A DNA stretch of 64,000 nucleotides from Parietichytrium sp. I65-24A (lineage: Eukaryota; Sar; Bigyra; Thraustochytrida; Thraustochytriidae). The stretch is taken from positions 248,001 to 312,000 of the forward strand of contig BLSF01000027.1 in the NCBI GenBank assembly GCA_012862575.1. Reading direction: 5' to 3'. Both the position numbers and the translations under genes were made by a program. Positions 1 to 64,000 of the stretch are shown here, one piece after another. The notes under the pieces were generated by a model. It was not told the origin of the DNA. It was given only the letters and a program-made list of their open reading frames with translations, and searched no databases. Positions within the stretch are counted from its first letter, which is position 1. Each line of letters starts with the position of its first letter.

Positions 1-127
1 GTCAGCCAGAAAGGAGCCGTCGAGCTGCATTGCACAGAGTATCGCAGCGTAGTCGCAGACAGTGTCGCGGCGGACAGTGGAAACCGCGGGTGCACGTGTG
101 CACAGCCTCCAAATCTGATAACTCAGG

Positions 128-1048
128 ATGGCGAAGCTGGGACTTGGCGTGGCAATAGCCTTGCTGCTCGCGGCCCTGTCGTTGTGCGCGAGATGTGCAA
201 GCAGTGCAAGCGCCGAGGATGCTGCTCGTGTTGTGGGCGCTGTAGAAGAGCTGGAGGAGCTGAGCTTTGCTGGCGCAGAGGGCAGGCTTGGAAGTGGCAA
301 TGGAGTGACCTACTTGGTGACGGGAGCGACGGGGCGCACAGGTTCGCTGGTCTATAAGCGGCTGAAGCTCAGCGGCAATGTCAATGTCAGAGCCTTCGTG
401 CGCAACCGTACCAAGGCTAGAGATCTTCTCGGCTGCGGCGAATGCTCTGAGGAAGATGGTATCTTCGTGGGGGATGTGACAAAGCAGAAGACGCTCGCGG
501 CTGCGATGGATGGCGCACAAGGGTTGATTGTGCTCACTTCGGCGAGTCCGGTGAAGAAGGGCGGGCAATTTGTGTACCCGGATGGCGGCTCTCCTAAGGA
601 CGTGGACTGGCACGGGCTCATCAACCAGGTCCGTTCGGCCGCGAGCCATGGAGTGCGGCACATCGTGCTCGTGTCGACGATGGGTACTACGGAAGCGACA
701 TCTCCTTTCCCGGGAAATCTTGTCTTTTACAAATTAAATGGGGAGGCTTTGCTCATGCAATCGGGAATACCATTCACTATCATCAAGCCGTGCGGACTGA
801 CTGACAAGAATTTGAGGATTGGATCGCAAGTCGGTCAGTGCGACCACCTGAAGGACCTCACTCTCACCCCGCTCATCAGTAGAAGCAAAGTTGCAGAGCT
901 CGTTTCCTTTGCGGCCGAAAATCCTTCCATTGCAAGCCCACGGCGGATGGACGTGTGCTCCGACCCTCTCAAGCTCTTACAAAAAGACGATATGGCCAAG
1001 CTCTTTACGAACGCGGCTAGCTTGAATCCTTGCAAAGATGCGGCGTAA
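128..1048 (+). CDS. Secreted NAD(P)-binding SDR / NmrA-like protein
   Basis: A 306-residue intronless protein. Residues 1 to about 29 form a signal peptide: a short basic start, a Leu/Ala-rich core, then a Ser/Ala-rich cleavage region. A Rossmann fold follows with the dinucleotide-binding motif TGATGRTG at residues 65-72, as in atypical short-chain dehydrogenases (the NmrA and SDR_a5-like group). Further in, a GVRHIVLVSTMG strand precedes the region where the family places its active-site Ser/Thr. The C-terminus ends in CKDAA, which is not a clear ER-retention signal. Family knowledge suggests NAD(P)-dependent oxidoreductase or redox-sensing activity; the substrate cannot be told. The signal peptide is unusual for this normally cytosolic or plastid-targeted family and implies the secretory pathway. 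It is convergent with the next gene. The fold is clear, the function is not. Confidence 0.8.
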   Translation: MAKLGLGVAIALLLAALSLCARCASSASAEDAARVVGAVEELEELSFAGAEGRLGSGNGVTYLVTGATGRTGSLVYKRLKLSGNVNVRAFVRNRTKARDLLGCGECSEEDGIFVGDVTKQKTLAAAMDGAQGLIVLTSASPVKKGGQFVYPDGGSPKDVDWHGLINQVRSAASHGVRHIVLVSTMGTTEATSPFPGNLVFYKLNGEALLMQSGIPFTIIKPCGLTDKNLRIGSQVGQCDHLKDLTLTPLISRSKVAELVSFAAENPSIASPRRMDVCSDPLKLLQKDDMAKLFTNAASLNPCKDAA

Positions 1049-1440
1049 TTCCGGCCGCCACTCTCTCAAACCTCAAAGTTTCCACTTGCAATTCAACTTC
1101 TTCACGTTCTTTATTTATACAGTGAACACGATTTTTTTTTTAAATTCCCAACTTTTTAAAAAAGTGCTAAAGGGGACACTGAAAGGGGAAAGACATTTTT
1201 TATCATTTTATCTTCATTCGCAAAAAGTGTTTTATCTCTCCACAAGATCATCAAACAGGAAACGTATGTTCTTTTACGCCAAAAGTCGAAAAACGAAAAA
1301 GCTCGGATGTCGGATATGCACAGGCGCAAGCAATAAATAGTGATCAGTCAGAACGCTGGTGGCAACCCCGGCCAACAAAGTACGAACTAGAGGTTGTTGC
1401 AAGGGAAAGTATGGTCAGTGGGTGCGCTGATTTTGCCAGT
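1049..1440. other. Convergent intergenic spacer
   Basis: Spacer of 392 bases between the stop codons of two convergent genes. It is A/T-rich with runs of T and A (1131-1165 and 1198-1215), as expected for overlapping 3' untranslated regions. An open frame at 1038-1340 has no recognisable domain and lies in this A/T-rich stretch; I do not call it a gene. Confidence 0.6.
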
Positions 1441-2523
1441 CTACATTTGTTGCTTTTGAAACGAAACGCAGGAGTGGCAGTATGGAAATTGTTCGTTGGA
1501 GTTGTGCTCCCCGCATGACTGGCAGTACCGAAAATTGGAGTGCGCTGAAGATTTGGAGGATTTTGGGCTTCCAATCGCGCAAGTCTTAATCGCCTTGGTA
1601 ATCATATCGCCGGCGTAAGACATGTCATCGGACTTTCGCTTGTGCGAGAGGCGATCGGTAGAGGATAACCTGCTGTCGTACCCTTGGTAGTCGCCTTCAG
1701 GCTGTTCTTGAAGAAGCTCGACTTGCTCGTTGCCAATGTAGGTGGTCATGAGGGAGCCGCGGCCATGCGCGATGCAAAAATCGGTTGCGCCGCGTGCGGC
1801 GGAGCAGCAGTCCTGCACGACACACAGTCTGCGCCACTGTCTTCCATCCCACTTTTTGCGCTCTTCGCCAACCTGGTAAACCGCGCCCTTCACCCTGGTA
1901 TCTTTCTTCGGTGTTTCATTGCAAACAATGAGCTTGGCTGGCTTGGCCCTGTTGGATTTTATGGTCGAGATGATCTTGTTGTTCTTCTTGGCGTTCTTGC
2001 GGACCCTTGCGTCTTGCGAGCTGTAGGACGCAAAGCTTTTGCTCGGGGTGTCCAGACGCATCTTCTTTGGGGACATGTCAAGTCGGTTCTCTGGCTTCAT
2101 GCGTGGGATAGGCGTGCTTGGGTGTGGGACCACTACACTGCCAGATACGCTGCTGTTGGCTGCAGCGTGGTGACTGCCAAGGCCAAACGCGTCACTGCCC
2201 TTGAAGACATCAGCAAGGCTGATTTGCGGCTGCAACAGCGAGATGAGCGACTCGCGGCGTGGCGCGCCGCTGGAACCTTGTTGCTGGCTTGGCTGCAAGC
2301 CATAGTAGTAAGATGGCGGATTCATCGGGTGCACCGCCTGACGGCCGTGGAGGTCAAAGTGCGAGACCGGTGGATGGTGTTCCATCATGTAGCCCTCGCC
2401 GCCTTCTTCAAGTGCCTTCATGTCAAAGTCCCCAAAGAGATTGTCGAAGTTGCTGAGCGAGAGCAAGCTGCTTCGCCGCCGTGCGTGGGTTTGCGATCGA
2501 GGGTCGATGCGTGGTTCGTACAT
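1441..2523 (-). CDS. Putative nuclear regulator with C/H zinc cluster
   Basis: A 360-residue protein from the ATG at 2523; the frame is open further upstream but only with a non-ATG start. The N-terminal half is low-complexity with RRRSSLLSLS and RRESLISLL motifs, which look like basophilic-kinase sites. About residues 210-265 hold a compact motif, WDGRQWRRLC, followed by spaced Cys residues and CIAHGRG. It resembles the Cys/His-Gly repeats of WRKY19-like proteins common in oomycetes and diatoms. The C-terminus carries two Cys-x2-Cys pairs (C334, C337, C349, C352), consistent with a small zinc ribbon. Basic stretches such as KNAKKNNK suggest nuclear localisation. DNA binding is inferred from these metal-binding patterns; no standard named domain is certain. 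Confidence 0.6.
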   Translation of the reverse strand: MYEPRIDPRSQTHARRRSSLLSLSNFDNLFGDFDMKALEEGGEGYMMEHHPPVSHFDLHGRQAVHPMNPPSYYYGLQPSQQQGSSGAPRRESLISLLQPQISLADVFKGSDAFGLGSHHAAANSSVSGSVVVPHPSTPIPRMKPENRLDMSPKKMRLDTPSKSFASYSSQDARVRKNAKKNNKIISTIKSNRAKPAKLIVCNETPKKDTRVKGAVYQVGEERKKWDGRQWRRLCVVQDCCSAARGATDFCIAHGRGSLMTTYIGNEQVELLQEQPEGDYQGYDSRLSSTDRLSHKRKSDDMSYAGDMITKAIKTCAIGSPKSSKSSAHSNFRYCQSCGEHNSNEQFPYCHSCVSFQKQQM

Positions 2524-2854
2524 ATTTCGTTTCGTGGCTTCGCACTTGGCGTCGTTTCTTCTCACACCGGTGTGCTTGTCACTTTAAGGGTTTGCCCGCG
2601 CTCGCTCGTTTCGATACACTCGCGGAAAGTTGATTCTGTTTGCGAACTGAGCGTATGGTTGATCCACGTGTCGTCAGGTTCAGTTTCACCTTCGCTCGCG
2701 CTCACGCTCTAGTCTTGGATGTCGGAAACTGGATCAAATGGCCGTGGACGCCTGAACGTTTTGGCCTTGGATTCTGGACTGGTCAGTCTCCTGTTGCGCG
2801 AATCAGAGAAAGTGGACTGCCGATGGAATGGCACCGACCGTTTCCCCCCTTCCG

Positions 2855-2924
2855 TATTCTGTACTCTGTACTCTGCACTTTGTACTCTGTATTCTGTATT
2901 CTGTACTCTGTACTCTGTACTCTG
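2855..2924. repeat. Heptanucleotide microsatellite (TACTCTG)n
   Basis: About ten imperfect copies of a 7-base unit, TACTCTG with variants TATTCTG and CACTTTG. It lies about 330-400 bases upstream of the ATG of the zinc-cluster gene, which reads away from it. Confidence 0.9.
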
Positions 2925-3671
2925 GGAATGGACTGTCTTTAGTTCACCTGTCCACCTATCTCTTTGTGTTGCGTTTGGTAGTTGAACGACAAACCAATGA
3001 ATGGATCACGCCTCCTCTCTAAAGAGGCCACAATCGACCGGCGTAGTGTGTGCTTTTGTGGATCTCACTTGTCTGCAGTTTGTTGTGATATTTTTTGTTC
3101 AGAACAGGTGTTGGTTTCTCTGTTTCCCTGTTCATGAAGATTGCATATTAGCTGCCGCACACACTCGATGGAGCCACAGAGAGACACAGAGACAGAGAGA
3201 CAGAGAGAGGAGAGGCCAGCCTCAGAGCTGACTGTCCAGAAGCAATGCGTCGACTCGAAAACCAGCTCCTTCACAACATTCCGGTGGATCGGTTGATGTT
3301 CGCAACAAATTTTGCACAATTGCACCCAAACGTTACACAACTCTAGCGAACAAGGGGCGCAATTTGTAAGGCTGAATATCCGGAAGCCTGAAAGGCAGCC
3401 GGTAGATCCACAACTTGTGTACTAGTCAGGCGCTCATTTCCTCTCTTGCTCTCTTTCTCCTCTCCACTTCTCCGTCTGTTTCTTCTGTTTCCGCTCATCA
3501 TCCACACATCGCGCTCCTAGTGCAAAGAAAGAGCGACGCCTCACAACTCTCTTCGAAGCCCTACTGCGCACCTACCTGCTGCTCCCCGTACTCCCTGCTA
3601 GCACCCTTGCCGCCCTGCTCCCGTCTTCACAACCAGTTCTGCCTTCTCCCGGACAATTACATTCTTTCCCG

Positions 3672-3786
3672 TCTCCTTTTTCACTTCCTTCCTTCCTTCC
3701 TTCCTTCCTTCCTCCTTCTTCCCTACTGCTGTCCTTCCTCCTCCTCGCTTCTTTCCTTCTTTTCTTTCTTTCCTTCCTTCCTTTCC
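3672..3786. repeat. Pyrimidine-rich (TTCC)n / (TTTC)n tract
   Basis: The plus strand is almost pure C and T for over 100 bases, with perfect TTCC units at 3685-3720 and TTTC units nearer 3750-3785. Such strand-asymmetric tracts can form triplex or slipped structures; no gene function is claimed. Confidence 0.85.
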
Positions 3787-6700
3787 TGCTCGATGGTTGA
3801 TGGTGTCGATGGTGAAGCAAACACAGTCAGTAGTTGAGAGGAGGTGAGTCGGAGCAAGAGCTTCCGAATGCTTCGTTTTCCATTTCTTTATTCTTTAATA
3901 TGTATATATTAATATAGAAAAACAGAATGAAAGAATGAACACAGGACATTCATTTCATTTTAAACATGACAACTCTGCCACAATGCCACGACCAATCAGT
4001 CAACCTTGACTGGAATGAATGAATGAAGGATACAGTGAGACGGACTGTGAATACGAAATTCCCTGAACATCTCCTCGCATATACCCTTTCTACCTTAAAC
4101 ATTAATGTACTCCATTGATTCGTTACTCCCTCTGTTGACGGGGGTGCACACCATTTTCTATAAGGTATTGACTAGGTGATGGGTAGTACCGAAATGCACA
4201 AGTAGGAAGAGAGATTTGATTGATAATGACAATGACTGATTCTTTGGAGTTGCATCAACTATCCATCTATCTATCTATCTCCCATCATCAGATCTATTTT
4301 ATTTGTTCTTCACTGAACAAGAGAGAAGAGAATGGCGCGGTGAGTTCTGCTTAAGTTCTTGCACATAGCACTTAGGGAGCAAATGGGATTCTTGAACTCG
4401 AAATGAGTGCGGCGATTTTTGATTGCGTGAGCTGGAGTTGTTTTTACAGAATTCAGAGCAGTTAAAATCAACAACTTTCTCGTCATGGGCAACTCACTTG
4501 TGCCGCTTTCATACCTGGGAGCCATTCGTCTGGTCCTTACTGGTGCAGCGTTTCGCGATTTCAACAGTTTCTCTTTCCATCGTCCACTATTTCCCCTGCC
4601 TTCCCACATATCGCTAGCTTTTGGACGTGCCCGAGAAATTGAACACATGCTGAGCTCGAGAGCTTTACAGCTCGTTTTATTTTTATTCGCAGTCAATCAC
4701 CTGCTCATGTTCTGAATGAATGAACGAATGAATGAAAACAAAATGAACGGAGCGCACACCTTTTAACTTTACCTTTCAGTTAAAAACTTTAAATCAGTTT
4801 TGAGAAGCCCGAACAGGAATCCACTCTCGCAAATCCTGGACTCGGGCAACAATCTCGGAGCTCACAGATTGCGGTAGATGGCCCCTAACCAAATGTGTGC
4901 ACCACCGCTGCTGCTATTCGCAGCAGTAGGACCAGGAGCTCGGTAGTGGTTTTGCTTATTTATCTGGTTAAGGCCGGTTTGAAATTAGACGTTTGTATAG
5001 TGGCTGGGTTAAGGGACGGAGGAGGAGGAGGAAGGTGAACGTTAAATAGTAATTGTTATTTGCTGTTAGGAAGTGATGTGAACTTTGACCTTTGATCTTT
5101 GAAAAATGTGAAAGTTGTGAAAAATGTGAAAGTTGTGAAAGTTTGCGAGTTGAAAGTTATAGTTGCTTGCACTGTGAGCCCTTTGGAGAGATTGGAGGGC
5201 AAAAGGCGAAAAGCATCTAGCCTTTGTGGCGATGTGGGTTGCACTTGTGAATGTTGGTTGCCATGCTGGGCGAGTCAGGCGTATCGCCTGCGTTCGCTGC
5301 CCTGAGCGGGCCAAGATGAGGCTGAGTGAGCTGATTTTGAAGACCGAGGACGAAGTGACCCGCTTGTGTCAAGAGAGAAAAACACACCAACCTGTCAACA
5401 AGAAGTTCTGAATGAAGGCGGCTTTGGCCTGCCGTTGGAAGGCTTATTGTCCTGCTTACTGGCCCTGTGCGCACGTTTTCTTTGCGAGACTGATACGGGC
5501 GGGCGTAGAAGCCGGCATGAGAGCGTGGCCAACTCCTGAACACTGAACGCGAAAAGGAAGGAGGGGAAAGGAAGGGACACTGCGGAGACTACCTCACTGC
5601 TAGGCGCAGCAACGTTGGACACGTTCGTCCGTCTATCCAGCTCAGGCTGTGCTGGAACTTGCAATCGCCTTGGATCTCCCAGGTCTAGCTGACAGGTGAA
5701 AGCATCCTTGGACACAGTCTAATCGATTTACTTTCCTATTGCCTTCGAAGCTCCGAGTCCTACCGCCCGGAGAAAGACGACAACCGCTTCGTAAGTGGTC
5801 AGAACGGCTTCTCTCAACTTGGAAAGGGCGGTGCGGGATCGCAATTAATTGTAAATATAACTTGAGATACTCTGCGGCTCTGTTGCAGCTGTAACCAACC
5901 AACCAAATAAGCAAGCAACCACTCAAACTATTTTCTCACATGCGCCCCTCCACATGTCGATCAGAACTTGTGCAGTGCAGCATGAGCACACACACGTCAC
6001 ATTGAAGTGGGGCAGGGACGTTCCGAATGTCGAGCATCCAAAAGGATCGGAAAAAGCTACACGCCGAGCTGCTCCATGATTCCCTGCTCTGTGCAAGCTG
6101 ATGAGACACAAGAGCACATCAGTGCACACCGCCGATTCATCGACGACGAGAGAAGATTACACGGTGAACTAACCATTCAACAATCGATCGCTGTCAGTCT
6201 TCATATGTGGTTTACGCATTCATGCTTTGCTCATTTCTCAGGCCAAATGGCTACTCGAAGCCTAGATTGTCCTGATCTGGGAAATGTGAATTTGTGAGTT
6301 TTCCATACAGTTCATTCCAGTGAAGAAGGAAATAAGCAAGGAAAGGATCTCTCACCTCGAAATAGAAAAGAGCCAAAAACAACAACAATTATAAAAAAAA
6401 TTACAAGAAGAGACAACGCATAGTCAGCTGCCGTAACGTTGACTCTCTGTCCTCCTCCATTCCACCCGCTCTTCGTTCGGGGGAGCCTCCGTACAATGCT
6501 GGTACCCACATCTCACTTTCAGTGCAGATTGGAACCTCGAGAAAAGAAGGGAGGAAAAGAAGAAAGGAAGGAAGGAATGGCTGCGAACGGTGACCGTCAA
6601 TTTCTCAACGTACTACCAACAGCAGTATGTGTGCGCTTTCCCGAGAACGAAGGTGTCGCTTTCTCGAAAAAGCAACAGTTTCCACGAGGCAGTTGTGAGC

Positions 6701-9224
6701 AGAGGTGTGCACTTCGCTACCTCTATGCACGTCTCTCAACCAGGGAGGGGGGTTGTCCGGTCGTTGTCCCGCTTGTGTTTGCTCGTGTTGAGCCTTAAGA
6801 GTGAGAGAACGATAAGAGAACCTTGGTATCAGTTTCTCCACGGAGAGATTCCATCCGACGTGACACGGATGCCCCGCTTGGCGGACGTTTGCAAGCGAGT
6901 CGGCCGGGCTCACTTTAGCCTAGCGGTACGGCGGCCTTCGACTCGTGGCATAACTTCCCCCTCTCAGGGACGTTGAGCCAACGACGCGTTACGATTTTCG
7001 ATGGACGGTGAAAGTTCTCATCGCCAAGATCACCTGTGCCCGGCTTCCACAGTCCAGTGGCAGCAGAGGAGGATACTCCGCTCTTTTTTTTTCTCGCTGG
7101 TTCAATCACCAGATGCACACCGTCTATAATTTGAGAGGCTGGAAACTACGCTAGCTAGCGGGTGTGCGAACGCGAAATGCGAATGGCGATGTCGAAGATT
7201 GTAGATTCCCGTACAATCTATCAATCCTCTTTCTTCCTTTCCCTCTTCTTGTTCTTCTTCTGCTTTCTGCGTATACACGGTTCAGAACGTTTCAATGATG
7301 CTTTCTCTTCTGCTGGTGTCACTACAGTCCTCTGAGCAACACAGTCGCAGCAGCAGCAGTAGTAGCAGACGGTGCGGTCGGTCGCTTCATTGAACAAAAC
7401 TATTCAATCTTGCATCCGGTGATGAGACTTTTATTCTCTTTCTCAGAGTCGGGCGCGACGCTCTTCGTCGTCAGTTTCTCCTTCATCTGGAAAACTTTCG
7501 GATTTTAAAAAGTACAAACATAAACAGTGGTGGAGATCTATCAACAACAAAACACAGCAAGATTCACAACGCGACTGCTGGCAGAGTTGTGCCCAAGTGC
7601 TTTCTATGTGCTTGTCTCATTTCGACGAAGGCTAAAGGTGTGCGATGAACTAATGCTCGTCTCCAAGTTCTATGTTTCCAGAATTCAGAACAGAAGTCAC
7701 AAGTTCAGAGAATCAGATCAGATCACATAAGATAAGATCAAATCAAAAATCAAACCAAACCGGAGAGCCTTCTGAACGGACGCAAGTCGCGATTTTGCAC
7801 CGCGATGTTTTGCATTCAGAAAAGGCTTTTCTTTCTGTCACGTCCTGTAGCTCTCAGGTCACTTTGGTCAGTCACTTCTAAACCTAACTTGTTCAATGAT
7901 TTCTCATGAAAAATGAATTGACGTTGATAACACTATCGATAGCAATGGTACACACCCTTCTTGTCAAAGTTGCCTTACACGACCAAGTGTCATGACAGGT
8001 ACAGGTAATCTGGCCTCCGCGCTGGGTCGATAATACGAAAAAGAGCGACGTTGCAAATCTTGAGACTGCTCCAAAATTCGTGGAGACACAAGGACGAGCG
8101 GTGAGCTTATCGGAAAAGAGGTGGATCATGGGGAAAGCTTAGTATACATCCCCCTTGTCTCTTATTTGCCCGGACCAGCGTACTGACAGTGAGTACTGAG
8201 TACCGGCACTTTGTCAAAATGCTGGGCCCTGGCAGCGCCAGCCTGGATCTCAGCTGGACAGGGGAGCCAAGGTTTCGAAGACAGAAACTTGGCGCGCGCC
8301 CGACCGAGATCTTCGAACTTGCCAAACAAAAAGATCTAAGCTATCATTGCCTTTGATCGGTTCAAGAGCGCAGCACACACTGGTGTGCCTTGACGCATCA
8401 AACATCAGACATGAATCTGTCCAGCTCACCATCTGTGGGCGGCGCAGTGAGTGACATGCAAAGCATAGCTTGGATGCACAGGAGAGGGAGAGAGGAACTA
8501 AATAGCCGTGTTTTTAAAGTGTTAAACGTTCAAACTAGTAGCGAGTGAGCGCCCCACGTCACTACAAATTGAGGACGCGGGACCGGAGAGAACACGGAGG
8601 AGGGAAAACGTACTTTGTGTTCATGACTTGAGCCACCCTCTCCTTTGACCGAGCCTACCATCCATCCCTCTCTCCCTCCCCCGCTCCCCCTTTCGTCCTT
8701 ATCTCACACTGTGTCCTGGACCCAAGTCCAATCGCCCAGTTTCCCTTTCTTTGCTTTACATTTTTCTCTCTTTCCCTCCCCCTCGTTCTATCAACCATGG
8801 TCATGTGCCCAAAAGTGCTGGCATCAATTGTGGCGGCGCCTACATGGCCAACGGCAAATTCTCAGGCGGACGACGAACTTCGAACTTGAGGTGGTTCAAT
8901 TTATAAATAAATACACGCCGTTGTCTTCACTGCGGCCCAATTCAAAGCTAGTAGCTAGCTAGAGCAAAAAACACTTCGTCTGACACTTTATTGCTACTGT
9001 GCACATCGGAATGTCAAGGTCCGCTCAAAAAAAACGGGCTTTGAGCTGACACAAGAGTGTGAGAGAATTGCCACAGTGTGCGTGTTGCTCTGGTACATTG
9101 CGCGCGCCAAAAACATGCTGTCAAGTTAGGATCCATGACAGATACCAGAAAGGTCGAGCGCGCGTACACTTTTTCTCCTCTCTCTGCACTTTCTAGTTCC
9201 GGGATCATATTCTGGACTTTTAGT

Positions 9225-10236
9225 CTATCTTCCGGGCGTGTATTTGAGCCCATTGCCCAACTCGAAATCACCAGGTCTCATTCGCGGCTGGCGATGCTCA
9301 TCCGCACCTTTGATTGAGAGAATGAAAAGTCCAAGCAAAAGTTAGTAATGCCTTCTCAGCTTGGCTACAAGTCAATCTCGTAGTCGCAATTATTAAACAA
9401 AACTTACGCCGGTTGTCTCGAAACGGAGCTGGTGGGCTCTCTAGCAAGGCAAGAAACTCCTCCTTCTCCTCTGGGTTCCTCGCCATTTTGAGGTACCAAT
9501 CCTTCCGTAGCGCTTCCCTTTCTTCGTCAGGAAGGCTTCCAATCAGACTTGGCTTGAGAAACAGTAGCTGCTGGAGCATCATCGCCGCGGCGACGCTGAC
9601 GTTGTACGAATCTCCGAAGCCAGCCATAGGCAAGTAGACCCTTTCATCGGAAGCGTCAATAAACTCTTGGCTCACACCGCCGCCTTCGGTGCCCATCACG
9701 ATCGCAACCTTCTCGGGAACTACAAGACCAGCTCTCTCTGCCTGATCAAAGCTCAGCGGTTTAGCCTTTTGAGACAGGTCAGTGGACCAGATCTGAAAGC
9801 CTTTCGAGCGGAGGTCAGCGATGGCCTCCTCTGCAGTTTCAAAAACGTGCAAAGTCAGCCACTGCGCAGCTCCTCGCGCAATGCCGATGTGCAGCTCATA
9901 GATTTCGTCATCTTCCTTCCAGGCCTTCTTGCCATTCTTCTTGCCCCTCCTGGGCGCCTCCAAGCTCAACACCTTGGCGTTCGTGCACACCATATAGACG
10001 TGTTGAAAACCCATGCACTCTGCTGTGCGGTAGATCGCAGAAAAGTTGTGCTCATTCGAGATCCTCTCGAGCACGATCACGGCATCTCCCACGCGATCTC
10101 GCAATACCGTCTCCACCTTTCGCAGTCTCCGCAGAGGAACATCAGCGCCATCGACATCCTCCTGCGATTCTACAGGCTTTGGCGCCACTTGCTCCATCTT
10201 TCCCATTTCTTTCGCATCCAAAGTGTCCTCCATCAT
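9225..10236 (-). CDS. SpoU/TrmH-family RNA 2'-O-methyltransferase
   Basis: SPOUT methyltransferase that would add a methyl group from S-adenosylmethionine to a ribose 2'-OH in tRNA or rRNA. The three family motifs are clear: NFSAIYRTAECMGF (motif 1), VAIVMGTEGGGVS (motif 2) and LPMAGFGDSYNVSVAAAM (motif 3, the knotted cofactor site). Two exons: 9408-10236 and 9225-9307. The 100-base intron has donor GTAAGT, branch site TACTAAC (9341-9347 on the opposite strand) and an AG acceptor. Splicing gives 303 residues ending ...KYTPGR; reading through would add an unrelated tail. The first ATG is at 10236, since an in-frame stop sits just before the upstream TTG. It is divergent from the ADAT1-like gene. 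Substrate is uncertain: tRNA Gm18 by analogy with TrmH, or an rRNA site. Confidence 0.87.
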
Positions 10237-11195
10237 GCTCAGACTTGCTTGCAAACACTCCAAAAGAGTCCCCGGCTCCTCCAACTAGCGCACCTCCCAA
10301 CAATCCGACACTCCAAAAGGCAATTAATTCCACACAAGATATCGAAGATATCGAGATATCCTGACGGGATCCACCTGTGTTTGTGGACTGCGCGTCTGAA
10401 CTGACTGTGAGTAGAGTACCAAATCAAGCTCCTCCAACAACACCAAGCGGCTCAGAGACCCCAGGTCGTGTAACAGACGCAGGTGAGAAGCTCTTGCGTA
10501 TATTCCGTATGTTCCGTATGTAGTCTTGTGTCCGCGGACCAGTTGACCCCTCTAAATTCTCCCAATTAAACAGTAAGGATCAGTAAGGTAAAAAAAGCTT
10601 GAGTTGCAAAATTCTATGGTTTTCAAGGAGGGCGAAGTGCCAATGTACCAGCCGCGGTGCATGCAAGCCAATTAAACTTGAGAGTACAACAATTCCCACA
10701 CTCGTCTCGTGATGGTCTTATAACAAGAAAACGCACGTCTGTTGGGCCTCAACGTTACGCGCTTTTTCCTTTTTCCTTTTTCTCAATTCCACAATTCTCA
10801 TAATTCTCACAATTCTCATGTTTTTTGGAGATAACTTAGTTTTGGTGTTTAGTTTTGAGGTGGTTTCAGTGGTTTCCCCTTTTTTGCTTTCGTTGGAAAC
10901 GAAAAGGTACTCGAGTATACCGGTACTGGTACTGGTACTCGCTAGTAACCGCCAGCGCGAGCCGTCAATGTGGCGGTCAACTAGAAGGAGGAACGGCTGC
11001 GTGAGGAAGTCGAGCACCGTACAGCAAGTGGGCCACTGAGAAGAAGCGTGACACATGACGTCTAGGTATGCGAATTGCTTGACTTGAGAGGAAACCAACT
11101 ATTCAACTATTCGTGCGGTTGAATTGCGAGGCTTGGGCAGAGTTTGGAACTCTTGGCTTGTATGTATCGGCTGGGCGCACGACTGCAAGGAGAGA
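10237..11195. promoter_or_regulatory. Shared divergent promoter region with GAGTAC motifs
   Basis: The 959 bases between the ATGs of two divergent RNA-modification genes. It holds TGACTGTGAGTAGAGTACC at 10402-10420, a CCGTATGTT-type repeat at 10497-10522, an ACAATTCTC-like repeat near 10785-10820, and the palindromic cluster GGTACTCGAGTATACC followed by repeated GGTACT at 10906-10950. A divergent or bidirectional promoter is inferred from gene orientation only. Confidence 0.5.
10906..10950. promoter_or_regulatory. Palindromic GGTACTCGAGTA motif, ADAT1 upstream
   Basis: GGTACTCGAGTATACC followed by three GGTACT units. It lies about 250-290 bases before the ADAT1 ATG. A regulatory role is inferred from recurrence only. 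Confidence 0.4.
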
Positions 11196-12767
11196 ATGGA
11201 AGGTTTTGCAGCAGTGCATGCATATATGAGCCTGAAGAAGCGATTTCAGGCGCAGGAGTCGGAATGGACGGTGCTGGCGAGTATAGTTGCCACAGAAGAT
11301 GCGCAAGGGGACGGAGAATTTCGGCTTCCTGACCCGCGAGGAACGGTGGTGGCAATGGCGAACGGAAATCGTTGCATCGGCCCGCAGGCAATGTCTTCTG
11401 ATGGCCTGGTGCTTAATGACATGCATGCCGAAGTGTTGGCAGTCCGAGCGTTGCGCTGGACGCTTGGCAACGAGATGATTGCATTGCTGGACTCTGACGA
11501 CTCTGGGGACGAAGGCTCGCTGCTGCAGATTGACCGAAGTACAGGCAGGTTTAGTAAGCGGCCTGGAATAAGGCTTCACCTTTTCGTGAGTGAGCTTCCA
11601 TGCGGTGATTGTTCCATCGTGCCACTCGCAGATGGAAGCGGCGCGATGCGATACAGCGGTTCCAAGCCGCTGAATGATCCTGAGCTGAGGGAGGACGAAC
11701 AACAGCTTGGTATCTTGCGGCGCAAGTCTGCAAGGCATGACATCGACGAGTCTAAACGCACATTATCAGCATCCTGTTCAGATAAGATCTCTCGTTGGAA
11801 TGCGCTGGGGCTCCAGGGTGCGATGCTTGGTCAGGTGTTGGATTGCGTGCTCCTTGACTCGCTCATCCTCAGCTTAGATGCCCTCGAACCTGACGAAGAG
11901 ATCCGAATGGAAGCTTTGGCCACATTGAGCGCCTTGGCTAGCTCGACCACGGATGCCTCTGAGCACCAAAAGGGCGACTTGTACAGTAGCCTCCAGGGGA
12001 GCTGTTCGGCCCCTTCTGGCGTCAATGCAGACAGAATTAGAGACTGTCTGCTTTCCGCTGAACGAGGTGCGTACTCAAGAGTTTCGATGCTTGACAGCGC
12101 TAACAAGGATTTTACTGTAAAAATGAGTCACTGCTCATTTCCGCGCTCGATGCGCCGTGCCGGTTCGGTGCCAGCTGGAAATGAAGAGCTGCCAAAAAAA
12201 CGAAAACGCCAAGAGCTCTCTGCCAGCGGGCTCGCTGTCCAATGGGCGTGGGTTCCCGAAAATCACAGAAGGGTCGTGAATGCAGAGTCTCAAAAGCCTA
12301 GGAAGCTGGAGCCAACGCACACGTTATCTGGGCAGATTCTTCTCGGCTTGGTGGACCCCATCAATCAGTCTTGTGGAAAACTCGCCGGAAAAATATTGCG
12401 AGATCCGTTAGAGAGGTACAAGCGCAAAGATGTGCAGTCCAATCCCACGACCCTTGAGGTGCTGCCGAACGTGCCCTTCACCTGTAAAGCCGGATTGCTG
12501 TTAAATTTCAAAAGCTTGTGCAAGAAGGCAGCCGTCGAATGGAACGATGACCGCACTTATTACGACGTGAAGCGTTCTAATAGCTCGCACTACCAACGAA
12601 AACTCGCCATGTGCGCACTGCCGGGCTTTAAAGGTTGGGAGGAGTTCCATAGCGAGAAGAAAATCGCTTGGGAGCAGTTCAAATCAATCAGCGCACACAG
12701 CGCACCGGCTAAAGCAACGCAGGCGGCTCAATCTTTGTCCCATACGCCCCCGCACGATCCGCTCTAG
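11196..12767 (+). CDS. ADAT1: tRNA-specific adenosine deaminase, ADAT1/Tad1-like
   Basis: Zinc-dependent adenosine deaminase of the ADAR/ADAT1 (ADEAMc) family, which in other eukaryotes converts A37 of tRNA-Ala to inosine. Taking the first ATG (11196) gives 523 residues; the frame extends 24 codons upstream only from a TTG. The zinc and catalytic residues are visible: H77 and E79 in DMHAEVLAVRA, C136 and C139 in SELPCGDCSI, and C194 in LSASCSDKISRWNALGLQG, the last being the hallmark of this family. There is no dsRNA-binding domain, which favours ADAT1 over ADAR. A long low-complexity insert lies between the catalytic core and the conserved C-terminal part (residues about 260-370). No introns. 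It is divergent from the SpoU-type methyltransferase, so two RNA-modifying enzymes share one upstream region. Confidence 0.92.
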   Translation: MEGFAAVHAYMSLKKRFQAQESEWTVLASIVATEDAQGDGEFRLPDPRGTVVAMANGNRCIGPQAMSSDGLVLNDMHAEVLAVRALRWTLGNEMIALLDSDDSGDEGSLLQIDRSTGRFSKRPGIRLHLFVSELPCGDCSIVPLADGSGAMRYSGSKPLNDPELREDEQQLGILRRKSARHDIDESKRTLSASCSDKISRWNALGLQGAMLGQVLDCVLLDSLILSLDALEPDEEIRMEALATLSALASSTTDASEHQKGDLYSSLQGSCSAPSGVNADRIRDCLLSAERGAYSRVSMLDSANKDFTVKMSHCSFPRSMRRAGSVPAGNEELPKKRKRQELSASGLAVQWAWVPENHRRVVNAESQKPRKLEPTHTLSGQILLGLVDPINQSCGKLAGKILRDPLERYKRKDVQSNPTTLEVLPNVPFTCKAGLLLNFKSLCKKAAVEWNDDRTYYDVKRSNSSHYQRKLAMCALPGFKGWEEFHSEKKIAWEQFKSISAHSAPAKATQAAQSLSHTPPHDPL

Positions 12768-13959
12768 CCTCTTGATGAAACGGTTCGATATGAGCCTCAT
12801 AGACTTCATCGATGAATTCATCGATGATTCGAAGACATGGTCTGTGCCGGTCCGTGGGGTGCCGGAGCTCGCTCTCTGGTCTGCAACCGGTACTAGCACC
12901 ATGACCACGATCATCGACCAGGAAGAAGCAGCGAGTAGCAAGCGAGATCTCCGAGGCCATCGGAAACCACTTGCGTGTCCCACATTCGCTGGCCTTTCCA
13001 AAATCATAGCCTGGAAAAGGAGAAGGATTCTATGGTAACCCAAAAGCACGACTATAGGCTCCGCTGTCTCTTAGCGCGTAACAGTCCACTAGCACCGCAA
13101 CAGGACAGACGCACAGTGAGAGAGACGGACTGTGGTGAAAACGAACGAAATGAAACGCACCCGTATGCAGAATTCAGATTTCACATTCGGTGCTGGAGAG
13201 CACTTACTGAGAATTCGCCTTGCTGTTTCGATTCGAGAGGAGCCTTGCACAGTGACCAGCCCTGTCAACTGCATGAGAGAAAATAATAAGGATAAATGAT
13301 GAATGATGCAAAAAGTTTCCGCCTATTCTGTCAGTGCCCACATCAGGAACAGAACAAATATCCAGTCCTCAACGCAATGAATTGGTTTGCAAGCAACTAG
13401 GCTAGCCACCCACCTGGAGTCTGACATGCGAGTTCGTAGCTCCAAGTTCAACTCTGCGACTGGACAGAAGGGACTCGGAGTCTCTCATCATCCTCCCTTC
13501 ATCATTCCTCGTTTGTCATTTGTCCCTTTTCATCCCTTGTCATCTCTTGTCCTTCTTCTCCATCGTCGAGATGCAAACATAGAAAGATAGCAGTCAGAAT
13601 CCAAAAAGCAAAACGCCACGGAATGAGAGATAACTCAACTTGTGAAATTAAGATCTCCCTTATCTCCCTCACACCCTCCGCTGACGCTTTCTTTCTTGCC
13701 TTTCTTGCCTGTGGACCAGATCCTTAGGGTGGCTAACTCTTACGGCTAGCACCGCGGAAGGCCAGAGGTGAGCAAGCAAGAAACACAAGAAAGCAAGAAA
13801 GACAAGAAAGCAAGAAAGACTTAGCACACCCAGCACAGGAAGTTATAGCAGCTTGGTTGTTTTGGCAGTTTGTGAGGGTGCGCGAGTACGTGGGAGCTGT
13901 GGGGAGATTTCGGAAGAGAGGTGTAGGGTGGTTGATTACCAGGAGGGTGAAAGGGCGGG
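12768..13959. other. Intergenic spacer upstream of SulP gene
   Basis: About 1.2 kb with no recognisable coding sequence. It includes a purine-rich AAGAAAGCAAGAAAGAC-type repeat at 13775-13820, about 140 bases before the transporter ATG. The sequence CAGTGAGAGAGACGGACTGTG near 13115 resembles one near 4026, a weak shared motif only. Confidence 0.5.
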
Positions 13960-16900
13960 ATGGAAGATCCGCAGCCGGTAGGCGCGGTGGGAGCTGTGGG
14001 CGCGAGGCTGACGACGGGAGCGATGTTTTCGTCTCCGGGGCCCATGAGGAAAATGTCCGAGACTTTTGCAGTGTCGCCGTTTGTTCGATTGGACTCGACG
14101 AAATTGGGCAGGCGCCGAACCGCCGAGAAGGAGCAGCAACAGCAGCGGGGCACTGCGCGGTCGCTGGCGGCCAAGTCGGTGGTGTTTGGCCTGATCAATG
14201 GCGGCGTGATGGTGCCGACCATGGTGGGGTTTGCTTCAATCATTTACAAGGATCCGTTCTTTGTGGACCCCGAGCACAACTACCTGCCGCAGGCCATCAA
14301 ACTGGTGTTTTTGAGCTCGGCCATCCATCAGCTGTGCTTCGTCATATTCAGCACCATGCCTTTCGCGGTTGGGCAGGTCCAAGGTGAGTTATAGTGGTCC
14401 ATTTGGCAGGCGTGAAGGGACGAAACTGACGCACCGTTGTTCGTGACACCGGTCCTTGAATGATTTGCAAATGCAGACGCTGGGCTGATCTTCCTGTCAA
14501 GCATGGCTGCTACCATCGTAAGTCAAGTATGGATTGCTGTTGGCCATAGGGCTGCGTTGAGCTGACAATCTGACTCGTCTGGAACTTGTGCAGGCTGCAA
14601 ACACTCAAGCTATTCACGCTGACGAGAAAGATACCCACAAGGTGATGACCACAACTGTGGTGACACTCTCGCTCTGTACCGCTATCCTGGGATGCATGCT
14701 GGTGGTCACAGGCAAGCTGAAGCTGGCAAGCCTTGTGCAATACCTTCCGCTTCCGGTTGTCGGTGGGTACCTGGCGTTCATCGGTCTGTTCTGTGGGCTC
14801 TCCGGACTTCACCTCACCACGGGAGACAGTTTTGATACAATTGTTGACTTGAAAAATCTCTTCAATTGGCATTCTTTCAAACTCTTCTTGCCTGGTGCTC
14901 TCGCGACACTTGTTCTCTTCCTAGTGAGCAAGAAGGCAAAAGGGAACCAGTACGCTCTCCCGCTCACTCTTGTAGCGATGCCTACTGTCTTTTTCATCAT
15001 CCTCTTGATCTCTGGGAATTCGTTGGAAGATGCGCGAAAAGCTGGCTGGGTCGCTGACAAATCCGAGGTGCCGCCATTCTACCAAGTTTTTGAGCTCTTT
15101 GAATTTTCCAAGGTGGAATGGTCGGCGGCATTCCCCAGTGTCCTGCCAACCTTTTTTGCAATGTTTGCGGTTGTTGCGTTTGGCTCCTCGCTGGATGTGG
15201 CTGCGATCCAATTCGAAATCGGCAAACCTATGGATTACAACCACGAGTTGGTGACCGTTGGTTACTCGAACGTAAGTTGTCTGTTCTGAGCATCCTCTTG
15301 TCTGTCTTGAACGGCAATCATTCGTGTTGACACGTTTTCTGACACACTCCTTATCCCTTTCTCACCAATGACTTGAGTAGGCTCTAAGTGGGATCACTGG
15401 AGGTTACACAGGAAGTTACATCTTCTCTCAGACCATCTTCACCTTGCGAAATGGTATCAACAGCAGAATTTGCGGAGTTGTCGTTTCTATTGTCGAGTTG
15501 ACCTTGTTCCTGCTTCCGGTTGACTTGCTCAGCATGCTCCCAAGGTTTTTTTTTGGTTCTGTGTTGCTGTTTGTCGCTATTGAGCTTCTGCTCGAGTGGC
15601 TGGTGCTGTCATGGTTCTTGATTGACTGGAAAGAATACATTCTGGTGTGGATCACTTTTGTGTGCGTCAACCTTTGGGGCCTCGAAGCTGGCATGGCTCT
15701 CGGCATTGTCGCCAGCGCAATGCTCTTTGTGTACAGCTACAGTCGAACAAACAGCATAGAGGTGATCAAGAATGTGTCCAGTCGCGCAGTACGCAGCTTT
15801 CAGGATCGAAAAATTCTCAACAAGAATAGCGGGCGTATTGTTGCTCTCCGACTTTCTGGTTACCACTTTTTCGGGACTGTCATTCGCACAATTATTAAAG
15901 TGCAATCTCAGGTTGTTGTTTCAGATCTTGCGATCGGGCAATCGCAAAAGGCTCAAGGCGAGCAGCAATCAGGCTCTGGCGGTTCAGGTGGCGCTTGGAG
16001 TCAAGGTGGAGCAAACGATTTGGGCCTGCGTCAAGCTCAACAGCGTGCTCGTGAGCTGGAGCAGGAGGTTTCTGAGAACGAGCCGCTGTCGTCCAATTCG
16101 GTGAGGATAGACATCCCGGACAATTCCGAAGGGGCGAGCGCAAAGCGAATGACCAGACCCGCGAGATCATACAGTCAGGGTGGCAGCGCTCTCGAGGCGG
16201 GGGATCCACGATCCAGGGCCAGCTCAAACAACTCGTTTTCGAGCCCCGGAGGCAAGAGGAAGGGCAAAAAGAAGCAACTACGCAGACTTTACGAGGATAG
16301 CAAGCCAAGCGATGGAGCAGTTACCAATGAGAGCGCGGAGCTAGTCGAGACCAAATATGTTGCGCTTGACTTTTCTTACTCGTCAGGAATCGATGCAACC
16401 GCAGCCCGCGCTTGCTTTTTGACAATTTTGCAAAGCCTCAATAACCACGACATTAAACTTGTTCTCTCGGGCCTGGACGACGCAATGCGCGCAGTGCTGG
16501 TGAAAAACGGCGTTTTGAAACCCGAGCACGATCGACGTGCTGTTCAGGCAGAAGAGTATTTGCGCCTCGAGGAAGATGACGACGACAACGACGCGCATGA
16601 GCATGAGTATGCGGTCGAGTTTGCCAAGCTGGATGATGCTCTTCAGTTTTGCGAGGAAGGGATCCTCGGTGCAGTGATTCAAAAAGAGGCACATCCCGAG
16701 AGGCATGGATTTTTTAAGACTGATGCACTTCAGAAAGTCAAAGAGACTTTTTTCAAAGAGCTCGTGGTCGAACGGGGAACATTTCTTTTCAAAAAGGGGG
16801 ATGCAGTTGATGCTTTTTACGTTGTGAATTCAGGTCGTGTGGATCGCGTTGAGTCAGTGAGGCAATTCTCTGGTGGAAGCATTTTTGGCCTGGACGACTT

Positions 16901-17066
16901 CTTTGTCAAGAAGAATTATAGTTACACCGCCAAAGTGAAGAGGCATTCAGTTTTGTACAAACTGAGCAAGACTGATTTCGAAGAGTTAAAGAAAAGCGAC
17001 GCCGTACTGGCTTGCCAGCTGGAGGAAGCACTCATTTCCAACTTGATCGAAATTGGCGCTGTTTGA
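13960..17066 (+). CDS. SulP (SLC26-like) transporter with STAS and cNMP-binding domains
   Basis: Four exons: 13960-14383, 14477-14517, 14594-15271 and 15381-17066, joined by GTGAGT/GTAAGT donors and AG acceptors, giving 942 residues. The 41-base second exon is required: it restores the conserved QDAGLIFLSSMAATI stretch. Residues about 60-490 form the SulP membrane domain, with SGITGGYTGSYIFSQTIFTL at the start of exon 4. A Ser/Gly-rich linker follows, then a STAS domain (about 700-760) and a C-terminal cyclic-nucleotide-binding-like beta-roll (about 835-935, VVERGTFLFKKGDAVDAFYV). This order matches fungal vacuolar SulP proteins such as the Vsb1/SPAC24H6.11c group rather than classic sulfate permeases. 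Transport of amino acid or anion across the vacuole is therefore possible; the substrate is not settled. Convergent with PNP. Confidence 0.9.
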
Positions 17067-17757
17067 GTTCATTTTCGCAAGCTTTTTGACATTCTACTTC
17101 TTCTCAGAGTTTGAGGAGGTATGGTTTTTGACAGAAATAGAGAAAGTCAGGGTCGATATTTTAAAAACACAATCATCAGAAACCAAAAAGAAGAAAAACG
17201 GAACCACAATTTTTTTGGACCGAGACGAAAATTTGAGTTTATTCTGACAGTGAATCCTAAATACTTGGCAGCAAGACGTTCATTTCAGGCGAAGTTTCTG
17301 CGCCAATTAACCCCTCGTGATGCCTTCATTGTATCCTAAAAAATCGCCGCATCTTTCCGTCAGGCATGTCTTTCTTCGGTAGTGAGTCCACCACCCAATT
17401 TATTGCATTTTGCGTAAAATCAAGCAGCTATGAAGCATTTTGCCCTGTATCCAATGCTCATAGAGTGATACTCCAGCCGTGTTCAAATCGTATATTATGT
17501 ATGTTTCTTCTGCTCTTGTTTCCTCCCGCGATCTTGTCTGCATCCTCGAGTCAGAATCCGAGAGCTGCCAAAGCTCGTCTGATTCGCCATAATACACATA
17601 CGTCAAGACCCGCGAGAATGCTTCCGCTTAGCTACACACCCGTCTTTTCGCCGTTTGGACGGATCTGGGGCTGGTCCGTATGCATCCTGTAGAGAGCTAA
17701 GTCGCGAGAATGCATGCCAGCCCATGTTTGCAATCGAGTGCAAGAAAAGCAGAAGGC
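17067..17757. other. Convergent intergenic spacer
   Basis: About 690 bases between the stops of the transporter and the phosphorylase. The first 300 bases are A-rich and probably 3' untranslated sequence. The open frame at 17366-17692 shows no domain and is not called. Confidence 0.55.
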
Positions 17758-18795
17758 TTAAACAGAGCTTGCGGCCATCTTCTTGAGTGCATCAAGCTCC
17801 TGAAGTGCCTGAAGAGGGGTGAGGTTAGACACATCGAGGGCCAAGAGGCGGTCCTTGACGGATCCGGAACTGCTGGTTGCTGGGGTTTTGGCTGCCTTCT
17901 CAGCTGCCTCGGCGAGTTTTGGCTCCAAAGCAGCCCAGGACTCAGGCTCGAGCTTGGAGATGACGGTCCGGACGAGCTTCTCGAGCTGCGCAGAGCGGAG
18001 ATCGACGGTCTCCAGGACTTCCTCGTGCGAAGCGGCTGGGCCAGAGTCCCCTGGGAGGCGGACCTGGTTGGTGATCAAGGAGAGGCCGAGAACCTTCATG
18101 CCGCAATGGCGAGCGACAACAATCTCTGGAATGGTAGACATACCAACCGAGTCACCTCCCATCTGGAGGAGCATCTGGCACTCTGCGGAAGACTCGTAGG
18201 TTGGTCCGCTGACGAACACGTAAGTTCCGTTGCGGCGAATAAAGTCAGAGATGCCCTGCTCAACGGCGGTCTCGTAGACGAGCTGGCGAAGTGCCGGGGA
18301 GTAGGCATCGGACATTGGGATGAAGCGAGCGCCTCCGAAGGTGTCGTCGTTTGGTCCGACAAGCGGGTGCTTGCCAGCGAGGAGTGGGAACGCAATGTGG
18401 TCAGAGATGAGCATGAGATCGCCCACGGAAAATCCGCGGTTGATGCCGCCAGCCGCGTTCGTCACAATGAGGGTTTCCACGCCGAGCATTTTGAAGAGGC
18501 GCACTGGGTCAGTGACAGTCTTCATGTCGTGGCCCTCGTAGGAATGGAAGCGTCCGCGCATGCAGAGCACTTTAACGTCTCCAACATTTCCGAAAACAAG
18601 CTCCCCGGTGTGGCCGGCCACGGTGGTGGATGGAAAGTTTGGGATCTCCTCATACTTTACGGTGACCCTGTTATCCAGGCAGTTGACCAGCCCGCTGAGT
18701 CCCGACCCGCAGATAACCCCAACCGTCGGCTTCATGCCATTCGTCTTCTTCTGAACGGCGTCGAACGCCTCTTGGAGCTGCGCTTTGTCCATCAT
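17758..18795 (-). CDS. PNP: Purine nucleoside phosphorylase (trimeric PNP/MTAP family)
   Basis: Phosphorolysis of purine nucleosides to free base plus (deoxy)ribose-1-phosphate, in purine salvage. The protein has 345 residues against about 289 in the human enzyme; the extra length is a C-terminal tail with an alanine/lysine/serine-rich linker. Phosphate- and substrate-binding elements are intact: GSGLSG at 30-35, RFHSYEG with H84, GPTYES with E201, SVGMSTIPE with M219, and LITNQV with N243. E201, M219 and N243 even share human numbering. Asn at 243 predicts preference for 6-oxopurines (inosine, guanosine) rather than methylthioadenosine. Two adjacent ATG codons start the frame. No signal peptide, so cytosolic. 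Single exon. Confidence 0.96.
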   Translation of the reverse strand: MMDKAQLQEAFDAVQKKTNGMKPTVGVICGSGLSGLVNCLDNRVTVKYEEIPNFPSTTVAGHTGELVFGNVGDVKVLCMRGRFHSYEGHDMKTVTDPVRLFKMLGVETLIVTNAAGGINRGFSVGDLMLISDHIAFPLLAGKHPLVGPNDDTFGGARFIPMSDAYSPALRQLVYETAVEQGISDFIRRNGTYVFVSGPTYESSAECQMLLQMGGDSVGMSTIPEIVVARHCGMKVLGLSLITNQVRLPGDSGPAASHEEVLETVDLRSAQLEKLVRTVISKLEPESWAALEPKLAEAAEKAAKTPATSSSGSVKDRLLALDVSNLTPLQALQELDALKKMAASSV

Positions 18796-18807
18796 CTTTG
18801 CCTCGGG

Positions 18808-19013
18808 ATCTCTCTCTCTCTCTCTCTTCCTTCACTTCACTTCGCTTTGCTGAGTCCTGCGTCCTGCTGTTCCTCCTTCTACTTGTTCCTGTTTCCGTTC
18901 GTTCGTTCGGGGTCTGATTGATCCATCGATCATATGCAATCGATCAATCTATCCGTCTATCTATCTCTTATTTATCTATCTATCTATCCATCAATCAATC
19001 AATCAATCAATCA
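18808..19013. repeat. CT, ATCT and AATC microsatellites upstream of PNP
   Basis: Three simple arrays follow each other: (CT)n directly before the PNP ATG, (ATCT)n at about 18950-18988 and (AATC)n at 18989-19013. They occupy the region 15 to 220 bases upstream of the start codon. Confidence 0.85.
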
Positions 19014-21144
19014 ACAATGATGCATCCTCTTCCATTTCTCACATTTCTCACAGATTCCACGAGGCCCAGACCAAACTAGCACTCCTACCCAATTTCTCTA
19101 GCCAATAGTACCTTCACAGCCCACCGACTAGAGTTCACCTACTGAACCTTATGCCTGTCTCTTAATGTATATACTAGACAGCCTTATGGTATATCGTGTA
19201 GCGAGTTTGAGTATATGTGCACTACTGTGCTTGAGTAGAGGTCTCTATGTAAGGCGTAATTAAGATTCCTCCCTCCTTCCTCCCTCTCTCTCCCTCTCTC
19301 GCCTTACTTTCCTCTCTCTCTCTCTCTCTCCGTGCTGCAGCCCATCATCGCCTGTGTGATGCACGGTGTAAGATAAATTGTAGCACTCAGTTTTTCATTC
19401 GGATTGCACTGATTGCACCCTCCGATGAGCAGAGCATTGCTTTGCTATGTGCTAATCAATCATGATGCAACCTAACCTTATCATCAATCATCACACAAAT
19501 CTAACAAACATACTCTGCACTCTACATTGCAAATCATTGCATTTCATTGCTTATCACTGGTACTGAGTACAGTGGTCCCCCAAACGTTTCCGCATGAATC
19601 TTGCTTGGTGTGACACAATTGCTAAATGCTACACGCCTATCAACGTTACCCGTCTTCTTCTTCTTCTTCTTCGCCCGCATACCATGTCGAAAGATGTCGA
19701 TAGGTTAACATGAAAGTCATCGAAACGCGACCTGACTGAGAGAGTCCAGCTGCACTGGCACTGGAACACTACCTCGGAGTTTAGCCGCGGTTAGATGGGG
19801 GCCTCTGCGTGTCTGTCGGCACCTTGTTTCCATCCTTCCTTGCTTTGTTTTTCTACACGTTCTAAACACGTGTAACCTGTTCTGATTGCGAGGCCCGACG
19901 CCGGACGAGGAAGTCGAGTGGGGCAAGCGGAGCAAGTGGAGGACGACTTTGCATTACCCGGTACAGAAGTGAAGGTGGTGGTTTTAATCGACTGCAAATT
20001 GGAAAACTAGCAAGACACGTTTATTAGAAGTGTTTTGTTTCGCTCTGTTCTGTTCTGTGAAAGGAGCCAAATGAAATAGTTGCTGCGTGGCAGACAGGGT
20101 TCGTTTCTTCCATCGTACATCGAATCCAATTTCCAATTTGTATTCGGCCACGAAGGGCGACACCGTGTGCGGTGGATGGGTGGGTGAGGTATTCACAGTC
20201 CAAGAAGCGAAAAGACTGCGAACAGAACAGCTGAGCATAGAGCTATAGCTGCCCGACAAGCTGGAAAGGAATGTCGCCCTTTTTCGATCTTTTCTGCCAG
20301 ACTTGCAAAGACTGGCGTAGACTTGCTCCGATTCTCTCGTTCCTGTCAGTGAGAGCGCGAGAACGCGAGAATGCGACACAAGGAGAAGGCAGCGAGGTCT
20401 TGCCCTGATTCTGTGCAATTGCGCTTGCCCATTCTTCACACCAGTGCAAGGAGCCTCGCTACTCAGCAATTTACTGATGAAGCCCGGCGGAGCTGTGCTC
20501 GGAGTTGGTAAGGTAAACGCGCCTGTGCAACCGCTCTCCTGTCTCATGTTTTACCTGCTAGCTGATTGCTACACATGCACACACGCACACGGACTCGCAC
20601 GGCAGAGCCTAGCAGTGAGTGTCGGGAGCAAGATGGTGTGACTGGTTTCAGGAGCGAGCGTTTGCTTTGCGCGATGGTCACATCCAGTGCACGCTGTGCA
20701 TGCAGTGCGCAGGACCTGCGCTGCTTCAATGACTGTCAGGCAGCCAGGCAGGCCCTGCGCGATTGGTGCAAAAGTTGCAAAGCGCGACATGCACGTTGCA
20801 CGCATTTGCACGCGGCCCTTAGACGATAACCGGCCATTCGCGTGGCATTGCAGCTGCCAGTCAGTCAGCCCTCGCCAATTGCTCGATTTGATTTCAATCA
20901 AGACTTTGACGGCGAACTGTTGTGTGACGTGGGGAAAGCTTGGAACGAGTGGGTGGAAGAGTAAATTGGGTGGATCATTGGATGGATGCATGCACGCATG
21001 GGCGCAAGAAGTCCCAACTCCTCTTGTCCTACTGTGTAATGTACAACTCAGTACTCTACCTCGGGGGTGTGCTCGTTTGCAAGCAAATGCTTGAACCCGA
21101 AAGGGCAGGCATGTCCAGAGCATTCTAATCCTAACAGTAACTCT

Positions 21145-21171
21145 GCATTCTGGATTCTGGATTCTGGATTC
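21145..21171. repeat. Heptanucleotide array (TTCTGGA)n
   Basis: Nearly four tandem copies of the 7-base unit TTCTGGA. No gene is adjacent. Confidence 0.85.
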
Positions 21172-21299
21172 CGCGGTCTGAGCTGTTTGAGCAAGTCTGT
21201 GAGACCAAGTTAGAGCACAGCTTTCCGGCCAAAGCGCTCGCGCGCTGGGTGGTGGTAACTTGCATCCCTGCAATTGGTGCACAACTTACCTACGTACCC

Positions 21300-22690
21300 A
21301 CACCTGGACTATAAAGGCCTTACCGCCGAAAGAGTGGTCCTAGTGGTTTGTGCCGTGATTTTTCCGTTTTCAAGAACGCCTTCAAGTTCAGGTAGAGAGG
21401 ACCGACTGTATGTTGGTCGAATAAATGATATCCATTCGGAGAGAATCTCTTTGTCTGTTGTAAGATGCGGCCGCATGTGCAGAGAACTCGCTCTTTTCGG
21501 GTCATGGTTCGACGGGTCGCGTGCGCTTTTATTGTCGTGTTTGTCGAATGCGGGACGAGGTGACAAGGAAACGAGGGTTTCGCGGGAAGTGCCGCCAGCT
21601 GTTGCGCGATCGATGCAGGGAGACCCACACTTGGCTTTCGTAATCTCAGAAAGCGCTGTTCGGAATTACTATGACGCTCTATGGATCTTTCAAGCTGAAC
21701 CATGTCTTCGCACAGCTGATTTGAGATGCTTTGGACGTCGTGAACTCTGGAAACCGTTTCATAGAACGTTGTCGGCTCAATTAGCAGAGTGCCATACAAA
21801 AGCTGAAGTTTTGACACGCCGATAATTTACTGTTCTGTTGGAATGCAACTTTGAACGTTCTCCGTTCGTGGGATGCTGTTGGGCTTGAGGAAATTAGAGG
21901 CTGGAAGTGTGACAGTAGGACTTCGAGATCCTCTCCAGACCTCGCCACTGACCGCAAGAAAGGCTTGAGCCTTCGCGAAGCCACAGGAAGGAAACTGATG
22001 GCGTTTCTTGGAATACTTGTTCCTCTCGCAAATGAAAGAGTCAATGCACTTACTGCAAGGATAAGGGGCCACTCGACGTAAAGTGTCATTTGTGGACTGC
22101 TTGGGTCGAGCTATATGCTCCCAGCAACGAAGAGTAGCGAGCAACATCAGCTTTGTGTAGCTCTTGCATAAAAAGGACCTTACAAAAGTGCTTTGTTTTA
22201 GGTGGAATCAAGTCTTCTAGATCTACTTGCATTCTCCCGCCACTAAAATGACGTTGTCACTCACTGTTATGTCAGAATTGTCCTCTGCTGCAAAAAGTAT
22301 TTCTTGCGGCTTGTTACCTTTCCTGGTCTCGAGATACAAAGTAGCACGTGAACAGTAAAGATGTTCGCTCAATTCCCCACTGGCACGCCAACGCCCATCA
22401 CTCTAATAATCTCGGAAGCATGGCTGATATACCTTTGGTGCCTAGCCATCACATCCACAACTCTTTGCCCGATCACTTCAAAGCGCACTAGTTTTTGCAA
22501 ACTTGTCGAGATGCATGACTATGGATCGAAGCGAGAATGCACCCGGATAGCGTCCGACTGAGATGCCACGTCTCGTTAGAGACACGTGGTTAACGAGATC
22601 GCAACAGGCACACGTGCAAAGGTGGGCAGGGGTCAAATCGTTGATCTTGGAGAAAGGAATGACAACGTGTCTCCGGAATTGCACAGATCA
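21300..22690 (-). pseudogene. Possible decayed coding region, family unknown
   Basis: On the minus strand several short frames read like ordinary protein but lie in different phases and do not join into one product. Examples are the segments beginning HVVIPFSKINDLTP (near 22660), RFEVIGQRVVDVMARHQRY (near 22480) and YPCSKCIDSFICERNKYSKK (near 22050). Cys pairs hint at metal-binding. Some GT...AG pairs could be introns, so an intact multi-exon gene is not excluded. I recognise no family and make no functional claim. Confidence 0.22.
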
Positions 22691-24502
22691 GATATCAGAG
22701 CCGACGTGCACTTCTCGCCCCTGCTGTGAGCACATCGGACTGATTCGCAAGTAGCCCGGCAGCGCCAAAGGACTGCAGCCTGTCGAGCCGCGTTCAATGT
22801 CTGTTGTCATCCTTCTTCACCTCACGCCTATTTCGCAGCACAAGAGCACTTTTAGAACACATTTTATTTTTAATTGATCCCACCCATCACTGCTGACAAT
22901 CCAGTGAAGAAGCCGACGCCAAAGCTAAAGTCATGTCGTTCTGAATCTGGCCTTCGCTGTTTGGTGTGAGCTAAATAAGGAAGGCCACTTCCACAAGACC
23001 TAGCGCTTCTCCAGCTCTCCATCCAGCAGACCTTTGGTCGAAGCGAAGGGCCCGCGAGTCATGGTTTCAACGTTGGCTTCGGTATCGTCAGCGTGCGAGT
23101 CTAGACTTACAGTCAAAGCATGTGTAAGACTTATTTCGCAGATGATTGAATAGCCGCTGTGAGCTCCGCTCTTGCGCGAAGCGCTGACATTCTTCAAATG
23201 TCAAGATGCTCTGCGCAATGAGTCCCAGAAGATCGAAACGAATGCTCTCCAAATTGGAATCTAATCACCTTGTCAACCTATTGCAGTGAGTGTTTTTTTT
23301 CCGTAGAGCACTCACGGTCAAAGAATCGTGGCGGCAGAGAAATGTTTCTGATTTCTATTCGACCGGTGCTCGAGTACACATTCCCTCTGCTTGCCCAAAG
23401 TGGCGCGAGGTTCACTGCTTGAGCCTGCCACGGGCTAGCATGAAGAGGGATCCTTCCTAGCAAAGTCGAATGTGTGTGGCGGCACTTGATCTCTGCTCCT
23501 CACGGCTAATCGGGCCACGGACTGCCACACCGTCATCATCGGAGGGCTTTGTTTTCGGCATCGGACGAATCGGAAGCCACTACAGCTGCTCACTGCTCTA
23601 CTTCCGTCATCCGTCTGTCTGTATTCCAGATGCCGCATGTGTCCCACCAAGAGAATCTCGGCTTCACAGTCAATCCATCCATTCAGAATTCAAAACATCG
23701 AGCCAAGGGAAGAAAGCAGTCTTATCTTTAAGAGATCCAAACGCCTTCTGTCAAACGCAAGAGCAGCGCCGCGCGTATTCACAGTGAGAACTGAGCAATG
23801 TAGTACGAGCAAGGCACGGAGATGTGGATATAGACGAATAACCGAGTGAGTTGAGGAAAGAGGCCTACGAGGGGGTGTGCGGGGGAAAGGGGAGGGGGGA
23901 CTCACGGTCAACGACGACTCGCTGTTTTTCCGCCTATCAGAGACGCCAGTCCTGTGGCTCGCGTTCCCAGAATCGAGAATCTGCAGCTAAGATGGAAGCT
24001 GCGCTATGATGGGTCAGCCACTGCCACCAGACGCACTCGTTTCCGAGGGTGTCCAGGTACCTGGACTGGATACTCAGTACCAAAGGAGTCGCAGCAGCGA
24101 AGCGTTCATTCTCCAGCCCATCAATCAATATTTCGATCAATCTTGAAATCAATCAATCAATCAACGCAGTATGCTTACTTTCACTTTGCGCACCCAGCGT
24201 GCGCTGATGCCTGTGAGGGCGGTCTATAGCTTCACACATATCTTGATCGCCGATCGAAAGCATCAACGCCTTTCGCCGTTCTCGGCACTTCTCGACTCGC
24301 TCACCGAGAGATCCGGATGAACGCATTTCTAGTTGTTCCTGTTTTTGTTTCTCAGAGACACAGCCCGACGATGATCCGTCAGCAGTAGTAAACGGCAAGA
24401 AGAAGTGAGCAAGTAAGCTCCAATACTCTTGCATGAGAACGATACTCTTGCATGAGAAAAGTCTTGCGTTTGACATTTGATTTCAAAGTGTCAACGATGT
24501 CA

Positions 24503-25055
24503 ACCTCTCTATCTCGAAATCAAATTTTCTCTTTTTTTTACTTGATCATCCTTATGATACGTTCACTGCCACTCCTACGTATAAAAACTAATAATTCAAT
24601 AGACTCCCTAGAATCTAGTTTGCTCCGACTAACAGGCCCTTAGCTAGATGGCTATAACTTTTTCGTCTCCCAAGCTCGCAGTCCCACCGCCTCAGCGTAG
24701 CACACAGTAACAGGGTGGTTTTGGCTCCGCCTTAGGAATATTCACATATACAACTACCGGTACGTACTATCGCCAATAGTCTTTCGCTACACAATTATAA
24801 AGAAACCATAGTGGCCCGAGCTAAGATAAGCCACTCTGGACTATTGTAACTTACTTCAATATCCTAACCGGCGCATATCCACGTAAGTCATACATCTCGA
24901 CTCATCTCTCGACTGTATGACAGACCAAAAGTTAGTGCTCGTCGGAGTCGGCGGTAGTGGTTGAAATTAATTTAAACTTAGTACTCAGTTCACGTGTGTT
25001 CACTCGCCGCGAAATGAAACCGGCGTAGGAGTAGCTCTCGGGGTGTGTGTGGGGG
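24503..25055. repeat. Duplicated block, copy 1
   Basis: A 553-base stretch that recurs almost completely at 25057-25600. The copies differ by roughly a dozen single-base changes and a few small indels, including a 10-base one near 24900. It encodes nothing recognisable. The joint between copies is a single N at 25056, so this may be two alleles placed in tandem by the assembler. Confidence 0.93.
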
Positions 25056-25056
25056 N
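25056..25056. other. Assembly ambiguity (single N)
   Basis: The only ambiguous base I noticed in the window. It sits exactly between the two copies of the 0.55-kb direct repeat, after a G-run, which is typical of a contig joint. Confidence 0.95.
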
Positions 25057-25600
25057 ACCTCTCTACCTCGAAATCAAATTTTCTCTTTTTTTTACTTGAT
25101 CATCCTTATGATACGTTCACTGCCACTCCTACGTATAAAAACTAATAATTCAATAGACTCCCTAGAATCTAGTTTACTACGACTAACAGGCACTTAGCTA
25201 GATGGCTACAACTTTTTCGTCTCCCAAGCTCGCAGTCCCACCGCTTCAGCGTAGCACACAGTAACAGGGTGGTTTTGGCTCCGCCTTAGGAATATTCACA
25301 TATACAACTACCGGTACGTACTACCGCCAATAGTCTTTCGCTACACAATTATAAAGAAACCATAGTGGCCAGAGCTAAGATAAGCCACTCTGGACTATTG
25401 TAACTTACTTCAATTTCCTAACCGGCGCATATCCACGTAAGTCATACATCTCTCGACTGTATGACAGACCAAAAGTTAGTGCTCGTCGGAGTCGGCGGTA
25501 GTGGTTGAAGTTAATTTAAACTTAGTACTCAGTTCACGTGTGTTCACTCGCGGCGAAATGAAACCGGCGTAGGAGTATCTCGGGGTGTGTGTGTGGGGGG
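25057..25600. repeat. Duplicated block, copy 2
   Basis: Second copy of the block at 24503-25055, same orientation, starting right after the N at 25056. Both copies run from a CCTCTCTAYCTCG start to a TCGGGGTGTGTGTG end. There is no terminal inverted repeat, poly-A tail or coding capacity, so it does not look like a transposon. Confidence 0.93.
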
Positions 25601-26753
25601 GAAGAGGAAAAGAGGAATCTATTTCGGATGAGTGATTTCAATTTGATTTACTTTGATAATCGTCTTGTCTCTCTCTGTCTCTCTCTTGTAGTTAATTAAG
25701 CCGAGCGTCCCAGCTCATCGAACAGAGCACCGACGTCGAGTGCCTCGCGAGTGCCTCGAGCCCCCCCGCCGGGATCGCCGGGATCACCGGGACCGAGCTT
25801 TCACAGAATAAACTTGGACAGAGTCTGTCTCTGATCTCACTGATGACATCGGTCTCTCCCGCCCGCCTGTGTTCCGTGAATCATCGTGAATCTGTCATTT
25901 GTAAGCAACTGTGTACACACTGGTGCCTGGCTACGCAGGACGCAGCCAATCTAGAGCTTGTTTGCTTTGTTTGCTTTAGTTGCTTTGAAGAATGCTTTGA
26001 TTTGGCTGGCTTTTGGATGCTTTTGGCTGTGAGGACTTTGCCGCAGGATACGGGACCTTATGACGCGTGTACAGTAGCCAGCTTGAAGGTGATCGCATGA
26101 AGTGCTGTTTTCATAGCTGTCCGATGCGGAATATGAATGTGAACGCCCTGCGCGGTTGTAGGTGGATTGGTTGACGAGATTGTTTGGAAATCCATGGCCC
26201 ACAAAAATCATTTATTGCGAGGGGCGGGCGGCGGATCTTGCGGACACCTTTGCTGGCTTGACATTGATGTGCAGTTAAAGTATGAACGACTGCTTGTGGA
26301 GATAGGGTTGCCACAGTGTTCCAAGCGTATTTCTCTCTTACTTGGAAACGCTCCTCAAGGGACAAGAAACGAGAAGAACAGGCAAAAGTGTGAGTGACCT
26401 GACACGTGTGAGAGCAGGAGCCTTCTAGTCGAAACCAGACCTATATTCGAACAGAAGGCAATGAAACTTCAAGATCGAATTGCCCCATCGGAATTTACCG
26501 AGGGAGAGGGGAAAACATTCAATTTCATTGATGAAGAAGAAAATGACTTCAAGGTGAATTGGCGCAAAGTTGCCCAATAAGTACGGAAGCGGAAGCAAAC
26601 ATATAAATCTTAATGCTTCTGCTTCAGAGCCTAGTTGCTTCTGTTCTGTGTGCGACGATTCCATTCCAAGCGGCCTTCGCAAGAGAGCAGCAAAACCCCA
26701 ATCGTTCTGGCAAAACCTGCACCAGTGGATACTTACATAGGCAAGATCAAGCC

Positions 26754-27749
26754 ATGTGGCGCAAACTCAGCGCTTTGCTCGTCCTCGGGCTCGTGCAGCT
26801 GTGCTCGGGCACGACCTATATGCGAACCTACTCAAGCGGCAAGTTTTCAGCGAAATGGGCTGTAATTGGAGATGAGATTGAATTCGAAATATCAGGATCT
26901 GTGACTGGATATATCAGCATGGGCTGGGCAACCTCCAGAACAGGACACAACCGCGTGTCGAGTGCCATTTGCTGGGTGAAGAGCGGGACGCCAACTCTCT
27001 TTGGGGCGTATGGCACAAATTCGAACCTGATGCACCTTCCAGACTCTAATAATGCGCTCACCCTCGTGAGCGCCAGCGAGGTCAACGGAGTTACGACCTG
27101 CACTTTCAGACGAAAAATTTCCAGTGGCACGGTTCCAATCTCGAATGGATTGTACCTGAGCTATGCATACTCCCCAAGTGACGGAAGTGGAACCTCGTAT
27201 GGGTCTCACAAAGTTTCGGGCGGGTCATATGGGATGTCTCAAATGGATTTCTTGACGGGGGCAGAGGCACCAACTCCAACTAACGCACCATCGAAGGCCC
27301 CAACAAACCCCCCAACAACTAAAGCCCCAACACCGACGACGCCAACGGTTCCTGTCCCGACACTAGCACCAACTCCAGGCCCGACAAGTGTGCCTTCCGC
27401 GAGCACCCGACCAACACAGTTTCCTACGTATCCGCCAGTAGACTTGGGCGGCGGTGGCGACGATTATGATACTGAAGATGATGATGGTTCCTCGCCTGGC
27501 AACAATCAGACAGCCAATGGCGACAATGTCGAAATCTCCGACGGGGCGTCGGCCTTTTTCGAATCGCAAGCCTTCATCGCGGCTGCTGCATGTGGCGGGC
27601 TTGTTGTTGTTGGATTCGTGCTTCACCGCGTCAAAATCAGGAGCAGATCTGTCGTGCAATGGGATAATCAAAGCACAGTTCGAGCGCTAAGTCCTGCCGT
27701 GCAAAGCGACAATCCTATGGCACGGAGAGGCTACCAAAACGCCGTTTAG
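26754..27749 (+). CDS. DOMON-domain type I membrane protein
   Basis: 331 residues from the ATG at 26754, which begins a good signal peptide (MWRKLSALLVLGLVQLCSG). An in-frame upstream ATG at 26613 would also give a hydrophobic start, but places 47 residues before this signal, so I prefer 26754. Residues about 25-160 match a DOMON/DoH domain, with the typical GYISMGWA strand; the family binds heme or sugar in extracellular redox proteins. A Pro/Thr-rich mucin-like stalk follows (about 170-235), then an acidic segment, one transmembrane helix (FIAAAACGGLVVVGFVLHRV) and a short cytosolic tail. There is no cytochrome b561 or monooxygenase domain, so it is not a complete electron-transfer protein by itself. 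Likely cell-surface; ligand unknown. Confidence 0.8.
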   Translation: MWRKLSALLVLGLVQLCSGTTYMRTYSSGKFSAKWAVIGDEIEFEISGSVTGYISMGWATSRTGHNRVSSAICWVKSGTPTLFGAYGTNSNLMHLPDSNNALTLVSASEVNGVTTCTFRRKISSGTVPISNGLYLSYAYSPSDGSGTSYGSHKVSGGSYGMSQMDFLTGAEAPTPTNAPSKAPTNPPTTKAPTPTTPTVPVPTLAPTPGPTSVPSASTRPTQFPTYPPVDLGGGGDDYDTEDDDGSSPGNNQTANGDNVEISDGASAFFESQAFIAAAACGGLVVVGFVLHRVKIRSRSVVQWDNQSTVRALSPAVQSDNPMARRGYQNAV

Positions 27750-29363
27750 TCAGTTTGCTCCCTCGACCCAATACTGTAACTCTAATCTGTAACTCATAAC
27801 TCATTCTCAAATTCGTTTTCAAGTTTTCTGTTTCCTTTGCCATCCTTTGCGATCATGATTGGTTTCATGATTTCGCTAGGTCCTGTTTGAAACTCCACTC
27901 CGTAGGTGCGTGCTTCTACTAAAGAAGCCGTGCACAGGAAATCGTCCCCCTGGTTTTGCCTTTATCCAATCATTATAGCAGGCTACTCTCGACAAACACA
28001 AGCCTACCAAATTATCGTTCCGCAATTTCGTGGTTGGTCCCACTGATTTGGGTTCCGCGAATGAATTGGTTTTTGCATGTTTTTTGCAAAATTCTTGATC
28101 ATGAAAAACAACGTCTCATCTCATCGCCCATTCCGCTTGCCAGTTTTCTCAGCTTGAACAAAGCTCATCTAACTGTAAGCCGGTCCTGGATCAACAGCTC
28201 CAACTGTTGACCCATTCCAAATATACGAGCAAGGCAGGTCCGAGGGTTGAGCAAGTTGAGGAGAGCCTGAGATGGCTGCGATACCCGAGATGCATCGATC
28301 ACCACACCACGTTCCTCTTCTTCTTCTCGTTCCTGGAGAGTTGCAAAGTCGTTGGTACCTAGTAACCTGATACTCGAGTACCGGACACGAATGTTGTTCA
28401 AGTCTTCGCCAAGTCAACTCCTGTCGCAAGATCGAGTTGCTCGTGGCCAGCGACCAATGAAATCCAGTTCAAGTTGAATAGATTGATGAAGACTCCAATC
28501 CCATCTCGTTTCTCCTTGGACGTCAAGTCGACGATGCTGCTGACAGGGATGGCAGACTGATCATCCACCCGCCCCGCCGGAGTCCGCACATGCAAGCATG
28601 CAAGCATAGAGCCTAGAGCATGGAAGTATGAGCTTTCAGGGGTGATTTGATGTGGCAGTGACCCATCCGCCATCAACAGACTCTGCCGCGCCTCGCGCTT
28701 CGCAGACCTGCAACCACTCTGTGGCTCCTAAAATACGCACACGCCTCGCCAGCCATCCACCCTCCAATCCCAGCCAGCGTAGCCAGCGCTCCCGGACTCG
28801 ACGCATTCGTACGTGCCACACGAAACAGAGAAACTTCCTTTTATTTCATTTCATTTCATTTCCCTTTCTTTTGTTTTCCATTCTTTCCATTTATTTCATG
28901 AACAGAATTGAGAAAATTCAGAACATCCATCGATCCAACACGTCCAACAGAGAACATCCATCTCATTGTTCATGAAAAACAACTCACAGTCAATCAAAAC
29001 AAACATTACAAAAACAATGCGAAACAACGCAGAACAGAGGTGCACGTAAACTCGTAAACTCTGTTCTCTACGAGGACATAGACTTTGACATAGACAAACG
29101 CGCCGCCAGCTGCTCTAGCTGCAGTGGCCAAGTAAGCAAATAAGCAAATGGAGCAGCACATCAGCTTAGCAACACTGCGAGACGAAAGCAGACGCAGGGA
29201 AGGAGGGACTAGCGCAGTGTGTCAGTGTGTCAGTGTGTCAGAGTCAGTGCGGCAGTCTTGTTTTGTGTTTAGTTTGTTTTGGTTTGTTTGGTTTTGAGGT
29301 TGTTGGGAGCACTGCCTCTCGGCCGTGCTCGGCGACGGAAAGCCCCGCTGATAGAAGGCGAAG
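27750..29363. other. Intergenic spacer with possible coding fragment
   Basis: About 1.6 kb. On the minus strand between about 28160 and 28640 two frames read like protein (segments starting DLTSKEKRDGIGVFINLFNL and TLQEREEEEERGVVIDASRV), but no start, family or splice plan is convincing. A CATTT-type repeat is at 28840-28862, a GTGTCAGT array at 29217-29248, and a GT-rich GTTTTG repeat at 29259-29296 just before the next gene. The palindrome TACTCGAGTACCGG is at 28371-28384 and ACTCACAGTCAA at 28982-28993. Confidence 0.4.
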
Positions 29364-31304
29364 ATGGTGGCCAGCTGCGCGGAAAGGATCCCGCTTCAGT
29401 TCAAGCAAGTCCCTTCGCATGAGCTGAGCTCGGAAGAACAGGCGCAGGTGCCTGTCTGCGTGCGCTACGGGTCAGTGCACGAGGAAGCCAGCAAATTGCT
29501 TCGCAAGCTGGAGGGTCTGGAGCCGATGGTGTGGAAGGAAGAGGGCCAGGAGAGTAACATCAGACTGCGCAGGGCTTTCCACGATGCTTTGGGCGTGGAG
29601 CAGATCATCTTTGTGTTCTGCGACGACCTTGCAAAGGCAGTGTACGATCTGCCGTGGTGGGGGGAATGGCAGGACGTGTTGGCGCCCATCTTCGACAAGC
29701 TCGGCATTGAGAAGAAGCAGGTGATCAGGTGCCTGCTGGCCAAGCTACCGGAAGGCGTGACCATCCCGGTGCATCACGACACGGGGCTGTGGTCGTTCAA
29801 GTCGCACCGCGTGCACGTGCCGCTGATCACAAGCGAACAGGACGGCGACGAGGCGTCGCAAATTGTGTTCAAGGCCGGCGTGACCGAGAATGACCTTGTG
29901 CGCCTTAGCTTTCCGTTCGGGGAGGCCATTGAGCTCAACAACCGTGCCAAGCACTACGTCCAGAATAATTGGCACCGCAGCCGCGTGCACATGATCTTTG
30001 ACTACACAGAGCCTGACCTTATCCTTCCGCGAACACTCCTGCACCCCGGACAGCAGGTGTTTCAAACGCGGAGGGCTATCTACATGGAGGAGCCCAAGAT
30101 GTTCGGCGTCAAGGACGTTGTGATTTCTAAAGAAGAGCGCGTAAACCGCTCGAGAGCGTGCCTGGCACTAATCACAGAGGAGAACGTCATTTCTCCCAAG
30201 GATTTTCTTTTCTACGCTCGCCGCTTTGCAGACGGCGAGTGCATGGAGGAGGACTTTCTCAAGCACATTTGTGAGTCTGTTAGGTCGAGGGACAAGGTTG
30301 TGGAGTTGTTCGAGCAGATTGGGCTCCCCAATTTGATCGCAGACCAAGAGCGACAGTACGCCCTTGTGCAGTCGTACCAGAAGTTCATCAAGGGTCCAAG
30401 TATCTTCTGCTTGATCGGCGTGATGAAGTGTGGAACGACTAGCCTTTACGATTACATTGTGCAGCACCCAGCCATTGCACGGGCAAAGCAGAAGGAGCCA
30501 CACTTTTTCGACTGGAAATGGTCGGCAGTGAATAAGTGGAAGCTACCGGCTGAAGACGAAGCAACAGCTGACAGCCTCGTGCGCCATCGTGAACATGCGG
30601 AAGGGATGGATATCGAGCTGTGCAAAAAGTTCTGGCAAATCTTCGAGATGAAGGACATTCTGATGAACCCAGAAGTCCTCGCTGCCGGCGAAGCCACTCC
30701 AAGCTATATCTTGGGCGGGAAAGAGCTAGCGGAACGTCTCCGCAGCGTCGCTGGTCCAAACGTGAAACTCGTGGTGATCCTGCGCGATCCAGTCGAGCGA
30801 GCCTACTCGCACTATCAGATGACGGCAGACACCAATTGCTCCGAGGAGCAAATGAAGAGGCGAGGAACCGTCGCAGGCAAGACGTTTGAGGAGCTCGTTG
30901 ACGAGGACTTTGAGGTTCTTTCTCGTATCGGGGCGACCGACCCAGGTATGGACACCGACGTCTTTGAGAAGGAGTACATGAGCAAGACCCCGATGGGCCA
31001 TGGCTCGCATTCGTACTTGGGCCGAGGCTTGTATGCGCTTCAGCTGAAGCAGTGGTTCAAGGTGTTCCCGCGCGAGAATTTTCATATCGTACGTCTTGAC
31101 CAAGTGTCGAAAAATGTGCAATCGGAGCTGAACCGCATTTTCGCATTCTTTGGATTGCCGACTGCCCCAATTCGCGATAAAGCCGCAAAGAATACACGAA
31201 CTTATGAGCCAATCGGCGAGGAGGTCGCTGCTCGGCTCAAGAAATTTTATGAGCCACATAATAAGGCTCTTGCAGAGCTTATCGGGTCAGAGTTTCAATT
31301 CTGA
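29364..31304 (+). CDS. Fusion: Asp/Asn-hydroxylase-like dioxygenase + sulfotransferase
   Basis: A 646-residue single-exon protein with two enzyme domains. Residues about 60-215 match the aspartyl/asparaginyl beta-hydroxylase fold (2-oxoglutarate/Fe(II) dioxygenase): the iron ligands H137 and D139 in IPVHHDTG, the distal H197 in AKHYVQNN, and R207, which in the family holds 2-oxoglutarate. About 215-340 is a helical linker. Residues about 345-640 are a sulfotransferase: the 5'-phosphosulfate loop GVMKCGTTSL with K355 and the 3'-phosphate motif LRDPVERAYSHY with R474 and S482, most like heparan-sulfate N-/3-O-sulfotransferases. No signal peptide or transmembrane segment is visible, so both PAPS- and 2OG-dependent reactions would be cytosolic, unlike Golgi sulfotransferases. 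Sequential hydroxylation and sulfation of one substrate is an inference. Convergent with the phosphatase gene. Confidence 0.88.
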   Translation: MVASCAERIPLQFKQVPSHELSSEEQAQVPVCVRYGSVHEEASKLLRKLEGLEPMVWKEEGQESNIRLRRAFHDALGVEQIIFVFCDDLAKAVYDLPWWGEWQDVLAPIFDKLGIEKKQVIRCLLAKLPEGVTIPVHHDTGLWSFKSHRVHVPLITSEQDGDEASQIVFKAGVTENDLVRLSFPFGEAIELNNRAKHYVQNNWHRSRVHMIFDYTEPDLILPRTLLHPGQQVFQTRRAIYMEEPKMFGVKDVVISKEERVNRSRACLALITEENVISPKDFLFYARRFADGECMEEDFLKHICESVRSRDKVVELFEQIGLPNLIADQERQYALVQSYQKFIKGPSIFCLIGVMKCGTTSLYDYIVQHPAIARAKQKEPHFFDWKWSAVNKWKLPAEDEATADSLVRHREHAEGMDIELCKKFWQIFEMKDILMNPEVLAAGEATPSYILGGKELAERLRSVAGPNVKLVVILRDPVERAYSHYQMTADTNCSEEQMKRRGTVAGKTFEELVDEDFEVLSRIGATDPGMDTDVFEKEYMSKTPMGHGSHSYLGRGLYALQLKQWFKVFPRENFHIVRLDQVSKNVQSELNRIFAFFGLPTAPIRDKAAKNTRTYEPIGEEVAARLKKFYEPHNKALAELIGSEFQF

Positions 31305-31562
31305 GAGTCCGATTTGGAACCTTCAACCGGGACTGGAGCACGTTTCTGGTCAATTGAGATTGTTATTACTTGCACAGGATAGATATGCTTGGATGACTTA
31401 TCAAGACATATAGTGAAATGTTTTTACTTTTTTTAATTCTATTTTTTTCGAATCATCTTAGGTCGTGGATGATGCCAAAAACGTTTTCCTCGCGGATCCG
31501 GCGGGACATGAATAATCGAGCTTCCAAATTTTTGTTCAGCTCTAACTTTTGCTGAGCCAAAT

Positions 31563-33181
31563 TTATAGCTGAGCAATGCTTCCTTTTGTGTCGACGAGAA
31601 GGTGTTTCTCCCAAAATTCCTCGAATGGGCATGGCGGGACGATCTCTTCCTGGTTGTTATACACAACGCGAATATAGACATCCGAGCTCTCAGTGGAATC
31701 TTCTTCGGACAATAGCTCGAAGTTGATGATGCTTGCATATTTGGGCCAGTGCTCGTCAAAAGGAATGGCGTCCGCGTCTTTGAATCTCCCGAGCGCAACA
31801 AGCACCGGCAAGACGGTGATATCGTGCCCGCTGTATAGGACAAACTTTTTAGCTTCTGGATTTCGCGCCGCTTCCGACAGATGGTGGCGAATAGCTCTTA
31901 AGAGCCCACCAACTGCCAGTTTCATAATTTCCGGTTCCGTATACCACGCCACAAAACGCCGCACTGTGTAGTCCAGAATGCGGCGTTCATGCTCGACGAG
32001 GCGCGGATGGAGCGGCAAGCTGTGCGACCTGCGACACACGAAATAATCACAAGCATACACCCACTGAAATCGCGCTGGGTCTTCCGCATAATACGGCAGA
32101 AGCGAGCACAGCGCCTCGCGCTCTTTCGTGTGCAGTTTTTCCTGCTCAACGAAGAATTCGCTCGTTTCGGTCATGTGAATGATCCTGTTCCGCAGCTCCT
32201 GGTGCGCTTCCCACGAATTGGCCACGTCCCGCTCCGCTGGCGGCACTTTCACGCATACCTCTTCTCCGTCCGCTCCAAGCAGCCCGGTCAGAAGGCTCTG
32301 CGCGCTGTGCTGCGTCCTGGCAAACCCTGTGGAAAATGCCAGTACATCTTCGGCGCGAACAGGCCCCCACCTCGCTCGCAGCTCAGCGCCGCGCTGGTGA
32401 AGCTGCTGCAGGCCAACCATCGTAATTCGACCGAATGGACGTCCTTCCACGTCCAACTCCGCCATTTTACTCCCCGGAGCAGGGTAATCTTTCACGCTTT
32501 CGGCAGTCTTCCCGTCTGCGGAGGCATCAGCTTAGCATCAACATTGGGCCCGTGGTTTCCGTGCCACGCAACTGCAGGGAACCTCTGGCGAAGCTCGCGT
32601 AGGCGGTGAGCAGGAGCTACTGCGCGAGCCCATGCCATCCGCTCCTCCTCCGCTGAAGATTTCGCAACTTCCTGCTCCTCAATTCCATTCTCGTCTCCAT
32701 TTCCATTCCCATTTCCATTTCGAATTCCATTCTCGTCTCCATTTCCATTCCCATTTCCATTGTCGTCTCCATTTCTATTTCCATTTCCATTGTCGTCGCC
32801 ATTTCCATTTATAATTCGAGTTCCATTCTCGTCTCCATTTCCATTTCCATTTCCATTGTTGTCTCCATTTCCATTTCCATTTCCAATCTTATCTCCGTTT
32901 CCAACTTTGCTCTCCTCTTTACGACTGTCACTGTGCCCATTTCCGCCTCCATTGTCGTCTCCAGTCAGTTTCGCCCCGGCGGCTGCGGCCGTTTCCTCAT
33001 TTTCGGCGTCGCGTCCCCGCGTACCCTCCGCGGCGTTCCGGGAACGTTCCTCCTCCTGCGCGCCAGAGTCGTCTCGCTGCGTGCGCCCGCCGCGGGCGAA
33101 CAGATTGAGGGCCGGGCTGCGGTCGCCGTGGCGGAAAACGCTCACAGCCGCGATCGTGCGCAGGCGCGCGGGGACTGACAT
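31563..33181 (-). CDS. Histidine acid phosphatase (ACP6/PXYLP1-like), with a frame break
   Basis: The catalytic RHGDRSP motif lies about residues 20-26 from the ATG at 33181. The second catalytic motif, YSGHD, lies in a frame displaced relative to the first; the two open frames meet near 32495. Together they match histidine acid phosphatases, and the part around LYSGHDITVLPVLVALG plus the following PKYAS segment looks most like lysophosphatidic-acid phosphatase ACP6 or xylosyl phosphatase PXYLP1. The switch must occur between about 32500 and 32535. Either an intron I could not place is present (a CTAAGCTGATG...CCGCAG acceptor-like stretch lies there), or there is a one-base sequence error or mutation. 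An Asn/Gly repeat insert of about 90 residues (32680-32900) follows the RHG motif. No signal peptide. Confidence 0.75.
32670..32905. repeat. GGAAAT-type hexanucleotide repeat inside phosphatase gene
   Basis: On the coding (minus) strand, units of GGAAAT and GGAGAC give an Asn-Gly/Asp-rich insert. The frame stays open across the whole repeat, supporting translation, but such an array inside an enzyme core is unusual. Confidence 0.85.
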
Positions 33182-33832
33182 CGCAGAGTATGTCACTAGG
33201 ATTTAGGTTAGGTGGGTGGGTTAAGAGGTTGCCCGAAAGGGTGCGCGCTGGTGGGTTGGGGTGCGTGGGTGAGGCGGGTTCTCGGGTTCTTATAGCTATG
33301 ATTTTGGGTAGGTAGATGGCTGGGGAAATCTGGGTGATTATGGTTTTCGGTAGATGGGACCGGGCGGACTGAGATGGGCGTGGTGAAAGAAAGTTTGGGT
33401 CCTTCGGGTTCTCCAGCCATTTCTTTTCTTATCATTCTCTTGTCTTTTCTCTTGTTGTGTCTCTTCGCGCGATTAGCTCTCGTTCAGGAAATCAATGGTG
33501 AACAGCAAACTGATACTGTTTAGCTTATTTTTTTCTGTTCTTCTTCGAAGAATCAGAATTCAGGAATTATAAAAAGAAAAAAGACTCAGCTGACAGTGTA
33601 CACGCAATTCACTGGCATGCAATGTAACAGCAAAGTCGGTTCGTAATTGTATCTTTCATACAAACTCACAGCCAATAAAACAAAACGTTGCTCCCTTTGT
33701 CCAATTGATTGTTGCAGAATGTTTGTTTATGTTTGTTTCAATCAAGCCTCGTGGTTTCTGGCTCGGGGTCACCAGCCATGGAGTCAGCATTCGTGTTTGC
33801 TTCTGCCGACTTCTCCATTCGCACGCTGGGTT

Positions 33833-33858
33833 GGTACTCGAGTACTGACGCGAGTACC
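33833..33858. promoter_or_regulatory. Palindromic GGTACTCGAGTACT motif
   Basis: GGTACTCGAGTACTG with a following GAGTACC, giving nested inverted repeats. About 650 bases upstream of the phosphatase ATG. Confidence 0.4.
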
Positions 33859-34337
33859 AATATTAATTGTGTAGTGCGTCGCACCAGGGTCAGTTCAGTG
33901 CATCGGGGGAATCGGGGGCATGTATATCATCATCACATGGCGCACTTATGAAGAGACCGAACGCCTGCAAAAAGAGCAAAATACACTGACTGCACGAACA
34001 CATACATACACCGTACATACGTGCTAGCTAGAGGATGTCTACTTAGTTCACTAATAATCAATGTTTTTTTTGGCGAAACATAGCAAAACATTCAATCTGG
34101 GCCAGAAACATGAATTGTAAATGGTTGTAACCTGAACTGCTCTTGAATGCTTGCTTGCGCGTCTGCTTCGTCCTGTCTCGGGTCTATTGCAGCTCTGTGG
34201 CTGGTCAGGTCTCTGTCACGGTCTGCGGTTGTTCAACGGATTGAGATGTCGATCAACCTTCAAAGTTTGTATCGTGGTCAACGGAACGCGGAGTGACGTG
34301 GAGGTCCGCGCTGTTCGTGAATTCATGGATAGTTCGG

Positions 34338-34373
34338 TGGTGCTCGAGTACTGACTGTGAGTACGTACGGTAC
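34338..34373. promoter_or_regulatory. Composite motif GCTCGAGTACTGACTGTGAGTAC
   Basis: Combines the CTCGAGTAC palindrome half with TGACTGTGAGT and a GTACGTACGGTACC tail. It ends about 190 bases before the RNase III-like ATG. Confidence 0.4.
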
Positions 34374-34565
34374 CACGCTAGCTAGTAGACTTTATCTTTC
34401 TCGAACTGTCTTTTCTGTAGCGTACATACAAAACAACGGGAAGTGGTCGGGAGAAAAGATACGCGCGGCGACCCGAGCTGAGAAGACCTTGTGCAAGTGT
34501 TGGGGAGTCTCAGGACGACGGCGAGCGGCTGCGGTAATATCGTAAGAACGACGACGCAAGACAAG

Positions 34566-35330
34566 ATGGGAGATTTTATGGTCGCTCTCGAGGATGTTCA
34601 GAGGACAACTGGGTATGAGTTTAAAAATCACGAACTTTTAGTCCATGCGTTCACGCACAAGAGTTTCTGGAATGGAGGCGTTGACTGCGTTGACCAAGGT
34701 AATCATAAATTTTCTCAACAGAGACTGGCTTGGTTGGGGGATCCCGAGCTGAGCTCCATTCTCGCGAGAGCGCTTTTCGATAAGCATCCAGACAAAGGTA
34801 GGAAAGATCTCACTCAACTCAAGTCAGGTCTGGAGAGACAAGAGATTCTTGCGAGATTGGCGACGAAGTGTGGCATGGAGAGCGCACTTCGACACACCCA
34901 GGAAAACATCTTGGAAGATGGCCGTGTCCTGGCGGAACTCTTTGAAGCATGGGTTGGAGCGCTTTCATTGGATACAGATCACGAGACCCTCACCGAAGTC
35001 CTCTCCGGAATCTTCAAAGGCGTGAAGTCGTGCCCTGACAATCCAATAGGGGAACTTAAAGAGAAGATCGAAGGTTCTTTTCGGGACGAGTATTGGAAGA
35101 ATTTGAAGGTTGAGGTCTTTTATGGAGATGATCATGGAGAGGGGCTGGATAATGCGAAGACGTTTTCTATTCCTGTGTCACTAAAAGCTGGAGAACACGA
35201 GAGGCTGCTTGCAATTGGAAAAGGAACACGCAAAAAATTCGCCAGAAGGGAGGCTGCGAAGAAAGCCCTGGAAGACATAGACAATGCAATTCTCAGATTC
35301 AAAGCACATTACAACGGGAGCGAAGAATGA
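34566..35330 (+). CDS. RNase III-domain protein with dsRNA-binding domain, active site altered
   Basis: 254 residues from the first ATG (34566); the frame runs 25 codons upstream only from a GTG. Residues about 10-150 are a single RNase III domain and about 160-240 a dsRNA-binding domain ending in the expected KKFARREAAKKAL helix. The signature normally reading ERLEFLGD is here QQRLAWLGD: a catalytic Glu is Ala55 while Asp59 is kept. In the second cluster the usual Asp is Glu124 and Glu127 is kept (AELFEAWVGA). Loss of one metal ligand suggests weak or absent cleavage, as in mitochondrial ribosomal protein mL44 or other structural RNase III relatives. The compact one-domain form resembles bacterial RNase III and mL44 rather than Dicer or Drosha. 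Confidence 0.82.
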   Translation: MGDFMVALEDVQRTTGYEFKNHELLVHAFTHKSFWNGGVDCVDQGNHKFSQQRLAWLGDPELSSILARALFDKHPDKGRKDLTQLKSGLERQEILARLATKCGMESALRHTQENILEDGRVLAELFEAWVGALSLDTDHETLTEVLSGIFKGVKSCPDNPIGELKEKIEGSFRDEYWKNLKVEVFYGDDHGEGLDNAKTFSIPVSLKAGEHERLLAIGKGTRKKFARREAAKKALEDIDNAILRFKAHYNGSEE

Positions 35331-36626
35331 AGCTTCTTGCGCCCTCAAGTTTCGTCTCCAAAAATTCAGACATAGGACCACTTCCCGACCCTTCATTTGA
35401 ATCTAAAAGCTCAGATTGTGAAACGTTAATTTTTTCCCAATCCATCTGACTTCGCGCGATCAGGTTCATCTACTTCTTCGAAATCCCCCGTGCCCGCCTC
35501 TCGATTTCTCTTCGCATCTGGGCTGCCAGGCAGGATCGACTTTGATTGTCGGAGAATGTTTGTTTTTTTAAAGCCACTTGGTTTCTGGCTGCCTAAAATC
35601 GACCACCGATCTAACCCGGGAAGGGAGCTTCTAAATTCTTCTAAATCTAAATTTTGGAGCTAATAGTATTCACTTTGGTGCTTTGCCCCACCGGTACTTG
35701 TGATCATAAGAAGCCACCTAGTTGCAATTAGCATTCGCTGGCAGTCCCACTCCCAGCCGCTATAGGGTTGCTACACCGCGCTAAACTATCCTTTTCAGTA
35801 GTCTCAGTATAAGAATGGAACTTCGATACCGGAACAGCTAACCGTGGACTAGTGCGTCGGCATATCCCCGTACTCAATGAAAACCCTGATACGAAAGAGA
35901 GTAAACTCATAAAGCTCGTATAGCTCAAACGCTAACCAAGGTGTCAACCCCCAAACCGTGAGTGAGCTGGACCCCAGCTTACCGGCACTCCTAACACCAA
36001 CCTGTCTAAGAGCAAGTCCACTACTACCATTTCCTCTATCCTCTCAATACGCTACAGAACTTCGCCTCGCCTCTTAATTTATACTAGCAGTGAGTGCATA
36101 ATAATTAATCATAATAAATGACTGTGAGAGAGGAACGAGCGAGAGAGAAAGAAAGAAAGAAAGAGAGAGAGAAAGAAAACGAAAGGAGAAAAGGAAAGGA
36201 AGGAACACACGAACAAGAGGGACGCGGAGACAGCAAGAGACATACGTGTTGGCGTACGCGTACACTTACACGTAAACGTACGCGTACGTAACGCACGGTG
36301 CCGGAAAGTATAAGCGCGAGAGGAGCAGCTGGAGAGGAGTCACATATCGGCAGTTTTGCAACGCTCTCTTTCTTTCTTTCTTTCTCACTTTCTCTCTCTC
36401 TTTCTTTCTTTTCTTTCTTTCAATTTTGTCTCAGTTCTATTTCGTTCCCTGGCGTGTGCGCGGTCGCGGTGTTCCAGTCATTGGTCATTGGTGTAACTTG
36501 GGAAGCTAACAAAGGGTTGTTGTACTGAGTAAAAGTGGCGGAAGAAGAACTTCAGAGAAGCAAACGGGCACGCAAAAGGGACATCGGTATACATCGGAAT
36601 TGGTTGATTCCGACGGGCGGTTGGAG
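35331..36626. other. Intergenic spacer upstream of polycystin gene
   Basis: About 1.3 kb without coding signal. It holds a purine tract (36118-36200) and a pyrimidine tract (36359-36421) that are roughly complementary, and between them a hairpin built from GTACGCGTAC palindromes at 36251-36290. Confidence 0.6.
36118..36421. repeat. Inverted purine/pyrimidine tracts flanking a GTACGCGTAC hairpin
   Basis: GAGA/GAAA repeats on one side and TTTC/TCTC repeats on the other could pair across about 160 bases. Inside, GCGTACGCGTAC (36252-36263) and GTACGCGTACGT (36278-36289) pair with a 14-base loop. This lies 200-500 bases before the channel ATG. Confidence 0.7.
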
Positions 36627-39600
36627 ATGTCTGGGGACGGCGAGGGCGCCAGCAATGGTGTGAGCCTGTACATCCCGAACGATTCCAGGTCGGAGTCGGA
36701 AATGGACATTTTTGATTCGGAGATGGAAGTGCGGACCAATCGCTGCAAAACGGTGGGGTCCACCGACATGAGCAGGGAAGAGCGCGCGCGACTCAACATG
36801 GTGCTGAAAGGAGTACCGATTCGGGCTGTGCATCGTGCGCTAAAAAGCATTCAGCGGAAGGATGATTGCGTGAAATTGGCGCTCCTGCTGACCTTTGTGC
36901 TCCTGTATTCGTGGATTGTGATATCCACGCTACAGGTGGGAGCCACATACATGCAAGTGACGGCTTTGGAAGACGCAATCTTGGATGAGGAGTTTCCGTT
37001 TGATGTGAGCGAGGGGACTGGACCCGTGTTCAAAAAAAACTTTTATGATATCTACTCGTTCAGCGAGTACTTTGAATGGGTGTAAGTGAACATGCACTAG
37101 AGGCTTTGTCTTCTCTGTGATTTACGAAATCTGACAACAATATTCTTTTAAACTCTTGCAGGCAAGGCCCACTCCTTCAAGCCATATACTCTAACGAGTA
37201 TTACAACGGATTGCCCTTCAATAATGCATCGAATTTGGTCCTGCCTGCTGGTTTAAGCGGGAACAGGGTGGTCGGGCCAATCCGCTTCCGAACTGCTCGC
37301 GTCATGCCGGACCAGAGCAAGCGTTGCAAGGAGTTTGATGACGACGATTTACCCGCGTCTTGGAAGGGCTCTGATATACAAACCTGCTACCCAACATTCT
37401 CGCAGAGTACCAGAGAAACCGGGGTCTGGCAAGACTTTGAGTACAAAACAGGCATGAGCAAAGTTAGAGGAATCGATGGTTACGGAGGAGACTTTTTCGT
37501 TGGCTATGGAAATGACGGCTATGTTTACTACTTGAACACGACATACGAGATTGACGGTCAGGAGTAAGTGTACCCGCCGCGGTTATCCTGTCGCCTTTTT
37601 TTGTTTTGTTTCTGTTGTTTTTTGCTCTGAGTACGGAGTACTGATTTACGTCGTGTTTCAACAAAAAGGTATGTTGTTAGTTTAAGCGAAGCGACAAATC
37701 GGGTCCAGCAGGATTTGATGAACAAATTCTGGGCAGACAAGGCAACTCGAGTTCTCGTGGTGGACTTCAACCTTTTGTCTTTCAATCTTGGCAACGCGCT
37801 CACTTGCAGAATGGTTGCCGAGGTCATGGCGGGAGGGGGCTGGAAAGTCTATTGGCGAATGTACCCAATCATTTTGAATCCCCTTGGCAGCACCCTCGAC
37901 AATTTCCGACTCGTTGGTCAGGTCATCGTCCTTATATGGGCCATCATCAATTGCTTGATGCAACTGTACAGCCTGCTCCGGCGAAAATGGATTCTCGTTC
38001 ACGTTTTCTCGTCGATCTGGACATTTGCGGACCTCGCTAATGATTTTCTTGCGGTTTGGATGATTAGCACCATTATTTATGTGGAATACTTCAAGTTCGG
38101 GCCCGAGTTTACGCGGAAAATCACTGGTAGAGATCCGGGCGATGATCCCTTCTTTGATGTGTTTGAAGATGCTCGATTTCTGAGCTATGTCAGCTATCTT
38201 GCGTGCATCAATATCGCGTTCGCATGTTTGAAGGTATTTAAACTCCTTCGGCATTTTTCCCGGCTTACAATCATGTGGGGTAAGTTTTCGTATCTCATCA
38301 GATAAATCACTTGCCCAGTCTCTTTAGACAGAATGCCCACGTACTAACAGCTCGGTCCTCTTTCCCGTGCCTTCGTTTCCCGTTTGCGTGTTGATTTGGC
38401 TGCTCTGCCGGTCGGTGTTACTCTTGAATATTCACAGACGCCCTTGCAACTGCATTTCCGGAAATTCTTGCACTGGTGATGGCTTTTCTCATCCTTGACT
38501 CCGCGTTCGTGCTCATCGGGCATATTCTCTTTGGATTTCGAGTGGAAAGTTTTCACAGTATCCAGCAGTCGTACCTGACACTATTCTTGTCCGTCGTCGG
38601 CGATTTCAATTACGTCGCAATATGGGAGGCACAGCCGAATTTGGCAGGCCCGTATTACATGCTTGTACTCTTCTTTCAGTTTTTCACGCTCCTAAACATG
38701 TTCATTGCGGTGGTTACCGAGACGTACTCTCAGACTAAAAATCGCGCAGAGATTGAACGCAGGATGAAAGCACCAATGATTATCCGCAGTCCGCTCGAGG
38801 CGAAATGGGACAGGCTACTCTTGTGGATGAACGTCAAGTACTTTCACACGTTCTCCGTCCCGGTCTTTCGTCATCTTTATGAACGCTGCAGGCAGTGCAT
38901 ATCAGCATGCTGTGGACTAAGTGACACGGAGCCTGCGAGTGCACCAGAAAAGAGCACCATTGGTTCAACTCGCAGCCTCGGGGCAGCGTCCGGAAACACC
39001 AATCCTGGTTCTGATGTCGAGCCCGTCCAGAGCAGAAAGTCTAATGGCAAAGTTCTTGCGTCCTATGCAAAATCATACATGATGGACACTGCTGTGCAAG
39101 CCATGTCAAGCTCTATTCCGATGGGTTCGATCGTCCATCATTTTCAAAACTGCCCGAGCAACTGGGAAGTCAACAAGTACAGTCCGACTGTTCTCCACAA
39201 GCAGCGCATAAAGTACTTGGCAAACAGCAAAGCCACCAGTCATCGCGTCTCGCCGTATAGGAAGATGTGGTGGTACGCATGCCACATGGTTGCGATTGAG
39301 ATTCGCGATAGTAAGAGAAGGGTCGTGGAAGCTTCAATAGATGATAGAAAGGCGCAGTTCAAAACTTTGGTTGGGCGAACTCGAACTTTTCTTTCAGCAA
39401 AGTTCGGCAGCGAGACAAACTTTTCCCGCTTTTGGGTAAACATCAGGAACTCCAGCAAATACAAGATCCACCTTAAAAAGCTTCGTGACCGAGTTGAAAG
39501 CAACTCCATTCGTAAGTTGAACCGAAGTCATCTGGGGACTCAGATATTATGCATTGAACTGAAAGGTGTGTTCATCCCTTCTTTACTAACCAACCCCTCA

Positions 39601-40460
39601 TGGCACCTTCAGGCATGCAAATCCGCGAAATCCTCTTGAGAGCAGTCAAAAGGCACAGGAGGTACGGGGGCAGCCTTCACAGTCAGTTTAACAACACTTG
39701 CCATAAGCTCAAGGTGGCAGAGCGATCCCATGACCTGCAGTTTGAAGATCTTCTGAAAGTAGTAGCTTTCCACGACTCTGACGAGGAGGCGTTTGTCGAT
39801 GCCAAGTCCTTGGCTCAATTGTATTCCGCGCTGGCCTTGATGGATCACAGATCTTCCGATCAGAAAGGCAAACCTCAGACTTTTCACAATATGGTGGATT
39901 CCTCTCAAAATCAGTGCCGTGACAAGGAGGCTATAGAGAGGATTGAGAGACGGCTGGCTTACTTGGGGAAAAGCGTATCTGAAATGTTTAATTCTGTAGA
40001 GACGTTGCGATTTCGAACAAACGTTGGAAGAGTACCTCCTCTATCTCGATCTTTGTCCGAGCTCTCCCGATTGACTGAAGAATCATCTCCAGCGGAAGGG
40101 GGCGACTCACCAGACAGCGCTGATGGGAAGGCGGATGACATCGAGGGGCCAGAGTTCTTTACCGCCACGTTCAACTCAGAGCCGCTAGGGCTTGAGTTTG
40201 GATTAGTTGGAACCTCTTTTGTGGTGACAAAGCTAACACGTGATTATAACTCGTTGAGTTCTGCCGCCGCCCAACTCGGCGTTGCCGTGGGCGACAGGAT
40301 TATCTCGGTGAATGGGAAGGTATGCCAAAAGACCGATACGATGGCCGACATTGTGCAGCGTCTTGACGTGACTAGTGGGCCAGTCAATGTGCTATTCCAT
40401 CGCGTGAAAGCCTCCTCGAAAACACGCGAGACCCCATCTTCGAGCTCCGCGTCGGTTTAG
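36627..40460 (+). CDS. PKD2: Polycystin-2-like TRP cation channel with C-terminal PDZ-like domain
   Basis: Five exons (36627-37081, 37162-37563, 37669-38279, 38438-39565, 39613-40460), all joins GT-AG and in frame, giving 1147 residues. The N-terminal transmembrane helix (about 82-104) is followed by a polycystin extracellular domain that starts around EWVQGPLLQAIYSNEYYNG. Exons 3-4 supply the remaining channel helices; a pore-region segment SYLTLFLSVVGDFNY and the last helix near FFQFFTLLNMFIAVVTETY are recognisable. The cytosolic C-terminal region is over 450 residues long. Near the end (about 1049-1137) is a PDZ-like domain: PLGLEFG carboxylate-loop region, then VGDRIISVNGK. PKD2 channels conduct Ca2+ and other cations, often in cilia. 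Animal polycystin-2 has an EF-hand and coiled coil here, not a PDZ domain. Intron 4 is only 47 bases with TACTAAC 22 bases before the acceptor. Confidence 0.92.
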
Positions 40461-40812
40461 ACATCCGACCTTTTGTACTTGCTTTATGCGTGTATGGTGG
40501 AGTGATCTTTTCGCCGTTTTCTGTCCGTTCTCTGCTCGACGACTTTTGCTCGCAATTGCGATATGTGAAGAAGGAATCCTACTGGTCGAGAAAAGGAACG
40601 TTGTTGTTTGTTTGCGGCATGATGAGAGTTTTCCGTTGGGGTCATTTTTTACACGAAATAATTAAATTAACAGTGGTATATGAAAGAAATGAAAAATTCA
40701 CACTACATGAAGAGCAGCTGTACAGCTCAACACCTTCGTCAGATACAATCAAAACTCCTCGCCACCCGAGCATCGAAGAAACACATCTTAGGTAAGTCGA
40801 GGTCCCAAACAA
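40461..40812. other. Convergent intergenic spacer
   Basis: 352 bases between the stops of the channel and protease genes. Only untranslated sequence is expected; nothing else is visible. Confidence 0.6.
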
Positions 40813-42012
40813 CTACATGCTCAGCCTTTGACATGGGAAAATAGCAATGCGGTGTGATTTGACTCGCTTCCAGAGCGTGAGAACGGCCGCAGAGAGAACG
40901 AAAACGGATGTGACATGCTTTATCGCTTCGATACTGTCAGGGTTGAGGTATCCGTGGATAGGAACAACGTGGAAGAAATCAAAGGTGCCATGAAAAAGTA
41001 TGCTTGGCAGAAGAACTCTCCCAATCGTCATTCCTCCTTTAAGGTATCTCTCCACGAGGCCAATCGCAGTCAAACAACCACATGCCGCATGCATCGGAAT
41101 CGAAAAACACATTCTGTACATTGAAATCCTGATGCCTTCGTTCGGATTCCGTGCAAAACAGCATACGTAGAGCATGGATTCTGCCATGGCAAGGCCAAGG
41201 CTAAAGGAGAGGAAATACAACACAATTCCTTCTCGACCGGTGACTACTTTGACGGTGTCTGCCTGGACCACTTCCAGGGTCGGATCCGCTTGGTACGGGC
41301 TTGGTGCCTCGTCGTCCCCGGCGCTTTGCGCGCCGGCCTCCAGCGCAAGGGAAAAATCTTCAGCTGACGCAGATCCAGGAGCGAGCGGCGGCGACTGTGG
41401 AGCCGGTGAGACAACGTTATTGAGCCCTTGGGCCGCGGGAGCGCACTCGATAGAATTACTCACGAATATGAGTTTAATTGTCTCTTCCAAGAATGCAGCA
41501 TTCACGAATGAAACCAGAAACGCAAACATGACTCCACGCAGAGGAGAGCTCACTAGCGCCTCGGACAGCTCCTTGAGCTCCGTGGCCTTATTCACTCCTG
41601 CGCAATCGGCCCCTTGACAATAGTACCCAAGCATTGCCACAAAGAGTACGAGCGCCAGGACCAGAAGGAGGACAAACGCCGGGCCGAATCCCAGCACAAA
41701 CAATCTAGTAGCTACTTCCGCACGAATTGTTTTCCTGTCTCTGCCAATTGCCGCGGCGAGTAATGTGACCGAGTAGATTCCAATCGCAACAAGCACTAAG
41801 GCATTGGAGAACGACTTGTACCATACCTCGTGGGCAAACATGGCAGCAGCCAAGACCGTGCACGTCCACGTGCTCATATTTCCTTTACTTTTCCGCTGCT
41901 TCCTTAGCGGCCGACGATTTCTTCGCCCCCCTGTCTCGAGACCGAGCTCTACTGCAACTGCCGCCCGATCATCTCCGCCAGAGTCGAACATCCATCCGAT
42001 TCCCGAGCTCAT
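40813..42012 (-). CDS. PrsW-type intramembrane protease-like protein
   Basis: 399 residues with about eight hydrophobic helices. The family's conserved motifs are all present: E176-E177 and K180 in FLEETIKL, E278 in LGLAMAESMLYV, H308 in SIPMHAACG, and H341 plus Asp in LFHGTFDFF. These correspond to the EExxK, FxxxE-type and HxxxD-type motifs of the PrsW family (related to CAAX proteases). In bacteria PrsW cleaves an anti-sigma factor; eukaryotic substrates are not known to me. A hydrophilic loop of about 85 residues separates the first and second motif. The N-terminal 45 residues are basic and cytosolic. Membrane location is clear, proteolysis is inferred from conserved residues. Confidence 0.83.
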   Translation of the reverse strand: MSSGIGWMFDSGGDDRAAVAVELGLETGGRRNRRPLRKQRKSKGNMSTWTCTVLAAAMFAHEVWYKSFSNALVLVAIGIYSVTLLAAAIGRDRKTIRAEVATRLFVLGFGPAFVLLLVLALVLFVAMLGYYCQGADCAGVNKATELKELSEALVSSPLRGVMFAFLVSFVNAAFLEETIKLIFVSNSIECAPAAQGLNNVVSPAPQSPPLAPGSASAEDFSLALEAGAQSAGDDEAPSPYQADPTLEVVQADTVKVVTGREGIVLYFLSFSLGLAMAESMLYVCCFARNPNEGIRISMYRMCFSIPMHAACGCLTAIGLVERYLKGGMTIGRVLLPSILFHGTFDFFHVVPIHGYLNPDSIEAIKHVTSVFVLSAAVLTLWKRVKSHRIAIFPCQRLSM

Positions 42013-43164
42013 CTTCTACGCCTTATCTCAGACCGAGTACGTCGAAGGGCCACCTTTTTGCGACCGAAAGCCGCTCGCACAACCAGCTGCCTGACGTTTT
42101 GCCGGATCCACATGCACGCGTTGGACCGTCCGAGACCAGAAAGAGCACCAATCGCCCACGACCCTCTAGCATCAACACCGACCGTGCCGAATGCTCAAGA
42201 CGCTCGAGCCCAGCGCCAAACTCGCGCGGTAAAGCAACGAGTTGCTCGCCCGAATTCACTTTAAAAAGTTGACAGCACAGGCTGGCCCCTTGCTGCCTGC
42301 CGAGGTGCCTTCGAGCACCTACCTCCCCCAAACCAGCTCCAAGCCCTAAAACAGCCGCCTAACCCACCAGAGGAAGGGGTTTTCACTGTCAACCCAACGG
42401 AGAACGAGCAAACGGGCCACTCTCGCGTGGGGAGGGCTCGCGCGGAAAGACAGACAAAGCTGTGACTTTGCGAACAGCAAACAGCAAGGAGTAAGCTACA
42501 AACAGTAAACAGTAAACAGCAAACAGTGAACAATAAACAGCAAACAGTGAACAGTAAACTGCAAACAGCAAATGGGGACCGCGTGACGTCACCGCGTCCG
42601 CGCTGTGAGAGCAGACGCGCGCATGCACACACACAAGAGCGCGCAACTATGGGCCAGTAAGTTATAGTGCAAACTCTGCAACCCACATGACTTGTGAGAA
42701 ACAACGCCAACCAGAGAAGGCCATGGTCCCACGAGTAGAGGCGCCGGGTACCAGTGAGTAGTACGGGACAGCAGCGGTACTAGCTCGTTCAGTGCAAGGA
42801 AGGCGACTATGCGAGGTCTAGTGCGAGATGCGGGCAGTTCCAAAGTCTTCCAAATTCCAAGATTTCGTTTGTCCTGTTTGTCCAGCCAAAACTAGCGCTG
42901 CAAGGGGGTCATCTTGCGTATCTTGGAAACACAAAGCGTCGAAAATGTGGCATTTGCATTGATTGAGCATTTGTTTTCTCCCCTCTATTTTTTTGGTTTT
43001 CGCGCTCCATGAGACAGAGCTGTATGAGATGGGCGCGGGAAGGAGAGTTCTCTCCTGTGTTCTGTCCTGGCTCTCGTGCGATGTCTAAATCATGTTCTGA
43101 CAGCGGATTTCGCTCTGGAAAGTACAAAATGGTTTGAGAATTGGGTGATTGGATATATTAGCTA
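42013..43164. other. Intergenic spacer with AAACAGT array
   Basis: About 1.15 kb without coding signal. A heptamer array is at 42476-42571 and a GGTACC...GAGTAGTAC...GGTACTAG cluster at 42746-42785. Confidence 0.5.
42476..42571. repeat. Heptanucleotide array (AAACAGT/AAACAGC)n
   Basis: About thirteen imperfect 7-base units. It lies roughly 470 bases upstream of the protease ATG and reads AAACAGT on the plus strand. Confidence 0.9.
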
Positions 43165-45963
43165 CTAGATGGTGGTCATGGCGAATGCTGGGACGCTCGA
43201 AACGTTGGCACGGCGAGGCCTTTCTGGCGGGGTGGTGCTCTCGTCGTTAGAGCCTGTGGATCGTTTCGGCACGAAAAACTCTTTGTCAACGTTCAAGTCG
43301 AAAGACTCTTGCCGAATGAAATCTATCGGAAGTATCGAGTGAGAGTTGTCCAAGGGCAAGTCCCGCATGATGCAAGCCAGCCGCTCTATCCCACGGAAGA
43401 GGTCGTCAAAATGAGGGATGCCATAGTCGATGTATGCGCGACCAGGTGGGATATCGAAGACATGGCACAAGTCACGTAAGAACACAGCGAGATGTACGTC
43501 GTCGGGATTCTCAAGCTCCGACTCGAAATCAACAGGCGCATTATCAGATGACTCAGATTCAACGACTACGGGCCGGGCTAGGTTCTCGCGAAGCTGGTGC
43601 TTACTTCGAAGGGCATCAAGGAAAGACAAAACGCGGTATCCAGCCATTTTTAAATGAGGCGTGAATCGTTCGATTCGACTCGTCAACTCCCACCGCTTAA
43701 TGATATTTTCCTGGGTCACCTCCTCAACAACGCCCCTTTCCTCCGGCAAGAATAGGTCCTGTATTTCGTCCGTAATTCTGTTGTACTTGTCCAACTTGTG
43801 CGTTTCGATCTTCCTGCAAACAGGCAGCTTGAGAAACTCGTCCGTCAAAAATTTGTAGTAGTTCGGACGCTGAAAATTCACTTGGCAGGAGAAAGGCTGA
43901 TTGTACAGCTCGTTGGCAGCCGCATCGTGATTCCCTTTGAGCCCTGTCTCATCTGACTTCGCGTCCACTTCCTCAGATCCAGTTCGCTCGCTGCGTTCAG
44001 GGAGAAAAGGGCCCACAACATTGACACTCACGTTTGCAACAGCAGCATCTTGCAGTGGGGTCCTGTCCGGCCGCATGCTCAATTCAGCTTCCCGTTCAGC
44101 TCGCTGCTCGCAAAGCTCCTTCGTCCAATCAAGCCTTGAAGGCTCGATGAAAAAGGTATTTTCGTCTTGCTCCCAAACAGGTTGTCTCAGTTTTCGCCTT
44201 AAACGGCGGACCGCTTGCTTGGTGAGCTCCTTCATCTTCTCCATCCCTGCCTCATTTAAGCCCTCCCTTTTACAGTCTCCATGCTCAGGGCGGACTTTCA
44301 CCTCGATGGAGTCTTCCAAAGACTCGTGCCAAGGTGGAGGCCGTTTACTGGGTACTGTTCGCCCCAAAGTGTCCTCTACTATGCCGTCAAAATTAAAACT
44401 CCTTTCTCTGTCTGCCTTCAGCTTCCGCTCCCTCTCCGCGCGTGCCAGCTTCATAGGGTGGACAAATTTCTGTGCAAAGTTGCTGATGTAGTCCTCCAAA
44501 TCCTCGGCGTTGGCTGGGTCAAGTATTCGTTGAAGGCCCTCGCCGCGCAGAAGCATGGGGCTTATACCAGCGAAAGTCTCCCCTCCATTCCACTCTAGCC
44601 GGCGAGCAATTGCGGCGTCCTTATCTAATAGAGCGTAGGCGAAAAATATCATGGCGAGAATGTTTATAGGGATAAAAGGACTCAGCGGGACACGTTTCAA
44701 AGCGCTGCCTACCCCTCGAGCTTTTGGCAAAAAGAAATGGCGCAACTCGTTTGGAAAATTGTAAATAGAGGCATACACCAGAGACACCACGGGCAAAAAC
44801 TCCTCCAGTGAGTACATATTAAGCATCCGCACGTACCGCTGCATGTGAACCCCAACGGGAGGAAGAGACACCGGTCTCTTTACTTTAATGTACCAAAACA
44901 TAGTTCTAATTCGACCTTCCAGCCGGTACCAGTGCACGGGGTTTGGCGGATGAAATATCTTGACGTTTTCATCGCTGATGCGCTTCAGAATCTCCGGGTG
45001 AATCCGAGCTGAAAAGTTTTGAATTACGGGAAGCCTTCCCGTCGCAATACTCTGGAAAAGTTCGAAAGAGTAGACTGGCTCGCCGGCAACTTCACTTGCT
45101 ACAGCTAACACGGAGATGAGTGATTCTGCATTGGGCCAGCACCTTGAAATGATGTTGCGCTCTTGTATATTCTTAGCCCTTTTCGAGAAGGTAAAGTTTC
45201 GGCGGTTATACCTAGAGCTCCCGAAAAAGTCCTCACTGGCAAATCTCATATACACCGAGAAGAGTTCGTATGCCGTGTGATAAAATTTCTTCGGGGCACG
45301 AAAAGTGAAGGTTTCAATAAACGTGAGAAGCAACTCATGAAAGTACATCCCGAAAACGGCCTTCACGGCTTCGATAGGCATTTCCGGGTCCCTTGGTGGG
45401 CCAAAAGGGGTCTTGCCCTGATAATTGGTCCTGGCCAGAGGTATTTCAACCTTCTCCCACAAAACGGAGTGCAAGTCGCCTTCTTTGACTTGCAGCGCCC
45501 TGATGTTGGCGGCCCTCGGCATCAGACGCTGTTCATATGCCCTCTCCCGCCTCAGCCGCTTCTTATCCGATATGCCTGCTTTAAACTTGGGAGGCACTGT
45601 TCCGACAGCCCCTTCCAACTGCTCTATCGTATTGCTCTCATCCTGACCACCTAGTTTGACCAGCATGTTGAGCGACTCCTTCGTCACCTTTTTGAACCCT
45701 AGCTTCTTGGCAATCATCTCGTCCGCAGTGAGCCTCAGAAACCTCACCTTGTGCGCGTACCCTTTCCTGCTGTCTCGCGCTAGCATTGCGCCTGGATCGT
45801 CTACCTCATCAATGCGCTCGGCCTCTTGCGCTACCCATCCGCACAGAGAACAGGAAATTTGCCCATCTTTGTCTTTCTCGAGTCCCGCCCCGCCGCATGT
45901 GTCGCATATGTCAGCCTGCTTCTTTTTGCGCTTCTGCGCCCTTTTTGCCAGAGATTTCAACAT
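43165..45963 (-). CDS. TAF1B/Rrn7-like RNA polymerase I initiation factor
   Basis: A 932-residue single-exon protein. The N-terminus is a TFIIB-type zinc ribbon: C20, C23, C38 and C41 in a CDTCGG...DGQISCSLCG frame. Beyond it lie two helical regions consistent with cyclin-like folds, including a GRLPVIQNF...P...F pattern near residues 310-380 that resembles the conserved core of TAF1B/Rrn7. These proteins are subunits of the SL1/core factor complex that recruits RNA polymerase I to rDNA promoters. Large low-conservation segments (about 520-640) interrupt the core. The zinc ribbon is certain; assignment to TAF1B/Rrn7 rather than another TFIIB relative rests on length, lack of a clear TFIIB B-reader, and overall pattern. 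Confidence 0.68.
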   Translation of the reverse strand: MLKSLAKRAQKRKKKQADICDTCGGAGLEKDKDGQISCSLCGWVAQEAERIDEVDDPGAMLARDSRKGYAHKVRFLRLTADEMIAKKLGFKKVTKESLNMLVKLGGQDESNTIEQLEGAVGTVPPKFKAGISDKKRLRRERAYEQRLMPRAANIRALQVKEGDLHSVLWEKVEIPLARTNYQGKTPFGPPRDPEMPIEAVKAVFGMYFHELLLTFIETFTFRAPKKFYHTAYELFSVYMRFASEDFFGSSRYNRRNFTFSKRAKNIQERNIISRCWPNAESLISVLAVASEVAGEPVYSFELFQSIATGRLPVIQNFSARIHPEILKRISDENVKIFHPPNPVHWYRLEGRIRTMFWYIKVKRPVSLPPVGVHMQRYVRMLNMYSLEEFLPVVSLVYASIYNFPNELRHFFLPKARGVGSALKRVPLSPFIPINILAMIFFAYALLDKDAAIARRLEWNGGETFAGISPMLLRGEGLQRILDPANAEDLEDYISNFAQKFVHPMKLARAERERKLKADRERSFNFDGIVEDTLGRTVPSKRPPPWHESLEDSIEVKVRPEHGDCKREGLNEAGMEKMKELTKQAVRRLRRKLRQPVWEQDENTFFIEPSRLDWTKELCEQRAEREAELSMRPDRTPLQDAAVANVSVNVVGPFLPERSERTGSEEVDAKSDETGLKGNHDAAANELYNQPFSCQVNFQRPNYYKFLTDEFLKLPVCRKIETHKLDKYNRITDEIQDLFLPEERGVVEEVTQENIIKRWELTSRIERFTPHLKMAGYRVLSFLDALRSKHQLRENLARPVVVESESSDNAPVDFESELENPDDVHLAVFLRDLCHVFDIPPGRAYIDYGIPHFDDLFRGIERLACIMRDLPLDNSHSILPIDFIRQESFDLNVDKEFFVPKRSTGSNDESTTPPERPRRANVSSVPAFAMTTI

Positions 45964-47238
45964 GGCCGCTCAACATGCAGACCTTTCACACCCCGTTCGC
46001 GTGACAACATCCACCACGTTTACAAACTGATTCACCGAGGATATGACTCCGTGACTGACTCGCGCGCTGTGCCAGATAGACTGTTCGATTGATTCGCACA
46101 GTTCACTCGATGCCCAACTTCCTATCTTCCTATGCTCAACTTTAATATCTCCGATGGGAAAGTACACTCGCTCGCGTGAGTGAGTGTTTATGTATGTATG
46201 TATGTATGTATGTATGTGTGTATGTATGTGTGTGAGTCCTTCCGAGACAGTGTCTAATACGCGCTTTTAGAATGTATGTATTCACGGAACGTATGTATCC
46301 AGCTTCCCTCACTTCTTTCTCTCTCTGTTTCGAATGCAACTTTCGAAACCTGTAAAATATGTTGCAAAGATGATGATGATGATGATGTTTTTACAAACAC
46401 ACTATGTGCGCCGCTTCTCCCCGTGAGAAACGGCGTAAAGGTAAACGAGTGACGCAACTCAGCGATTGCGCAACTCGCGTTGGTTGGCAGAGGATTGGCC
46501 GTTATTTGCCGTTGCGCGTGGGGGTCCTCGGCGAGGACACTTTTTGTTGTGAGGGGAGTGTCCTCTCCTACTCTTCACACTCCCTCTCTCGTTTGGTTGG
46601 TGGCTGGAAGTAAGACTCTCCTAGCAGAGGGTAAGCATGCCCACTCTCTTGTTCAGGTAATATAGTGGCGAAGGTGGGCTTTAGGAGAAGTAGGTAGGCC
46701 AGCTTAAAGGGAAAAGCGCGGGCGGTAAGACTGGATTATGTCTCTGTACTTCGCGAGTGCATGATGGTTCTATTGATTGTGGATAAGAAGATTGAGCCTT
46801 CGTAACAGAATAAGAGTGGCATGTTTGTTAGCAGTATGCAGTATATGAAGCATAGGGTTAAAGTGGTGAGAGTCAAACACTTTTGAAATTTGAATTTTCT
46901 GTGAAGTCTTTATCTGAATTCTGATTTCTGAAATCTGTTGTGTTTTTGACATTGGCAATGACAACAACTGTAAGAAACAACATTTGTAAAGATGGAGTGA
47001 TCGTCGCCAAAATGGCAAGTCAAGTGCCGAGACAAAGAAGCTTTGCTCAAGATCGAGTCCCCAAGTTTGTGCAGTTGGGCATAATCAGTGCAAAACTTGA
47101 TTGCGGTTCGTTTTAATGATACGATTGACATGGGATAGACTGAGAATGCCCTTCTAGCTATAGGTTTCGAACAACGACTCGAGCCAAATACAAACAGGGG
47201 GCCGTATTGGAGTATATCAATGCAGGACGTCGTTGGCT
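45964..47238. other. Intergenic spacer with TATG and GAT microsatellites
   Basis: About 1.3 kb. (TATG)n at 46188-46234 and (GAT)n at 46369-46387. No coding signal recognised. Confidence 0.55.
46188..46234. repeat. (TATG)n microsatellite
   Basis: Tetranucleotide array with two GTG interruptions, about 225 bases upstream of the Pol I factor ATG. Confidence 0.9.
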
Positions 47239-48438
47239 TTAAGAATGGAAGTCGCCCCAGTCATCGTCCAAAAGACTTGCGCCGCCGTTCGAGGAAGAAT
47301 TTTGCTGTGGCGCGGCAGAGCTTGAAGACGACGAAAACATATCGAATGGATCGTCAAGAGGAAAGCCACTCGACGCGCCAGGCGCAGAATTTGCTGGGGG
47401 CTGCAAGCTTGGCTGTGACGGTGCTTGCTGAAAATCACCAATATCACCGAATGGATCATTATCGTAAGACACGGACCCGCTCGCTGGAGCAGGCGCGGCA
47501 GGAGGGGCGCTTTGAAAATCGTCGAAACCGATGTCATCAAATCCCGTCAGAGAGTCCTCTTTGGGTTCTGTTTCGGCGGATTTAGCCGCCGGAGCTGGAG
47601 GCGAAACAGTGGGTGGTGGGGCCGATATTTCGGATGCCGATGCTGATATCTTCGAGGGAGGCGCGGATATCGCAGATGGCGGCGCAGACAGAGCAGATGG
47701 GGGACCAGCAAGCGCTGATGGGGGGGCGGACAACTTTAGCCCACCAATTCCAGCGGCTGCTGAGCTCACAGAGCTGGACTTCTTCTTCCCGCTCCTCCCG
47801 CCAATCTTGATGCTAACTTTAAAAGTTTCCCCATCCTTGAGCGATCTGTCCACCTTTGGCTGAACAGGCTCATCAGGATTGATGTCTTCTTCCTCCTCTG
47901 CAGCTTCACCTCTCGCAATACGCTTGAGCTCGTCCTCAAGCGCAGCTCGCAGGTCGAATGCGCTCTGCAACCATGCGCACCAAATCAAAGTTCTCTCTGT
48001 TAGTAAAATTCATCTCAACACGCGTTTAGCGAATTGCCCCAAACTCACCTGTCTCTCTTGAAAGCCTATGCCGATATACGCGTGCCTCTTGGACACCTCA
48101 TCCTCCACGCGAAGCACAAAGTACCTCGACGAGTCTGTGACGCTCTGCAGAAAGAAGTCCAACTTTGAATTCGGCTTAGAGGCATCTGCGTCCAGCTTTA
48201 TCGGGCAGCTCGCGAAGAGCTGCGGCTGCTTGGTCGTGTCCTCTGGCACTTGCATAACTTGCAGATACAGCTTGTCCCCTTTGCTCACCAGCCGAATCTG
48301 GCCAATCATCGCCGGTTTCTCCAAATTCCAATCCCCAGCTCGGTGGCCGCTGGACCCTTGCATGGGCGGAATCTTGTACACGTAAGCATCTGACAAACTC
48401 AGCAACAACAGTGGCGGCATGCCATCATTTTCGCTCAT
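47239..48438 (-). CDS. NECAP: NECAP-like adaptin-ear-binding endocytic protein
   Basis: Two exons: 48049-48438 and 47239-47964. The 84-base intron has donor GTGAGT and a TACTAAC branch site (opposite strand of 47999-48005), and its removal joins GFQERQ to SAFDLRAAL, the conserved end of the PHear domain. The product is 371 residues (human NECAP1 has 275). The PHear fold fills roughly residues 1-150 and binds clathrin adaptor machinery. The tail is Ala/Pro/Ser-rich and carries short linear motifs: FDDIGFDDF, DPFGDIGDF, DPFDMF and a terminal DWGDF, the last being a WxxF AP-2 ear-binding motif. It therefore probably acts in clathrin-mediated endocytosis at the plasma membrane. The first ATG is at 48438; upstream codons need a GTG start. 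Confidence 0.93.
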
Positions 48439-48852
48439 CTTCAGTGCCTTCCTTTCAACTCGACTCAACTGAGCCAAACCAAGTTCACTACACACTACAC
48501 ACTACTATCTTTCTATATATATGGGACAATGTATTCGTGCTGAATCTGTATGTCTCAAGCGTCCCCGGGGACACAGAGCGCACCCCTTCCAGCAATACTT
48601 TTAGTGTAGCTGATGAGCAATGTGATCGAGACAGCCGTGACTGGATTTCAGTACTATTCAAGAATCTCAATTCTCAATGTTGAAATCTCTTGAACATCCT
48701 TGACTCGCTGTACTCGCTGCATGGAACGTTAATCGCTTAGCAGATCTCAGCAGTCTCAGCAGAGTTACTCACTCTGTGAAGAATGAACTAATACTTGAAG
48801 ATGAAAACGGAAAAGCATACACGGTTACTAGTCCACAGTGACAATTTCTTAC

Positions 48853-48866
48853 TGGTACTCGAGTAC
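48853..48866. promoter_or_regulatory. Palindromic GGTACTCGAGTACT motif, TBCCD1 upstream
   Basis: GGTACTCGAGTACT, about 260 bases before the TBCCD1 ATG and 415 bases from the divergent NECAP ATG. Confidence 0.4.
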
Positions 48867-49018
48867 TGCCTACGATAACGGTGTGTGCACGTGCGTACGT
48901 ACGTACTTAAGTGCATCAATTAACACGCCTGCACACTGCACACTGACAACCATCAACGATAAACGATAAAGGATAGACCATACACGATAGACGATAGACG
49001 CAAGAGCTGACTGAGGAC

Positions 49019-49106
49019 GTGTCTGTTTGTCTGTTTGTCAATTTGTCAATTTGTCTGTTTGTCAATTTGTCTGTTTGTCAATTTGTCTGTTTGTCAGTGT
49101 GTCTGT
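49019..49106. repeat. Octanucleotide array GTCTGTTT/GTCAATTT
   Basis: Eleven 8-base units alternating between two versions. It would translate as a repetitive hydrophobic leader from a GTG, but the ATG at 49124 fits the family, so it is probably 5' untranslated or promoter sequence. Confidence 0.88.
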
Positions 49107-49123
49107 TGGAGCTAGCTGAGGCA

Positions 49124-51169
49124 ATGTGGTTGCGAGCAGAGGTGCTGGAGGTGTCGCCAGTGCGTGCTTCGGACGAAGGCGGGTGGGCTGAGAATGGCGT
49201 GAATAGCGTCGGGGCTGTGGTCGATGGACTGCGTGGTCGTGGAATGGGCAAGCTGCTGGTGCAGCTTATGATTGCGCGGCGGGATCGTGTGGATCGGCGG
49301 GAGGACAAGTGTGGAGCGGGAAAGAAGGGGCAGGAAGAGGAGCAGCAGTGCGAAGATGCCCTCAAAGCCGCTTGGGACGAAGCTTTTGAAGAAGGGAATC
49401 TGAGCATGACGCCAGCAGAGGCTCAGGCCATGATACAGTTGTTTGGCGGGGTCGCTGCTGCCGTTGCTTCTGCAAACTCCGACCACTGCGGGTGGAACGG
49501 AAATGGCAACGATGAACTGGGCATGATGGGACGCTTTGCGCTGTTTCTGTTCCTGCTGGGTTTGAAGGAAGTTCGGACTCAGCACCAGGTGGGGAAAGAA
49601 GATCTCGTTGTGTGGCCTTCCAACGACGTGCAGGAAGGCTTGCTGGACTCTCCCGATGAACCCGCCGAATCGCCGCAGCTCAGGTCTCCGCGAACTCTTG
49701 CTCTGGACCTCCTCTCGCACGACAACGAAACCCAGCTCGAATATGTGCGAACCTATGTGCGCGACATGTGCTGGTACCTCAGTCTTTGTGAGGGGAGCTC
49801 TTCCCGGGAGCAGTTTCTGGCCACTTGGGGCGAACAGACCATATCAGTGGACCTGCTTGAGTCCCTTGCCCTCATTGTCCAGACAGACGGCCTTGTTGAA
49901 GGCACTGAACGGCCCTTGGCGGACTACTTTCAGCCCGAGCAAGACGTGTCGTGCAGTGAAATTGCTAGTGTCCTGCTCGAGCATCTCACCTTGAATAGCG
50001 CAGCAAACCCCCCTCTCTTGCGATCACCCGTCCATGGCAGTGCAGGCAATACCTTCATACCGTTTCTCCATGGGCGCAGCAACTCGGAAGAACAGACCGG
50101 GAGTGGCAACAACAACAGCAACAGCATAGGCTCTCCATCGAGCTCAAACTCGCGTGAGAGTGACTTCACCAGTGTTTACGGTGATGGTAGCGAGTCGACT
50201 TCCAAAGTAGTCTTTATTTCCAATCTCAGTAGAAAAACTGAGATCGTTGGCGATGTTGACCTTGTGGGTCGGAGCAATCAATCCGCGGACGGGCTTGGCA
50301 GTCTAGGATCGCTGGGGGAAATTAAATTCGCATCGTCGCGCGCCCCCAAATCGACAAAGACGAACTCGATGAGATCCTCATCGTCATCTTCTTCATCTTC
50401 TTCCCGCGCCTCGCATGTGACTTCGTCTTCGGGCGATAAGCCTGTGCAGCTCTCAGACAAGCTCGTTATATTTGACTGCACAAATTCCACTTTGTATGCC
50501 CTCAAACCATTTCGGTTCATTCGAATTATCGGTTGTCGGAAATGCACGATTATTCTTGGGCCGTGCGCTGGAATTCTGTCTTTGGAATACTGCTCTGATG
50601 TGCAAGTTATGGGTGTCTCTAGAAATCTATCGATCGCAAATTGCTACGACAGCAAAATCCATGTACATATGTTGAGCGGCAGCCCAATCTTGACTGGCGA
50701 TTGTCGCAATGTCGCATTCGGTCCATACAACACTTTTTATCCGAGGCTGAAGTTACACCTGGCTGCGATTGAAGAAGAAGTTCCAGGTCCGAGCGACATC
50801 TGCGAGTACACCTGGAAGACTCCAATTAATATCACTTCAAAAATTGCTACGTCGGTCTGGTATGTGCTAAGCCCTTCAGACTTTGCTCTGTTTGTCACAC
50901 CCTTTGTAGACGACGCCTGCAAAGACGTGTGCACAGAGTTACCATACCGTCTCCCGGCAGAATATGCGAATGCGGTGAAGACAAAAATTCAGAGTGTGGA
51001 AGAGATCGTGACAAAAATTTCGCAAGCTTCGCCAAAGAACGGAACTGTTGATTCACCAAAGAAAAAGCAGGACCTGGACCGAGCTGTTCAAAACTTGTTC
51101 AAAGACTGGCTCATGACGTCAGGAAACGCGCGCCAGCTTGTGGATCTAGTCAAATTCCATCAAAAGTAG
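49124..51169 (+). CDS. TBCCD1: TBCC domain-containing protein 1 (TBCCD1)
   Basis: 681 residues from the ATG at 49124. The C-terminal half matches TBCCD1 closely: a C-CAP/TBCC beta-helix with the ladder of short motifs (CRKCTIILGPCAGIL, LEYCSDVQVMGVSRNLSIAN, GPYNTFYPRLKLHL), then PSDFALFVTPF and the terminal DWLMTSGNARQLVDLV. In animals, trypanosomes and green algae (ASQ2) TBCCD1 positions centrosomes or basal bodies and links them to the nucleus and Golgi. The N-terminal domain is helical with two disordered inserts, including a Ser run near residues 420-430. The Arg finger of true tubulin cofactor C is not evident, in keeping with TBCCD1. Intronless; convergent with the WH2-repeat gene. Confidence 0.92.
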   Translation: MWLRAEVLEVSPVRASDEGGWAENGVNSVGAVVDGLRGRGMGKLLVQLMIARRDRVDRREDKCGAGKKGQEEEQQCEDALKAAWDEAFEEGNLSMTPAEAQAMIQLFGGVAAAVASANSDHCGWNGNGNDELGMMGRFALFLFLLGLKEVRTQHQVGKEDLVVWPSNDVQEGLLDSPDEPAESPQLRSPRTLALDLLSHDNETQLEYVRTYVRDMCWYLSLCEGSSSREQFLATWGEQTISVDLLESLALIVQTDGLVEGTERPLADYFQPEQDVSCSEIASVLLEHLTLNSAANPPLLRSPVHGSAGNTFIPFLHGRSNSEEQTGSGNNNSNSIGSPSSSNSRESDFTSVYGDGSESTSKVVFISNLSRKTEIVGDVDLVGRSNQSADGLGSLGSLGEIKFASSRAPKSTKTNSMRSSSSSSSSSSRASHVTSSSGDKPVQLSDKLVIFDCTNSTLYALKPFRFIRIIGCRKCTIILGPCAGILSLEYCSDVQVMGVSRNLSIANCYDSKIHVHMLSGSPILTGDCRNVAFGPYNTFYPRLKLHLAAIEEEVPGPSDICEYTWKTPINITSKIATSVWYVLSPSDFALFVTPFVDDACKDVCTELPYRLPAEYANAVKTKIQSVEEIVTKISQASPKNGTVDSPKKKQDLDRAVQNLFKDWLMTSGNARQLVDLVKFHQK

Positions 51170-51404
51170 ATGGGTTTGTGTCGCGCAAGATTTCGTGTGC
51201 CCTTTAACAGCCAGTGGAAACATATATGATTAAAATGAGTTTGTAGCCTTTTCCTTACTTTGTCAAATTTGATAGCGAGCACCATCTTAAAAAGGCAACC
51301 TGGGACCCACCTGGGACCACAATATTATCTTGTTGCTCCTCTCCTTTGAAGAAATTTTTTTAAAGTAAGATATACAAGGAGGTCTCCCAAATATGGTTCT
51401 ACCT

Positions 51405-54400
51405 TTAAAACTGAAATCGCCTCCTATACTTTGCCTCCCAGGAGGAAACTAGCTTTGCAGATCGAATGGTCACCATCGCCAGTGCATCACTCTCTCTTGT
51501 CAACATTCGCATTACTTGCTGCACTTGCTCATGAGTGCTTTCCTGAGTAACATCTTGCTCTTTAATGAACGTTCGGCAAATCTCCACTGATCTTTGCAAT
51601 CCATCCCGCTCTTTAAGTGCCTGCAAAATTGGCAATGCGTCTTCCATTTCCTCGAGCTGTTTCTGGTAGGCCAGGAGCACACCCTCTGAAAAGGGGATGG
51701 CACCTTCAAGTTTATACAAAAAGTTCAAACGATGCTTGACGCAAAGCTCCCCTAGCCCAAGCTCTTGCATCCGCCTCCACGACTGATCAAGGCTAGAGCG
51801 GTACTCTTCAATCTTGGTTGACTGTGTCTTGGCCAATTCTGCTCTCGTTCGGGCCACAGATTCTTCTATAGCTCGGTCATAGTTCTCGCGGTCTTCCTGA
51901 TATTCCAAGGACGCGATCCCTTCCAGAGTCTTCTCTCGGCTGTATAACTCTTTCTCAATAGCTGCTCGTCTCTCCTGAACCTCAATAATCTGTGCCTTCA
52001 TCTTTTTATCTTCTTCAGAAAGGCCCCCAAGCACTTGAGCGAATGCCGCATTGAATTTTCTATCCGTTGTGCGCTCGAGCTCAGCCTTCGCGTTCTTCAA
52101 GCGCAGTGAAAGTGCTTCAACGTCCTTTTGATGCTTGGTCGCCTCTTCAGCAAACTTTGTCTCCCATAAAAGTCGTTGTTTTTCAAGAGCAGGAGCCACT
52201 TTGGATTGGTACTGGAGCTCAAAACGACTTTTCTTTCTTTCCAATCCCTTTGCTAGGCGGTCGAGAAGTTCCTGCTTCTTGCGCTCGAGTGAAGCAAGAT
52301 GTTGCTGAGACGCGATGTTGTCGACCATAACCGCACACTGCAGCGCTTTGACGTGACGCTGAATCTCAGCTTCGGGTATTGGGCTTGACTCGAGCTCTGC
52401 TCGTAGATCGCCAACTTGGGATTTGAGCTCGTCTATTTGTCTCTTGTAATCTGTAACTCTGCTCTGGAGAGCATCTTGGTCGACGGCAGCAGATGTGCAA
52501 AATAGCTCCTTCTTGATGATTTCCCTCTCCATTTCAAAGCAAGAGGATTTCACACCGAGCCCAGCTTTGCGAAGACGTCCAAAGCTTGGCGGGTCCTCAG
52601 AAGCCTGCTCGAGATGTTCCGTTAGCTTTTGCAAACGCTGGAAGCCCAAATTATATCGGTTGCTCGATTTTTCAAAGTACTCCTCCACAAAAGCCTGCGT
52701 CGGGGTACTCGACAGCTTTGACAACGAATTCTGCATTCGAAGTTGTTCGGCAATGGCTTCGTTCGCCTCCAAGCGTAGTCGAGTATCAATTGTCGAGAGA
52801 ACCGTCTTGCGAAGCCTCTCCTTTTCCTGTTCTTGCCTTTCCTTCTCTTGCGTAAGCTTCCTCTCAGCTTCTCTCAATTGGCGCTCTTCCTCATCTCTCG
52901 CTTTCTGCTCCGCAGCTTCTTTCTCCAATACCAGCCTTAAAGCCTCTTCTCGCTCCTGCCTCTCCCGCTCCTCTTTTGCCTCTTGTTCCAGCTTCGCCTC
53001 GAGCAAGATATGCATTGGTTTCTCGCCTGCACTTGCAGTCGATTCATCGCCAGAGATGCCACTCTCAGACGCAATTTCGGGAACATTCTTCGGAGACTCG
53101 CTGATTAACGCAACAGACTCAGTCTCTGAGCCTTCTGAAAGCCTCCAATCCTCGTTCATGTCTGCATCAGCACTTTTTACCTCGCTATCACTCCTGGTGA
53201 CTTCTTGCTGGCTCTCTTCAACACGATCAACGGGCTCGGTTGCCGCCTCCAACTCGATAGAGGGATTTTCATCTTCTGTCAGACTTGATTTGAAGGAGCT
53301 CACAGAGTCAGACCCCGCGCTGGATGCAGTTTTAGGAGATGCAGGTTCAAAGTCCTGCTTAGAATCCCGATCAAGAGTTTCAAGAAGACCAGCCGTAGCG
53401 ACAGCCTCTTCCGCTTGGTCAACTAGTAATCGTGAGCTTGACCGAGTTTCACTAAGCCTGCGCAGTTTGCTCAGGCGTCTTTCTGGTTTCTTGGTTTCCA
53501 GATCTACCGACTTAGAAACCTCTGTTTGTGATTCATCGAAGGGCACCTCTGGTTGACATGTCTCGAAAGTCTGGGCCGAGGGTTCGTTTTCGATGGCATC
53601 AGCAGTACTTTCAGTGCCTTCTCCAAGATCCAGGTTGGCTTTCGCGCCATCTTGCAAGAATCCCTCTGGGATCGCCACTCCGTCTCTCTCCATGCGCTGA
53701 CGGACTGCGTCAGGGGGAATCCCGCATTTTGCCATATTCTGGTATTTTGCGAGAACGTCTTCTCCCGGCTCGACTTTTGCCCGTGACTCTTGAAAAACAA
53801 GTGATCTCATGGACTCGCTTTCTTTAGGCTTGTCAGACTTCTCGTCAGGCAAATCCGTCTCCTGTGGCAAATGAAGCCCCATGCGAAGATCAGTTTCGAA
53901 CAGCTCAATATCCCTGGCGCCAATTCCTTCCGTGGCCATCTTAAGCTTCACAGCTTCAAAGGGCATGCCGGCCTTGACCAAGTTTTTGAATTTTGACAAG
54001 CCTTGCAACTGAGCTTGCATTGGGGTGCCGCCCACCTCGTCATCGTCCTCATCACGAGGCGATGGAGGAATGGGGGGCGAAATCGGGGGAGGGGAAGGCT
54101 TTTCAATATTTTCGGTGCAAGTCTCCATTGGAGATTGAAGACTACTTGTGTCCAGAGAGGATACACTCTTTCGCGTCGTTCGGGGTGGGGTGGTGCTCGT
54201 GTCAGAGTTTTCCAAGGTGTCGGTTTCGGAAAGTTGATCTTGTGGTAGAAGCTCTGTGGTGCGCCCAATCTCGGACTCCGGAGAAATGGTATCGTCCCTT
54301 TCAGTGCCAACGCCGATGAAGGCGCTTGGTGTTGCCTTCGGTAGGAGAGGATCGGAAGCCATTAAAGAGGCATCGATATCTCCAACATAAGGTTCCTCAC

Positions 54401-55859
54401 TTTTCCCCGCAGAGATACCCTTACCATCGAGTTCCATTGCATTCTCAGTCGATGTGCCGTGAGACACTGGTTCGTTAATCGTTGTTGGCGAGCGCCGCCG
54501 AGAAATATCTCTCAGAAGGTCAGCTGGAGCGCCCGTCTGTGGTGAACTCTGGCTAAGGCTTTGCTCGACTAGATTCTCCTTTGGCTCTACACTTGCAGTG
54601 TGTTGAACTGGCTCGTTAATAGTTGTCGGGGATCTCTTTCTGGAGATATCTTTCAACAAATCGGCCATACCTGGTGCAGAAATAGCCGTCTTTTCGTTGA
54701 TGAAAGACGACTTTGTTGAGCTCTGCCCACTGGCAACCTCGTGCCTCACCGGTTTGTTAACAGTCGTTGGAGACCGGTTTCTTGAAATATCTTTCATCAG
54801 GTCTGCAATCCCTGGCGCGGAAATGCCTCTCCTTTCGTTAGTGGATGGAGACTCCGAATCATTCTGGACAACCTCGTGTACCACTGGCTCGTTCACGGTT
54901 GTTGGAGATCTGTTTCTTGATATATCTTTCAATAGGTCTGCAATCCCTGGCGTAGAAATGCCTCTTGTGTCGTGAGCGGAAGAAGATTTCATTCCGCTTT
55001 GAACGATTTCGTGTTTCACTGGCTCGTTGACGGTCGTTGGTGATCGATTTCGCGAAATATCTTTCAATAGGTCAGCCATTCCTGGCTCAGAAATGCCTGC
55101 GGTCTCGTATGTGGGAGATGATTTTGTTCCACTTTGAAGAATTTCGTGTTTCACTGGCTCGTTGACGGTCGTTGGTGATCGATTTCGCGAAATATCTTTC
55201 AATAGGTCAGCCATTCCTGGCTCAGAAATGCCTGCGGTCTCGTATGTGGGAGATGATTTTGTTCCACTTTGAAGAATTTCGTGTGTCACTGGTTCGTTGA
55301 CGGTCGTTGGTGATCGATTTCGTGAAATATCTTGAAGCAATGCCCGCAAATCTCCGTATGTATCAGAGCTCTTTTTTTCCTCCGGTGAACGCGGCGCAGC
55401 CTTTTGTTTCGGCGAATCGGTCTCGTTCGCGTTGAGTTCGAACAGCGGTGGTGGAGGTGGGGCAACATCATCCTCGTCATGCGCAAAGGCTTGAAAAGCA
55501 TCAGCCTCTTGCATTGCTACATCAAAAGGTGGTGGCGGAGGTGGTGGGATCGCACTATGATCAAACATATCCTCGTCATAAGGCGGCGGAGGTGGGGGCG
55601 CGAGATCATCAGCTTGAGCCATGTCATTCGCCTGTTTCCTTCTTCCCTTCCCCAGCGACATCCCGCTAAGCTTGATCTTCTTTTTCTTTGGCTTCAGTTT
55701 CTGACCATCCTTTCCAAACGATTTAGGCATGGGGGGAAGCGGGGGAGGGGCCGCTGCAGCATCAACGAACTTTGCGGGCTTCCCGGTGTCATTTCTCACG
55801 CTCCTGAGGCCCCAGTCGTCTTTCGACTCCTCTTCCATGACCATCCGCGCAGCGTCCAT
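51405..55859 (-). CDS. Poly-proline, WH2-like repeat and coiled-coil protein (putative actin-assembly factor)
   Basis: A 1484-residue single-exon protein not assignable to a named family. Residues about 35-150 hold three poly-proline runs of the profilin/SH3-binding type. About 170-465 hold seven copies of a roughly 40-45-residue repeat with core ADLLKDISRNRSPTTVNEP; the LLxDI plus downstream pattern resembles the actin-binding WH2 motif, though its usual LKKV is replaced by SPTTV. Two segments, near 618-645 (KFKNLVKAGMPFEAVKLKM) and 701-727 (KYQNMAKCGIPPDAVRQRM), match the CCDC53/WASHC3-type motif. Acidic low-complexity sequence follows and from about 940 to 1450 a long coiled coil. Combined, this suggests an oligomeric actin nucleator or regulator. 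WH2 assignment is by eye. Confidence 0.72.
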   Translation of the reverse strand: MDAARMVMEEESKDDWGLRSVRNDTGKPAKFVDAAAAPPPLPPMPKSFGKDGQKLKPKKKKIKLSGMSLGKGRRKQANDMAQADDLAPPPPPPYDEDMFDHSAIPPPPPPPFDVAMQEADAFQAFAHDEDDVAPPPPPLFELNANETDSPKQKAAPRSPEEKKSSDTYGDLRALLQDISRNRSPTTVNEPVTHEILQSGTKSSPTYETAGISEPGMADLLKDISRNRSPTTVNEPVKHEILQSGTKSSPTYETAGISEPGMADLLKDISRNRSPTTVNEPVKHEIVQSGMKSSSAHDTRGISTPGIADLLKDISRNRSPTTVNEPVVHEVVQNDSESPSTNERRGISAPGIADLMKDISRNRSPTTVNKPVRHEVASGQSSTKSSFINEKTAISAPGMADLLKDISRKRSPTTINEPVQHTASVEPKENLVEQSLSQSSPQTGAPADLLRDISRRRSPTTINEPVSHGTSTENAMELDGKGISAGKSEEPYVGDIDASLMASDPLLPKATPSAFIGVGTERDDTISPESEIGRTTELLPQDQLSETDTLENSDTSTTPPRTTRKSVSSLDTSSLQSPMETCTENIEKPSPPPISPPIPPSPRDEDDDEVGGTPMQAQLQGLSKFKNLVKAGMPFEAVKLKMATEGIGARDIELFETDLRMGLHLPQETDLPDEKSDKPKESESMRSLVFQESRAKVEPGEDVLAKYQNMAKCGIPPDAVRQRMERDGVAIPEGFLQDGAKANLDLGEGTESTADAIENEPSAQTFETCQPEVPFDESQTEVSKSVDLETKKPERRLSKLRRLSETRSSSRLLVDQAEEAVATAGLLETLDRDSKQDFEPASPKTASSAGSDSVSSFKSSLTEDENPSIELEAATEPVDRVEESQQEVTRSDSEVKSADADMNEDWRLSEGSETESVALISESPKNVPEIASESGISGDESTASAGEKPMHILLEAKLEQEAKEERERQEREEALRLVLEKEAAEQKARDEEERQLREAERKLTQEKERQEQEKERLRKTVLSTIDTRLRLEANEAIAEQLRMQNSLSKLSSTPTQAFVEEYFEKSSNRYNLGFQRLQKLTEHLEQASEDPPSFGRLRKAGLGVKSSCFEMEREIIKKELFCTSAAVDQDALQSRVTDYKRQIDELKSQVGDLRAELESSPIPEAEIQRHVKALQCAVMVDNIASQQHLASLERKKQELLDRLAKGLERKKSRFELQYQSKVAPALEKQRLLWETKFAEEATKHQKDVEALSLRLKNAKAELERTTDRKFNAAFAQVLGGLSEEDKKMKAQIIEVQERRAAIEKELYSREKTLEGIASLEYQEDRENYDRAIEESVARTRAELAKTQSTKIEEYRSSLDQSWRRMQELGLGELCVKHRLNFLYKLEGAIPFSEGVLLAYQKQLEEMEDALPILQALKERDGLQRSVEICRTFIKEQDVTQESTHEQVQQVMRMLTRESDALAMVTIRSAKLVSSWEAKYRRRFQF
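55006..55275. repeat. Perfect 135-bp tandem duplication inside WH2-repeat gene
   Basis: Bases 55006-55140 and 55141-55275 are identical. The unit is exactly 45 codons and equals one protein repeat. Flanking repeats have diverged, so this copy arose recently or was homogenised. Confidence 0.95.
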
Positions 55860-58211
55860 GTTCGCTTTGGTCTGCGTCGGAGATGAAAACCGCTTGACCC
55901 GAGCTCACCGCCGCTCTCAGCTGGTCGGTTGGTCAGTTGGCCGCGAACTCGAGCACAAGCACGAGAACAAGCACGCGTGCGATGGCGAGTGGTGAGTGGT
56001 GAGTGGGGGGGTACAGACTGGCGAGAGGCGAGTACCGAAAAAAGTTGAACACAAACTTGCTTTCAGCTGTTTCTTTCTCGCTCCTTCCCTCTGTCTTTCA
56101 CGCCTCTCCACAGAGAAGAAGGGTTCACAACTCATCCATCAACCAATGTAGATCGCAGCAATTGTAGCGTAATGCGAAACGAGCCGTTGGAGAATGGGTT
56201 TCGCGAGAGCCTCGAGACGCTGGCCAGCGACGTGGGTTAGGATCGATTACCATCGTGACCCCATAGGTTTTGATAATGCGTTTCGCAGTGTCCAGAGCGT
56301 GGGGCGGCTGCATGCGGCGCTTCTTGTGTCTGTCTTCGTGTGCCGCGGCGGGTAATGGAAGGGGACTTGCTTCACTTCAGTCTGCCAGTCCACCATTGTC
56401 TCCTTCACCCAGGCTAGAGCCTTTTTTGCAACCTCATTCTGGCCGCACGAGACGATGCGATGCGATGCGATTCGATGCGAGCATGCGGGCTCTGGTGAAG
56501 AGGAGACCCTGAAGCCCGGGAAGACCGGAAAGACGTGTTTTCAGATCGCACAACTGCGCACGAGTCGTCGATGGAATGAATATATCTAAACTCTGAACGT
56601 TCAAGCCATGGTATCTCGCGTCCATTGACCAGCGGCCAGCGGCCAGCGCGCAGGGAACTCGTGCCTTTGGATGGGGCCTGTTTTCATGCCAGTTATACGG
56701 TCGAGCTGGTTACCTTCGCGCGACATAGCGTTGAAAGATGTCCAGGTCTGTGCGCTCCTGCTGGAACCGGTGGAACACCCTTCCTATATAATCTTTTTCA
56801 AAGTCAAAGAGTGTAAATCCTAAATTTTATGAACGCGAAGCTCTAATTATACATGAACCCCGGGCTCGCGTTTGCTTTAACGTTCCGAGTTCAGAGTATT
56901 CAGAGATATTCAGAGTATAAGTTCATAGTACATGGTTCATAGTTCCAGGTTTACAGAGCCTTCCAATCCTTGCACGCTTGCCTGCCATCCGTCGAGATGA
57001 AATCAAGTAATCTGTAAAATTTACGATTTGCAGACCTTGAAAACCTTCTTTCAACTCCTCAAAATTGAAACGCGAATCTGATTATTAATTTTCTTTGAAT
57101 TATTCAGAACATAAAAACAAATGAAATAAATGAAATGAAAACTTCGAAGTTCAACTCTTGATCGAGTGCGGAACAGTCCTCTCTAGCTACTAGTAGCAAC
57201 TCTAGTCGCACTACTATCCGTCGCGATAGCGAGCTAGCCTAGCTAAAGGTCGGATGGGGAGAAATCCGTTGCAGAGTACCAGTGCCCCAGCGCCGTTATT
57301 AGCGATCTCGCTAAGCGCGGCCTATTCGCCGGGTTTGCTGCCACCATCAATCAATGAATGAATCAATGAATGAATCAATGAATGAATCAATGAATGAATC
57401 AACCAATCAACTGTTGCAATAATGCAATTGCATTCGTTGATCAATGCGAACGCTACCTTTGGTGCTAGACAGCTAGTACTGTCCTCGTGCGGAGAAGTGG
57501 TGATCGATAGAGTCTGGAGGGAAAGAGTGAAAGAGGGAAAGAGAAATGGTTACATTAGTATAAACAAATTGGTTCATCGTTCATCATTTTCATTCGCGGA
57601 TGGACAAGTGCAAGGAGGCAACCAAGTAGAGAAGCAAGCAAGGAAGCAAACAATAAGGCAAGAAGCAAGCTCGCGAGAGAGAAAGCACGAGCGAGACTTC
57701 TTTCGCCCACTCGGTCACTCGTTGTTTGCCACTTGCCACTTGCCACTTGTAACTTGTAACTTGTCAATTGTCACCGGACGCTCGTGCGGTGGTGCGGTGG
57801 TGCGGAGGTGCGGCGTGAACGACGCCGATACCTCAGTTTTGCATGCTCGGAGAGTCTCTGATGCTGGGCAAGTAAGAACGCGAGAACGTAGGAACGTGGG
57901 AGCGAAGGCAGCTCGCGGAAGCTCGGACTTGCAAGGGGGGAGCACCCTGCTTTTCGCCATCTCGGACGCAGCAAGAGGGCCAGAGGGTGCTCTCTCTTAT
58001 TGAAGGCGGCGGTTCCCACGCGCTGGTTGATGTAAGCAAGTGCGGCGATATTTTCGGGAAAGTGGGCAAGGAACAAAAGGCAAAGAGGAGAAGCGAGGAG
58101 CGAAAAGCCGCCGAGGGCCGGCTGGGCCGGGCTCGCGAAGATCAGGCCTGGTTTGGTGGAGAGGCGACGTTGTAACACATTGTATAGCATGCAGCATAGG
58201 TGAGCGCGAGG
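55860..58211. other. 2.4-kb intergenic spacer
   Basis: No domain-bearing frame. Repeats: GAGTGGT heptamers (55987-56007), GCGAGTACC at 56028-56036, AATGAATC octamers (57347-57410), a CCACTTG/TAACTTG heptamer array (57727-57768) and a GTGCGGTG array (57784-57814). The open frame 57422-58003 spans these arrays and shows no domain. Confidence 0.5.
57347..57814. repeat. Three tandem arrays upstream of kinase gene
   Basis: (AATGAATC)n at 57347-57410, (CCACTTG)n passing into (TAACTTG)n at 57727-57768, and (GTGCGGTG)n at 57784-57814. They lie 400-865 bases before the kinase ATG. Confidence 0.87.
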
Positions 58212-59933
58212 ATGTCGTCGTCAACTTGCAATGCCGAGACCGTCAGCTTGGACGACTCGGTGACATTATTCTTGGTGCTGTACAATACAGTTTGTGGTTT
58301 GCTGGTAGTATTTTTTGCTGTGAAACAGCTGTGGTCGGCGCTTAAGCGCAGAAAAGGCAGAAGGTCCAAAGTGTTCAAGGAGAAGAGGAGAGAGACGACG
58401 GCTGCCAAATCACAGAGGCTCACAACGACAGAGGAGCATGGCTCTCATCAGAATCAAGGCCTGGCCGTGAAAAGATTACTCTTTCAGAAGATGAATAATA
58501 CGCTTCGGGACGATTCTGAGTATATAGAGATGAAACCGTCCGCAAGCGGGAAGAACAACTCCGATAGGCGACCGTGGGAGACGGACGTTCGGAAAATAAA
58601 ATTTAAGAAGCGCATTGGAGCAGGAAACTTTGGGGAGGTGTGGGTGGCGACATGGATGCAGTCCACTGTCGCAGTTAAAACGGTGTTAAAAAGCATGGCA
58701 AAAAACCAGGAGTTCGTGCTCAAATTTATGGAAGAAATAGAGCTCATGAGTGAGCTCAACCATCCGAACGTCGTGATGTTTCTTGGGGCTTGCATTGAGC
58801 CTCCCGCAATATGTTTGATTCTTGAGTACTGTGTTAATGGGAATCTCATCGACTTTTTGCAATCCGCGCGCGGCAAAGACATCAATATCTCGATGCATTT
58901 AATCCTAAAAATGGCGCTCGACATCGCTCGCGGGATCAAGTATCTGCACGAAAAAGTGAATATTATACAGCGGGATGTCAAGGGCAGGAATGTGTTGGTA
59001 GACGAAAACCTCAATTGTAAAATTGCAGACTTCGGGCTCTCCCGAATTAAAGACACGGACGATGCTGGTTTGACAGCCTGCGGAACGCCTGCATGGACTG
59101 CCCCAGAGGTGGTTCGCATGGAAGAGTACACCGAGAAGGTTGATGTTTATTCCTTCGGAGTGGTCCTTTGGGAACTTTTCATGCGTGAGGAGCCATACGC
59201 AGGGGAAGGTGGCATACAAATCGCATATGCAGCGGCAGAGCAAGGACTGAGACCGGAGGTGCCGGTGTATGCGCCGGAGAGGTACGCCCGGTTGATGTCT
59301 GAGTGTTGGGCGGACTCCCCTGACAAAAGACCAAACTTCTCTCAAATTTTGGAACGTCTATTCCAAATGATGAAAGACGAAAGCAATCCGTTCAGAGCAG
59401 CGGAGTTCTATTTTGGTCAGAGAAAGCACAACTATGATGATAGCGTTAGAGAACTCATCGACGATTTTGAGCTCAAGCAAGGTTGCTTTGCTGAGGACTA
59501 TCTCGGCTTGCTTGATGAGCGGAGAAAGGCGCAGAACCCAGCCCCTGCAAAGGGCCCCTTGGAGGTAAAGTCCAGTGAAGGAGGAAAACAACTCCAAATG
59601 TGGCCTGGCCAGAAGCCTAATCCAAGAATGAACTTCCCGGCACTGCTTCCGGCTGAGGTGAAGGAGGAGTCGAATGAGGATCTTGAAGAGGAAGAGGAAG
59701 AAGAGGAGGAACGGAAAGATTGTGGTCTGGAAGAGCACGATATTGAAGAACAGCACGAATTAGAAGAGCTGCTCCACGATAACTCTGCCACAAGTGAGGA
59801 TGCAGGTGTGAGGAGCGGCACCAAAAAGGATCTACAAGGGGACAAAGGTCAGGTGCCGCTGAATCCGCGCGGCAGTAGAGCATCTCCGCGGATATATCCT
59901 CTGGAGAGGTCAGAAACCGAGCTAGACGCCTGA
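58212..59933 (+). CDS. Membrane-anchored TKL-type protein kinase
   Basis: 573 residues from the ATG at 58212. An N-terminal hydrophobic helix (LFLVLYNTVCGLLVVFFAV, about 20-38) followed by a strongly basic stretch suggests a signal anchor with the kinase in the cytosol. The kinase domain spans about 130-390: glycine loop IGAGNFGEVW, VAVK lysine, a DVKGRN catalytic loop, DFG, and a CGTPAWTAPE activation segment. It resembles MLK/CTR1/DRK-like tyrosine-kinase-like enzymes, which phosphorylate Ser/Thr. The canonical HRD is Q253-R254-D255: the catalytic Asp is kept and the His replaced. A Glu-rich tract (about 480-520) and a short basic C-terminus follow. Convergent with the carboxypeptidase gene. 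Confidence 0.9.
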   Translation: MSSSTCNAETVSLDDSVTLFLVLYNTVCGLLVVFFAVKQLWSALKRRKGRRSKVFKEKRRETTAAKSQRLTTTEEHGSHQNQGLAVKRLLFQKMNNTLRDDSEYIEMKPSASGKNNSDRRPWETDVRKIKFKKRIGAGNFGEVWVATWMQSTVAVKTVLKSMAKNQEFVLKFMEEIELMSELNHPNVVMFLGACIEPPAICLILEYCVNGNLIDFLQSARGKDINISMHLILKMALDIARGIKYLHEKVNIIQRDVKGRNVLVDENLNCKIADFGLSRIKDTDDAGLTACGTPAWTAPEVVRMEEYTEKVDVYSFGVVLWELFMREEPYAGEGGIQIAYAAAEQGLRPEVPVYAPERYARLMSECWADSPDKRPNFSQILERLFQMMKDESNPFRAAEFYFGQRKHNYDDSVRELIDDFELKQGCFAEDYLGLLDERRKAQNPAPAKGPLEVKSSEGGKQLQMWPGQKPNPRMNFPALLPAEVKEESNEDLEEEEEEEEERKDCGLEEHDIEEQHELEELLHDNSATSEDAGVRSGTKKDLQGDKGQVPLNPRGSRASPRIYPLERSETELDA

Positions 59934-60364
59934 TGTGATGTGGAAAATAGCAGGCAATGCTACTGGTTTATTGTCCTCGTGATTAGAGCAAGGCCACGAG
60001 AGCTTCGATTGGGTTGAAAGTTGTGACTAGTATGGGCTTGATTTTTCAGAATTCTATAATAAACGTCCAAGTTTTTCGTGTAAAATGGTTCAATTCTTCG
60101 TGATGATATGTGGCACCTCCTTGTGTTGCAATTCTAGCTTTTTCTTTTGGGACGGTTTCAAAAGATGGCGCGGCCTGGCAATGTACAGAACTCAGGAAAG
60201 AAAAAAGGCTTAACTCACAGTGACATTCAGTACATTCATTTCTATGTTTTCTAATTATATGTTCAATCCGAAAGGAGAGAGTCAATTTTGAATGCAGAAC
60301 GGAAGACGCTGCGAGCAGTGCGACTCCTATACACGCCATGTTCAGAGCTGAAATGAAATTCTCA
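59934..60364. other. Convergent intergenic spacer
   Basis: 431 bases between convergent stops, A/T-rich and presumably 3' untranslated. AACTCACAGTGAC at about 60212 resembles the ACTCACAGTCA motif found elsewhere in the window. Confidence 0.5.
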
Positions 60365-61948
60365 TCAGCAGTCAGTCACTTCGCCAGTGGTCGAGTCGTA
60401 GCAAACTTCGTCCGAGGACCACACAGTTTGAGCAGCAACCCCTCGGCCGTTGTTCGTTACACCCCATTTCCGGTTCACCCTGGCATTTACGAGATGGCTT
60501 TGGGGACTTAGGTTAGGCCACTTTTTCTTCACCTTTTTCCAGTCCTGATCCACAGTGGCATCGGCACGAACGCTGAGTAGCTTTGACCCACTTGGTAGCT
60601 TGATCGTGGTCTGGAAAGTTCCGACGAACGGATACTCCGACCGGTCGATATATTGCGTGTCCAGGTCAATATCCTTGCCGGCGATATGGTTCTTGTTCTT
60701 GGCAGAGGTCGATTTGGTATTATAGGTCGCTCCACTCCACCTTGTGCGACCTTTGTATGAGGATGATTTCTTGGTGTATCGCTTGCCTTTCCTCGTGTAT
60801 TTGAAGGTCAAGTACGTCTTGTCCACGTAAAGCGCGCCGCCAACCTCCCATGAAAATCGCCTGGAGGAAGAGTCAGCGTCCACTATGACAACATACGGTT
60901 GAACGATGTCGGTGACAAAGAACATTAGACGCATATTTCGAGGAATATGACCGTCCCCGTCCCCATCTGGTGTGAAAACTTGGCTGCTGGTCCCCATCAG
61001 CGAATTGGAAGGGATTTTGGATTCAGATGTTTCCACCAAAATATTGATCGTTCTGAGTTGAGAAGTGCTGTAAGCTACATTGCTGTCGTCGTAGTCGGTT
61101 TGTCCGCAGGGCGAGGCAGCGTGTCCATTCTTGGGCCAGGAAGCTGCGTATGCCCAATCTTCCATTCCACCTCTTACAGGGTAGATGAGATCGTTCATTC
61201 TGCCATGCGGATACCTCGAACCAGTGAATGAGCCCCCGTAAGCACTCATGGAGGAGCCCAACATGATGTGGGCGACGTCATCCGGAGCAATATCTTTATT
61301 GGAGTTGTATGATGTGACTGTACCCCAAGCAAACCCGATCATCTCTGCACCGGCGTGAAAGGTGATGGAGAGCTGGAAAAGGTGCGCTTTGAATAGCTCG
61401 TTCAGTGCTCTTGCAGCGACGGATTGCATACAACCCGATGATGGGGTGTCGATCGGGAAATCGCGATTGACATCAACGGAGCCTTCTTGGCGGGTGTTTG
61501 CATAATACCCGTAGGCATTTGTCATTGGCATGATCACAATTGATCTAGTGTCCAACATCCTCCTTGCCCAAGCATTCGTGGAGTACAGCTCCACAAGCTC
61601 CTGAATAAACTCTACCGTTGCAGTCGGACCAACCCTTTCGTTCCCGTGCAGCTCCCCGCTAAAGAACACTTCTGGCCGGCTTGGGTCCGAAGCAAGGGTG
61701 GAGTGGTTGGTCACCTGAACAATGTAGTTCAAACACGCACTCCCTCCACAGGAACCGTACGAATCCAAGCCATACTCGTCTTGTGCCGTCGTAACCTTGA
61801 CCAGGTCGCCATACTCGCTCGCAAGCGAGTTAAGCCGGCTCACAATCTGCGCATAGCTCAAAATCGAGTACGTCCTTGTCGCCTCGACGACGCTGGAACG
61901 TTGGCACGCCACCGCCCCCACTAGCGCTGCAAGCTGCAAAAAGCGCAT
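60365..61948 (-). CDS. Secreted M14 metallocarboxypeptidase
   Basis: 527 residues from the ATG at 61948, which starts a clear signal peptide (MRFLQLAALVGAVAC). The M14 zinc-carboxypeptidase domain fills about residues 30-330. Zinc ligands H101 and E104 (HGNE) and H198 (FHAG), substrate-binding N161-R162 (VNRDF) and the general base E306 (LVETSESK) are all in place, so it should be active. Target: C-terminal residues of extracellular or lysosomal peptides. The remaining 190 residues form a Lys/Tyr-rich beta-like domain (VDADSSSRRFSWEVGGALYV...) that I cannot name and that ends in paired cysteines; it could mediate wall or substrate attachment. Single exon; convergent with the kinase. Confidence 0.92.
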   Translation of the reverse strand: MRFLQLAALVGAVACQRSSVVEATRTYSILSYAQIVSRLNSLASEYGDLVKVTTAQDEYGLDSYGSCGGSACLNYIVQVTNHSTLASDPSRPEVFFSGELHGNERVGPTATVEFIQELVELYSTNAWARRMLDTRSIVIMPMTNAYGYYANTRQEGSVDVNRDFPIDTPSSGCMQSVAARALNELFKAHLFQLSITFHAGAEMIGFAWGTVTSYNSNKDIAPDDVAHIMLGSSMSAYGGSFTGSRYPHGRMNDLIYPVRGGMEDWAYAASWPKNGHAASPCGQTDYDDSNVAYSTSQLRTINILVETSESKIPSNSLMGTSSQVFTPDGDGDGHIPRNMRLMFFVTDIVQPYVVIVDADSSSRRFSWEVGGALYVDKTYLTFKYTRKGKRYTKKSSSYKGRTRWSGATYNTKSTSAKNKNHIAGKDIDLDTQYIDRSEYPFVGTFQTTIKLPSGSKLLSVRADATVDQDWKKVKKKWPNLSPQSHLVNARVNRKWGVTNNGRGVAAQTVWSSDEVCYDSTTGEVTDC

Positions 61949-62933
61949 CGTTGTGACCAGGCTTTCAGCTGCCCTTGACTGACGGAGCCACTCTGCTCGG
62001 TCGCTAGCCTTGCAGCCGCCTACTGCACTTTGCTTGTTCCTCCACGACGGGCTGAGTGCGAGTGCGAGCTCGCGCGAGCAGCGTAGATAAGCCACTCTGA
62101 CCCCCTTCAGCTGTCCATAAACTGTCCACTGTCAACTTTTCGACCGTCTCGCATTCGAGTTTTTTACCAGTAACCCGTTGATTCGGCCAGTACTACTACC
62201 ATGACCTCTTTGTACTCCTTGCACGGTACCGGTACTCGGTACGTTTAGTTTAACGTGTCATGATTGGGTTTTGTCTTGACTACTATGAAGTGTTGGTTTC
62301 TGAATTTGGTTTTGCTTTGCAGTGTTGATTGTTGTTGACTTTGGTTTTGACTTTGAAGTGTTGGTTTCTGTTTGCTTTCAGTGTTGGCCTTTGTTTTTCG
62401 AGTTGTTTTTTTGCTTTTGCTTTTTGCAGTTTTGGTTTTGCCTTTGGCGATTGATGGACCTGACTGCTGTGTTGATCTTGACAATTTGTCAGTGCAAAGA
62501 GAGAGCTGATACGTCCACATAGGATTCAGAGAAAAGTGGGGAACAGAAGAGCCCCGAAAGTGAACTCGCGTCTCCAAGTGCAGCGAAAATGAATTGCGAG
62601 ATGTGTGTACATGGAGGCGTCTGTGCTCGGAGTTGGGAGGTCGAGATGTCGCGATACAGCATGATACAGCTCTTCCAAAAAAGATACCAACTTCAAGCTT
62701 CCGGACGGAGAGTTGGCCGAGATCACTCAGCCAAAGTGACAATGTTGTAATTTATCTTTTGTTTTTGTAAAAGAAGACGACAGGGAAGGGCCGTGTTTTA
62801 ACAGCTGCTTGAAGGTAAGACACGTGTAATAGAAAAGACATGGCTACCAGGACCTTTTCGAGGAATGGTTCCGCCATGCGCTCGTGGGGTGGGTTTAGTG
62901 TTCAACACGATTTATAGACTTTGAATCCATGCT
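61949..62933. other. Intergenic spacer upstream of carboxypeptidase
   Basis: About 1 kb. A palindromic GGTACCGGTACTCGGTAC is at 62225-62242. A diffuse TTTGGTTTTG/GTGTTGGTTTCTG repeat covers about 62285-62465. No coding signal. Confidence 0.5.
62225..62242. promoter_or_regulatory. GGTACCGGTACTCGGTAC motif, carboxypeptidase upstream
   Basis: Clustered GGTAC units with internal symmetry, about 280 bases upstream of the carboxypeptidase ATG. Confidence 0.35.
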
Positions 62934-63801
62934 TTAGTTGACGGTGCAGCAAGCTTTGGCTTTCTGCTTGTCGGAGGCAGCTGCGGACTCGGCAGCTGGA
63001 GACTCGCTCTTTGGCTCGGTCTTTGCAGCGCTTGCCTTAGTCTTGCTCTCGCGCTTTGGGCTCTTAGCTTTCTTGGAGGACTCTGGAGAATCAAACGAAC
63101 ACACACAGGAAATTGAAGATCAGTTAGTATCGATACGTTGAAGAAAAAAAGAAGTTGTTGGCGGGGACGGGGCTATTTTACTCACTATCGACAGCGTCAG
63201 CGCCTGCAACGAGCTTCTTGACTACCTTTGCGAAGACCTCTGCATGCTTGGTGCCCATGTTCATCTCGATCTCGCTTGGCATGCGGCTTCCGTCTGGTCC
63301 TGCGAGGGTTCCAGCTCCGTATGGGCCACCTCCGTGGACGCCATCCATGTCGAAGGCGAGAGGGGAAGCATATCCGAGTGGGACGAAGAGCATTCCGTGG
63401 TGGGTGAGCTGGGTGATCCAGGTGAGCGCAGTGGTCTCCTGTCCTCCGTTCTGGGTGGCGGTGGAGAAGAAGACTCCTGCTGGCTTGCCAGCAAGAGCCT
63501 GAGTCTGCCAGAGGGATCCGGTGGAGTCCCAGAAGCTCTTCATCTGCGCGCATGCCTGGCCGAACCTGGTTGGGATTCCAAACATGATACCGTCAACCTC
63601 GGTGAGGTCAGCTGCGGTGGCGATTGGGTAGTCAGCCTTTGCTGGAGCTCCCATCTTCTTGAGCACATCGCTTGGGAGGGTCTCTGGCACCTGGAAGACT
63701 CTCACCTCAATGCCGTTGGCCTCGAGCCCATCCTTAATGACCTCCACCATCTTGAGGATGTGGCCATACATGGAGTAGTAGACGATTGCGACGGAAGGCA
63801 T
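62934..63801 (-). CDS. WrbA-type flavodoxin, NAD(P)H:quinone oxidoreductase, with di-Cys tail
   Basis: Two exons: 63186-63801 and 62934-63082, 254 residues. The 103-base intron has donor GTGAGT, branch site ATACTAACT (opposite strand of 63122-63130) and acceptor CTCCAG. The first ATG (63801) opens directly on the flavodoxin strand MPSVAIVYYSMYGH. FMN-binding elements include SMYGH, PTRFGQ and the TATQNGGQETT loop of the WrbA family, which reduces quinones with two electrons and limits redox cycling. The last exon adds a Lys/Ala/Ser/Glu-rich tail of about 50 residues ending KAKACCTVN. Adjacent cysteines near the end of a basic tail look like S-acylation sites; fungal Ycp4-like relatives are, as I recall, membrane-associated. 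Reading through the intron would lose this tail. Confidence 0.94.
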
Positions 63802-64000
63802 TTTGGTTGTTATTGTTGTTGCTGCTTCTTCAACTGCTTTGCTTTGAGTCTGCTGTTGCTTGTTCTTCTGCGTTTGGGATCTGCTTGACCCCCAACTCAA
63901 CTTTCACCTCGCCCAAAATGAAGCGTGCTAGTGGTGCTAGTAGCTGCGCCATGTCTTTCGCATGGCTCGGTAGCGCTGCGTAAACTCGGATCTAACACTT
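63802..64000. promoter_or_regulatory. 5' region of the WrbA-type gene
   Basis: Upstream of the flavodoxin ATG lies a GTTGTT/GCTGCT-rich leader (63806-63835 on the plus strand), which is probably 5' untranslated sequence. The rest has no identified feature; the window ends here. Confidence 0.45.

Follow-up and report, generated by a model that had tools for sequence, protein, structure and literature searches.

A seven-repeat protein with WASHC3-type motifs from a thraustochytrid, probably a multivalent actin- or endosome-system scaffold

On the minus strand of the window, the whole 64,000-nucleotide stretch of Parietichytrium sp. I65-24A DNA analysed here, a single-exon coding sequence (P0001, 51405..55859) encodes a protein of 1484 residues in which seven short repeats are joined to proline runs, two CCDC53/WASHC3-type motifs and a long, predicted helical C-terminal part. 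The repeats very probably form a functional docking array, and the protein as a whole is likely a multivalent scaffold belonging to the actin or the endosome system. The best explanation, with a probability of roughly 0.35, is a multivalent, largely disordered actin-system scaffold whose repeats would dock actin by a WH2-like helix. A place in the actin system as such is somewhat favoured, and actin binding by the repeats themselves is a tentative proposal. Membership of the repeats in the WH2 family is not supported by the sequence comparisons, and a WH2-like mode of action is possibly theirs.

The open frame begins with an ATG in the context AACATGG (A at −3, G at +4) and closes with TAA, and on the plus strand opposite, the three frames hold no stop-free run longer than 368 codons. 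From the N-terminus, a short acidic start is followed by a basic stretch, the proline runs and the seven repeats; beyond these lie a Ser/Thr-rich stretch, two GMP/GIP motifs, an acidic, Ser-rich stretch and the helical C-terminal part, which ends in SSWEAKYRRRFQF. The proline-rich N-terminal part (residues 35–140, 55440..55757, minus strand) contains PPPPPP, PPPPPPP and PPPPP at residues 88–93, 105–111 and 134–138, the runs already noticed in the sequence-only reading, as well as two PPP runs. Three profilin-type matches to [AI]PPPPP are found in this part by pattern search, and a profilin role is suggested for the proline runs. Five Trp residues are present in the protein, two of which stand in acidic [DE]DW settings at residues 16 (SKDDWG, ~55814, minus strand) and 905 (MNEDWR, ~53147, minus strand), loosely similar to the acidic Trp motifs that bind Arp2/3.

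The cores of the repeats, all on the minus strand, are situated at residues 172–193 (repeat 1, RALLQDISRNRSPTTVNEPVTH, 55281..55346), 217–238 (repeat 2, 55146..55211), 262–283 (repeat 3, 55011..55076), 307–328 (repeat 4, 54876..54941), 352–373 (repeat 5, 54741..54806), 399–420 (repeat 6, 54600..54665) and 446–467 (repeat 7, 54459..54524). Repeat 5 has LM in place of LL and NKP in place of NEP. All seven were located by motif search and repeat alignment, with repeat 2 also modelled in structure. All seven copies claimed from the letters are thus present within residues 172–467, spaced by 135 nt apart from the last two spacings, which are of 141 nt. Fourteen of the 45 columns are invariant in all seven (L13, D16, I17, S18, R19, R21, S22, P23, T24, T25, N27, P29, V30 and H32). 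Repeats 2 and 3 are a recent pair with 93% DNA identity over 135 nt, and the identity of distant pairs goes down to 41–48% over the same length.

The repeat cores are under strong purifying selection. The dN/dS is ~0.09 in the core (seven repeats) versus ~0.79 in the linker (six of the seven repeats), both ratios being rough because synonymous sites are near saturation. Across all seven repeats, pN/pS is 0.16 in the helix, 0.19 in the tail and 0.84–0.90 in the linkers, and the contrast with the linkers stands in repeats 3–7 (helix 0.06, tail 0.20, linkers 0.74–0.97) and equally in repeats 1–5 (helix 0.24, tail 0.12, linkers 0.60–0.98). Both halves of the core are constrained, and which of them is tighter varies with the repeats chosen. 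The SPTTVNEP half, earlier singled out as far better conserved than the linkers, is indeed constrained relative to them, and so is the helix half.

The identity of the repeats as WH2 motifs, as originally proposed, is not borne out. At E 10, PF02205 (WH2) is listed neither for the full-length protein (Pfam scan) nor for the seven-repeat array or the four of seven repeats scanned singly. With the same profile (family cut-off 23.1 bits), all five WH2 controls are listed, including WIP at 49.7 bits, MIM at 39.5, N-WASP at 36.1 and a Spire stretch at 19.7, the last lying under the cut-off. The C-terminal L-[KR]-[KR]-[VTA] is missing from all seven repeats, its place being taken by PTT[VI], and L[KRQ][KR][VTAS] occurs in the protein only at residues 1016, 1096 and 1421, all outside the repeats. 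Since WIP with its tail altered to PTTV still reaches 27.2 bits against PF02205, the loss of LKKV alone does not account for the repeats' lack of a match, and other residues differ as well. The HMM-HMM comparison that had been proposed as a check gives, by hhalign, a probability of 2.9% (E 0.016 for that single pair) over nine helix columns only. With a profile built from eight WH2s, six repeats score between 1.3 and 2.3 bits, with repeat 5 at −2.8, compared with 33.1 for MIM and 11.8 for Spire on the same scale; between 18 and 633 of 2100 shuffles, 1589 of which were given any score, equal or exceed the individual repeats. In addition, the WASP-family pattern given in PMC3298513 fails in the repeats after LL, after Ile and at L-[KR]-[KR], although WIP itself also fails that pattern at the residue after Ile.

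What likeness there is lies in the helix. The loose helix pattern [VILM]-[LM]-x-[ASDEQ]-[IL] matches all seven repeats and one further site, at residue 1411. Upon gap-free scoring of 1463 stretches of the protein against the WH2s of WIP, N-WASP and WAVE2, the helix halves of the seven repeats take ranks 1–7 against WIP and their tail halves ranks 1103–1321; the corresponding ranks are 9–94 and 497–746 against N-WASP, and 2–129 and 331–588 against WAVE2. The likeness is therefore nearest to WIP and located in the helix. When all 22 residues are scored, no repeat does as well against any of the three WH2s as a stretch of the helical tail at residue 1194, and against WIP the repeats are also outscored by stretches at residues 59 and 3; the WH2 resemblance is thus within the reach of chance. 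The repeat helix is strongly amphipathic, with only 0.2–4.1% of shuffles as high in the four repeats tested, versus 43–79% for three known WH2 helices over the same ten columns. These three WH2 helices are thus not strongly amphipathic, and the test lends WH2 no support.

An AlphaFold2 model of one repeat, with the seven repeats as alignment, contains a single helix at positions 10–19 of the repeat (MADLLKDISR) and nothing after it, with a mean pLDDT of 67.3 overall and 78 for residues 11–20. This low-confidence arrangement of a helix and then an extended tail would correspond to the WH2 layout, though many short motifs could give the same. PMC6770570 and PMC8102491 describe that layout as a helix followed by an extended part, and the latter specifies a helix in the actin cleft together with LKKV. 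According to PMC8102491, D is among the residues found ahead of the conserved Ile in WH2, and in Las17 it is the weaker-binding choice (S554D, 472 nM).

The partner of the repeats is about equally likely to be actin or a phospho-reader. With a phospho-reader, the repeats would form a docking array for a partner other than actin, and docking would depend on phosphorylation: a basophilic or proline-directed kinase would modify the RxRSPTT tail, which a phospho-binding protein would then recognise; the helix would be part of the interface, and the protein would be a cytoskeletal or endosomal scaffold whose repeats do not touch actin. R-x-R-S-P-T-T is present in all seven repeats, and RxRxx[ST], a basophilic kinase pattern, occurs seven times in the protein, each time within a repeat, which makes phospho-control a natural guess and lends some support to the phospho-regulation mooted in the sequence-only reading. 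The tail, which is constrained about as much as the helix, also carries no WH2 resemblance. However, the helix has invariant residues of its own (L13, D16 and I17), none of which a phospho-site alone would require. A precedent of a different kind exists in Las17, where, according to PMC8102491, phosphorylation in the WH2 helix cuts actin affinity from 34 to 8000 nM; the candidate sites of the repeats, known from sequence, lie instead in the tail. Descent from WH2, which would make the protein a seven-WH2 nucleator or sequestering protein as first proposed, is unlikely. LLxDI at the spacing of WIP, Val or Ile where the last residue of LKKV sits, the helix ranks against WIP and the helix-then-extended model all point towards it, but PF02205 is absent at E 10 with working controls, LKKV is missing from every copy, and the WASP-family pattern of PMC3298513 fails at three places.

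Slightly less probable still is an endocytic scaffold whose ADLL stretches would be clathrin- or adaptor-binding DLL motifs. Arrays of DLL motifs are carried by AP180, DLL occurs in five of the seven repeats, and a DUF1681 gene lies ~3 kb off, but such neighbourhood means little in eukaryotes. This reading is lowered because DLL is not kept in repeat 1 (RALLQD) and repeat 5 (DLMKD), D-I-S-R and R-S-P-T-T being kept instead; moreover, the clathrin-box, DP[FW] and NPF patterns have no match in the protein. As for an unrelated family, whose appearance in a profile search was to count against the WH2 proposal, one did formally turn up: PF22242 (6PGD_like) scores 31.2 bits on the seven-repeat array (54441–55415, minus strand) against a cut-off of 27. 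Its highest-scoring stretch spans 33 of the 98 positions of the profile, inside one repeat, and there is no match in four single repeats or, at E 10, in the whole protein. A score above the cut-off on the array and on none of the four single repeats is read as chance summed over repeats, and a 6PGD-like enzyme domain, split up among the repeats, is scarcely credible. A PF22242 annotation of the array is likely false, arising from the repeated helices; a CinA_KH match to the repeats was likewise taken as summed chance.

The WASHC3-type motifs, also proposed from the letters, are well supported at the sequence level for the C-terminal part of the family only. Motif 1 (residues 620–650, 53910..54002, minus strand), with FKNLVKAGMPFEAVKLKMATEGIG, reaches 20.1 bits against PF10152 when taken alone, under the cut-off of 24.6, and motif 2 (residues 703–731, LAKYQNMAKCGIPPDAVRQRMERDGVAIP, 53667..53753, minus strand) reaches 25.0 bits, over it; the K-x-G-[MI]-P motifs themselves are found at residues 629 and 711, as described. 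PF10152 gives 32 bits on the whole protein and 44.3 bits (E 3.2e-11, two stretches) on residues 600–760. An approximate human WASHC3 segment matches profile positions 112–147, the same end as the motifs, and none of 2000 shuffles reaches the score of either motif against it. The best stretch in residues 600–760 starts at profile position 92 of 147, and the whole-protein match starts at position 37, running through a Ser/Thr/Pro-rich stretch. The N-terminal part of the family is a trimerising helix, and this part is unmatched in the scan of residues 600–760. The protein is not a WASHC3 subunit, because the match starts at profile position 92 and both its size and its order of parts differ. Compared by sequence with the PDB, the human WASHC3 segment matched no solved chain, and among the literature matches listed, no title or abstract start is about a WASHC3-type segment. 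CCDC53 is, according to PMC8047104, the smallest WASH subunit and a free trimer before assembly, and PF10152 appears as differentially abundant in Albugo secretomes in PMC7217449.

The C-terminal part (residues 957–1484, 51408..52991, minus strand), assessed by a single-sequence model and a charge and heptad test, had been taken for a 500-residue coiled coil. It is predicted to be almost wholly helical (mean pLDDT 59.6), but its six segments give no clear heptad signal in what is a crude test, the best, around residues ~1200–1290, being equalled by 47 of 500 shuffles. The first helix of the model, at residues 958–1049, is one charged helix with a pLDDT of 65–86 in nine ten-residue blocks; residues ~950–1040 are 53% charged, with a heptad score matched by 475 of 500 shuffles, and look more like a single long helix. 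Given this charged single-helix look and the missing heptad signal, oligomerisation is a guess.

Around this gene, the window contains a TBCC domain gene (PF07986, 80.2 bits, Pfam; 48998–51166, plus strand), which we take to be TBCCD1-like and whose end lies ~240 nt from the stop of the 1484-residue frame, tail to tail. The DUF1681 gene, presumably of the NECAP type, occupies two adjacent frames (47242–48501, minus strand) scoring 103.3 bits in one and 24.7 bits, which is under the cut-off, in the other; the two together cover most of DUF1681, and an intron or frame change therefore probably lies between them. Further away, sulfate permease, STAS and cyclic-nucleotide-binding domains are found by Pfam in two adjacent frames (14561–17063, plus strand), probably one transporter gene, and an open frame of 934 residues (43168–45969, minus strand) bears a couple of CxxC pairs close to the start and matches nothing in Pfam at 0.001.

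For the preferred scaffold with actin-docking repeats, each repeat would place its folded amphipathic helix (M/I-A-D-L-L-K-D-I) on its own copy of a partner common to all seven; the likeliest site is the hydrophobic cleft of an actin monomer, where WH2 helices also sit. The tail R-x-R-S-P-T-T-[VI]-N-E-P would then lie extended where WH2 has LKKV; lacking the basic pair, it would have little affinity, and even less once S/T in RxRSPTT is phosphorylated. The array could thereby keep monomers in a low-affinity store that can be switched, while the proline runs would carry profilin-actin, and the WASHC3-type motifs and the helical tail may tie it to an endosomal or cortical site of actin assembly. 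The complete version of this proposal, a new class of actin-monomer array in which seven WH2-like helices have the LKKV clamp swapped for a kinase-addressable SPTT tail, filament assembly is set by the number of phosphorylated units among the seven, and the whole is coupled in one chain to WASHC3-type motifs, is rather doubtful. If the repeats do bind actin, the WH2 clamp LKKV would be tradable for a phospho-controlled tail, and a seven-unit array of such a kind would be possible in a eukaryote. If they do not, the protein is still a case of WASHC3-type segments that are not in the WASH subunit and share a chain with a docking motif in seven copies, for whose partner a 22-residue peptide would be a direct bait.

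No family met in the Pfam, PDB, viral and prokaryotic comparisons has this order of parts, and among the literature matches listed, no title or abstract start describes it. No relatives turned up in viral contigs, with either the whole protein or the repeat alignment as query, nor in prokaryotic-genome or phage collections, all of these being collections free of eukaryotes; eukaryotic orthologues may well already have entries as uncharacterised proteins. In the PDB, the full-length sequence has three matches (E 0.93 to 8.9), to a designed protein, a V-ATPase subunit and Abl interactor 2, which is proline-rich, and one repeat matches two designed proteins (E 1.2 and 1.5).

Several known systems share single parts with the protein. 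As in the formins, which are FH1-FH2 proteins, proline runs precede a long helical part, but a Pfam scan at E 10 matches no FH2 domain anywhere along the chain. The acidic C-terminal stretch with Trp of a VCA is absent. With a C region profile built from two approximate sequences, the repeats give no signal (1492 of the 2100 shuffles being given any score), and the rest of the protein, scored as one whole sequence, has no reported match. With CCDC53/WASHC3, the protein has in common a segment of the GVPxxAxxxKM type, from where the profile ends C-terminally, the pair lying above the cut-off; unlike this smallest WASH subunit, it has 1484 residues, two copies of the segment and other modules flanking them, with the rest of the PF10152 profile unmatched in residues 600–760. 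Compared with the multi-WH2 proteins Spire and Cobl, it likewise has short motifs in tandem in a disordered stretch. Its seven copies without LKKV differ from the one to four WH2 motifs that proteins of that family can contain according to PMC6770570. Set against the WH2 of WIP in PDB entry 2a41, the repeats have PTTV or PTTI in place of LKKT, seven copies instead of one and no PF02205 match. The WIP/verprolin family nevertheless shares with the protein a proline-rich context and, in the repeat helix LLxDIS, the residues L, L, D, I and S (LM in repeat 5).
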